The notes beneath the pieces were generated by a model. It was not told where the DNA came from. It made no database searches and worked only from the letters and a program-made list of their open reading frames with translations. This document shows, piece by piece, positions 1-34,980 of a stretch of 34,980 bases of DNA. Where the stretch lies: positions 1 to 34,980 of the forward strand of contig JAIUNY010000027.1 of assembly GCA_020161505.1 (NCBI GenBank), in the 5' to 3' direction. Position 1 is the first letter of the stretch. Every line of letters starts with the position of its first letter. The translations under genes were made by a program, and so were the position numbers. The stretch comes from Armatimonadota bacterium. Lineage in GTDB: Bacteria; Armatimonadota; Fimbriimonadia; Fimbriimonadales; Fimbriimonadaceae.

Positions 1-576
1 CCCACGGTCTGCCGATTCGACAAAGCTCCGATGCCACGCCGCACCAACTCTCCACATCGGAGGGCCTCGCTGATCCACCGCAGCGCGCTCCAGTACCAGC
101 AATCCCTGGGAAGCCAAATCGTAGCCCGCGAATTCCGATGCCGGCCCGATTTCACCTTCCCCGGAGACCAAATCTCCCCGATTGACCTCGAATCCCCGTG
201 GGAAGCGCACAGCAAATCGCTCACCTCTGATCGTCGCATACGCCTGCAGACCGGCCCCTCGGGACAAAGGCACACTGTGGACCACAAACGATCCTTCATA
301 GCGCTCAAATCGAGCCTCAGAGGCTTCTAGGGGCAATTCCCGAACGGGAGGCGGGCGCATCACCACGCCCGTCAGCAAGGAAACCAGCACGATACTCCCC
401 CAAAGCGCTTTTCGATCACCGAGCAGAGCCACGGCAAACGCCGAAACCCCAAAAACCAGAACCCAAGGGGCAAACGAAACCGCCATGCCGCTCGCCAAAG
501 CCACGGCAATCAGCACCATCGGCCGATGCCGAAACTCATCCAGCCAGCTTGGCCAATTCTCGGGACGATGCCCCAT
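1..576 (-). CDS. comEC: ComEC/Rec2-like competence protein, N-terminal part (cut by window edge)
   Basis: An open frame starts at ATG 576 and runs to the window edge with no stop, giving about 192 residues. A purine-rich ribosome site (GAGGGGA) lies just upstream. The protein opens with a short basic segment, then hydrophobic helices at about residues 20-36 and 42-72 (VLIAVALASGMAVSF; ALWGSIVLVSLLTGVV). A soluble beta-rich stretch follows (ERYEGSFVV, RFPRGFEVNRGDLVSGEGEI, ASQGLL). This is the layout of the DUF4131/OB-like N-terminus of ComEC, the inner-membrane channel that imports single-stranded DNA. The channel and metallo-beta-lactamase parts would lie outside the window. It follows the DUF721 gene by 12 bases, so it is probably co-transcribed with recF and DUF721. 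The identification rests on architecture and the N-terminal pattern only. Confidence 0.7.
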   Translation of the reverse strand, partial: MGHRPENWPSWLDEFRHRPMVLIAVALASGMAVSFAPWVLVFGVSAFAVALLGDRKALWGSIVLVSLLTGVVMRPPPVRELPLEASEARFERYEGSFVVHSVPLSRGAGLQAYATIRGERFAVRFPRGFEVNRGDLVSGEGEIGPASEFAGYDLASQGLLVLERAAVDQRGPPMWRVGAAWHRSFVESADRG

Positions 577-588
577 CGCTCCCCTCGG

Positions 589-894
589 TCACCGGATCTC
601 CTCTTTTCGACCCCGCTGAGTCACCCGAATCTGAGTGAACAGTCCATCGCGCTCGGCGAGTTCGTTCAAACGAAAAAGGATCTGATCTTGACGCATCCGA
701 ATTTCTTGACCCCACGCCGAGCCCTTCACGGTCACCCAGAGCGTGCCATCTTCGTAAAGATCCGGTTCGGACTGCGCCGCCAGGATCGGGCCGACCACTT
801 CAGGCCAATGCTTCATCACGCGCTGCGCGCTCACCGTTCGGAGCACTTGCGGGCTCTCGAACACGGAAGCAAGCATATCGGCGATCTTTCTCAT
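589..894 (-). CDS. DUF721 (DciA-like) protein
   Basis: A 101-residue protein beginning MRKIADML, with the DUF721 pattern: a short helix, then W-x-x-VVGP (KHWPEVVGPILAAQSEP), then a beta-rich KH-like part (LYEDGTLWVTVKGSAWGQEI) ending in a helix (RQDQILFRLNEL). In many bacteria DUF721/DciA proteins lie beside recF, and DciA is a loader or partner of the replicative helicase DnaB. Here the gene lies 18 bases after recF and 12 before comEC. Its length fits the short form of the family. A helicase-loading role is inferred from the family. The family match itself is well supported by motif and neighbourhood. Confidence 0.8.
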   Translation of the reverse strand: MRKIADMLASVFESPQVLRTVSAQRVMKHWPEVVGPILAAQSEPDLYEDGTLWVTVKGSAWGQEIRMRQDQILFRLNELAERDGLFTQIRVTQRGRKEEIR

Positions 895-912
895 GCAATC
901 CCTTCGGAGACC

Positions 913-1998
913 CTATTCTGCCTGAACCTGCCCCTGATTCACGCGGAATATTTTTGATCTTCCCACCAGTTCTCCCCCCGCCTGGCCCGCCTCGGTGCAA
1001 GTCACCACCACCTGACCGCCATGCGTGAGAGCGGTATGCACCAGCCTGGCTCGGCGGTGTTCATCCAAGTCGCTGAAGATGTCATCGAGCAACAGCAGTG
1101 GCGGAAACCCGATGATCTGCTTCGCAAGATCCAAAACCGCGATTTTGAGGCTAATCACGGAGGTTCTCTGCTGCCCCTGACTCCCAAATTGCCGCGCCAG
1201 ACGCCCTCCGACCATGATCTCCAAGTCATCCCGATGCGGGCCAACCGATGTCGATCCTCGAGCAATATCGCGTCCCCTCGTCTGAGCCAATGCCAGAGTC
1301 AAATCCGGCTCCTCGTCTTTACGCAGATAGACCAGCGAGAGCGCTTCCCCTGGTGCCATTTCGCCATGCGCCGCCGCAGCAAGCGGAGCAAGCATCTCGC
1401 ACCACTCCACCCGAAAACTCCGAATTTCATGCCCACTCTCCCCGAGTTGAGCCTCCCAAACCTCAAACTGCTCGTCCCCCACGTACCGATCCGAAGCCAA
1501 TTTGAGCAGTGCATTTCTCTGCTCCAAAGCTCGTTTATAGATCGCCAAGTGCCGGAAGTACGAGGGGTAGAGCTGCGAGAGCTCGCTGTCCATCATCAAC
1601 CGACGACCCGCTGGTTCGCCGGTCACGAGTTCCAAATCCCCGGCCCAAAACGAAACCGAAGGCAGCCGACCCAAAAGATCACTCGCCCGAGCCAATCCAA
1701 GGCCATTGAGCAACGCCCGCTTCTTTCGACCCCGAAAGAGCTCCATTCCCAAAGCGGTTCCAGTGGGTTGAATCTCTCCAAAAACGCTCGCGGCCTCTGT
1801 CCCTTCGCGGATCGCTTCGGTATCCCGAGACCCCCGCACCACCCGACCAAGCGACAGCAAGGTAATGGCTTCCAGCACACTGGTTTTGCCTTGAGCGTTC
1901 TGTCCCGCGAGGAGATTGAACTCCGGCGAGAGCTCGATCTCCGCAGCCTCGATGTTTCGGTAATCGTGCAGCCGAAGCCGCTCCAAGATCACTGCCAC
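913..1998 (-). CDS. recF: DNA replication and repair protein RecF
   Basis: A 361-residue SMC-like ATPase that helps load RecA at single-strand gaps. Visible motifs are Walker A GQNAQGKTS (residues 32-40; the usual second Gly is Ala), the ABC signature region STSVGPHRDDLEI, and Walker B LLLLDDIFSDLDEHRR. The N-terminal LRLHDYRNI is typical of RecF. Length matches the family (about 360-370). The start is GTG 1998, with a purine-rich GAGAGGGGGAAA upstream. The usual partners dnaA, dnaN and gyrB are absent here: recF is preceded by an RDD gene across a 285-base spacer and followed by DUF721 and comEC. The cluster therefore looks rearranged relative to the classical origin region. Confidence 0.95.
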   Translation of the reverse strand: MAVILERLRLHDYRNIEAAEIELSPEFNLLAGQNAQGKTSVLEAITLLSLGRVVRGSRDTEAIREGTEAASVFGEIQPTGTALGMELFRGRKKRALLNGLGLARASDLLGRLPSVSFWAGDLELVTGEPAGRRLMMDSELSQLYPSYFRHLAIYKRALEQRNALLKLASDRYVGDEQFEVWEAQLGESGHEIRSFRVEWCEMLAPLAAAAHGEMAPGEALSLVYLRKDEEPDLTLALAQTRGRDIARGSTSVGPHRDDLEIMVGGRLARQFGSQGQQRTSVISLKIAVLDLAKQIIGFPPLLLLDDIFSDLDEHRRARLVHTALTHGGQVVVTCTEAGQAGGELVGRSKIFRVNQGQVQAE

Positions 1999-2033
1999 GA
2001 AGCCACTTTCCCCCTCTCTCTCTTATAAAGAGT

Positions 2034-2050
2034 AAAGAGTAATACTCTTT
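2034..2050. promoter_or_regulatory. Perfect 8-1-8 palindrome upstream of recF
   Basis: AAAGAGTA and TACTCTTT are exact inverted copies separated by one base, 36 bases before the recF GTG start. A further AAAGAG copy precedes it and CTCTTA follows. The block is AT-rich in an otherwise GC-rich region, and TACAAT and TATAAG promoter-like hexamers sit around it on the minus strand. It could be a repressor operator or part of the recF 5' leader. No regulator can be named from the sequence. Confidence 0.4.
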
Positions 2051-2166
2051 CTCTTATTGTATTTATCCGTGGAATAACTTGGAGAGAGACAAGAAACCGC
2101 GCTGTAAACACCAACTTTACGGACGCAAACGCAATCAGATCAGAGAGGATCGACCTGTCACAGCCC

Positions 2167-2175
2167 CGTGGATAA
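2167..2175 (-). promoter_or_regulatory. DnaA-box-like 9-mer
   Basis: On the minus strand this reads TTATCCACG, one base from the consensus DnaA box TTATCCACA. A weaker relative, TTATCCGTG, lies at 2063-2071 on the plus strand. They sit in the spacer upstream of recF. No cluster of good boxes is present and dnaA is not in the window, so a chance match or a single regulatory DnaA site is as likely as an origin element. Confidence 0.25.
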
Positions 2176-2200
2176 CCAGGGGGGAAACAAGGGGGGTTCT

Positions 2201-2264
2201 CCCCACCCAGATCTTCCCCCCATTTCTCCCCACGAAATCCCCCGATTTCCCCTGCGGTTTCCCC
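2201..2264 (-). other. G-tract array with canonical G-quadruplex motif upstream of recF
   Basis: Read on the minus strand (the recF sense strand), G runs fall at 2264-2261, 2252-2249, 2243-2239, 2231-2228, 2221-2216, 2208-2206 and 2204-2201. The loops between the four central runs are 5, 7 and 6 bases, so 2252-2216 alone satisfies G4+ with loops of seven or fewer. Two 6-G runs also occur on the plus strand at 2179-2184 and 2191-2196, the second able to pair with the C run at 2201-2204. This takes up most of the 285-base gene-free spacer 1999-2283, together with the palindrome and the DnaA-like site. Any function is inferred. Confidence 0.6.
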
Positions 2265-2283
2265 GAGGCGATTTCGGGCGAAA

Positions 2284-3036
2284 TCAGACAAGCTTTTTCA
2301 GCCGCCCGTACTTCATCACGACGGCCTCCATGATGTAAATCGGGTGAACCCCCGAGACGTTCTCGATCTTGTGCTCTTTCCGGAACGGCTCCCAGATGTC
2401 CTGCATGGATCGAACTTGCTCCTCGGGCGGAAGATACGGCCAACGGTCGCACAGGCGTTTGATCGCGAAGTACTCGGCAAGCGTCATCCGATCCAGCTCG
2501 GGGACGACTGATTCCAGCTGATGAACGCCCGCGCGGTGCGGTGCAGGAGTAAATCCTCGCTGCGTCTCACCGACCCGGCACACCACGGTATTGGCGAAGA
2601 GATCCCCCAGTCGTTGGGATCGCTCGTTCAGAAACATCGTGATGAAGCCGGCCAAGTAAGGGGGAGGCAGAAGATCTCCGACCCGGATCACGTTGCGGAT
2701 AATTGCCCCCCTCCACGTGATGGGGGTGCCATCTGCATGCATCACCCGGATCCCCATCGCCCGCTTGCCGGGGGTCTGCCCACTTGCCGCTCCTTCAAAC
2801 GCAATGAAGTACACAAAGAAGCTGAAGGCCCCGATCAGCCCACTCAATAAGCTAGAGAGCCCCGCAGAGACCACGCCAAGAAACGAGGTGCCGATCAGGA
2901 GGGCGATGGTCGCGAAAGCGAGGAGCAACAGGTCGATGATCTGGGCCAGGGCGCGCGGCCCGATTCCGGCAAGATCATAGCGGATCACCACCTTCTCCGG
3001 CGTCAGCACCAGGTAGCGATCATTCACGAGTATCAT
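2284..3036 (-). CDS. RDD family membrane protein
   Basis: About 250 residues from ATG 3036 (an in-frame GTG at 3048 would add MPGT). The ATG is preferred because CAGGT lies just ahead of it. After an N-terminal strand segment (LVLTPEKVVIRYDLAG) comes the RDD signature: Arg in GPRALAQIIDLL on helix 1, then hydrophobic helices (LLLLAFATIALLIG, GAFSFFVYFIAFEG), GQTPGKRAMGIRV between helices, and a third helix near LLPPPYLAGFITMFL. It then has RSQRLGDLFANTVV, a typical RDD ending, and about 80 extra soluble residues. RDD proteins have an unknown or transport-related role. Proteins of this type often adjoin DUF58/MoxR genes, and here DUF58 is divergent with only 20 bases between starts. Confidence 0.85.
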   Translation of the reverse strand: MILVNDRYLVLTPEKVVIRYDLAGIGPRALAQIIDLLLLAFATIALLIGTSFLGVVSAGLSSLLSGLIGAFSFFVYFIAFEGAASGQTPGKRAMGIRVMHADGTPITWRGAIIRNVIRVGDLLPPPYLAGFITMFLNERSQRLGDLFANTVVCRVGETQRGFTPAPHRAGVHQLESVVPELDRMTLAEYFAIKRLCDRWPYLPPEEQVRSMQDIWEPFRKEHKIENVSGVHPIYIMEAVVMKYGRLKKLV

Positions 3037-3056
3037 CGTACCTGGCACGCCGCGTC

Positions 3057-4367
3057 ATGATCATCCCGACAAAACGCCTGTGGGCCCTGGTGGCCTTGGG
3101 GATTCCCATCGCCCTCGCCGGGCTCGTTGTGCCGGGCCTTGAGCAGTTGATCTTGCCCTACAACCTACTCCTGATTCTTGTGTGGTGGCTCACCGGAACG
3201 GTGGCTCTCAAGCGACATCCCTTCGTCGTCAGCCGATTCACCGATCCCGTGCTGAGCGTTCGAGCCAACAACACGGTCCGCGTGCTGGTGGAGAATTCCT
3301 CGGGTCAATCTCAAAAGGTGCGCATCCGAGACGAGGCCCCGGCGAACTGTCTGGTCGAAGGCAACGAGCAACAACTCACCTTGCCGGGATACAAAACATC
3401 CGAATTCACTTACACCGTTGTGCCGCAATCACGCGGGCGATGGGATTTCCGGGGCACATTCATCAGGTACGCGGCTCCCTTTGGCCTTGCCGAAGTCCAG
3501 GTCGCACTCGGAAACCAGGAGACCGCGCGAGTCTTCCCGAATGTTAAGGCCGTTCAGGAGTTTGAGCTTCTCAAGCAGAGCGGTCACCTCTCATTGCTGG
3601 GCATGAGGCAATCGCGGATCAAGGGCCTCGGCATGGAATTCGAGTCGCTGCGCGAATACAACGACGACGATTACCGCACGATCGACTGGAAGGCCTCAGC
3701 CCGTCGCGGCAAGCTCGTGGTGCGCAACTACGAGCAAGAAACCAATCAAGCGGTGATGATCTGCGTGGACACCGGTCGCCACATGCTCAGCGAAGTTGAC
3801 GGCGTCCGCAAGCTCGATCTGTGTCTCGATGCCGCCCTCTTGCTGATGCACGCCGCCGAGCGCGCCAACGACCAAACCGGACTTCTGCTCTTCAACGACG
3901 AAGTCCAGCGCTACATCGCCCCGAAGCGCGGCAAAGCTCAAATCGGCGCAATTCTCGATGCGGTCTACGACACCCAGGCCGAGCCCGTGCAATCGAACTA
4001 TCTCGGAGCTTTTGGCTACCTGGCTTCTCGCTGGAAGCGGCGCTCGCTTGTGATCGTTTTCACCGACGCCGAGAACGAGGATCAGGCCAAGGAACTCAGC
4101 GCCGCTCTGGGGCTGGTGCGCTCGCGTCACCTGATCTATGTTGTCCGGGTCAGCGACCCCCGCTGGAAGCTCTCGCTTGTGGAGCCGGTGGACAATGAGC
4201 GCGTCCTCTTCGACCAAGCGGCCGCGCTCTGGTACCGCGCTGACCGTCAGAAGGCCGAGGCAACTCTCCGCACCCTCGGTTACCAAAGCATCGAAGCCGA
4301 ACCCCAAGACCTCGCGACCGCCCTCGTGCAGGCGTATCTCCGGGTGAAGCAACTGAGCCTGATCTAA
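3057..4367 (+). CDS. DUF58 domain-containing membrane protein
   Basis: A 436-residue protein with two N-terminal helices (LWALVALGIPIALAGLVV; LLLILVWWLTG). An Ig-like beta region follows (about 60-160), then the DUF58 signature GMEFESLREYNDDDYRTIDW around residues 195-215 and a vWA-like fold (AVMICVDTGRHM, LVIVFTDAEN). DUF58 proteins usually pair with a MoxR AAA ATPase and are thought to act in envelope-complex assembly or chaperone-type tasks. No MoxR gene is in this window. No clear Shine-Dalgarno precedes the ATG. The gene is divergent from RDD with a very short spacer, so the promoter must overlap the RDD start or be leaderless. Confidence 0.9.
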   Translation: MIIPTKRLWALVALGIPIALAGLVVPGLEQLILPYNLLLILVWWLTGTVALKRHPFVVSRFTDPVLSVRANNTVRVLVENSSGQSQKVRIRDEAPANCLVEGNEQQLTLPGYKTSEFTYTVVPQSRGRWDFRGTFIRYAAPFGLAEVQVALGNQETARVFPNVKAVQEFELLKQSGHLSLLGMRQSRIKGLGMEFESLREYNDDDYRTIDWKASARRGKLVVRNYEQETNQAVMICVDTGRHMLSEVDGVRKLDLCLDAALLLMHAAERANDQTGLLLFNDEVQRYIAPKRGKAQIGAILDAVYDTQAEPVQSNYLGAFGYLASRWKRRSLVIVFTDAENEDQAKELSAALGLVRSRHLIYVVRVSDPRWKLSLVEPVDNERVLFDQAAALWYRADRQKAEATLRTLGYQSIEAEPQDLATALVQAYLRVKQLSLI

Positions 4368-4384
4368 GGATCTCCAGGAATCTC

Positions 4385-4450
4385 CAATCGACCTCCTCCA
4401 CCAAATCTCCGGATTTGGGGGAGGAGGCCCCAAGGGGGCAGGAGGGGGAT
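4385..4450. repeat. Dispersed palindromic repeat, module M1 (diverged copy)
   Basis: The arms 4392-4407 and 4412-4427 form a 16-base inverted repeat with one mismatch around a short loop (CCAAATC / GATTTGG at the tip). A tail follows (CCCCAAGGGGGCAGGAGGGG) that matches the GGCCAAGGGCCGGGAGGGG tail of the copy at 13.2 kb. It begins shortly after the DUF58 stop codon and may double as a weak transcription end, but it has no T-run. The gap 4368-4728 holds no credible gene, only repeats and a terminator. Confidence 0.75.
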
Positions 4451-4534
4451 CCGTACTCGATTGGGCCGTAGCCCAGTCGAGCTTGCTCACCACGTGTTTG
4501 CAACCGAGCCGCGCTCTTCAAAGCAAGCGGGAAG

Positions 4535-4672
4535 CCCGCCCCACCTGGCCTTCGGCCACCCTCCCCCAAACGAAGTTTGGAGAGGGCGAGTCCAGGAATC
4601 GTCCCCGGATTCGGACGTAAGTGATCTCAAACAGCCCTGTCGCTGGTGCCCCGATCTCTTGAGAGTCGGAAA
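4535..4672. repeat. Dispersed palindromic repeat, M1 plus linker plus M2
   Basis: M1 reads CTGGCCTTCGGCCACCCT followed by CCCCAAACGAAGTTTGG. A linker resembling the one at 24.1 kb follows (GTGATCTCAAACAG), and then M2 in reverse (GCCCCGATCTCTTGAGAGTC). The same order and spacing recur at 24073-24200 and 27685-27812, so the composite is one mobile or amplified unit and not three coincidences. It lies in the gap between the convergent DUF58 and mdh genes. Confidence 0.8.
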
Positions 4673-4677
4673 GATAC

Positions 4678-4715
4678 AAAAAAGCCCCCTGGCGAACAAG
4701 ATCACCAGGGGGCTT
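4678..4715 (-). terminator. Rho-independent terminator of mdh
   Basis: On the minus strand an 11-base stem (AAGCCCCCTGG at 4715-4705 with its complement at 4692-4682) closes a 12-base loop. The following bases continue as a run of T (six in all with the end of the stem). It lies 13 bases past the mdh stop codon, in the right orientation. Confidence 0.9.
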
Positions 4716-4728
4716 GGGAGCCGAAGAA

Positions 4729-5655
4729 TCAGCCCTGAACTTGCGCCAGGGTGGCCTTGAGGGCCTCGGCGCTCTTGTGGAGCAGTTCGCGCTCGGAATC
4801 ACTCACCGCCGGCTCGTAGATGTCCACGACGCCGTGTCGGCCCACCACCGTCGGGAGCGACAGAGAGATATCGGAGATTCCGAGTTTCCCGCTTTGCGCT
4901 GCCGAGACCGGCAGAACCTTGCCGTTGTCCAGAGCCATCGCCTCGACCACTTCCTTGATCGAAACGCCGACGGCGCGGCCTGCGCCGCCCTTTTGAGCAA
5001 TCACCGTGGCACCGGACTTCTTCGTGGCTTCAAAGATCTCCGCGCCCTTTTCATCCGTGTAGCCCGGGATTGATCGCAGGCTGACGCCGTTGATCGCCGC
5101 GCTCGACCAGATCGGCACCATCGAGTCGCCATGCTCGCCCAGGATGAGAGCCTTGACATCAAAAGCACCAACGCTAAAGTGATCCGCCAGCAGGCTGCGG
5201 AAGCGAGCGGTATCGAGAACCGTGCCGAGACCCAGCACTTGGCTCGCCGGAACAATGCCCGATTGCACGGTGAGGTGGGTGAGAATGTCGACCGGGTTGC
5301 TGACCACAAGAATCGTCGCGCCGTCGTTCAGCTTGACCTTCTTCAGTTCATCCAGAATGCCATTGAATAGACCGACGTTGCGGTTGATGAGATCAAGTCG
5401 GCTTTCATCCGGCTTGCGGCGCAGACCTGCGGTGATAACCACACAGTCGCTGCCTGCGACCACGCCGTAGTCGCCGCTCGTGAACGTTTGGTTGTTCAGG
5501 AGACTCGCGCCGTGGCGCAGATCAAGAGCCTCGCCGGCGGCGAGATCTTGGTTCACGTCGTTGAGAGCGATTTCCTTAACGATGCCGCCGAGTTGCAATG
5601 CGAATGCGGCATCGGAGCCCACGCGTCCGCCGCCACCAATAATGCTGACCTTCAT
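4729..5655 (-). CDS. mdh: Malate dehydrogenase (LDH-like family)
   Basis: A 308-residue NAD-dependent 2-hydroxyacid dehydrogenase. The Rossmann loop is GGGGRVGSD (7-15), and Asp33 after strand 2 indicates NAD. The substrate loop is ITAGLRRKPDESRLDL. Its Arg80 takes the place of Gln102 of lactate dehydrogenases, which points to oxaloacetate/malate. Arg86, Asp148, Arg151 and catalytic His175 (LGEHGDSMVPIW) fill the other key positions. The start is ATG 5655 (MKVSIIGGGG), with TTAGGA ahead of it. A longer in-frame reading to 5946 overlaps the pilin-like gene and is not supported. It acts in the TCA cycle. It has its own terminator and lies 95 bases after the pilin-like gene, so it may be transcribed alone. 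Confidence 0.93.
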   Translation of the reverse strand: MKVSIIGGGGRVGSDAAFALQLGGIVKEIALNDVNQDLAAGEALDLRHGASLLNNQTFTSGDYGVVAGSDCVVITAGLRRKPDESRLDLINRNVGLFNGILDELKKVKLNDGATILVVSNPVDILTHLTVQSGIVPASQVLGLGTVLDTARFRSLLADHFSVGAFDVKALILGEHGDSMVPIWSSAAINGVSLRSIPGYTDEKGAEIFEATKKSGATVIAQKGGAGRAVGVSIKEVVEAMALDNGKVLPVSAAQSGKLGISDISLSLPTVVGRHGVVDIYEPAVSDSERELLHKSAEALKATLAQVQG

Positions 5656-5750
5656 GATCGTCCTAACCCTGCCACGGGGCAGGAGTGATGACCTCATTAT
5701 GGGCGTGAAAATCGCCGCGTCCCTGGGAATGAATCGGGCTTCTGACCCGC

Positions 5751-6611
5751 TTACTGCGTGTCCCACAGGTAGTCCTGCGGATTCAGGATCAGGCCTTGCC
5801 AGTCGGATTGCACCTGACAGCCATGGGTCAGGCGTGCAATCGGGACTCGGGCCATCCGGCCATCCGCATAGACCGTCGTAACATTGGTTTCGAACCACGG
5901 GTAGAGCCCTCCGCCAGGAAGGCCATTGGCTGAGCCACTCCCCCACTCGCGCCCACCGGTGAAGAACTGCTCGTTCGGGGTGCCCTCAAATCCGAATGAG
6001 TCGCGAGGCTTGTTCTCCGCTGCCGCATATCGGCAAGGAGGGACGATCAGGTAGTTCCCGCCTCCCGTCGGCTTCCCGTTCTTGATTTCCCACGCAGAAT
6101 CAGCGAGCATCAGGGTGTCGCTGGGAACGGAAATTTGGCCTCCTTGGCGAGGGAAATTTGTCCAGCCTTTGCCCTGATCGACCACGGGAGAGAGGTAGGT
6201 GAAGTTGTAGCCCAAGTTGCTCCGCTGCGAAGCCTGGTAGTACCGAGTAACGGAATCTCCGCCGGTCAAATCGGGATCGAAGGAGACCGCTGGTCTTTCT
6301 CGCGTCATATCAACGGGACAGAGGAAGAGGTTGAATTCTTCAACGTACGGCAGAACTCCCTGAACCCAGGTGCGATCTGTCTGCGGGCTGGCATCGTGGG
6401 CAAACGACTGCCGCGCCAGCATGTAGGTGTCGTCGTAATCCGCTTGGTAGAGGTTGATTCCGACCCCGACTTGCCGAGCTGACTCCGCCCATGCAACGTG
6501 GTGGGCTTCTCGCTTGGCCGAGGCCAGGGTTGGCACGAGCAAAGCCGCCAAGATTGCCACGATGGCAACCACGACGATCATTTCCACGAGCGTGAACCCG
6601 GATTTCGTCAA
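5751..6611 (-). CDS. Prepilin-type N-terminal cleavage/methylation-motif protein (pseudopilin-like)
   Basis: About 286 residues. The N-terminus MTKSG-FTLVEM is a type IV prepilin leader, cut after Gly5, with Glu at position 5 of the mature chain. A hydrophobic helix follows (IVVVAIVAILAALLVPTL). The soluble remainder has patterns common in the many secreted prepilin-motif proteins of Armatimonadota and Planctomycetes (INLYQADYDDTYMLA, FLCPVDMTRE, LGYNFTYL, FTGGREWGSG). The start chosen is TTG 6611. An in-frame ATG at 6668 would add 19 residues, but it lies at the expected transcription start of a TATAAT promoter (6671-6676), so it cannot be well translated. Role: a pseudopilin or surface-exposed secreted protein. 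The partner assembly genes are not in the window. Confidence 0.85.
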   Translation of the reverse strand: MTKSGFTLVEMIVVVAIVAILAALLVPTLASAKREAHHVAWAESARQVGVGINLYQADYDDTYMLARQSFAHDASPQTDRTWVQGVLPYVEEFNLFLCPVDMTRERPAVSFDPDLTGGDSVTRYYQASQRSNLGYNFTYLSPVVDQGKGWTNFPRQGGQISVPSDTLMLADSAWEIKNGKPTGGGNYLIVPPCRYAAAENKPRDSFGFEGTPNEQFFTGGREWGSGSANGLPGGGLYPWFETNVTTVYADGRMARVPIARLTHGCQVQSDWQGLILNPQDYLWDTQ

Positions 6612-6670
6612 ATTGGTCGGCCTGCCTCCACAGGATTTGGTGAAGCCTGACCGCTCAGACTTCACCATTG

Positions 6671-6679
6671 ATTATATCA
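6671..6679 (-). promoter_or_regulatory. Extended -10 promoter of the pilin-like gene
   Basis: The minus strand reads TGATATAAT, a perfect extended -10 element (TGn plus TATAAT). No good -35 hexamer lies 16-18 bases further upstream, as is common for extended -10 promoters. The predicted transcription start, near 6664, falls inside the longer open frame and supports the TTG start at 6611, leaving a leader of about 50 bases. Confidence 0.65.
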
Positions 6680-6728
6680 CGCCCCGGGAATCCGTGCGTT
6701 TCATAAATTGCAGGAGCAAAAATTCCTG

Positions 6729-7499
6729 TTAGCCGATCACGTCGGGCAAAGAACCCGCTCCGGCTTGGAACGCGAGAAATTCTCCCAGATACTCAAACCC
6801 AAGTGACTCGTACCAGCCTCGCAGGCTGCCGTGGCATTGAAGCACCAGAGGTTTGCCACGGCTGGCCGCCATCGACATCGCCGCCCGCACCATCTGCCCG
6901 CCGTAGCCGAGTTTGCGCTTGTTTCTGGCCACGCACAGATTGTAAAGCCCCACCGATCGCTCCGATTCCGCCAGCATCATGGAGGCAAGCGGTCGCGTGT
7001 GAAGCTCGAAGTTCAGCAAATGATGCGCCGACGAAGCCGTGGCATGAGCCACGAGAGCCTTTGCCTTGGCCGGAGCCGACGGGAAGAACTGCTCCGCCAT
7101 GAATTTCGCCGCCACCAGTCGCGAATGAGTCGTCTCACACGGAACCAGTCCGCGCCAAGGCTGCCCCGATTGCCCGGTAGAGAGCTGGCTCAACGATTGC
7201 CTCACCGTGTACCCCTCCGCGATCAGAGCATCGACCAAGCCTTCCGGTGCCCAATCATCCGCCACGTAAATCCAAAGTCCAAAGGGGTGCTTCGCATCCT
7301 CGCGCAAATCGCGCAGAGTCTCCGATACCGAGGCGGATCCATCGAACGCCGCGGCAAAATTGCCAAAACTCAGCCGGTGCGGCGATCTTGCCAGCAGATA
7401 CCCGCTCCTCTGGGAGATCGTTGTTCCGGGAAGTTGTCGAGCCAGCGAAAAGTAGGTGCTCTCCACGTTGTCGAGCGCCGCGAGAACCGCCTCGCTCAA
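6729..7499 (-). CDS. GNAT-family N-acetyltransferase
   Basis: About 256 residues. The C-terminal half has the GNAT core: a beta strand with LYNLCVARNKRKLGYGGQMVRAAM (the acetyl-CoA pyrophosphate loop is R-K-L-G-Y-G-G), then GKPLVLQCHGSLRGWYESLGF, the usual last helix and strand. The N-terminal half resembles a second, decayed acyltransferase-like lobe (HPFGLWIYVADDWAPEGLVDALIAEGY). The start chosen is TTG 7499, whose TTGA overlaps the stop of the upstream hydrolase gene, with GGAG 9 bases ahead. GTG 7514 is an alternative. The 4-base overlap implies translational coupling with the hydrolase. The substrate is unknown. Confidence 0.75.
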   Translation of the reverse strand: MSEAVLAALDNVESTYFSLARQLPGTTISQRSGYLLARSPHRLSFGNFAAAFDGSASVSETLRDLREDAKHPFGLWIYVADDWAPEGLVDALIAEGYTVRQSLSQLSTGQSGQPWRGLVPCETTHSRLVAAKFMAEQFFPSAPAKAKALVAHATASSAHHLLNFELHTRPLASMMLAESERSVGLYNLCVARNKRKLGYGGQMVRAAMSMAASRGKPLVLQCHGSLRGWYESLGFEYLGEFLAFQAGAGSLPDVIG

Positions 7500-8716
7500 A
7501 ACACTGTGCTCCACACCATCGCCGGATTCACGCGCTGCGGAGCCAGGGTGATTCCCATGGAAACCCCGCCGCCGAGCTGAAATCCGAAGTACCCCCGCAG
7601 GCCGCGAGGGGTCAGAAACCCAGCCGCGAAGGCATCGCTCGTTTCGTTGAGTCGCCAAAGATCCAGCCCTGCGCCGACCTGCAGTCCCACGGTCGGCTCC
7701 AGGATCAACGCAAACCGAATCGTGGGCGAATAAAACGCCGAGGGCGCGTTAAACTGCTGACCCCTCAAAGTCGAGGTCAGGAAGTTCGCCACGGATTTCA
7801 GGAGCTGCTCCCGAACCAAAAATCCCCCATAATGCCCCGTTTCGAGGGTCAATTCCTGCACGTTCCCGAGCGCGTCGCGCAGCCTCTGGCTGGAGATCTT
7901 GGGCACCACATTGTCGTGCCGTGCCGAGATCAAGTAGCTGGGCCTCAGATCATCTTTACGCAGGTAGGTCAGCGGCTCCACATCCCGCAACTGCTCGCGC
8001 ATGATCTCCTCGGTGAAACCCTTCGCCCGAAGCTGTTCGCGCTGCACCCCGACCCTACTGGAGTTCCACATAATCGCGGCAAGATCTGCCCCGCCCAGCA
8101 TAAACGCCCCGCACTTGAAGCGCGGCTCGACGGCAAAACCCAGCGACGACACAATCGCCCCGAGGCTCGTTCCGGTCAGGCCAATCGCATTCGGATCCAG
8201 TTCCGACTTGGTGCTGATGAAATCAACTGCCCGCCGCAAATCCCACACCGACTGAACAAGGGTCTTGCGCAGCTGCCCCGGATCGGCGACAATCGCCAGC
8301 TCTCCGCTCCGAGTGCCTTTCGGGGTTCGGCTGAGGTGGTACGGCAGGGGCATCAGGATCGAGGCGATCCCTTTGCGGGCGAGCTCCGTCGCCATCTCCT
8401 CCTCCAGAGCCTGATCGGTGGCACCCCAAAAGTGGAGAAGAATCACCACCGGGGCGCGTCCTACCCGTTGAGTGGGAACAAAACAGTCGAGTCGGACGGA
8501 ATTGTTCTCTTCGTAGGGCGTCACCATCGCAGAGGGGAACGTAACCTGGTACTTTTCCCAGGACTCGGTTTCCCGCACTGACCGCCAGCGATCGAATTCG
8601 ATGGCGGGAGGGGGAACCAAAACCTCCGGCGTCTCTTGCGAGGCTGCCGCCCAGCCCGCAAGTCCGCAGAGAAGAAAGATGATAAACAGTTTGGCCGCTT
8701 GGATCACGTTGAGCAC
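7496..8716 (-). CDS. Exported alpha/beta hydrolase with C-terminal extension
   Basis: A 406-residue protein with a signal peptide (AAKLFIIFLLCGLAGWAAA, cut near residue 25). The alpha/beta hydrolase core has an oxyanion-side strand VVILLHFWG (90-98), nucleophile elbow GTSLGA with Ser184, acid Asp268 in ARHDNVVP and His295 in ETGHYGG, so the triad is complete. Residues 325-406 form an extra Gly- and aromatic-rich beta-like domain (PTVGLQVGAGLDLW, GYFGFQLGGGVSMGI) not usual for dienelactone-hydrolase-like enzymes. It resembles a membrane-barrel or tethering segment. The start is GTG 8716 with a poor ribosome site. Substrate unknown; probably a periplasmic or outer-surface esterase. It overlaps the GNAT gene by 4 bases. 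Confidence 0.8.
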   Translation of the reverse strand: MLNVIQAAKLFIIFLLCGLAGWAAASQETPEVLVPPPAIEFDRWRSVRETESWEKYQVTFPSAMVTPYEENNSVRLDCFVPTQRVGRAPVVILLHFWGATDQALEEEMATELARKGIASILMPLPYHLSRTPKGTRSGELAIVADPGQLRKTLVQSVWDLRRAVDFISTKSELDPNAIGLTGTSLGAIVSSLGFAVEPRFKCGAFMLGGADLAAIMWNSSRVGVQREQLRAKGFTEEIMREQLRDVEPLTYLRKDDLRPSYLISARHDNVVPKISSQRLRDALGNVQELTLETGHYGGFLVREQLLKSVANFLTSTLRGQQFNAPSAFYSPTIRFALILEPTVGLQVGAGLDLWRLNETSDAFAAGFLTPRGLRGYFGFQLGGGVSMGITLAPQRVNPAMVWSTVF

Positions 8717-10673
8717 GGCGACGCTTGGTCAACCAGTTGCAAGTTTAGACAACGCAGTGACTCTCGCGCTGGGTGTCGGGGGATTAAATGCACAAACCGC
8801 CCAACTTGACCCTAGTGTGAAGCGGTTTTATGAGGAAGGTAGATACAAGAGCCCGTTCGTCACCACATGCCAGGGCGACCCCTGGCGGATCCCGTTCCTG
8901 ATGGAAGTTGCCCAGCAAGAGGTGATTCTCGCTTCCGATTCGCCCCACAAAATCGTGGCGATGGCGGGCCGGTTCACCGAGAACGGCTCCCGGCGCGATC
9001 TTCTCGGAAATCCTGCGCTGAGCGCAATCAACCGATCCAAGGCACCTGGGGCATTGCTGCGCACCCTCATGCGGCTCCGGCAGCGCGGAGTGATTACCGG
9101 CGACCCAACTCCTCCCGAGGGAATCCCGAACCAGGTTCAATCCGCCGCCGCCACGGTGCTCGAATCGATGCTCGACAACGAGCCGTTGATCCGGGCCACC
9201 TGGGGATCGGGAACCGATCTCACTCGGCTCAAGAAGCTCACCCAAGAGCGGGCCTGGGAGGGAGCCAACCCGGTCAGCTACCGCGAATGGACGAACCTGG
9301 CCGACCGCGTGGACATGGCGTACCTGATTGCCGCATCGCAAGATCTTGCCGCTGCGATCCAAGAAGCGAGCACTCTGGCTGCTTCGGTGGAGTCCACCGC
9401 GAACTACGAGTGGCGGATTGCCACTCAGTGGGGCGACATCGTGCTGAGCGGCGGCAAGGAAAACCGTCACACCGGCGCAATTCTCCTCGCGATCGACACA
9501 GGCGGCAACGACACCTACGTGAACAACCCCACCCAGGGGAATGATTCTTCGTGGTTCAGCACCGTGATTGACTCGGCGGGTGACGACAAGTACGTCAGCG
9601 ACCTCGGCTACGTCGGAAAGCCGGTGCGCGAGGGACAAACTCGTGCCGCGCAAAGAGGCAAACAGGGCCCGGCGAGTGCAGCTTTTGGCATGACCTTCCT
9701 CTTCGACCTTGCCGGGAAGGATCTCTACCGCTCCGCCGCCAACGGGCTCGGATCCGGCACATTCGGGGTTGCCTATCTCCATGACCGCGACGGCGATGAC
9801 ATCTACGATGCCTATGCCGACGGCATCGGTTTCGGCATGTTCGGGCTCGGGATCGTTGAGGATGCCCAGGGCAACGACCGCTACTCCGGATTCAATCAGG
9901 TTCAGGGCGTGGGGCTTCCGAACGGAGTCGGCTGGCTCATCGACCGGGCCGGCGACGATACTTACACCGCCGAAAACGCCGTCAAAGACTTCCCCAGCCC
10001 CCAAAGTGCCGAGCACAACGTCAGCATGGCGCAGGGTGCCGGCAACGGAGTGCGGCTCGACTATGTGAACGGTCGAAGCCTTGCCGGAGGCATCGGCCTG
10101 CTCCACGATCTGCGCGGGGATGACATGTATTCATGCGGCGTTTTCGGTCAGGGCGTGGGCTACTGGATGGGCCTCGGGGCTCTCTGGGATGCCGACGGGA
10201 ACGACAAGTACACAGGAACTTGGTACGTTCAGGGCTCGGCGGCTCACTTCGGGATCGGCTACTTGGTCGACGACAAAGGCTCCGACCGATACGATGCCCT
10301 CATCAACATGAGCCAGGGAGCGGGCCACGATTTCAGCATCGGACTCCTGTTGGAGCGCGCGGGGAATGACACCTACAATGGCGCCGGACTCTCGCTCGGG
10401 GCCGGGAATTCCAACGGAATTGGCGGATTCTTCGATCTCGCCGGGGACGACAACTACCTCACCAAAGGCCCGACGACCCTTGGCCGAGCCAACGAAGTCG
10501 CCCAGGGATCCTTGCGGATGGCGGCTCTGACCCTTGGGGTTTTCTTCGATGGTCACGGTCAAGATAGCTATCCCGCCAGCTTCCCCTACGCGAAAAACGG
10601 AGGGCGCGAAGGCACCCGTCAGGCCAATCGATCGGGAGGGCCAGGGGCCATCGGGGCTTTTGTGGATCAATAA
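8679..10673 (+). CDS. Exported Gly-x-Asp-x-Tyr repeat protein
   Basis: Unrecognised family. From ATG 8679 (GAGAAGAAAG upstream) it is 664 residues. GTG 8757 is an alternative start that would avoid a 38-base overlap with the divergent hydrolase gene. Both give an N-terminal hydrophobic segment ending in ALGVGGLNAQTA, a possible signal-cleavage site. Residues about 45-270 are mostly helical. From about residue 275 to 630 it carries about twelve units ending in G-(N/D/S/K/Q)-D-x-Y (GGNDTY, AGDDKY, DGDDIY, QGNDRY, AGDDTY, GSDRY, AGNDTY, AGDDNY). Most are spaced 27 residues apart, each preceded by a G-x-G-x-x-x-(L/F) strand. The motif resembles the calcium-binding GGxGxDxY of RTX repeats, but the period is three times longer. 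It is probably a beta-solenoid secreted or surface protein. Calcium binding is inferred. Confidence 0.75.
   Translation: MINSLAAWITLSTATLGQPVASLDNAVTLALGVGGLNAQTAQLDPSVKRFYEEGRYKSPFVTTCQGDPWRIPFLMEVAQQEVILASDSPHKIVAMAGRFTENGSRRDLLGNPALSAINRSKAPGALLRTLMRLRQRGVITGDPTPPEGIPNQVQSAAATVLESMLDNEPLIRATWGSGTDLTRLKKLTQERAWEGANPVSYREWTNLADRVDMAYLIAASQDLAAAIQEASTLAASVESTANYEWRIATQWGDIVLSGGKENRHTGAILLAIDTGGNDTYVNNPTQGNDSSWFSTVIDSAGDDKYVSDLGYVGKPVREGQTRAAQRGKQGPASAAFGMTFLFDLAGKDLYRSAANGLGSGTFGVAYLHDRDGDDIYDAYADGIGFGMFGLGIVEDAQGNDRYSGFNQVQGVGLPNGVGWLIDRAGDDTYTAENAVKDFPSPQSAEHNVSMAQGAGNGVRLDYVNGRSLAGGIGLLHDLRGDDMYSCGVFGQGVGYWMGLGALWDADGNDKYTGTWYVQGSAAHFGIGYLVDDKGSDRYDALINMSQGAGHDFSIGLLLERAGNDTYNGAGLSLGAGNSNGIGGFFDLAGDDNYLTKGPTTLGRANEVAQGSLRMAALTLGVFFDGHGQDSYPASFPYAKNGGREGTRQANRSGGPGAIGAFVDQ
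9501..10575 (+). repeat. About twelve coding repeats of roughly 81 bases
   Basis: Motif codons lie near 9503, 9577, 9711, 9785, 9864, 9945, 10109, 10190, 10272, 10356, 10438 and 10551. From 9785 to 10438 the spacing is 79-84 bases, or twice that between 9945 and 10109, where one motif has decayed. DNA identity between units is modest while the protein pattern is held. This indicates old internal duplication under selection, not a recent tandem repeat. Confidence 0.75.
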
Positions 10674-10734
10674 GCGTCGCAAAGGTGTTGACGGTCTCAG
10701 GCCGTGAGTTTCCAGTAACATAGCCCGTAGCCGT

Positions 10735-11421
10735 ATGATCCCGATTCGCGACAACCTCAAAACGCGCGAAATCCCCGTCCTTGTTTGGACGTTGATCGGG
10801 CTGAACGTGCTGATCTACGTGTGGGATCGAGGGGGTGGACTCTTTGGCCCCAACCTCGCGTTTGCCGACCTCGCGATGCGCCCGCGCCAGGTGCTGCTCG
10901 CGCTTTCGCCGAACGGCGACCCGGTGGAGATGGCGAAGATTTTCACCAGCATGTTCCTCCATGGGAGCCTGGCGCATATCATTGGCAACGTTCTTTTCCT
11001 CGCCGCTTTCGGGCCGAGCGTCGAGTCAGCGTTTCGAGGCGGACGGTTCGCGCTCTACTATCTCTTCTGGGGAGTCTGCGCTGCCGCGGCACACATCTAT
11101 GTGAATCCAGGCAGCGATACCCCCACCGTCGGAGCCTCGGGTGCGATTGGAGGAGTTTTGGGGGCGTACTTCTTGCTCTTCCCGGGGAGCCAGATTCGGG
11201 TGGTGATCCCGCCGTTCATCTTCTTGCCCTTCACGGTGACGAGTTGGGTGCTTCTCGGCATGTGGTTTGCGTGGCAGATCATCTTCCCGCAGCCCGGCGT
11301 TGCCAATTGGGCCCACGCGGGGGGATTCCTGGCGGGCATGATCACCGTGCTTGTTCTGGGTGGGCGCGAAAAGGTCTTGCACGGCAGCAAGATCGAGGAG
11401 GACACAGATTTTGAAGATTGA
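10735..11421 (+). CDS. Rhomboid-family intramembrane serine protease
   Basis: 228 residues with about six hydrophobic helices. Catalytic Ser135 is in GASGAIGG and His194 in NWAHAGGFLAG. His76 and His81 and Asn84 (FLHGSLAHIIGNVLFL) supply the oxyanion and structural positions of active rhomboids. The N-terminus MIPIRDNLKTREIPVLVWTL is typical of bacterial rhomboids. It cleaves membrane proteins within or near their helices. It is the first gene of a tightly packed plus-strand cluster, and the next gene starts inside its last codons. A second, inactive rhomboid-like gene lies at 31.7 kb. Confidence 0.92.
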   Translation: MIPIRDNLKTREIPVLVWTLIGLNVLIYVWDRGGGLFGPNLAFADLAMRPRQVLLALSPNGDPVEMAKIFTSMFLHGSLAHIIGNVLFLAAFGPSVESAFRGGRFALYYLFWGVCAAAAHIYVNPGSDTPTVGASGAIGGVLGAYFLLFPGSQIRVVIPPFIFLPFTVTSWVLLGMWFAWQIIFPQPGVANWAHAGGFLAGMITVLVLGGREKVLHGSKIEEDTDFED

Positions 11422-13480
11422 TCGGTTGAATGCGCTCTGGCTCAAATTGCTTTGGCCCAGCCTGATCGTGACCGCGATTCTCGCGGGCATCAATCTCATC
11501 CCCCGATGGCAAGCCGAGCAGAGCAATCGCGCGGTTTCCCTCGTTGTCGAGTTCGCCACGGTTCGCGATTTTGCCCTTTCCCAGGGAGTTTCAATTCCCG
11601 ACGCCCTGGACGAGCTCAGCGCGATCGGTGTGACCGCCATTGCCCTCAACGAAAAGACCGCCGGAGACCTGATCTCTTCAGGCCAAGTCTCGGTGACCCC
11701 GTCTCCTCAGACCACCCGAGGGCTGGCGAGCAACGAGTTTCTGATTACAGGGCGGGCAAGCGATCTCGAGTGGATTCAGAGTGCCTATCAGGCGAGAACC
11801 GGTCAAAAACTCCTCCAGAGTGGGCTCAGCGGCGCGGTTCCCCGTCAACGGTTGCTCACCGATGATCCGCAGTTTTTGCGCTCGATCACCCTCGGCATTG
11901 ACCCTGCCGAAGCGAAACTGGTGCGCAATGCCGGATTGCAGATTGTCGGACGAATTGCCAATCCCATCGGCACCAGCCAACGCAGCATCGACTGGAACCT
12001 TAGCGAACTCAAGCGTCATGGAGCCGAGTTCTATCTGCCCCTCGGAGATGCCGTCCTCGGTGACCGTGAGCTCGTCGATCACACAATTCAGAGTCTGGAA
12101 TCGAACGGCCTGACCTACGTCGCGGCGGAGTTCGGCAAAACCAGCGGCGAGAGCAAGATCGTCGGCAAGCTCCAAGATCAAACCGTGCGACTCCATGCGG
12201 CTCAGGCGGCGGAGCTTCAGCGCATGGCTCCGGCGGCGATTGTCGAACGGTATGTCAAGGCAGCGCGCGAGCGGAACATCCGCATGCTTCTGGTTCGCCC
12301 GGCCAGCGCATCGGGCGAAAAGCCGTTGGGAGAGTTCAACAAGCTCCTGCGCGAGATCCGGCAAGGGCTCGAGCACGATGGTCTGACGCTGAAAGCGGCC
12401 CGACCTTTCTCGATGCCCGAGTCGAATTCACTGCTCAAGCTTCTCCTTGGCCTCGCCACTGTTCCAGTGATGGCGTTTGTCGCGAGCCGCCTCTTTTCCC
12501 CGGGCCGCCTTCAGACGGTTGCGGTACTCGGAACAGGCTTACTGGGCCTGGCCACGATCAGCGCCTCGTTCCGTGAATACACCGCGCTTGCCGCCAGCAT
12601 CGCCTTCCCGATTGCCGGATATCTCTGGTGGCTGGAAAAGGATCGCCGCCCGGTGTGGCTTGCCGTCGCCGGGATCTCGCTTTTCAGTTTCGTCGGGGGG
12701 CTTCAGGTTGCGGGGCATCTGACGGGGCTGAAATACATGCTCCACCTCGACATCTTCACCGGCGTGAAACTCTCGGTGTTCCTGCCGATTCTCATCATCG
12801 GCCTGATCCTCGCGTTCCGGTTGAAATCGTGGAAGGAGATCGGCGAGACGCCCGTTCTCTGGGGATCGCTGGTCGCGAGCATTGTCGGGCTGGGCGTGTT
12901 GATGTTCATGAACGCCCGCACTGGCAATGACAATCCTGCGGCGGTGAGTGGACTTGAGCTCCAATTCCGCGACTTACTGGATCGGGTTCTGTTTGTCCGC
13001 CCGCGAACGAAGGAGTTCCTGATCGGACATCCGGCTCTTGTGGTTGGAGCCTGGCTTGCGTGGGTCGCTCACAGCGGGCACCGCCTGGGCATCCCGACCC
13101 TAAAGGGATCGGGGCACCCAAGCGAGGGCGAAGCCACCCAACCTTCAATCGATGCCCTCCCCAAAATCTCCGATTTGGGGGAGGGTGGCCAAGGGCCGGG
13201 AGGGGGTTCGCTCACCACCCAAGCCTTGAGCGAGACACAACGCCAAACCACCATGACCCTGAAGGGATCGGCTTTGAAGCCTGCCGCCTATCTCCTCCTC
13301 GCCATCGGAGCGATCGGGCAGACGAGCATCGTGAACACGATGTGCCACCTCCACACCCCCATCCACCTCAGCGTGGCCCGAATCCTCTCCGGACTCGTGG
13401 CGGGATGTATACTCGGCCTGCTCGTTATTCTTGTGGCGCAGAGGGTCTGGCCGGATCTGCGAGCACGGGGTTCTGAGTAA
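11411..13480 (+). CDS. DUF5693 multi-pass membrane protein carrying an in-frame palindromic repeat
   Basis: About 689 residues from TTG 11411, preceded by GAGGAGG at a spacing of about 8 and overlapping the rhomboid stop by 11 bases. The N-terminal helix (LLWPSLIVTAILAGINLI) leads a large outside domain (about 35-330) with VEFATVRDFALSQG and IGVTAIALNEKTAGDL, the DUF5693 pattern. Helices follow from about residue 340 to the C-terminus (LLKLLLGLATVPVMAFV, YLLLAIGAIGQTSIVNTM, LVAGCILGLLVILVAQRVW). DUF5693 genes are commonly next to csaB, as here, so a role in cell-wall polymer pyruvylation is inferred. Residues about 560-622 are translated from the repeat at 13088-13275 (LPKISDLGEGGQGPGGG). They lie between two helices and look foreign to the family. 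Confidence 0.88.
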   Translation: MKIDRLNALWLKLLWPSLIVTAILAGINLIPRWQAEQSNRAVSLVVEFATVRDFALSQGVSIPDALDELSAIGVTAIALNEKTAGDLISSGQVSVTPSPQTTRGLASNEFLITGRASDLEWIQSAYQARTGQKLLQSGLSGAVPRQRLLTDDPQFLRSITLGIDPAEAKLVRNAGLQIVGRIANPIGTSQRSIDWNLSELKRHGAEFYLPLGDAVLGDRELVDHTIQSLESNGLTYVAAEFGKTSGESKIVGKLQDQTVRLHAAQAAELQRMAPAAIVERYVKAARERNIRMLLVRPASASGEKPLGEFNKLLREIRQGLEHDGLTLKAARPFSMPESNSLLKLLLGLATVPVMAFVASRLFSPGRLQTVAVLGTGLLGLATISASFREYTALAASIAFPIAGYLWWLEKDRRPVWLAVAGISLFSFVGGLQVAGHLTGLKYMLHLDIFTGVKLSVFLPILIIGLILAFRLKSWKEIGETPVLWGSLVASIVGLGVLMFMNARTGNDNPAAVSGLELQFRDLLDRVLFVRPRTKEFLIGHPALVVGAWLAWVAHSGHRLGIPTLKGSGHPSEGEATQPSIDALPKISDLGEGGQGPGGGSLTTQALSETQRQTTMTLKGSALKPAAYLLLAIGAIGQTSIVNTMCHLHTPIHLSVARILSGLVAGCILGLLVILVAQRVWPDLRARGSE
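13088..13275. repeat. Dispersed palindromic repeat (M2-M1-M2) inside the DUF5693 gene
   Basis: M2 CCCGACCCTAAAGGGATCGG begins at 13094. M1 has a 14-base inverted repeat with one mismatch (13155-13168 and 13172-13185; loop TCC) followed by GGTGGCCAAGGGCCGGGAGG. A partial M2 (ACCCTGAAGGGATCGG) follows at 13256. The block stays in frame without a stop and adds about 60 residues. Confidence 0.85.
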
Positions 13481-14548
13481 ATGGCAAAGCTGCTCTTGGC
13501 GGGATATTTTGGGTCGGGCAATCTGGGGGACGATGCCATCCTGCGCGGATTTGTCAGCGCGATCCCCGATGACTATAAGTTCCGCGTGATCTGCGGCAAC
13601 CCCGAGAAGCTCAACCGGCTCCACGGTTACAGCGGTGTCGGCAAAACCGATCTCGCCAAAGTCCGAGAAGCCATCGCCGAATGCGATGCCCTCGTTTTCC
13701 CGGGTGGGAGCATCTTCCAAGATGTCACGAGCGTGCGGAGTGTCGCTTACTACTCCTCCCTCGTAAAGGATGCCAAGAAGGCGGGCAAAAAAGTCATCAT
13801 GCTGGGGCAGGGGGTTGGCCCCCTCAATCGATTTATGGGCAAGCGCTTTGCTGCTTCCGCCTTCCAATCGGCCGACCTGATCTGCGTTCGTGACGCCGCC
13901 TCGGTCGGAGCCCTCAAGGAACTCGGCATCAAGGGCGTACCCAAAGTGACCGCCGACAATGCTTTCCTCCTTCCCGAGCCTCCGCGCAGCGAAGAATCCA
14001 GCAGCTTCGGCGTGGCCGGCATGAAGACGATCGGCGTCTCGGCACGGCCCTTTGGGAAGGATAAAAGCAAGGCCGTCATCAAGACCTTCGCCGAGTTCGT
14101 GAAGTTGCTTTCAAACAACGGCTACGTGCCGGTGATGCTCGCCCTCGATGAAGCGGAAGACGCGCGCATCATTCAAGAGATCGCCAAAGTTCATGGCGGA
14201 AAGGTGCCGGAACTCAAGGGTGTTTCCAACCCGATCCAAATGCAGGAGCGCATCTCGCGAATGGAAGCCGTGGTGGCGATGCGGCTCCATGCCGGAATCC
14301 TCGCGACGACGGTGGGTGTTCCCAGTTACATGGTGAGCTACGATCCGAAAGTCACGGCTTTTGCGAACTCTCTCGGCTATGCAAGCCCTCCAAGTATCCA
14401 GGGGTTGACGGCGGATCGGTTGTTCAATGGGTTCCAAACATTCATCAAAGATCGGGAGCGCACGGCGACGGCGATTCGGGCAAAGCGCGAGGAACTCGCC
14501 AAGGCCGCTTACGCCAACATCGACGCCCTGCGTGCCTGCCTTGAGTAG
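13481..14548 (+). CDS. csaB: Polysaccharide pyruvyl transferase CsaB
   Basis: 355 residues starting immediately after the DUF5693 stop codon (TAA then ATG), so the two are translationally coupled. Signature stretches are LAGYFGSGNLGDDAIL near the N-terminus, ALVFPGGSIFQD, VIMLGQGVGPLNRFMG, and the C-terminal AVVAMRLHAGILATTVGVP followed by SYDPKV. CsaB adds ketal pyruvate to a cell-wall polysaccharide, which then binds SLH-domain surface proteins. Length is typical (about 350-370). In this diderm context it suggests SLH-mediated attachment of outer-membrane or surface-layer proteins. The next gene starts inside its last codons. Confidence 0.93.
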   Translation: MAKLLLAGYFGSGNLGDDAILRGFVSAIPDDYKFRVICGNPEKLNRLHGYSGVGKTDLAKVREAIAECDALVFPGGSIFQDVTSVRSVAYYSSLVKDAKKAGKKVIMLGQGVGPLNRFMGKRFAASAFQSADLICVRDAASVGALKELGIKGVPKVTADNAFLLPEPPRSEESSSFGVAGMKTIGVSARPFGKDKSKAVIKTFAEFVKLLSNNGYVPVMLALDEAEDARIIQEIAKVHGGKVPELKGVSNPIQMQERISRMEAVVAMRLHAGILATTVGVPSYMVSYDPKVTAFANSLGYASPPSIQGLTADRLFNGFQTFIKDRERTATAIRAKREELAKAAYANIDALRACLE

Positions 14549-17474
14549 GAATGTGATCCGATTCGGCCTGGCGGCGTGGCTGCTGGGCGGGTCAGTTGCC
14601 TTTGGGTTCTCGGTCTCGCCTGCTCTAAGGTCCTCTGGAGCTGAGGTTGGGTCGACGGGTATTTGGTCAGAGTTGGGTGGTGTTTTGCCCCTCCCGGCCT
14701 TTGGCCACCCTCCCCGAGTCAAGCTCGGAGAGGGCGAGATCTGGGGGTTGGGTGGTGACGCAGGTGCTTTTCTCCCAATCGACACCCCATCAGAATTGGT
14801 TCTCGCGACCCTGGGAACCGGGGGTCAAATTGCCGATTCTCGCCCTCTCCAAACTTCGTTTCGGGAGGGTGGTCAAAGGCCGGGAGGGGCTGACTCTCCC
14901 CCTGCTCCCGAATCCATCACCCCGACCCCAAAAGGAACAGAACACCCGAGCGGGCAAGAAACAGCCCCGCCTCCCAGAGTCGAAAACCTCCCCGACCGAA
15001 AGCCTTCCGCCGTGCAGGAATTCCGGCGATGGCTGGACAACACCCTCATCGAACGCACCAAGCTCTTTGGTCAGCGACGCTTGGCTTACTCGTTCCGCCA
15101 AGTCAGCGGCGACCGCACCGCCTACAACACCACCAACTCGGGTGGATTTGGCGACCAAAGCTTCACGAACTTAGGCTATATCCGCGTGGAGAGCCGAGGC
15201 ATCTATGGCTGGTTGAACCTGGACGCCAACCTCCAGGACGCCCGATTCGAAGATCCGCAAATCGCTCGCTACCGCCTGTTCACCGATCGCGGGAAATGGA
15301 ACGGTCAGCTGGGAGATGTCAACGCCCGATTGCCGAGCACCAACCGCTTCATCCAGTACGGGCGGAGCGTCAATGGGCTCCAGCTGGGGTACCGATCCGG
15401 AGGGCTGGAGGTCGGACTCGTCCGCACCAATTCGCGCGGCGAGGCACGGACTGTCACGATCCAAGGCACCAACTCCGCAGGGCCTTACTATCTCCAAAGC
15501 AGCCAAGTTATTCGAGGGAGCGAGCGCATCGAGATTGATGGCATCGCCCAGATTCTTGGTCAGGACTACACGATCGACTACGAAATCGGCTCGATCACCT
15601 TCGTCAATCGACAAACTCTTCAAGCCAAGCTGATTCCTCCGACCAGCACGATTGTCGCGACGTACGAGTCGCTCAACTTTAGTGGCGGAGGCGGCCGAGT
15701 CGAGGGAGGCGTGGTCAACTACAACCTCGGAAGAGGCGGCAAGATTGGGATCACCGGCTTGCGCCAAACCACCGGAGCCAGCGCGGATCTGTCCACTCGT
15801 CTGGAGAAGTTCCAAGGCTTCGGGCCACCATCGACGCCTTACTTCCTCCAATTTGAGCCTCTCGCGACGCAACCGGTTGTGATCCGCGTGGATGGTGTCC
15901 TCCAAACCCAGGGAGTGGACTACACCTTCGACGCCAGCAACCGGGCGATCTTTTACTTCACCCGATTCATGCCCGCGACGAATCAAATCGACGTCCTGTA
16001 CACCCCCAAGCCGACATCCTCCACTTTGGGCGACCGAGAGGTTTTTGGCATTGACTACACACTCAGCTTTGGCAAAGGCTCCAGCTTGCAGCTGAGTCAA
16101 GCCACCGGTCGCACCACCAACTCTCCGACCCCAAGCTCGGGAACCGCGCGCAGTGCCCGATTCACCTATCAACTCGGCCCATGGTCTGGCACCACCTCAA
16201 CACGTTCGATCCCCAGCACCTTCGTGAGCGTCGAGTCGGCCGGATTCCTCCGAAACGAGGATGCAAGCGACCTCACCCTTCGCCATGCCAGCCGGAAAAA
16301 TGGTGATCTCTCTCTGACCCACCTCAACGCGAGCATCACTCGGTTTACCGGAGCAACTGCCGCCCCGACGCGAACGCGATTCTCCCGTTCGGAGATCAGC
16401 TACGACCTCTCGCGGGAGAACACCAAGGCGTTCCCGATTCGGGTGTCGCTCCTCAGCACAAAATCGCAAGCGGGCACCAGCCGCACAGACGTGGATTCCT
16501 TGAACCTCGAATCCTCCCGCACCTGGGGAGGGCTGCAGATGCGCTTCGGAGCAAGCCAGCAGAAGGTGACGGGAACCCAACCGGCCGACCTTTCGACAGC
16601 ACGGCTCCAAGCAAGCTATTCTCGCAGCCGAGAGTGGCAGTTCACCGCTGGATCCTCGCTCAGCTGGATCAAATCCGGGAGCGATTCTGGTCAGGGCCGC
16701 GAGCTTTCCCTGACCGCCCAGTACAACCCCACCGAGCGATTCAACGCCAGACTGGGCTTCAGCGACAACGATGCGGGCGACCTCAGCAGTCTCGCGGGAA
16801 TCGACACCGGCTACGGCGCCGGATACAACGGCAACGGTTTTTCGTCTGGTGCAGGATCGAGCTTTGGCGTCGGCGCAACCAACGGTCGCAGCCTGAATCT
16901 CTTCGCAAACTGGGAGATGACCGACCGAATCACCGGTCGCCTGAGCGGACTGATCTTCCGGAGTTCCGGCAACTTCAGCTCGAATTCGGAATCGAAATCG
17001 CTGTCCGCTGGCGTCGATGTCGATCTGGGCAAGGGGCACGTTCTCTCGGGCGATCTGAGCACGAGTTCGACAGAATTTCTGGAATCTCCCGTCAGAAGCA
17101 GCGTCACCACCGGCTCTGGATCCATCACCGGATCCTTCGGGAAACTGGGCTACCGGTTCACCGGAACCGCTTTGATGACGGGCGGAACGAGTACCTTTAA
17201 GCAAGATTCCTGGAGCTTCGACCTTGGCCTCGACTACCGCCTCAGCACCCGGGAGAATCTGGGATTGCTCATCAACGCCGGCCGTTTGAGCGGATACCTT
17301 CCCCAAGATGAAGCCGATCTGGCCTTCAGCTATCGGTACCAAATTTGGCAGAATCTCGCTCTCAATGCGAACTACCGATACCGCAACATCCGAAACCGGG
17401 ACGCCACCTTGACTTCGGGTGCTTACCGATCCAACACATTTGACATCGAACTCGGGTTCAATTTCTCTGGCTGA
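14541..17474 (+). CDS. Large outer-membrane beta-barrel-like protein with a repeat-derived N-terminal segment
   Basis: About 977 residues. The start is uncertain: TTG 14541 overlaps the csaB stop; GTG 14532 and GTG 14553 are alternatives. All keep the signal peptide (FGLAAWLLGGSVAFGFS). Residues about 35-150 come from palindromic repeats (PLPAFGHPPRVKLGEGE, REGGQRPGGADSPP) and look disordered. From about residue 158 (VQEFRRWLDNTLIERTKLFG) the chain is beta-rich. It includes strand-turn modules of the type GSERIEIDGIAQ...GQDYTIDYEIGSITF, then RVDGVLQTQGVDYTFDASNR, and many alternating aromatic/Ser/Thr strands ending DIELGFNFSG, with Phe near the C-terminus. This is an outer-membrane barrel design; no named family is recognised. 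It sits between csaB and a lipoprotein gene in the envelope operon. Confidence 0.75.
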   Translation: MSRNVIRFGLAAWLLGGSVAFGFSVSPALRSSGAEVGSTGIWSELGGVLPLPAFGHPPRVKLGEGEIWGLGGDAGAFLPIDTPSELVLATLGTGGQIADSRPLQTSFREGGQRPGGADSPPAPESITPTPKGTEHPSGQETAPPPRVENLPDRKPSAVQEFRRWLDNTLIERTKLFGQRRLAYSFRQVSGDRTAYNTTNSGGFGDQSFTNLGYIRVESRGIYGWLNLDANLQDARFEDPQIARYRLFTDRGKWNGQLGDVNARLPSTNRFIQYGRSVNGLQLGYRSGGLEVGLVRTNSRGEARTVTIQGTNSAGPYYLQSSQVIRGSERIEIDGIAQILGQDYTIDYEIGSITFVNRQTLQAKLIPPTSTIVATYESLNFSGGGGRVEGGVVNYNLGRGGKIGITGLRQTTGASADLSTRLEKFQGFGPPSTPYFLQFEPLATQPVVIRVDGVLQTQGVDYTFDASNRAIFYFTRFMPATNQIDVLYTPKPTSSTLGDREVFGIDYTLSFGKGSSLQLSQATGRTTNSPTPSSGTARSARFTYQLGPWSGTTSTRSIPSTFVSVESAGFLRNEDASDLTLRHASRKNGDLSLTHLNASITRFTGATAAPTRTRFSRSEISYDLSRENTKAFPIRVSLLSTKSQAGTSRTDVDSLNLESSRTWGGLQMRFGASQQKVTGTQPADLSTARLQASYSRSREWQFTAGSSLSWIKSGSDSGQGRELSLTAQYNPTERFNARLGFSDNDAGDLSSLAGIDTGYGAGYNGNGFSSGAGSSFGVGATNGRSLNLFANWEMTDRITGRLSGLIFRSSGNFSSNSESKSLSAGVDVDLGKGHVLSGDLSTSSTEFLESPVRSSVTTGSGSITGSFGKLGYRFTGTALMTGGTSTFKQDSWSFDLGLDYRLSTRENLGLLINAGRLSGYLPQDEADLAFSYRYQIWQNLALNANYRYRNIRNRDATLTSGAYRSNTFDIELGFNFSG
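14687..14965. repeat. Dispersed palindromic repeats (two M1 and two M2-like units) in the beta-barrel gene
   Basis: The first M1 (14690-14740) reads CTCCCGGCCTTTGGCCACCC, then CTCCCCGAG and CTCGGAGAG around AAG-type loop bases. A decayed M2 follows (CGACCCTGGGAACCGGGG, near 14807). A second M1 in the opposite orientation lies at 14840-14890 (CCCTCTCCAAACTTCGTTT, then GGTCAAAGGCCGGGAGGGG). An M2 follows near 14930 (CCCGACCCCAAAAGGAACAG). All are read through in frame. Confidence 0.82.
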
Positions 17475-17507
17475 GAGGGAACCAAACCGTAACGAGAGCC
17501 CCTCTCA
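17472..17507. other. Inverted repeat in the beta-barrel/lipoprotein spacer
   Basis: TGAGAGGG (17472-17479) and CCCTCTCA (17500-17507) are exact complements around a 20-base loop. The first arm contains the stop codon of the beta-barrel gene. No T-run follows, so it is not a clear terminator. It could be an attenuating or stabilising hairpin at the only sizeable gap (60 bases) within the operon. Confidence 0.35.
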
Positions 17508-17534
17508 ACACGTTAGGGAATTGAGTCAAAGACT

Positions 17535-18818
17535 ATGAAAGCTTTGTTTGGATTGATGTTGGGTGTGGCTACCCTGGCTTTGGTCGGTTGCGGAGGCGAT
17601 CTCTTCACCCGGACGGCGACCATTACGGGAACGGTGGTGGATGTAGATTTCAACCCCGTTCGAGATGCGCAAGTCACCGCGTCTGGCACCACGGTGCGAA
17701 CCACGAACACTGGTTCGTTTACTCTCACCGAGATGCCCGAAGGTGATGTCGATGTTCTTGCCCAGACCACGATCAACGGCACCCGGTTCCGGGGACGCAC
17801 CGTGATTGTGAACTCGGCGAATCAGCAGCAAGGGAGCGTGAACATCGTGGTTGGCCCGGAGAGCCAACTCGCAACCATTCGCGGCACCGTACGCGATGCC
17901 GACGGATTTCTTCTCACCGGAGCGTCGGTGTTCGCCTATCTCGGATCGGGCAGCTCTCAACGCGCCCTCACCGATCGCAACGGCGAATACATCCTGCGCG
18001 ATGTGATCGGAAACACCACTTACACGCTCAGTGCAAGCGGTCGAACCTTCCGAAGTGATCAGACCACGGTCACCGTAACTCCTGGCACGACGCGCACACA
18101 GAACTTTATCCTGCGCGATGCGGGTCTGCCGTTCCTGAATCCTCCGCAGAACATCGGCGCAACCTCCTGGGTTGCCCACCCGACATCCCGCGAACGCGGA
18201 GCGGTGGATTGGGTGAAGCAGAAGTTTGATCCTCGTGATCGTCAGTTCAGCGCAACCAGCCGCTCGATCCGCAGCGACATGAGCGTGGAAACGGAGCTGT
18301 TCTGGGATCGAAACGACTTTGCCGACAAGTTTGGCATCGGCGTCTACCGAGCTCCCAGCTCGGGCGGATCTCTTTCCGGCATCGATCTCTATTTCGATCC
18401 CCTCGCCCCGTACTATGTCGATATCGGCCTGAACCCAAGCAGCACCTACAGCTACGCGCTCACCACGATCTCTGCGCTTTATCCGGAGTTCTCCAACAAC
18501 ACGGAGAGTGCTCTGAGCAATCGCATCGTGGTGAACACGCTCAATTTGCTGAACCTGACTGGGATGGGCCCGGGAATCCGGTTCAACTGGGCGAACGGCT
18601 CGGGCGCGCAGAGCTACATCGTTTACCTCTTCGATGAGTTCCCGTCGGCCGGCGTGAACCAGATCTGGGACACCGAATCGAACCCCACCACCGGACTTGG
18701 GCAAACCTATACAGGCCCAGCCCTTCAGGCCGGTCGGACATACTACTATGTGGTGCTGGGCGTAGCGAACGGGAACTCCAGCCGAACGATTAGTAAGGTT
18801 GGATCGTTCATTCCCTAG
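17535..18818 (+). CDS. Lipoprotein with carboxypeptidase-regulatory-like (CarboxypepD_reg) domains
   Basis: 427 residues. The signal peptide ends in a lipobox (TLALVGCGG; lipidated Cys19). Two beta-sandwich CarboxypepD_reg-like domains follow: TATITGTVVDVDFNPVRDAQ to about residue 110, then ATIRGTVRDADGFLLTGASV with DRNGEYILRDV to about residue 195. The C-terminal region (about 200-427) is beta-rich with fibronectin-type features (VETELFWDRNDFADKFGIGV, AGRTYYYVVLGVANG). Such domains usually bind or scaffold and do not catalyse. It lies 15 bases before the next gene. With the other lipoprotein of the operon it is probably a periplasmic or surface partner of the upstream barrel (inference). Confidence 0.82.
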   Translation: MKALFGLMLGVATLALVGCGGDLFTRTATITGTVVDVDFNPVRDAQVTASGTTVRTTNTGSFTLTEMPEGDVDVLAQTTINGTRFRGRTVIVNSANQQQGSVNIVVGPESQLATIRGTVRDADGFLLTGASVFAYLGSGSSQRALTDRNGEYILRDVIGNTTYTLSASGRTFRSDQTTVTVTPGTTRTQNFILRDAGLPFLNPPQNIGATSWVAHPTSRERGAVDWVKQKFDPRDRQFSATSRSIRSDMSVETELFWDRNDFADKFGIGVYRAPSSGGSLSGIDLYFDPLAPYYVDIGLNPSSTYSYALTTISALYPEFSNNTESALSNRIVVNTLNLLNLTGMGPGIRFNWANGSGAQSYIVYLFDEFPSAGVNQIWDTESNPTTGLGQTYTGPALQAGRTYYYVVLGVANGNSSRTISKVGSFIP

Positions 18819-18833
18819 AGGTTTCTGCTCTTG

Positions 18834-21599
18834 ATGCTTGACTCACGATTCAGGGCGGCTTCGGCCGCCCTCTTACTTGTATTCCTGACCACGTGCGGTG
18901 CCGCGAACTCCTTGCGGATCGAGGTGGGAGCCACGCGTTCCCCCGAATCCATGGGAGACCGCGTCGATGCCGTGGCCCGGCAAGTGGGTCAGCGGCTCGC
19001 CGGCCTGAGCGCGCAGCGGCGTTCGCTCGAGCCTTCAGCGGTGCCCTTCACCGTGCCGATGCGCGCGACCCTCACCCAAGGTGGAGTGGCTCTGCCAACG
19101 ATTCGAGGGGCCTCGCGCGGGCCAGAAGCAGGAGGCGGACTCACCTTGGCCTTCGAGACCACCGGCGACCGCGCTTTTCCGAGCGACTACCGCGCTTATC
19201 TCCAGCAGGTCTTCACTGCGGCTGAACCAGCCATGAACGCCGTTTTCGGTCCGCCCGCCGTGGCAGGAACCGTTCGCGTCCTCAGCTACGAAGCGGATAT
19301 CCCGGCCCGACAGGCCGTCGCGGGAGGCGTGTATGTGGTGAATGGCCCGCTCGGCCCGGAAATCCGATTCCCGGTCTACCAAAGCCCCGCGAGCACGGCG
19401 GTGAACTTCATCCACTGCTTGCTGCTGGCCTATCAGGCGGACAAAGTCACCCCGTTTGATGCCTACAACGAAGGTCTCGTTCGCGCCGCCACGATGCAAG
19501 TCGCCCGCGTGCCTGGCTCGATTCCGAGCGTCACCGCCGATTCCATCGAGCAGACCCTCGACAACCTGTACGACATCAGTGCCTCGTACCAGTGGAGCAA
19601 CTATCCTGGCCTCGGTACCCCGAGTTTCATCGCTCCCAACCTCCTGACCGATCCCCTGCCTGTCGGCGGATCCACCGGCGGCGCCTACCTTTTGCGCTAC
19701 AAAATGGCGGGAACCGCGTGGTCAAAGGTGCTCACCCAGTACCCCGCGTTCATCCGCACGTTCAATCAAAGCCTGTTCGCTGCACCGTCGCTGTACCAAT
19801 CCGAAGCCAATCTGGTGCAACTCGGTCAGACCACTCTGAACACCGTGGCAGGGGCTCCGGGAGCAACCGTCGAGGGGCTGAGTTTTGCCGATTGGACTCT
19901 CCGCCAGGCGATCCTCGACACCCGGCTCAACGCCGGGCTCAAGATCGTTCCGGAAGTCTTCCCTCTCTCTCCGACGGCGGGCAGTGCCGATTTTGGCCCC
20001 TTCGCCGTCATCCTGCACGCTTTTCGCACGTCAAGTCTCGGCAGCGAGACTTTGCTCGATGGCACCAGCTACCCGCTCTATTGGCGAAACGATTTCACTC
20101 GGTTCTTCACCGCCGTGCAAGACGACCGCATGTCGGTGACCGGTGGCTACGGTTCCGTGGCACCGAACTTCCCGGCCCGCACCAGTGCCAATGTGCCGTA
20201 CCGAGTGGCGATCGACGTGCCGTTCCAGAGCAAGCTCGTGCGGCTCTATGTGCCCGCAGGATCCATCGCGACCGGCGCCGCTCCGACGGCGAAGAACTTC
20301 TACGGCACCCTCGTGGGGTTCGATGGACAGAACGGGCTCTCTCTGCAGGTTGATTCCTCAGCCGGAATCTCGACGATTCCGATCACTGATGGAGCGTTCG
20401 GAGCCACGATCGACGCGGGGCTGTTTGAGCCTGCTCAGATGGTTCGGGTTCGGGTTCTCCAGGGCAGCACGATTCTTCTGGACCAACGATTCGCCAAGGG
20501 CAAGGGCCCGATGGCGGTTGATCTGAGGAGTCCGGCTTCGGATACGTCATTCGTGTTCGCTCGGGAGAATCGCCTCGTCGGCGTCGGCTTCCCCATCGAT
20601 CCTTATCGTCCGAATCCCGCCGACACCTTGAGCCTCCCGGACAACCAAACCCTGGTCGCCCGCTGGAATCCTTTTGTCTCTCGCTACGATTTCTATCCCA
20701 GCGAGGGTGAGTTCCGGCAGGGTCTGGGATACTTTGTGCGCGGAACCACCACGTCGGGGATCCTGGTACAAGGTCGCACCAGCGAGAAAACCCCGTTGAG
20801 CGTAGCCCTTCAACCGGGTTGGAATCTGGTGAGTCTTCCGAGCTCCACCGCCGTGACCACGCTCGATGTGCAGGCCACGACCACCACTCAAGCCGTTGTG
20901 CCCTGGTCCGAGGCGCGTGGGGTTCTGGTCGGGGACACCTTCTTCACCTTCAACCCCGATCCCGGCAATCCAGATGCGGGGTCGCTGATCCCCGTATCGA
21001 CCTTTGAGCCAGGGAAAGCCTACTTTGTCCGATGCTTGGCGTCCGAAGGAGCCGTGCTCGTTTTCAACAACGGAGCAACGCGTTCCCGGAGTCTGCAGAG
21101 CGTGACCAAGGCGCTTGCTCACGCGAGAACAACGAGAGACATCGCGGCATTCCGAAAGGGCGGCACGACGACCGGCAACACGGGCAACACCGGAAAAGGT
21201 GGCGGAAGTGGTTTGTCCACCTGGATTGCCAACATTCAAGTTCGCTCCACGCAAGGCCAGTACTGCGAGGCTGTTCTCGGGATGCAATCGGGAGCGCAGG
21301 CAGGAATCGGCGTCGAGGACCATCCCCTTCCCGTCGGGCCGGGTGGATTCCAGATGAGCTTCAGCCAGCATGGGCAGCTCTACCGCGATGTTCGTCCGAT
21401 TCTGAGTGGGACAAGGTACCGAGTGACCCTCACCGGCCTGATTCCTGGCACTCAGGTTTCATTTGTGCCTCAGTTTTGGATCGGAACGTCGAATCTCACC
21501 GTCCACGGGCTCCCCGGTGGGTCTCAAACGCTGCCCCGCACCGGTCTTGCTTTTTGGCCAACGACTTCGACGATGACTCTGGAGATTGAAGCGCGATGA
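18834..21599 (+). CDS. Large exported protein with degenerate gluzincin-like motif
   Basis: 921 residues from ATG 18834. TTG 18831 is better spaced from AGAGG and would add one residue. A signal peptide (ASAALLLVFLTTCGAANS) is present; TTCG is a poor lipobox. Residues about 95-290 resemble the fold order of MA-type metallopeptidases: RAYLQQVFTAAEPAMNAVFG, VNFIHCLLLAYQ and AYNEGLVRAA. In place of HExxH only His194 remains, while Glu213 of the NEG motif is kept. Later parts are beta-rich with PGWNLVSLPS, a common domain near cell-surface protein C-termini, a Gly/Thr linker (GNTGNTGKGGGSG) and a final sandwich. The family is not recognised. It ends in an ATGA overlap with the next lipoprotein, so both are probably made together. 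Confidence 0.72.
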   Translation: MLDSRFRAASAALLLVFLTTCGAANSLRIEVGATRSPESMGDRVDAVARQVGQRLAGLSAQRRSLEPSAVPFTVPMRATLTQGGVALPTIRGASRGPEAGGGLTLAFETTGDRAFPSDYRAYLQQVFTAAEPAMNAVFGPPAVAGTVRVLSYEADIPARQAVAGGVYVVNGPLGPEIRFPVYQSPASTAVNFIHCLLLAYQADKVTPFDAYNEGLVRAATMQVARVPGSIPSVTADSIEQTLDNLYDISASYQWSNYPGLGTPSFIAPNLLTDPLPVGGSTGGAYLLRYKMAGTAWSKVLTQYPAFIRTFNQSLFAAPSLYQSEANLVQLGQTTLNTVAGAPGATVEGLSFADWTLRQAILDTRLNAGLKIVPEVFPLSPTAGSADFGPFAVILHAFRTSSLGSETLLDGTSYPLYWRNDFTRFFTAVQDDRMSVTGGYGSVAPNFPARTSANVPYRVAIDVPFQSKLVRLYVPAGSIATGAAPTAKNFYGTLVGFDGQNGLSLQVDSSAGISTIPITDGAFGATIDAGLFEPAQMVRVRVLQGSTILLDQRFAKGKGPMAVDLRSPASDTSFVFARENRLVGVGFPIDPYRPNPADTLSLPDNQTLVARWNPFVSRYDFYPSEGEFRQGLGYFVRGTTTSGILVQGRTSEKTPLSVALQPGWNLVSLPSSTAVTTLDVQATTTTQAVVPWSEARGVLVGDTFFTFNPDPGNPDAGSLIPVSTFEPGKAYFVRCLASEGAVLVFNNGATRSRSLQSVTKALAHARTTRDIAAFRKGGTTTGNTGNTGKGGGSGLSTWIANIQVRSTQGQYCEAVLGMQSGAQAGIGVEDHPLPVGPGGFQMSFSQHGQLYRDVRPILSGTRYRVTLTGLIPGTQVSFVPQFWIGTSNLTVHGLPGGSQTLPRTGLAFWPTTSTMTLEIEAR

Positions 21600-22480
21600 A
21601 TCAGCGACCCAACAAGAGTCTCTGGGCGGCTCTGATTTTTGCCCTCCTGATCATCCTCGGGTGCGGAGGGGGCGGAGGTGGAGTTGCGCCGAGCAATGTG
21701 GATGTCTTCGGCAATGTTGTGTGGATCGAAACCGGGTCGGCAACGGCTCCTCAAGCGACGGTGCGGATCGGAGATGTCTCGGCCCAGACCGATGCGTTCG
21801 ATGGCTACTTCAGTCTGACCGTGCCGGCGGGGGCGACAAGCCTCACCGTCACCTATGCGCCGACTTCCACCGGCACCCCGATTGTCCGAACCTTCACCTT
21901 CCCTGCCGCTGCCACCGATCGCGATCTGGGCGAGATCTACATCGGCCCCGATGAGGTGATTGTCACGGGAATTCTCCGCGATTCGGCGACAAATTCACCA
22001 GTCAGTGGTGGAAATATCACCATTGCTGGACGCGCCGGAACCAGTGCCGCAGACGGGCGATTCAGTGTTCCGAATGTCGCCTACAGCGGCTCAACCCTCA
22101 GCGTCTTTCTTGGTTTGCAGGGCCGGGTGACCGCGGCGGGGTACTTCACCAGCTTCTTCAACCCTCCCAGTGCAGCGGTGGGAGGAGTGGTCGATGTCGG
22201 CACCGTTCTCATGACTTCGCAGGGCAGCGGAACCCCTCCGCCGATCCCCAGCAACGTCAATGGAACCGCAACCCCGAACGCGGCGGGGGCTACGATCCAG
22301 GTTCTGCAGGGCCCATCGGTGATCCGCACCACGACCGTCGATGGCCTTGGTCAGTTCAAACTCTGGCTTCCGGCTGGAACTTACACCGTCCAAGCGACCC
22401 TTGGTTCACGATCCGGAAGCACCCCCTTGACGATCTCGGACGTCCAACAAATAGTCAACGTCAATGTCACTCTCAATTAG
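21596..22480 (+). CDS. Lipoprotein with carboxypeptidase-regulatory-like domains
   Basis: 294 residues. The signal peptide and lipobox (LLIILGCGGGGGG) are followed by a flexible Gly stretch. Three small beta-sandwich units then come in succession (VDVFGNVVWIETGSA...DAFDGYFSLTVPAG; VTGILRDSATNSPVSGG...ADGRFSVPNV; VNGTATPNAAGATIQVLQG...GLGQFKLWLPAGTYTV). Each has the D-G-x-F or G-x-F-x-L turn of CarboxypepD_reg/DUF4382-like domains. It starts on the ATGA shared with the preceding stop and overlaps the LptC-like gene by 17 bases. It is a second lipoprotein paralogous in style to the one at 17.5 kb. Confidence 0.8.
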   Translation: MNQRPNKSLWAALIFALLIILGCGGGGGGVAPSNVDVFGNVVWIETGSATAPQATVRIGDVSAQTDAFDGYFSLTVPAGATSLTVTYAPTSTGTPIVRTFTFPAAATDRDLGEIYIGPDEVIVTGILRDSATNSPVSGGNITIAGRAGTSAADGRFSVPNVAYSGSTLSVFLGLQGRVTAAGYFTSFFNPPSAAVGGVVDVGTVLMTSQGSGTPPPIPSNVNGTATPNAAGATIQVLQGPSVIRTTTVDGLGQFKLWLPAGTYTVQATLGSRSGSTPLTISDVQQIVNVNVTLN

Positions 22481-23909
22481 GTCGGCTCGATCCACTGCCC
22501 TCACCGCGATTCTTCTTTGCGTGGTGGGAGCAGTCGGGTTTGTCTCGGTGCGCTGGGTGACCGATGTCGTGAAGAGCGACGCCCTCGCCCCGTATCGGGC
22601 CCAGAACACTCCTTTCAAACTCGGCGAAGGGGTGATTATGGAGGGGTTCTCCATCAACAGCTATCTCGGGAGCCGACTCGTCACGGAAGCGAAAGTGAAG
22701 GAGGCGGTCATCCGAGGCGACCGGAGTCTGGTGGACCTCAAAGGGGTCTACGACGGCAAGTTCTACGACGCGGATGGCAAGGTCTACCAGTTCAGCGCGA
22801 ACTCGGCAACCTACGGCACGTATTCCAAGGCGATCATTGCTCGAGACGGGATTCGGGTGTGGAACGAGAAGGTGGATCTCCAGGCGGCAGGGTTTGTCTA
22901 TGACCACAACACGCGCACTCTTCGCGTTGAAGGCGCAGTGACCGGCAAGATCAACGGCGGAGACACCCGCGCAGAGACGCTTGAGCTGAATCTGGCCAAA
23001 GGCAGCCTGGCCACCGGCAAAATCGCCTGGACCGGCCCGCTTCAGGTCGAAGGCCGTGGCCTGACCCGGTGGAGCATTTCCAGCGACAGTTCCAGCCACA
23101 AAGACGGCATCACCACCTTCATCAACGCCAAGGGATCCGACAAAGACACGATTGTCAAGAGCGACAAAATGACTCACGATCGGACGAACGAAATCGTCAC
23201 GGCGGAGGGCAATGTCGAGTACTTCGGTCAGGAAGCGAATGTCGATTGCGAAAAAGTCGTGATTGAGCGCAAGCTCGGCAAGGCCACCCTCACGGGGAAG
23301 AAAGTGACGATGCTCATCAAGCCCGAGGAAACTGCGCCGAAGGAGTCCCAAATCCCGCCCGTCAGTCCTCTGGTGCCCGTAGATGTCGCGAACTCTCGCC
23401 CAACCACTGGCGATACTCCGGAGGAAGAGGCGCGGCGCCGCGAAAACGAGCAGATTCGCTCTCCCGAAAATCTCCGCCAGTATCCGCTCGCCATCACCGC
23501 AAGCAAGATCGAGTATTGGTACCGCAAGGGTCAGCGTCGTGCGGTGGTGACGGGGTCTCCGTTTGCCCGCCAAGAACTCGGAGCGATGAAGTGGCGCGAA
23601 CTCTATGCTTTCCGTGCAGAATATGATGGCGAAAAAGAGCAGCTGCGGCTCTCCAGCCAGGGTTCTCAGCGCAATATCCGTGTCATCAACTCCATCGGAG
23701 ACGACCTGAAGGCGGAGACGTTTATCGTGAGCACCAAGAAGGACGACGACTCCTACGAAGGCACGAGAATCGAGGGCGTCTACATGGTGGACGACAACGA
23801 TCTGCCTCAGCAGGGTGGCTCGACGGGAGGTGCGGCGGGCGGCACTTCCACGGGAGGCGGAACCACTGGCGGATCCCCTCCAACGGTCTCCGGTCGGATC
23901 GGAACTTAG
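22464..23909 (+). CDS. LptC/OstA-like lipopolysaccharide-transport-type protein
   Basis: 481 residues. An N-terminal single helix (ALTAILLCVVGAVGFVSV) anchors it as in LptC. A beta-jellyroll region follows (about 45-200: YDGKFYDADGKVYQFSANSA, VWNEKVDLQAAGF, RTLRVEGAVTGKINGGDTRA). An OstA/LptA-type module is near 220-285 (IVKSDKMTHDRTNEIVTAEG, VDCEKVVIERKLG), and a second such stretch near 340-440 (LAITASKIEYWYRKGQRRAV, ELYAFRAEYDGEKEQLRL). The tail is Gly/Thr-rich. E. coli LptC and LptA are separate, about 190 residues each; this looks like a fused or extended form bridging inner and outer membrane. It is the last gene of the operon and overlaps the lipoprotein by 17 bases. The ligand (lipopolysaccharide or other glycolipid) is not shown. 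Confidence 0.75.
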   Translation: MSLSIRSARSTALTAILLCVVGAVGFVSVRWVTDVVKSDALAPYRAQNTPFKLGEGVIMEGFSINSYLGSRLVTEAKVKEAVIRGDRSLVDLKGVYDGKFYDADGKVYQFSANSATYGTYSKAIIARDGIRVWNEKVDLQAAGFVYDHNTRTLRVEGAVTGKINGGDTRAETLELNLAKGSLATGKIAWTGPLQVEGRGLTRWSISSDSSSHKDGITTFINAKGSDKDTIVKSDKMTHDRTNEIVTAEGNVEYFGQEANVDCEKVVIERKLGKATLTGKKVTMLIKPEETAPKESQIPPVSPLVPVDVANSRPTTGDTPEEEARRRENEQIRSPENLRQYPLAITASKIEYWYRKGQRRAVVTGSPFARQELGAMKWRELYAFRAEYDGEKEQLRLSSQGSQRNIRVINSIGDDLKAETFIVSTKKDDDSYEGTRIEGVYMVDDNDLPQQGGSTGGAAGGTSTGGGTTGGSPPTVSGRIGT

Positions 23910-24005
23910 TTCGGGGACATCTTCCGGTTCAGAGCATGAAGCAAGTCCGGGAGTGGGTGTTCGTCGCCAAGTTCCGATGAGAACCACCAACTCGCAATCA
24001 CGGAT

Positions 24006-24280
24006 TCCTCCCCCATCCTGGGGGAGGGCAGGGAGGGGGCCGCTCACGCGGAAGCAAGTGCTGATCCCGCCCCTCCCGGCCTTTGGCCACCCTCTCCAAA
24101 CGGAGTTTGGAGAGGGTGGCCAAAGGCCGGGAGTTGACCGCTGGTTCAAAGGTGACGGATCTCAACAAGCAGTAACTGGTTGCCCTGATCCCTTTAGGGT
24201 CGGGATTTCTGGAAGAGCAACCGATCTTCGATTGCGCTCTCTCCGGGGAGGGTGGCCGAAGGCCGCGAGGGGCCGCCTAC
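24006..24280. repeat. Dispersed palindromic repeat cluster, including a perfect 29-bp hairpin
   Basis: Three M1 units occur (24006-24040, 24067-24135, 24235-24280) with one reverse M2 between the last two (GATCCCTTTAGGGTCGGGAT near 24188). The middle unit has arms 24073-24101 and 24105-24133 that are exact 29-base complements around GGA. This block fills most of the 518-base gene-free gap 23910-24427. I see no gene or promoter of note in the rest, apart from GGAGGAAAG just before the NfeD start. It probably also ends transcription of the envelope operon. Confidence 0.88.
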
Positions 24281-24427
24281 CGCCCAATATCCTCTCTGTA
24301 CCTTTCCCGTCTATGCTCAACGCTGAGGAGTCAGGCGGATCTCTGAGCAAGTGATTCCCCAAGAATTTCGACCTGTCACCTCAACCTCATGCCAAGATTC
24401 ACGTAGTCTTGGAGGAAAGAGAATTCG

Positions 24428-24991
24428 ATGTTAACGCTTTACATCGTGGCGGCAATCTTAGGGGGAGGGCTTATCTTGCTCTCAGCCCTTGGCGGATTCG
24501 GCGATCATTCGTTTGACACCGATATCGATACCAGTCACGATCTCACCGATGTCGCCCACGCCAGTTCAGATTTCTGGCTCCCGTTCTTCAGCATGAGGTT
24601 CTGGGTGTATTTCGTGGGCGGATTTGGACTTTTTGGCCTCGCCACGACCCTCCTCAATGTCACGGTGGAGCCGATTCGGATGTTCGCCTCGCTTGCCACG
24701 GGCCTCCTTGCTGGAACAATCGCGGCTTATCTGATGCGCTGGGCGCGTCGCGATGACACCGATTCCAGCGTGAAAGAAGCGGATTTCCTCGGCGTCACAG
24801 GCACGATGGTGGTGCCGCCGACCAACGGGGAGCCGGGCAAGATTCGCGTTTCCGTGAAAGGAGACCTCATCGACATGCTCGCGCTTCCACTGGAGGGAGC
24901 CAGCATCGCGAAAGGCGACGAAATCGTGGTCGTGACGGTGGAAGGAGACCGGGCCGTCGTCGCCAAGGCTTCGGATTATTTGAACTCGTAA
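24428..24991 (+). CDS. NfeD-like membrane protein with OB-fold tail
   Basis: 187 residues. An N-terminal helix (LYIVAAILGGGLILLSAL) is followed by an acidic/His stretch (GDHSFDTDIDTSHDL). Two to three helices come next (FWVYFVGGFGLFGLATTLL, MFASLATGLLAGTIAAYLM), and the C-terminal soluble OB-type domain covers about residues 115-185 (FLGVTGTMVVPPTNGEPGKI, AKGDEIVVVTVEGDRAVV). NfeD proteins of this short class (YuaF/YqiJ type) occur in operons with flotillins and act as their membrane partners. A strong GGAGGAAAG ribosome site precedes the ATG. The gene leads the flotillin operon with a 26-base gap. Confidence 0.88.
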   Translation: MLTLYIVAAILGGGLILLSALGGFGDHSFDTDIDTSHDLTDVAHASSDFWLPFFSMRFWVYFVGGFGLFGLATTLLNVTVEPIRMFASLATGLLAGTIAAYLMRWARRDDTDSSVKEADFLGVTGTMVVPPTNGEPGKIRVSVKGDLIDMLALPLEGASIAKGDEIVVVTVEGDRAVVAKASDYLNS

Positions 24992-25017
24992 GAAACGTTT
25001 TGTAAGGGAAAACCCAG

Positions 25018-26304
25018 ATGCTAGATCTCACCAAGTACGCAATGTCCGCCGCGATCGGCGCCGGGGGGCTTCTTGTCCTCCTGGTTCTGATTGCGTGGAT
25101 CGCCAAATCATTTCTCAGGATTGCTCCGCCGAACCAGGTGCTCGTGATCTCGGGTGCCTCGGGGAAGAACCAAGGGGGCCGCGAGGGCTACAAAGTGGTC
25201 TTCGGCGGCCGAGCCTGGAGCTTTCCGATCATCCAAACCGTGAGCACGATGTCGCTCACCACGATGGAAGTGCCGATCGGCGTGCGCAACGCGTACTCCC
25301 AGGGCGGCATTGCCATGAATGTCGAGGCGATTGCCAACGTCAAGATCAGCAGCGATGAGCGGCTGATCGGCAATGCGATTGAGCGATTCCTCAACCGCGA
25401 CACCAACGAAATCCGTCGGGTCGCCAAGGAGACGCTGGAAGGTCACCTCCGGGGCGTTGTCGCGAACCTCACGCCGGAACAGGTGAACGAAGACCGCCTC
25501 ACCTTCGCGGAAAAGCTCGCGAGCGAGATCGAGGGCGACCTCAGCAAGCTGGGTCTGCACCTGGACACGCTCAAGATCCTCCACGTCAGCGACGAAGTCG
25601 GCTACCTCGATGCCACAGGCCGAAAGGCGATTGCGAACATCGTCCGGGAAGCCGAAATCGCGGAATCCGACTGGAAGCGCGATGCCGAGCAAGCCGAGGC
25701 CTCGAACATGGGTCGATCCAATGTGCGACGATCCAATGCAGACACCAAGATCGTGCAGCTGACCAACGACTTGCGCCGGATTCAAGCCGAACTGGAGTCG
25801 AAGATCAACTCGGAAGAAGAGCGCACTCAGGCCGCCGCCCGAGAAGCCCGAGCCACTGCCGAGCACGAGCTCCAAGCCATCCGGGCGGAACTCGAAGGCA
25901 TCCGTCTCCAAGTCGAGCGGGTCATCCCCGCCGAAGCGCGCCGTCAAGCCGAAGAATACAAGGCTCGGGGCCAAGCAGCGGTCATCCGCGAGCGAGGTGC
26001 CGCCGTTGGTCAAGCTCTTGATCTGACCTACGAAGCCTGGAAAGAAGCCGGGCCGAACGCCCGCCAGATCACCCTCATCGAGGGGCTGGAGTCGATTCTT
26101 GCCACCGCCGCCCAAGGCGTGCAAAAGGTCAAGATCGAAAATCTCAGCATGATCGACAGCGGTGACGGCGAGACGCTCAAGAACTACGTCGCGGCGTATC
26201 CCGCGATGCTGGCGAATATCTTCGCTGCCGTCGATGCCACAGTGGGAATCAACATTCCCGACACCATCGCCGGCCGCACGACCTCGAAGGAGGAAACCCG
26301 ATGA
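25018..26304 (+). CDS. Flotillin-like SPFH protein, copy 1
   Basis: 428 residues. An N-terminal membrane segment (AIGAGGLLVLLVLIAWIAKSFL) leads to an SPFH domain (about 35-200), with PNQVLVISG, GVRNAYSQGGIAMNVEAIAN, LEGHLRGVVANLTPEQVNED and LGLHLDTLKILHVSDEVGYL. A long charged coiled coil follows (about 205-330), then a C-terminal part (LDLTYEAWKEAGPNARQITL). This is the flotillin pattern of membrane-microdomain scaffolds (FloA/FloT, YqiK type). It overlaps the next, paralogous gene by 4 bases (ATGA), implying equal production of two subunits. Confidence 0.92.
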   Translation: MLDLTKYAMSAAIGAGGLLVLLVLIAWIAKSFLRIAPPNQVLVISGASGKNQGGREGYKVVFGGRAWSFPIIQTVSTMSLTTMEVPIGVRNAYSQGGIAMNVEAIANVKISSDERLIGNAIERFLNRDTNEIRRVAKETLEGHLRGVVANLTPEQVNEDRLTFAEKLASEIEGDLSKLGLHLDTLKILHVSDEVGYLDATGRKAIANIVREAEIAESDWKRDAEQAEASNMGRSNVRRSNADTKIVQLTNDLRRIQAELESKINSEEERTQAAAREARATAEHELQAIRAELEGIRLQVERVIPAEARRQAEEYKARGQAAVIRERGAAVGQALDLTYEAWKEAGPNARQITLIEGLESILATAAQGVQKVKIENLSMIDSGDGETLKNYVAAYPAMLANIFAAVDATVGINIPDTIAGRTTSKEETR

Positions 26305-27608
26305 TCGAAATCATTTTCATGGTGCTCGGCGCGGTTGCGCTGCTGATTGCTCTGTTCCTGCTGAGCCTCAAGAGCTTGCTCTATCTGTGCCAGCCGAACG
26401 AAGTGATTATCTTCAGTGGCAGCAAGCGACGGGTCGGAAACCGGGTGCTCCCGTACTTCATCGTCCGGGGCGGACGCCGGATGCGCAAGCCGTTCATCGA
26501 GCGCGTGGACCGCATTGATCTCACGAACATGATCATCGAGCTGGAAGCTCGCAACGCCTACACCAAAGGCGGTATTCCGGTTCATGTTCAGGGTGTCGCG
26601 AACGTCAAGATCGCGGGTCACGAGCCGCTTTTGAACAACGCGATTGAGCGCTTCCTCGGCAAAACCCGGGCGGAGATCATGCTGATTGCGAAGTCGACGC
26701 TTGAGGGCTCGCTGCGCGGCGTGCTCGCCACACTGACCCCGGAGCAACTCAACGAAGATCGGAACCTCTTCGCCGAGCGATTGGTCTCGGAGGTTGAGCA
26801 AGACATGACGGCTCTCGGTCTGATTGTGGACACGCTGAAGATTCAGAACATCACGGACGACGTGAAGTACCTGGACTCGATTGGTCGGATCCGCAACGCC
26901 GAGCTGATTTCGGCCAGCCGGATCGCGGAAACCATCGCCCACGCCGACGCAGATGTTCGTCAGGCCGAGAACTACGAGCGCGAGGTGGAATCTCAAATCA
27001 CCGCCAAAATCGCGATCGCTCAAGCCGATGCCGAGAAGCGTCTGGCGGACGCGGTGTCTCGACGCGCCGCGGTGGTTGCGGAAGAAGAAGCTGCGGTTGC
27101 CGCCCTTGTCGCGAAGGCAAAAGCCGACCTGGACGTGCAACAAGCGCGTTTGGAGCAGGTTCGTTTGCAGCTCGAAGCCGACGTCGTTCAACCGGCCAAG
27201 GCGGAGTGCGAGGCCATGGAGCGGATCGCCAAGGCGCAAGTCGCCCCGATCATCGAGGATGGCAAGGCTCGAGCCGATGCCTTCCGCCAGCTGAGCCGAA
27301 GCTGGTCGAACGCCGGCGATCAGGCGCGGGAGATCTTCCTGCTCCAGAAGATCGAGCCGATTATCAAGCAGGTCACGGCAACAATCAGCGACACGAAGAT
27401 CGAGAGGGTCATGGTCATTGATTCGCCGTCCGGCTCCGGAGGAACCGACCCACGCAAGCTGCTGGCACTGAACGAGCAGGTGAAAGAGCTCTTCGGGATT
27501 GATCTCGCGGAGAAGCTTGGGCAACTCGGCGTCCCCGGCCCCAGGGTGGAGGTGTCGGTTCCGACGCGAAGCGTCGAACCTCCACCGGCACCAGGCGATC
27601 CCGACTAA
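26301..27608 (+). CDS. Flotillin-like SPFH protein, copy 2
   Basis: 435 residues, paralogous to the preceding gene. A membrane helix (VLGAVALLIALFLLSLKSLLYL) leads to an SPFH domain with PNEVIIFSG, ARNAYTKGGIPVHVQGVANV, LEGSLRGVLATLTPEQLNED and LGLIVDTLKIQNITDDVKYL. An Ala/Glu-rich coiled coil follows (about 205-330: QADAEKRLADAVSRRAAVVA). The tail differs from copy 1 and ends in a Pro-rich stretch (VEPPPAPGDPD). It probably forms mixed oligomers with copy 1. A strong terminator follows 8 bases after the stop. Confidence 0.92.
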   Translation: MIEIIFMVLGAVALLIALFLLSLKSLLYLCQPNEVIIFSGSKRRVGNRVLPYFIVRGGRRMRKPFIERVDRIDLTNMIIELEARNAYTKGGIPVHVQGVANVKIAGHEPLLNNAIERFLGKTRAEIMLIAKSTLEGSLRGVLATLTPEQLNEDRNLFAERLVSEVEQDMTALGLIVDTLKIQNITDDVKYLDSIGRIRNAELISASRIAETIAHADADVRQAENYEREVESQITAKIAIAQADAEKRLADAVSRRAAVVAEEEAAVAALVAKAKADLDVQQARLEQVRLQLEADVVQPAKAECEAMERIAKAQVAPIIEDGKARADAFRQLSRSWSNAGDQAREIFLLQKIEPIIKQVTATISDTKIERVMVIDSPSGSGGTDPRKLLALNEQVKELFGIDLAEKLGQLGVPGPRVEVSVPTRSVEPPPAPGDPD

Positions 27609-27616
27609 CGAAAATG

Positions 27617-27651
27617 AGCCCCGGCGGAACTGATCTGCCGGGGCTTGTTTT
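27617..27651 (+). terminator. Rho-independent terminator of the NfeD-flotillin operon
   Basis: The stem AGCCCCGGC (27617-27625) pairs with GCCGGGGCT (27637-27645), extended by three inner pairs, with a 5-base loop. A T-rich tail (TTGTTTTG) follows. It lies just downstream of the second flotillin stop. Confidence 0.9.
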
Positions 27652-27684
27652 GTCTGGTTTGAGGGCGGAACCGGGCGATGTGTC

Positions 27685-27812
27685 GACCCTCCCGGTCGTT
27701 GGCCACCTCCCCGCGTCAAGCTCGGATAGGGCAAGTGCGGGAGTCGTCCGCTCGTGCGAAAGTCATGGAGCCCAAACAGGAGGAACTGGGTTCCCCGATA
27801 CCTTCCGAGCCG
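27685..27812. repeat. Dispersed palindromic repeat, M1 plus linker plus M2 (decayed)
   Basis: M1 reads CCTCCCGGTCGTTGGCCACC then CTCCCCGCGTCAAGCTCGG. The linker AGTCATGGAGCCCAAACAGG matches the linkers at 4.6 and 24.15 kb. A decayed reverse M2 (GGTTCCCCGATACCTTCCGA) ends it. The gap 27609-27899 holds only this and the terminator. Confidence 0.75.
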
Positions 27813-27899
27813 CGAACCACCGACTCCAAATCGATGTCTCCCTCAGATTTCCCGCAAACTGCTCGAAACCTCGCAAGCCTCAGTGAGCCTCAGCAGATC

Positions 27900-28130
27900 T
27901 CAGCCGAAATCCTGAGGACGCCGGGGCTTACGTGCGAGAGCGGCGGGTTTGGTGAGTGGCGCGGAGCGGTTGTAGACCAGCCGCTCTCGAAAGTCGTTGA
28001 ACACGCAGATACTCCGGAGCCCGTGAAGCCGCACAATCTCTTGCGCCTGATCGTAGCGACCAGGGTTGAGTTTGCCATCTTGGCAAATCCTCTTCTCAGA
28101 ATCAAACCGGGGACAATCGCGACAGTTCAT
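27900..28130 (-). CDS. Small four-cysteine protein
   Basis: 76 residues starting at ATG 28130, with no clear Shine-Dalgarno. The N-terminus MNCRDCPRFDSEKRICQDGK gives Cys3, Cys6 and Cys16, and Cys42 follows in LRSICVFNDFRERLV, a C-x2-C-x9-C-x25-C spacing suited to zinc or an iron-sulfur cluster. The C-terminal third (RPRRPQDFG region) is basic and may be disordered. The regular Cys pattern and the amphipathic middle helix (QAQEIVRLHGL) argue that it is a real gene and not a shadow. It is divergent from the next gene with 12 bases between starts. No family is recognised and no function is claimed. Confidence 0.55.
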   Translation of the reverse strand: MNCRDCPRFDSEKRICQDGKLNPGRYDQAQEIVRLHGLRSICVFNDFRERLVYNRSAPLTKPAALARKPRRPQDFG

Positions 28131-28142
28131 ACTAGAGGGGTG

Positions 28143-29165
28143 ATGGGAGTCACTTCACTTGTTCTTGCCACCGTGCTCGCCCAGCAGGGCCAACCTGCCG
28201 ACCTGCGCACGATTACCTTCAAAGACGGTGTGTTTACCCTAAAAGGCCCTGAAGGATCTGAACAAGTTTCTACATTACCTGCGTTTCGGGCGATGAATAT
28301 GTCCACCGGTCAATTGTGGCTCCCGGTAGCAGACAAAGTGCTGACCTTCACCAAAGAAGGCGTCGGAATCCGGCACAAAGGAAAGACCTCGACCACCAAG
28401 TACAACACGGTTCCGACCTCAGATCGACTCTTCACCGCCGAAGAGATTGCAGCAACAAAGGAGGCGGTCAAGGCTGGTACCCGCAAACTGGAAGTCAGTG
28501 CGATTTCGGGCTGGGAGAAGGTAGGCGATACGGTGTATCTGATCCTGCGATGGGATGGAGTGAAAGACAATCGTCCCTGGCTGGAGGTGCTGATGGAGGT
28601 GAATCTGAAAGGTCAGCCCAACGCGAAAGCCCTTGCGAAGCTCCCGGCAACCACCACGGCAGTCGGCCGGGTGAACGATAAGTTGATGGCAGAAAACGGC
28701 ATCCTTTTCTCCCCGGTTCAGGATGCGGAGGGGCTGAAAATGGCGAGCTATTCCTTGGCTGACAATAGGCTCGATCTGGCTCCCATGGCCCCCAGCCGGG
28801 TGACCGATGCCCGCTTCATCGAAGGGAGTCTCAATGGCGTGGCCTGGACCCGCACCGGCGCAGGCACATGGCTGGTGAGCCTGCTCGATCGCGAGCGCAA
28901 GTCGGCGGAGATCGTTTCAGAGATTCGGGGCAACATGCTTGGCCTCTATGCCCCGTCGATCCTCTATTACGGTCGGCGGGATCAGAGAGTCTTGCTGAAC
29001 CTCACCTCGGGCGCGGAGTTGATCGTACCGAGCAATGTGGGGATGCAAAGCGTGACGGCGGGAATCTTCCTCTGGACACCAGCTCAGAACCCATCGGCGG
29101 CCGCGCTCTATTCGCACGGAGGCTTCCGCACGCTCGAACGCTGGTCGGCCCCTGTCCGCCGGTAG
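28143..29165 (+). CDS. Hypothetical exported protein
   Basis: About 340 residues from ATG 28143 (AGAGG four bases ahead; GTG 28140 also in frame). A longer upstream open frame runs through the repeat and is rejected as a start. A short signal-like N-terminus (TSLVLATVLAQQGQPA) is followed by a beta-rich chain. It has regular short strands (ITFKDGVFTLKGPEG, VLTFTKEGVGIRH, VYLILRWDGVKDNRPWLEVL, GAGTWLVSLLDRERKSAEIV), suggesting a beta-propeller or similar blade repeat. Unrecognised. It lies 8 bases before the next gene, so the pair is probably co-transcribed. Confidence 0.7.
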   Translation: MGVTSLVLATVLAQQGQPADLRTITFKDGVFTLKGPEGSEQVSTLPAFRAMNMSTGQLWLPVADKVLTFTKEGVGIRHKGKTSTTKYNTVPTSDRLFTAEEIAATKEAVKAGTRKLEVSAISGWEKVGDTVYLILRWDGVKDNRPWLEVLMEVNLKGQPNAKALAKLPATTTAVGRVNDKLMAENGILFSPVQDAEGLKMASYSLADNRLDLAPMAPSRVTDARFIEGSLNGVAWTRTGAGTWLVSLLDRERKSAEIVSEIRGNMLGLYAPSILYYGRRDQRVLLNLTSGAELIVPSNVGMQSVTAGIFLWTPAQNPSAAALYSHGGFRTLERWSAPVRR

Positions 29166-29173
29166 GGGATCGG

Positions 29174-29920
29174 ATGGTCGTCCAGTCGGTCTTCATGTGG
29201 TGGGACGGCTTCCAGGGCGGGGTCGTGGAAATTGATGGGCAGCCGTATCTTTACGACCGGAGGTCAGGCGGATACAGCCTTGCCACGTTGACACAAGAAG
29301 AAGCTATTCTCTTGTCCACCGAACCATTTCCGATGCTCGCCGAGTACGGGAATCCCCTCGCCTCATCCCCAGAAATCTTCGTGACTGAGTCGATGCTTGC
29401 TCTCTGTCAGAGCAAAGCCGCCACGCACGTGATCAGAGAGATTTCGTCACTGTCCATGGAGAGGCCGATCGAGATTCCAGCAGAGCCATTTTTCGCGTCA
29501 TCCACTTCGCTCTGGTGGGAAGAGGTGGAACGGGATCCGCTCTTGATTCCGGGCACCAGGCCGGAGATCATCCATTTTGAGGTGGTGCTTCAGCATAAGT
29601 CGTATTCAAATTTTGTGCTGGCACTAGGATCGGGTCCGCGGGCTCATTTACTTGCTTCGGCCGAACAGACCCCCGAAATCTTGATCTCAGAAGCACCCTT
29701 CAGCTGGCTCGAATCCTGCGTCGAATGGGAGGAAGAACCGTTCCTCAACGCTGACGGACTCCTTCAATTCCCGATGGTTCGGTCGACTCCGTCGCCCCCG
29801 CATCCTGCCGGAATGGTCTTGGCGACTCATGCTGGGCGATGGGCGGAAGACGGAACCGCCCTCGTTGACCTCCGCCCTCTTGGGAGAGTGCCATTTCCTG
29901 TTCCGCTTCAGTCGGCGTAA
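29174..29920 (+). CDS. Hypothetical protein
   Basis: About 248 residues from ATG 29174 (TAGGGGATCGG ahead). The open frame extends upstream over the previous gene, but that part is a shadow. The protein is acidic, Trp/Pro/Glu-rich, with no signal peptide or membrane helix (VFMWWDGFQGGVVEIDGQPY, SSTSLWWEEVERDPLLIPG, SWLESCVEWEEEPFLNADG). It has no recognised domain. The position between an exported protein and the MGMT-like gene, with gaps of 8 bases on each side, makes it part of a three-gene unit. The function is unknown. Confidence 0.65.
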   Translation: MVVQSVFMWWDGFQGGVVEIDGQPYLYDRRSGGYSLATLTQEEAILLSTEPFPMLAEYGNPLASSPEIFVTESMLALCQSKAATHVIREISSLSMERPIEIPAEPFFASSTSLWWEEVERDPLLIPGTRPEIIHFEVVLQHKSYSNFVLALGSGPRAHLLASAEQTPEILISEAPFSWLESCVEWEEEPFLNADGLLQFPMVRSTPSPPHPAGMVLATHAGRWAEDGTALVDLRPLGRVPFPVPLQSA

Positions 29921-29928
29921 ACTCAAGC

Positions 29929-30336
29929 ATGGCGAAGAAGACTTGGGCTCAGAAGCGAGAGGCCGGGAACCCGGAGGTGGTGGTCATGCAGAAGCTGATG
30001 TGGGGAATGCCTCCAGGCACAAAGCTCCTCATCTCTTCGCCTCGGGAAGTTGAGGCGGCGCTCTTCGCGATTCCCAGGGGCACAACCCTGAGTCTGCCCG
30101 AGTTTCGCGCACAACTCGCAACCGCGCACGGCGCGGACGCCACCTGCCCGATGACGACGAGCATGTTCCTTCGGATTGTTGCCGAATATGGGATGGAACA
30201 ACTGGCAAAGGGGGTCAAGATCGACCAAGTCGCCCCGTTTTGGCGAGTGATCTCTCCTCAGGAGAAGATGGTGGCCAAGTTGACGTTCGACCCTTCGTTC
30301 AGCCTGGCGCAGCGGATCGCTGAAGGAATCGACTGA
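29929..30336 (+). CDS. MGMT-family-like small protein
   Basis: 135 residues. The middle and C-terminal part have IPRGTTLSLPEFRAQLATAH, then GADATCPMTTSMFLRIVAEY and VAPFWRVISPQEKMV. From memory this TCP-x-TT ... PFWRV arrangement is that of a widespread group labelled as MGMT (methylguanine-DNA methyltransferase-like) proteins. It lacks the classic PCHR active-site motif, so alkyl transfer is not shown; the Cys in TCP may be the equivalent position. N-terminal KKTWAQKREAG is basic. The role is unproven. Confidence 0.6.
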   Translation: MAKKTWAQKREAGNPEVVVMQKLMWGMPPGTKLLISSPREVEAALFAIPRGTTLSLPEFRAQLATAHGADATCPMTTSMFLRIVAEYGMEQLAKGVKIDQVAPFWRVISPQEKMVAKLTFDPSFSLAQRIAEGID

Positions 30337-30380
30337 TTGGCTCGGCGGTTCGCACCTTTGCGAAGCCATGCAATTTCCTT

Positions 30381-30425
30381 TCCCGACCCTGACGGGCTCG
30401 GTGCACCCCAGCGTGGGCAGGCGGC
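30381..30425. repeat. Dispersed repeat, isolated M2 module
   Basis: CCCGACCCTGACGGGCTCGG then TGCACCCCAGCGTGGGCAGG. This matches the M2 start and following bases at 13.1 kb (CCCGACCCTAAAGGGATCGG, GGCACCCAAGCGAGGGCG) in the same order. It lies between the convergent MGMT-like and dGTPase genes without an M1 partner. Confidence 0.7.
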
Positions 30426-30470
30426 TTGGGCGGAACACGCGGCGGCGGCTCCGCATCGAATCTCTGCGTC

Positions 30471-31490
30471 TCACACGAACGGATCGAGGCCGGAGGTGAA
30501 ATCACTTGGCACGAAGAGACGCTGGTAGGTCTGGATGGCGAACCGATCCGTCATCCCGGCGACGTAGTCCACCGCGCCCTGAACACCCTCAAAACCCTCA
30601 GGAAGGTTGCCCGGTTCGGCAAAGTGGAGGAACAACGCCCGCACCACGTGCTTGGCTTTAGTGACCTGGCCCATCGGGTGAGGATCGCGCAAGTAAACGT
30701 GCTCGAAGAGCCATTCCTTCAGCGCGTTCATCGTGCCGATCATCTCATCTGAGATGCCAATCGCGTCCCGATCCTCGCTGTGGGCGATCACGTCCATGAC
30801 CATGGCGGAAATCCTCTGCCCCTGCGTCTCGCCGAGGGCCTGAAACTCTGCGGGAACCCCGGAAATCACCCCGCTTCGCAGGGCGTCGTCGAGATCGTGG
30901 CAGAGATACGCAATGCGGTCGCTGATGCGCACCACGGCCGCCTCCAGCGTGGAGGTGGGTTCACCATCATGCGCACTGAGATCTTTGCGCCCCTTGCTGT
31001 GTCCGCCAATTCCCGCTCGTACCTCTTCGCTCAGATTGAGATTCGCCAGCACATCGAGGATGCGCAGGCTGTGTTCGTAGTGACGGAACCCCTGCGGAGC
31101 CCCGGTAACACCAGCAAAGCTCTCTCGCAGCACGGCATCTAAGGCCTGTTCGCCCGCATGTCCGAAAGGCGTGTGCCCGACATCGTGGCCCAGGGCGATC
31201 GCCTCCGTGAGATCTTCATTCAAGCGCAAGGCGCGCGAAACCGTTCGCGCGATCTGCGAGACTTCCAAGGTATGGGTGAGCCTGGTTCGGTAGTGGTCGC
31301 CGCTCGGGGCAATGAACACTTGCGTTTTGTGCTTTAACCGACGGAACGCCTTGCTGTGAAGGATTCGGTCGCGATCGCGCTGAAAGCAGGTACGGATCGG
31401 GTCATGAGGCTCGGGGCGGGGGCGGCCCGCGCTCTCCGATGCGAGCATCGCGCGAGGGCTCAAAGTGGCGCGCTCGCGCTCCTCAATCAT
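30471..31490 (-). CDS. dgt: Deoxyguanosinetriphosphate triphosphohydrolase-like protein (HD domain)
   Basis: About 339 residues from ATG 31490. GTG 31511 would add 7 residues. The family usually begins with a short MxxERE-type sequence, which favours the ATG. The HD metal site is His73 (RTRLTHTLEVSQIAR), His102-Asp103 (LGHDVGHTPFGHAGE) with His106 and His111, and the later Asp in RISDRIAYLCHDLDDAL. An N-terminal FQRDRDRILHSKAFRRLKHK binds the dNTP phosphates. It hydrolyses dNTPs to the deoxynucleoside and triphosphate. Its length fits the shorter type-2 dGTPase group. No clear ribosome site is seen. Confidence 0.92.
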   Translation of the reverse strand: MIEERERATLSPRAMLASESAGRPRPEPHDPIRTCFQRDRDRILHSKAFRRLKHKTQVFIAPSGDHYRTRLTHTLEVSQIARTVSRALRLNEDLTEAIALGHDVGHTPFGHAGEQALDAVLRESFAGVTGAPQGFRHYEHSLRILDVLANLNLSEEVRAGIGGHSKGRKDLSAHDGEPTSTLEAAVVRISDRIAYLCHDLDDALRSGVISGVPAEFQALGETQGQRISAMVMDVIAHSEDRDAIGISDEMIGTMNALKEWLFEHVYLRDPHPMGQVTKAKHVVRALFLHFAEPGNLPEGFEGVQGAVDYVAGMTDRFAIQTYQRLFVPSDFTSGLDPFV

Positions 31491-31671
31491 CAACCGGATC
31501 GTATCCACCACTGGGGAAGACGAACCGCGCTCGCCTCACGACGCAAGACCTGGGGAAAGATGACTCTGAATCAGGCTCGGAACGTCATCAGGCGAGGAAG
31601 CGCTCAACCAGGATGGGCACCGATGTTGGGTCTCACTTCGGAGACGAAATCGCTGCCACGGGTCGACCCCG

Positions 31672-32442
31672 TCAATCCTTCGGATCGTCGATCATCGAAC
31701 GCTCAAAGAGCTGGCGTAGTCGCTCTTGCTCGTCCTTCTCTTGACGAGTCTTTTCTTTGCCCCGAACCTTGTTCATATAGACATCGAACTCTTTGTTCTC
31801 CTGCTTTTTGGCCTTGGCCTTGGCCACGTTCGTGCGATTCGGAGACACCTTGAAGAATCCGGCGCCATAGAGCCAAGCGGGAAGCAAGGGCACGCTCGCG
31901 AGAATTCCGAACATCGGGCTTCCGGTGCCCAGGGTGAAGACGGTGATCACGGCGGTGATGATCGCGATGTGCTTCATCTTCACCGGCAGAATGCCATAGA
32001 GCCGAATCTCGGCATCCGGGGTCATGGCGCAAGCGATCATGGTGAGGAAGGCAATGGGAAGCGTGGCCCCAAAGGCTTCTCCTGGAACTCCAATCACCAC
32101 GGAGGCCAGCAAAATAAAGAGCCCGTGGATCAGCGTCCCCGCGAAAAAGTGCCCAACCAACGAGGCTTTGCCGGTGGTGCGCTCCAGCTGATGCCCAATC
32201 CAGTAGAACCAGAGCAGCTGGAAGAGAAATCCAACGACTCCGACTCCCGACTGCGCAAAGGGGTACGTCACCAATCCCCACGGCTGGAAGGGATTCAGCG
32301 AAAGCGCCAGCACTCGGGCCAGCGTGCCATCGGCACCCATCGCCCAGCCCGCGATGAAGAACACCGACAGGGCGATCATCAGACCGACCGTTGCGGTGAT
32401 TCCTTTTCCCAGGATTCCGAATCCTTGCGCGCGCGAGTTCAT
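31672..32442 (-). CDS. Rhomboid-like membrane protein lacking catalytic residues (DUF6576-type tail)
   Basis: 256 residues with about six helices (ITATVGLMIALSVFFIAG, VGVVGFLFQLLWFYWIGHQL, AGTLIHGLFILLASVVIG, TLPIAFLTMIACAMTP). The topology and the PFQPWGLVTYPF opening match rhomboids. However, the GxSG serine site reads GEAFGAT (about 121-127) and no His follows in the last helix, so proteolysis is not expected. A charged C-terminal helix (DVYMNKVRGKEKTRQEKDEQ) resembles the DUF6576 tail of such pseudo-rhomboids. GAGGTAAGAG precedes the ATG. It may act like iRhoms or derlins as a binding protein, perhaps opposing the active rhomboid at 10.7 kb (inference). Confidence 0.82.
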   Translation of the reverse strand: MNSRAQGFGILGKGITATVGLMIALSVFFIAGWAMGADGTLARVLALSLNPFQPWGLVTYPFAQSGVGVVGFLFQLLWFYWIGHQLERTTGKASLVGHFFAGTLIHGLFILLASVVIGVPGEAFGATLPIAFLTMIACAMTPDAEIRLYGILPVKMKHIAIITAVITVFTLGTGSPMFGILASVPLLPAWLYGAGFFKVSPNRTNVAKAKAKKQENKEFDVYMNKVRGKEKTRQEKDEQERLRQLFERSMIDDPKD

Positions 32443-32611
32443 CTCTTACCTCATTATGTCGGCGACTTCCCGAAAGTTCGCAGTGGGAGGCTCCCGTATC
32501 TTTGCGGGGGACGAGATTCTGGGGCCATATGTCCCGAAACAGACGCGGTATGATCCCGCTATCGCCGAATATTCCCGGTAAGACGACGGGGAGCGGTCGC
32601 TTGAGGAAGAT

Positions 32612-33511
32612 ATGCAGTATTACGTGATCTGGGACGACGGGCAAAAGTTTGGCCCGGCTGACGTCAGTGTTTTGAATCAGTGGGCGACCGAGAATCGGAT
32701 CAACCCCAACACCCAGCTGGAGTCGGTGGTCGATGGCAGCCGGGTCCCAGCTAAGGATGTCCCGGGAATCATCTTTGCTCAGGGCGCCGTGCCGATGCAA
32801 CCCGCTCAACCGGCGCAGCCGATTCAGTCGGTCGATCCCGTTCAGCCGGTGACACCGGTCGCGAGCGATCCGTTCCAAACCCAGCCGGCGACCCCTGCTG
32901 CGGATCCCACTCCGGTCACTCCGGCGGCGGCGGCAAGCGCGGAACGCTACTGGGTCGTTGGGCAAGATGGCCAGAAGTACGGCCCGGCGGATGTTCCGAC
33001 GCTCAGCTCGTGGGCAACCGAGAATCGCCTGACCCCCACCACTCAGCTTGAAGGCGAAATGTCGGGTCAACGCGTGATGGCTTCGGCGGTCGCGGGCATC
33101 ATGTTCCCGGCGGCAATGGGCGCGGCTGCTGCGACCTCGGTCACGCCTGCTACGTCGCCTTATGGCTCGACGGAAAGCAGCGCAGCGGGGCAGTCTTCCT
33201 ACGCTCAATATCCGCGCGACTTTGGAAGCTCAGATCCCGACGCGGGCAAGACGGAAACCATTGTCAGCTTCGTGCTCTCGGGCATTGGATTAGTCTGTTG
33301 CTGCTTTGGTTGGATTGGGGCGCCATTGCCGATTGGCGCAGTCGTACTCGCCATTCTCGGCAAGAAGAAGGGATACGCCACGGCTAAAACGGCTTTGACG
33401 ATCGCTATCATCGTCGCCACGCTTTGGCTCCTCTGGTCAATTGGGGCAACCGTGTTCCAAGGCCAAATTCTTGAGTGGGCAGAGACGATGCAACAGCAGC
33501 AGAACCGCTGA
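32612..33511 (+). CDS. Double GYF_2-domain protein with DUF4190-type membrane tail
   Basis: 299 residues. The two GYF_2 domains are YYVIWDDGQKFGPADVSVL (about 2-55) and RYWVVGQDGQKYGPADVPTL (about 111-165), each with the W-(A/S)-T-E-N-R helix. A Pro/Gln/Ala linker joins them (QPAQPAQPIQSVDPVQPV). The C-terminal 90 residues hold two helices (TIVSFVLSGIGLVCCCFGWI; TALTIAIIVATLWLLWSIG) with ILGKKKGYATAK between, the DUF4190 layout. GYF domains bind Pro-rich peptides, so it could be a membrane-tethered adaptor. GAGGAAG precedes the ATG. The 169-base spacer before it is shared with the divergent pseudo-rhomboid gene. Confidence 0.85.
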   Translation: MQYYVIWDDGQKFGPADVSVLNQWATENRINPNTQLESVVDGSRVPAKDVPGIIFAQGAVPMQPAQPAQPIQSVDPVQPVTPVASDPFQTQPATPAADPTPVTPAAAASAERYWVVGQDGQKYGPADVPTLSSWATENRLTPTTQLEGEMSGQRVMASAVAGIMFPAAMGAAAATSVTPATSPYGSTESSAAGQSSYAQYPRDFGSSDPDAGKTETIVSFVLSGIGLVCCCFGWIGAPLPIGAVVLAILGKKKGYATAKTALTIAIIVATLWLLWSIGATVFQGQILEWAETMQQQQNR

Positions 33512-33537
33512 TCTGGGTGATTTTTCCCACAACCCCA

Positions 33538-33575
33538 CCCCGGTTTTCCCCATTTTGGAGGAAAACCGGGGTTTT
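33538..33575 (+). terminator. Rho-independent terminator of the GYF_2 gene
   Basis: A 12-base perfect stem (CCCCGGTTTTCC at 33538-33549, complement at 33560-33571) closes a 10-base loop and is followed by TTTT. It lies 26 bases after the stop codon and 22 before the end of the convergent aminopeptidase gene. Confidence 0.9.
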
Positions 33576-33596
33576 CTTCGTTTCAGCCGCTTGATT

Positions 33597-34718
33597 TCAG
33601 CCGAGCTGATCCGGGTTCAGACCCTGGAGTTCCGGCAGCACAAAGATCCCATCTTCGCGAATCAGCACGTCGTCGAACCAGACTTCGCCGCCCCCGTAGT
33701 CCGCGCGCTGGATATTGACGATGTCCCAGTGGATCGCCGAATGGTTGCCGTTACCCCCCGGTCCACCGTAAGCGTTGCCAGGAGTGAGGTGGAAGCTGCC
33801 CGCGATCTTCTCATCGAACAGGGTGTCCTTCATCGGGTGCAGCACGTAGGGGTTGTAGCCCAGGCTCCATTCGCCGAAGTACCGCGCGCCCTCGTCGGTG
33901 TCGAGGATCTTGTTGAGCTCGGCGGTCATGCCGCCTGCGGTCGCCTCGACAATCTTGCCCTCCTCCACCACAAAACGGATGTCCTTGAACTCCATGCCTT
34001 GGTATAGGGAAACGGTGTTGTATTGCACCACGCCGTTGACACTCTCGCGCACCGGGCAGCTGAAGCACTCGCCATCGGGGATGTTGCGTTTGCCATGGCA
34101 GCTCACCGAACCGATTCCCTTAATGCTGAAGGTCAGATCCGTTCCTGGACCCTTGAGGTGGACCCGATCCGTGCGGTTCATCAGCTCGACGAGCGGCTTG
34201 GCGGCCGCTTCCATCTTGCTGTAATCCAGGGTGCAGACATTGAAATAGAACTCCTCGAAGGCATCGGTGGACATACTCGCGGCTTGGGCCATGCCCGGGC
34301 TGGGCCAACGCAGTACCGCCCACTTGGTGTGGGGCACGCGCTGTCCGTGCACGACTGGGATGCCATAGAATTTCTGCCAAAGAGCGTTCTTATCGCTCGG
34401 AACATCGGCGAGTTCAGTGGCGTTGTCCCCGCCCCGGAAGGCGATGTAAGCCGTCATGTGCTTCATCTCCGCCAGTTCGATGTCGGCGATCATCTTCACG
34501 TTTTCTTCGCTGATGTTGCGGAGAAGCTGCCGCTTGATCTTGTTGCTTTCGAGCCGCACCGCCACCTTGGCCCCCGTCGACTGTACGACCCGCACAACTT
34601 CCGCGACCGCTTCGTCGGGGATGTCAAAAGCATGGACGAGAACCGAGTCCTCGGCGGTGAGCGACGTGGAGTGAGTCGCAAGCATCTCGGCGAGCTTCGT
34701 GATACGTGGATCGAGCAT
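33597..34718 (-). CDS. M29-family aminopeptidase
   Basis: 373 residues, the usual size for the thermophilic/leucyl aminopeptidase (AmpS, aminopeptidase T) group. Metal-ligand motifs in order are IPDGECFSCPVRESVNGVV, EGARYFGEWSLGYNP, GSFHLTPGNAYGGPGG and HSAIHWDIVNI, supplying the two Glu, two His and Asp expected for the two-metal site. The N-terminus (MLDPRITKLAEMLATHSTSL) and RVHLKGPGTDLTFSIKG are typical. It is cytoplasmic and removes N-terminal residues from peptides. Single gene, convergent with the GYF_2 gene. Confidence 0.93.
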   Translation of the reverse strand: MLDPRITKLAEMLATHSTSLTAEDSVLVHAFDIPDEAVAEVVRVVQSTGAKVAVRLESNKIKRQLLRNISEENVKMIADIELAEMKHMTAYIAFRGGDNATELADVPSDKNALWQKFYGIPVVHGQRVPHTKWAVLRWPSPGMAQAASMSTDAFEEFYFNVCTLDYSKMEAAAKPLVELMNRTDRVHLKGPGTDLTFSIKGIGSVSCHGKRNIPDGECFSCPVRESVNGVVQYNTVSLYQGMEFKDIRFVVEEGKIVEATAGGMTAELNKILDTDEGARYFGEWSLGYNPYVLHPMKDTLFDEKIAGSFHLTPGNAYGGPGGNGNHSAIHWDIVNIQRADYGGGEVWFDDVLIREDGIFVLPELQGLNPDQLG

Positions 34719-34844
34719 GAATCCAGGTTACCCACGGTTTGCGTTGACGGACAGCGGTGCCAAGCCGCCACGCAGGAACCCGCCACCGCCGGGCGCCTCG
34801 ATCCCCTCAGCTCGGACGACCTCAGAAACCGACCGTCGCATACG

Positions 34845-34965
34845 CATCTCCGAGCTTGACTCGGGGAGGGTGCCCATGGAGTGAGCCCTTTTCTGTGGAC
34901 ACCGAAGGAGGGGTGAGTTGGGTGTTCATTGGTTTTGGTATTCCTTGAGAAAGGGGATCGGGGCC
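34845..34965. repeat. Dispersed palindromic repeat, M1 and partial M2 at the right end
   Basis: M1 core CTCCGAGCTTGACTCGGGG (34849 onward) followed by AGGGTGCCCATGGAG repeats the 14.7 kb form (CTCCCCGAGTC-AAG-CTCGGAGAG). Near 34951, AAGGGGATCGGGGCC is an M2-like piece. No credible gene is seen in 34719-34980. Confidence 0.65.
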
Positions 34966-34980
34966 TTCATTCCGAGTGCG

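Follow-up and report, generated by a model that had tools for sequence, protein, structure and literature searches.

How does a bacterial membrane protein come to carry some 60 residues whose DNA belongs to a repeat with many further copies in the same genome? The question is raised by a DUF5693 gene in the window analyzed here, a stretch of 34,980 nucleotides that constitutes contig C16 of an Armatimonadota assembly of 3.14 Mb (38 contigs, 99.94% complete). The gene lies between a rhomboid gene (Pfam) and csaB, which begins immediately past its stop codon. Its start codon is uncertain, the codon-usage model picking TTG at 11411. The encoded protein matches PF18949 with an E-value of 1.1e-121 in two stretches, the longer of which ends at residue 551 (Pfam). 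The features of the locus are as follows.

About 11411..13480, + strand: DUF5693 membrane-protein gene, host of the insertion (PF18949, codon-usage gene model)
13091..13273, + strand: inserted segment of about 61 codons, missing in 40 of 40 aligned orthologues
13092..13118, + strand: intact M2 REP-like hairpin, TCCCGACCCTAAAGGGATCGGGGCACC, read as IPTLKGSGHP
About 13158..13205, + strand: M1 double hairpin, CTCCCCAAAATCTCCGATTTGGGGGAGGGTGGCCAAGGGCCGGGAGGGG
About 13252..13272, + strand: second M2, truncated and degenerate, in the same orientation as the first
13481..14548, + strand: csaB (polysaccharide pyruvyl transferase), TIGR03609 above cut-off

The first-pass annotation described a full M2-M1-M2 block, translated as about 60 Gly/Pro-rich residues between two membrane helices. 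The frame is uninterrupted, with an open stretch of 712 codons that comprises 583 codons 5' of the repeats and 68 codons 3' of the repeats. The translation of the insert, IPTLKGSGHP...TMTLKGSA (predicted peptide, GSGHPSEGEATQPSIDALPK), amounts to about 61 residues, 16 of them glycine or proline, and falls in the interval that separates two predicted helices, 530-554 and 621-644 (residues counted from base 11414), in agreement with that description. The first M2 is intact and M1 is present, but the second M2 is a truncated remnant (placed by nhmmer at 13255-13271, E 0.0011) in which 4 of 21 bases deviate from the core, and the block is better written M2-M1-M2' than as a full M2-M1-M2. Because the insert is a mosaic of M2, M1, and a decayed M2, it probably grew or was rearranged over more than one step, and with both M2 copies in the same orientation, one REPIN jump is insufficient as an explanation.

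When used as a query, the insert sequence returns 85 matches within its own genome, far above chance. Read from its foot, M2 is GGTGCCCCGATCCCTTYAGGGTCGGGA, a 27-nt hairpin whose foot is unpaired, whose stem contains a single-base bulge, and whose loop is short; its folding energy is −13 to −14 kcal/mol. The foot, GGTGC, is ≈75 to 95% conserved at each base. With up to three mismatches allowed, the M2 pattern has 72 copies in the source genome. It is absent from 60 relatives, and a reversed control pattern has no match. The window itself contains the following further copies.

4542..4670, − strand: intergenic M1-/M2- copy with convergent genes on either side
14690..14887, no strand assigned: intergenic inverted pair of M1, downstream of csaB
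24072..24270, no strand assigned: intergenic cluster of M1-/M1+ (a perfect 29-bp inverted repeat), M2-, and M1+
27688..27731, − strand: intergenic M1 copy
34846..34876, + strand: partial M1 copy

The window also holds a 108-nt direct repeat (25285-25392 and 26550-26657, 70% identity) in neighboring genes that are probably paralogues. We surveyed the habitat of the repeats in 52 stretches (304 kb) of the source genome, each chosen for the copies it holds, using the codon-usage gene model, and found 57 clusters: 31 between convergent genes, 17 between tandem genes, one between divergent genes, three intragenic, two over a gene start, and three at stretch ends, where they have no neighbor gene, which leaves 49 classifiable intergenic sites. 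Element-free gene pairs in the same stretches are 18 convergent, 138 tandem, and 38 divergent, relative to which M2 is strongly enriched at convergent sites (Fisher p 2e-14). Neighboring M2 copies form 13 inverted pairs whose GGTG foot points outward (-+), no inverted pair with the foot inward (+-), and 11 tandem pairs; the inverted pairs are mostly 42 to 106 nt apart. At six loci (L039, L041, L042, L043, L046, and L048), M2 recurs with a periodicity of ≈310 nt in composites of five to six hairpins. The composite hairpins beside M2 include M1 forms, CTCGGTTGGGC/GCCCAATCGAG, GGGCC/GGCCC, and GAATCCTC/GAGGATTC. For M1, compensatory pairing cells number 25 compared with 7.9 in shuffles, but this covariation evidence is only suggestive because sliding the partner by one column yields similar counts. 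Rfam returned only microRNA hairpin models, far under their gathering scores; with a perfect inverted repeat as the target, we took these matches as chance.

We compared the DUF5693 protein with those of 60 relatives, the named ones of which belong to the Fimbriimonadaceae or Armatimonadota, and obtained matches in 59 of them. Most orthologues match in two blocks, residues ≈13-550 and ≈617-680, with next to nothing between; in nearly all relatives, the first block stops near residue 550 and the second starts at about residue 615-630. An alignment of 40 orthologues, seven of them congeneric, covers the genus, family, and order, and opposite residues 560-622 the orthologues have a clean gap, just where the first-pass annotation had predicted one for an insertion, with a short loop in its place. 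Within this alignment, the segment of ≈61 residues is unique to the source genome, and a homologous, conserved segment is found in none of the 40 orthologues. In the closest congener, 38 residues separate the GHP proline from the VVN asparagine (alignment read by eye); the source protein has 101 residues over the same interval, P540 to N641. Judged from these alignments, the segment is a clean, lineage-specific, in-frame insertion, and the original proposal of a palindromic repeat inserted in frame in DUF5693 holds, given the open frame and the 40 orthologues that lack the segment. That the segment is instead an ancient part of DUF5693, kept in the source species and lost or diverged in the others, would be in keeping with loops that differ by several residues among relatives, but it is in effect already refuted by those 40 orthologues across genus, family, and order and by the nature of its DNA, a multi-copy repeat whose M2 is absent from all 60 relatives.

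Two further genes of the source genome carry in-frame copies.

L061:1862-3070, contig C10: cysteine-desulfurase-like gene that holds an inverted M2 pair in frame
L111:2014-2919, contig C7: nucleotidyltransferase gene with a single in-frame decayed M2

The desulfurase insert is a whole REPIN of ≈46 amino acids, with the conserved motifs NETG and D(A)TQ on either side, and the nucleotidyltransferase insert contributes ≈18 amino acids that include GIPTLKASGHP. Orthologues lack both inserts, which brings the in-frame genic insertions to three genes in total. We rejected as genes the long open frames across repeats in L108, L055, L072, L049, L063, L070, and L069, which have no Pfam match, and rejected as genic insertions the repeats in L042, L043, and L045, which are found at the ends of genes or antisense to the gene model. 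Six further bulge-less copies were checked and yielded no clear genic insertion. The recurrence of the pattern in two more genes also bears on whether the DUF5693 insertion could be an artefact of assembly or binning, with collapsed repeats joining unrelated stretches. The assembly is in 38 contigs, some of which end in or near repeats, but both flanks of the insert belong to one DUF5693 domain, the frame and order are kept, and csaB follows directly 3'. We regard such an artefact as very improbable.

In the AlphaFold2 (AF2) model of the DUF5693 protein, the mean pLDDT is 86 and both flanking helices are confident, and residues 557-616 mostly fall below 50. As modeled, the insert is a floppy, disordered loop that joins two confident helices. 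The desulfurase model is similar, with pLDDT below 50 at residues 147-192, which correspond to its insert, and the inserts of both modeled proteins are thus mostly below 50 within otherwise well-folded structures. Could the segment have been co-opted as a linker or, at the mRNA level, as a regulator of translation? In favor of this, the reading frame is unbroken and the RNA could fold strongly (MFE −77 kcal/mol over 187 nt). The predicted disorder speaks against it, however, and the occurrence of inserts with differing repeat arrangements in three unrelated proteins points to tolerance rather than to a shared function; we consider co-option improbable. A special stop-free coding property of the element was also considered and rejected. 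Over 183 nt, M2-bounded DNA has 1.65 stop-free frames per six compared with 1.38 in other intergenic DNA, which is little difference. With stop-free frames near the intergenic level, no special coding design is needed, and we claim no coding adaptation.

What, then, moved the repeat? The candidate mover is a REP-associated tyrosine transposase (RAYT), as in REPIN/RAYT systems. The source genome contains no RAYT above the curated cut-off of the NCBIfam model and has no match to Y1_Tnp (Pfam), a family found in 40 of the 61 genomes searched, and the RAYT protein of congener G004 finds no match in it when used as a query. The NCBIfam RAYT model does detect a diverged RAYT-like gene in the source genome at C23:52443-52940, with a score of 35 bits where the cut-off is 80. 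This gene is without an HUH motif, has a dnaK-like gene just downstream, and is also present in six congeners (seven genus members including the source; L144:2443-2940 and L145-L150). Its product looks like a domesticated transposase. Two congeners, G002 and G004, encode a 181-amino-acid protein that passes the NCBIfam REP_Tyr_transpos model, and hairpins such as GTGCCCCTACCTTTTGAAAGAAAGGTAGGG stand on both sides of the gene with the foot GTGCCCCKACC, as in M2. A pattern spanning M2 and these REPs, GTGCCCCKAYC...GRTMGGG, matches 51 times in the source genome, 16 times in G002, and 11 times in G004, with no matches in the remaining five congeners and none for the reversed control. Because REPs with the shared foot flank the RAYT gene in G002 and G004, a RAYT of this type plausibly has M2 as its REP. 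A second RAYT type occurs in G002, G004, and G006 (L113, L114, and L117), flanked by different REPs (GGTGGCACTGG...CCAGTGC and GGTGGCATTGGTC...GACCAATG) that have the GGTG start of the foot in common. The RAYT of the source genome may have been lost, or it may be hidden in an assembly gap because several contigs start in or near repeats (C13:1-53, C31:246-352, C28:237-335, and C3:130-182); breaks in the assembly are probably due to the repeats, and genes such as a RAYT may be concealed there.

The element could also be of the Rickettsia palindromic element (RPE) or MITE kind, with a mover other than a RAYT. The lack of a catalytic RAYT in the source genome, the RPE-like insertion into coding genes, and composites spaced at ≈310 nt, whose five to six hairpins exceed simple REPs in size, are all compatible with this explanation. 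The sites between convergent genes, the inverted pairs with the foot outward, and the foot common to M2 and the REPs beside congener RAYTs argue against it, and we consider it unlikely, if worth keeping in mind. Also unlikely is that the M2/M1 REPs copy without a catalytic RAYT of their own, driven in trans or by the HUH-less protein encoded upstream of dnaK, and sometimes donate disordered segments to proteins.

We are confident that a REP-type composite was inserted in DUF5693, its M2 most likely having been spread by a RAYT. The composite would have entered the gene after the species split from the sampled congeners, and with a net length that is a multiple of three and a stop-free frame, it would be retained in the protein as ≈61 residues. 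As a loop between two membrane helices, it is probably neutral for the protein. As a GTGC-footed REP, M2 would most likely have spread on single-stranded hairpins through the action of a RAYT, in the manner of REPIN/RAYT systems. Most copies would persist downstream of genes, where they are harmless, and the rare copies that are in frame and stop-free in surface or inter-helix loops would persist inside genes. Taken with their clean orthologue gaps, the three genes indicate that protein segments are gained from REP-type repeats in Armatimonadota. Within the genus, moreover, REPs that have a detectable RAYT can be compared with REPs that lack one, and the need for a RAYT in the spread and upkeep of REPs becomes testable there.

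The resemblance to RPEs (reviewed in PMC2229807 and PMC10969869) noted in the first-pass annotation applies to the outcome rather than to the family. Compared by description, both are palindromic repeats found in frame in unrelated protein genes, in loops in the present case, and apparently tolerated. The M2 hairpin and foot are different, however, and only three of 57 clusters are intragenic in the source genome, compared with nearly half for RPEs (PMC10969869). ERIC and other intragenic bacterial MITEs (PMC2229807) are likewise non-autonomous, palindromic, and sometimes fused in frame to genes, but by description they are shorter than 200 bp and, in most cases, have TA ends and target duplications; we identified no such features for the M2 element.

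The element fits the REP, BIME, and REPIN repeats better. M2 shares with them an imperfect hairpin of 20 to 40 nt with an unpaired, conserved foot at one end and many copies (PMC3733652, PMC3116915, PMC2817692). Like theirs, its sites are mostly between convergent or tandem genes and its inverted pairs have their feet outward, habits described in PMC3733652 and PMC3116915. Also in common are a species-specific sequence, occasional in-frame intragenic copies, and REPtrons that may be lost. It differs from the GTAG and CGTC REPs in its GGTGC foot, from REP/RAYT systems in that no catalytic RAYT was found in the source genome, and from simple REPs in that M2 often lies within multi-hairpin composites of ≈310 nt that carry a second repeat, M1. 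The GTAG/CGTC tag defines two superfamilies and not all REPs; some GTAG families have the foot variants GTRG and GTGG, with GTGC not reported, and Armatimonadota are absent from the phyla listed for the GTAG and CGTC families (PMC3733652). Our literature searches found no earlier description of the GGTGC foot or of M1/M2 composites, and none of Armatimonadota repeats. The survey of the GTAG and CGTC families describes how many E. coli strains have lost the RAYT, treats RPE-4 and RPE-6 as CGTC REPs, and reports several species with REPs wholly within ORFs and intragenic REP clusters that encode 43 to 82 amino acids (PMC3733652). In-frame REP insertion is therefore already published, and the phenomenon is known from Rickettsia and other bacteria; the DUF5693 gene is not a new kind of event but a clear example of it, and a clean new case from the Armatimonadota.

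Follow-up and report, generated by a model that had tools for sequence, protein, structure and literature searches.

Palindromic repeats inserted in frame in a predicted outer-membrane beta-barrel gene and other genes of an Armatimonadota bacterium

Introduction

The palindromic elements of Rickettsia known as RPE are said to have been termed "protein-coding palindromes" by Ogata (2000, 2002). In the accessible parts of two papers they are described as palindromic repeats of 100-150 bp, found in intergenic regions and also in frame within unrelated conserved genes, with no dedicated transposase known (PMC10969869, PMC2229807). Intragenic copies, including some in DNA repair genes, are listed for GTAG- and CGTC-tagged REPs in the available text of another study, where the CGTC type is without a transposase (PMC3733652). 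Palindromic amphipathic repeat coding sequences, according to the available portion of their description, are tandem intragenic repeats with a horizontal distribution (PMC2996958). Finally, Holder et al. (2015) described TM-ECO, a G/C-rich intrastrand triplex motif with the pattern CCCTCNCCC-N3-6-GGGNGAGGG-N3-GGGNGAGGG, which the sections available to us report as always intergenic in E. coli (PMC4666352). So far, coding palindromes have been a Rickettsia oddity, and some other bacteria have been reported to contain intragenic REPs.

Here we analyze a 34,980-nucleotide stretch (the window; contig JAIUNY010000027.1 of assembly GCA_020161505.1) from a member of the Fimbriimonadaceae, in which two hairpin repeats, M1 and M2, lie between and within genes. 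The outcome is the same as in Rickettsia, but through a repeat type that had no earlier link to in-frame insertion and is related in design to a triplex motif, in at least six genes of this genome, the barrel gene included, and two genes in two other phyla. Like RPE as the available texts describe them, M1 and M2 are palindromic repeats in frame in conserved genes (six here) and absent from the orthologues, with no dedicated transposase known in either case, a likeness judged by description. They differ from RPE in their GC-rich sequence, in a host that is not a reduced Rickettsia genome, and in clusters that are mosaics of two unrelated hairpin modules, M1 having a mirror third tract. The likeness to the amphipathic repeats, by partial description only, lies in the palindromic repeat coding sequence, which is tandem there.

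Results and Discussion

A repeat-derived segment in the barrel gene

The gene at the center of this study was matched in 28 of 31 genomes (own genome counted); its product is predicted to form a beta-barrel in the structure model, and the Foldseek matches are outer-membrane barrels. Its signal-peptide-like segment adjoins the barrel directly in orthologues, whereas an insertion lies between the two here (Table 1). An nhmmer comparison of this insertion with the 69 repeat clusters of its own genome, self excluded, gave a depth of at least three clusters over 14639-14983 and at least five over 14654-14959, with a best E of 1.6e-18. An earlier note on this DNA had placed two oppositely oriented M1 units and M2-like pieces here; the M1 pair and a degenerate M2 were found. 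The span that it gave, 14687-14965, holds as the core, while the repeat-derived stretch starts about 45 nt before it. The M1 units are 53 nt each, 85% complementary and 98 nt apart. As a single strand, 14660-14920 folds much better than shuffles (RNA z -7.6, DNA z -6.2; matched by 0 of 200 shuffles). These repeats are not due to chance, since in DNA searches the barrel M1 unit recurs at some 30 genomic loci, the hairpin-A pattern at 37 sites with 0-1 mismatch, and M2 at 92 sites with at most two mismatches, compared to 4 for a reversed control.

Table 1. Genes and repeat copies in the window (positions count from its first nucleotide).
Feature	Position	Strand	Remarks
Intergenic M1	4521..4586	+	convergent genes either side; M2-like at 4634-4669
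DUF5693 membrane protein gene	11420..13480	+	PF18949; repeat insertion of ~60 residues
DUF5693 repeat insertion	13076..13269	+	M2 13093-13110 (+), M1 13155-13205 (-), M2-like 13252-13269 (+)
csaB, polysaccharide pyruvyl transferase	13481..14548	+	TIGR03609 above cut-off; PF04230; stop overlaps barrel start
Outer-membrane beta-barrel protein gene (predicted)	14541..17474	+	ORF; start TTG 14541 or GTG 14553
Signal-peptide-like segment, MSRNVIRFGLAAWLLGGSVAFGFS	14541..14616	+	by reading the sequence; position as in orthologue signal peptides
In-frame repeat-derived insertion, ~115 residues	14639..14983	+	nhmmer depth; orthologue comparison
M1 unit, forward	14687..14739	+	
Stretch separating both M1 units	14740..14837	.	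repeats the GGGGGTTGGGTGGT linker found beside other copies
M1 unit, reverse (inverted partner)	14838..14890	-	
Degenerate M2	14921..14938	+	3 mismatches; translated TPTPKGTEHPSG, cf. IPTLKGSGHPSE in DUF5693
Intergenic repeat cluster	24049..24272	.	M1 inverted pair 24069-24136, M2 24187-24204 (-), M1 24245-24272 (-)
Degenerate M1-like copy, intergenic	27684..27731	.	67% to reference
Intergenic M2	30382..30399	+	convergent genes either side
M1 half (hairpin B) close to contig end	34847..34876	-	97%

Of the 27 matched relatives, 26 were read at the N-terminus, the remaining one being cut by a contig end. An ungapped listing served for this, since signal peptides of the orthologues are scattered in the MAFFT alignment A2. 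The repeat segment, which the earlier note had proposed to look for in orthologues, is absent from all 26. In the seven genus mates, all among the 26, the signal peptide continues straight into a conserved helix preceding the barrel; barrel identity to these is only about 50%, and the comparison is one between species. Orthologues L008, L011, L026 and L028 have unrelated proline-rich linkers at the same place, so that a linker as such is not unique, the repeat origin alone being so.

On the sequence, the barrel gene has an insertion of repeat origin, missing in relatives, which keeps the frame open. We consider it very probable that a composite palindromic repeat, consisting of an inverted M1 pair and a degenerate M2, was inserted in frame after the signal-peptide codons and is translated as a disordered linker. 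The linker is Gly/Pro-rich. In the barrel model residues 1-138 and 143-147 have pLDDT below 50 and the first helix is predicted at 153; the signal-peptide residues are likewise low and the underlying alignment is shallow, so that low pLDDT in this N-terminus is not specific to the insert. The insert is probably tolerated because it sits at a flexible junction and not within the fold.

The linker could instead have been recruited for a function, either as a periplasmic spacer or as an mRNA hairpin which pauses translation and aids targeting. A very stable hairpin directly after the signal-peptide codons would fit such a role, as would the acceptance of other linkers at this junction by relatives. 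We regard it as very unlikely, given that the repeat also occurs in unrelated cytosolic enzymes without such need and the barrel segment is found in one genome only. Some contigs of this assembly end in M1 or IS copies, and a repeat could in principle have joined two unrelated contig ends. Such an artefact is extremely improbable here: the gene order DUF5693-csaB-barrel is that of the genus mates, the frame is continuous, and the same pattern is seen in six separate genes.

Start of translation

The earlier note had named a start near 15000, beyond the repeats, as the finding that would make the segment untranslated. On present sequence evidence such a start is unlikely, because the product would lose its signal peptide and the start conserved next to the csaB stop would go unused. 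Genus-mate starts lie at -5 or -8 relative to this stop, and TTG 14541, 5 nt before the stop codon, is at the position used in most of them. A codon-usage caller trained on the genes of the window does prefer GTG 15012, which points to an insert without native coding signal, as one would expect of foreign DNA. The same choice would suit translation beginning near 15012, with the repeats outside the protein as a structured 5' untranslated leader, and REPs at 5' gene ends are frequently untranslated according to the available part of one source (PMC3733652). This is highly improbable, given that the product from 15012 would lack the signal peptide that an outer-membrane barrel needs, while upstream of it an intact signal-peptide-like frame, with its start where genus mates have theirs, and some 330 nt of open frame across the repeats are present. 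The insert is thus probably translated as part of the barrel protein.

Insertions in other genes

The DUF5693 gene does carry the same element, as the earlier note had claimed: orthologue matches are split at query 544-558 / 615-629 in 20 of 20 relatives by an in-frame insertion. MutY has about 75 residues of in-frame repeat missing from all 19 aligned orthologues (row L145 excluded). An insertion in a cysteine-desulfurase-like enzyme is missing in 7/7 genus mates, one in a nucleotidyltransferase in 6/6 aligned orthologues (L316 excluded) and one in a CN-hydrolase in 6/6 usable rows (misframed row L327 excluded). These last four are ordinary cytosolic enzymes and most repeat copies are intergenic, which gives no support to a special place for the exported or membrane proteins of a single operon; the link to exported proteins is too narrow. 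In the MutY model, residues 35-99 have pLDDT below 50 and most of the remainder is above 90, a confident fold. Both modelled inserts, barrel and MutY, are thus predicted to be disordered, in line with the suggestion of the earlier note that the element can seed new disordered linkers. Since the inserts occur in one species and not in its congeners, they provide before-and-after enzyme pairs (MutY, cysteine desulfurase), and with these the cost of a sudden disordered insert of 50-115 residues could be tested directly.

Several other candidates were rejected. At DapA, OsmC, TrmFO, DUF4230 and a beta-lactamase-like gene the copies precede the point where the domain begins and were not counted as intragenic. 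Long frames wholly or largely made of repeats (C11:289078-290667, C6:8859-9557 and others) were considered spurious, with no Pfam or NCBIfam family.

Architecture of M1 and relation to a triplex motif

Genome-wide, the family comprises 47 M1 copies and about 90 M2 sites in 69 clusters. M1 is a palindrome of two covarying hairpins with a third tract in mirror order. In the 43 copies left after excluding four interrupted by IS from covariation, tag and mirror counts, 88.6% of cells are paired, with 70 double changes versus 27.3 shuffled (0/500). The third tract mirrors the stem tract at a mean of 7.14/8, compared to 5.76 (maximum 6.09) for within-tract shuffles. M1 is open in 5.79 of six frames versus 5.13 shuffled; M2 is not stop-poor (4.57/6 versus 4.96).

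This architecture makes M1 a hairpin-linker variant of TM-ECO, the triplex itself being putative. As far as the published motif is described in the available text, both have a C-rich tract, a loop, a G-rich tract, a second loop and a mirror G-rich tract, and both show inverted pairs, erratic occurrence among close species and no nearby mobility gene. The exact TM-ECO pattern is not matched by M1, in whose aligned copies the second loop is a GGCC hairpin of about 12 nt versus 3 nt in the motif as given there. M1 also differs in that some copies lie within coding sequence, whereas TM-ECO is intergenic in that account. Rfam gave no family in the window.

How the repeats may have spread

Most copies are intergenic, mainly at gene ends after stop codons, inverted M2 or M1 pairs are common, and an IS insertion within the M1 palindrome was seen. 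By the available descriptions M1 and M2 resemble GTAG and CGTC REPs in being small hairpins which form dimers, follow stop codons and are in part intragenic, DNA repair genes included. One possibility is that they are classical REPs mobilised by a RAYT (Y1 tyrosine transposase), and Y1_Tnp genes occur in 21 of 31 genomes searched. We find this unlikely. The present genome, one of the 31 and 99.94% complete, has no PF01797 candidate, and the GTAG tag of those REPs is found at 0/43 M1 copies. A home-made profile built from the RAYTs of eight relatives gave only false matches in stretches of this genome and one RAYT fragment beside the external copy L172. The false matches, seen also in genus mates, are to a sigma factor which we take to be RpoD, and were rejected as aligning via the C-terminal helix-turn-helix. 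CGTC is found on the 3' side of only 14/43 M1 copies and CGAG-like in 24/43; the stems and tails of CGTC REPs in the available published text are unlike M1. A MITE would have terminal inverted repeats matching those of a resident IS; comparison by eye revealed no ends common to the repeat and the IS481-family IS.

Insertion probably proceeds as follows. A GC-rich, stop-poor, structure-prone palindrome would land randomly, needed genes would retain only in-frame copies in loops or linkers, and every surviving copy would be the donor of a new disordered segment. Candidate copying routes are template switching at hairpins during replication and a transposase that either acts in trans or has disappeared. 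The system allows testing how repeats copy without a visible transposase.

Occurrence in relatives and other phyla

The repeat is absent from all seven genus mates and present in one of 30 relatives and, own genome counted, in two of 291 genomes of the phylum; L061 (the G023 match) has hairpin B alone. The M1 core is present across many phyla. The repeat has thus expanded in one species from a hairpin/triplex-type palindrome of wide occurrence, M1, and a second hairpin, M2. Literature searches with the M1 core as text, and with Armatimonadetes/Fimbriimonas and palindromes, gave no paper on the M1 repeat and none on the subject, respectively, among the matches listed.

In 36 external frames an exact core is flanked on both sides by 120 nt or more, and Pfam was run on 20 of these. 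A family was found in seven, and only in L176 and L228 does the core fall within a domain match or between two; in the other five the core precedes the domain. A Nitrospirae RsmG and a Doudnabacteria DNA polymerase IV have external copies in frame. It is conceivable, though we hold this only tentatively, that M1 is a single trans-phylum palindrome family, a hairpin-linked relative of the intrastrand-triplex motif, which spreads with no resident transposase and multiplies strongly in individual species. It would time and again have added in-frame disordered segments to housekeeping proteins of unrelated phyla, with this species, the Nitrospirae RsmG and the Doudnabacteria DNA polymerase IV as examples. 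If true, new protein disorder would have in M1 a general source that crosses phyla, beyond a Rickettsia curiosity. The third-tract mirror is also seen outside this genome, at 8.61/9 in 82 external cores.

Repeat segment of the barrel gene

The finding of a repeat-built segment in the barrel protein, located between a signal-peptide-like start and the barrel, is real. This genome has 69 clusters of M1 and M2 copies; with the segment's own cluster left out, three or more of them match each base of 14639-14983. An oppositely oriented pair of M1 units with an M2-like piece had been described in the earlier note, and it was recovered here: M1 lies at 14687-14739 and, inverted, at 14838-14890 (85% complementarity), and a degenerate M2 at 14921 reads TPTPKGTEHPSG and resembles IPTLKGSGHPSE of M2 in the DUF5693 gene. 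Of the segment, 261 nt (14660-14920) fold into a single long hairpin (RNA z -7.6, DNA z -6.2).

The orthologue comparison suggested in the earlier note found the segment in none of the 26 orthologues with N-termini read, and in all seven genus mates a conserved pre-barrel helix directly follows the signal peptide. Repeat DNA was not found in any of these seven or in 29 of 30 relatives (DNA search, E <=0.001). Among 291 genomes of the phylum, our own included, only our genome and one relative, G023, match at E <=1e-5, with at most a few candidates scored per genome. Judged from these comparisons, the segment is an insertion and not a loss in relatives; thus, as far as sampled, the insertion and the repeat bloom are species-specific.

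The window is an entire contig of a 3.14 Mb genome (99.94% complete). No Pfam family matched the barrel protein, whose gene runs from 14541 or 14553 to 17474. AlphaFold2 models the protein as a large beta-barrel (mean pLDDT 72), which Foldseek matches to the outer-membrane barrels Mtr, SlpA, LptD and BtuB (best E 4e-11, TM-scores to the query of at most 0.35). Residues 1-138 and 143-147 have pLDDT below 50, the signal peptide included, and the first helix spans 153-166. The gene neighbourhood is possibly one of envelope transport. Downstream (22464-23909), a further protein has LptA/LptC-like matches that are weak and fall below cut-off; LptD is likewise among the Foldseek matches of the barrel protein.

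A start downstream of the repeats would leave the segment untranslated, and a gene caller based on codon usage, with 21 window genes as its training set (the barrel included from 15060 on), does place the start at 15012, a real negative result. However, that start would leave the protein without a signal peptide, the reading frame is open throughout the segment, and TTG 14541 lies at -5 relative to the csaB stop codon, where genus mates have candidate start codons 5 or 8 nt upstream of that codon's first base. We ascribe the caller's preference for 15012 to the insert's foreign composition.

In-frame copies in conserved genes

Six genes of this genome carry in-frame copies: DUF5693, MutY, cysteine-desulfurase-like, nucleotidyltransferase, CN-hydrolase and barrel. 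Orthologue matches of DUF5693 split at query 544-558 / 615-629 in all 20 relatives, one of which (G021) is also broken across contigs. MutY was matched in 20/20 relatives, and residues ~28-104 are missing from all 19 orthologues aligned. Residues ~138-190 of the cysteine-desulfurase-like protein are missing from 7/7 genus mates, ~18 residues around one M2 in the nucleotidyltransferase from 6/6 aligned genus mates, and 18 residues around one M2 in the CN-hydrolase from 6/6 usable rows. Reading frames differ, with reverse M1 giving ...EGGQ.PGG in DUF5693 and barrel and ASGRVAEGREGLS in MutY.

Coordinates and positions of genes, insertions and IS ends
Feature	Location	Strand	Remarks
csaB			directly precedes barrel gene; TIGR03609
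DUF5693 gene			upstream of barrel gene, same neighbourhood; PF18949
DUF5693 insertion	13076-13227		repeat DNA; M2-like to 13269
MutY gene	L100:932-2221 (C3:57331-58620)	-	
MutY insertion	C3:58313-58529		repeat DNA; residues ~30-102
Cysteine-desulfurase-like insertion	C10:18306-18458		repeat DNA; residues ~137-188
IS481-family IS ends	L111 (C22:10422), L117, L119, L130, L276		several near contig ends
RsmG (GidB), Nitrospirae MAG	L228:6658-7563	-	in-frame M1-type insertion, ~50 residues, between conserved blocks
DNA polymerase IV, Doudnabacteria MAG	L176:1067-2512	+	M1 core in frame, C-terminal domain
C, contigs of this genome; L, fetched stretches of DNA.

The MutY insert of ~75 residues, flanked by PWR and the YxVWVSE helix, is predicted to be disordered; residues 35-99 have pLDDT below 50 in a model whose remaining fold is confident. 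With the barrel model, this supports the proposal that the element can seed disordered linkers. A restriction to exported proteins was not borne out, given the copies in MutY, the cysteine-desulfurase-like protein, nucleotidyltransferase and CN-hydrolase. Such an insert in MutY could bear on mutation rate. Published work already establishes RPE behaviour (PMC10969869, PMC2229807) and intragenic REPs outside Rickettsia (PMC3733652), so this kind of event is known.

Distribution, structure and mobility of the repeats

Searched by pattern, the genome has 37 sites of hairpin A (0-1 mismatch) and 92 of M2 (<=2 mismatches; 4 for the reversed control). The 69 clusters are built from the 47 M1 copies and the M2 copies of the fetched stretches and include many inverted pairs. 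A simple gene caller placed 37 in convergent gaps, 23 in tandem gaps, one in a divergent gap, four at stretch edges and four inside genes; these four exclude the clusters of barrel and MutY, two genes that the caller ends short of the repeat. Over all neighbouring genes of these stretches, cluster gaps included, tandem pairs number 119, convergent pairs 46 and divergent pairs 36. The clusters thus show the placement at gene ends that PMC3733652 describes for REPs. Long open frames at C6:8859-9557 and C11:289078-290667 (L104, L108) are wholly or largely repeat and match no known family; annotation pipelines may call such frames as genes.

The alignment of 43 M1 copies (47 minus four IS-broken) gives two hairpins in which 88.6% of cells pair. 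Double-changed cells number 70, versus 27.3 in shuffles (0/500) and 7-18 with the structure slid; examples are GGCC/GGCC to GCCC/GGGC in hairpin A and GAG/CTC, AAA/TTT and CGA/TCG in hairpin B. The tract before hairpin A mirrors the hairpin-B stem tract at 7.14/8 positions; shuffling within tracts gives 5.76, and none of 2000 shuffles exceeded 6.09. The other strand reads C-rich tract, loop, G-rich tract, linker and mirror G-rich tract, which at the sequence level is the plan of TM-ECO, an intrastrand triplex motif (PMC4666352). The TM-ECO linker is 3 nt, whereas that of M1 is a 12-nt GGCC hairpin; since the search described there allowed loops of 1-6 nt, it would miss M1. M1 is open in 5.79/6 frames on average (5.13 in shuffles), while M2 shows no such enrichment (4.57/6 versus 4.96).

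An IS481-family element (NF033577 above cut-off) sits in the M1 hairpin-B loop at five of six distinct IS ends seen, so M1 is an IS target, as PMC1525189 reports for REPs, and not an IS product. The palindrome is also an assembly break point. A Y1 transposase was not found in this genome, and we favour spread of M1 by passive, structure-driven copying or by a lost transposase.

Copies in other phyla

Public genomes contain the exact 25-nt M1 core in at least 117 stretches. Record titles among the matches listed include Geomonas, Azoarcus, Nitrospirae, Verrucomicrobia, Elusimicrobia, Chloroflexi-type MAGs (Anaerolineae, Ktedonobacterales), Doudnabacteria, Clostridiales bacterium and Pseudoxanthomonas. 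At the 80 loci read, a hairpin-B arm lies within 45 nt of the core in 80 of 82 cores, and M2 was found at none. What is new, as far as our literature searches show, is the element and its triplex-motif design, together with the host lineage and the recurrence across phyla.

Testing 20 of 36 core-spanning frames gave two in-frame copies in conserved genes; both are on single MAG contigs, which may be contamination. RsmG query residues 7-62 and 123-275 align to the solved chain 1xdz, with 60 residues between these blocks versus 11 in 1xdz. In DNA polymerase IV, the IMS_C match, in which 129 residues fall on 99 profile positions, contains the core, and PDB alignments stop before the core. This polymerase has two more proline/glycine-rich pieces of similar look.
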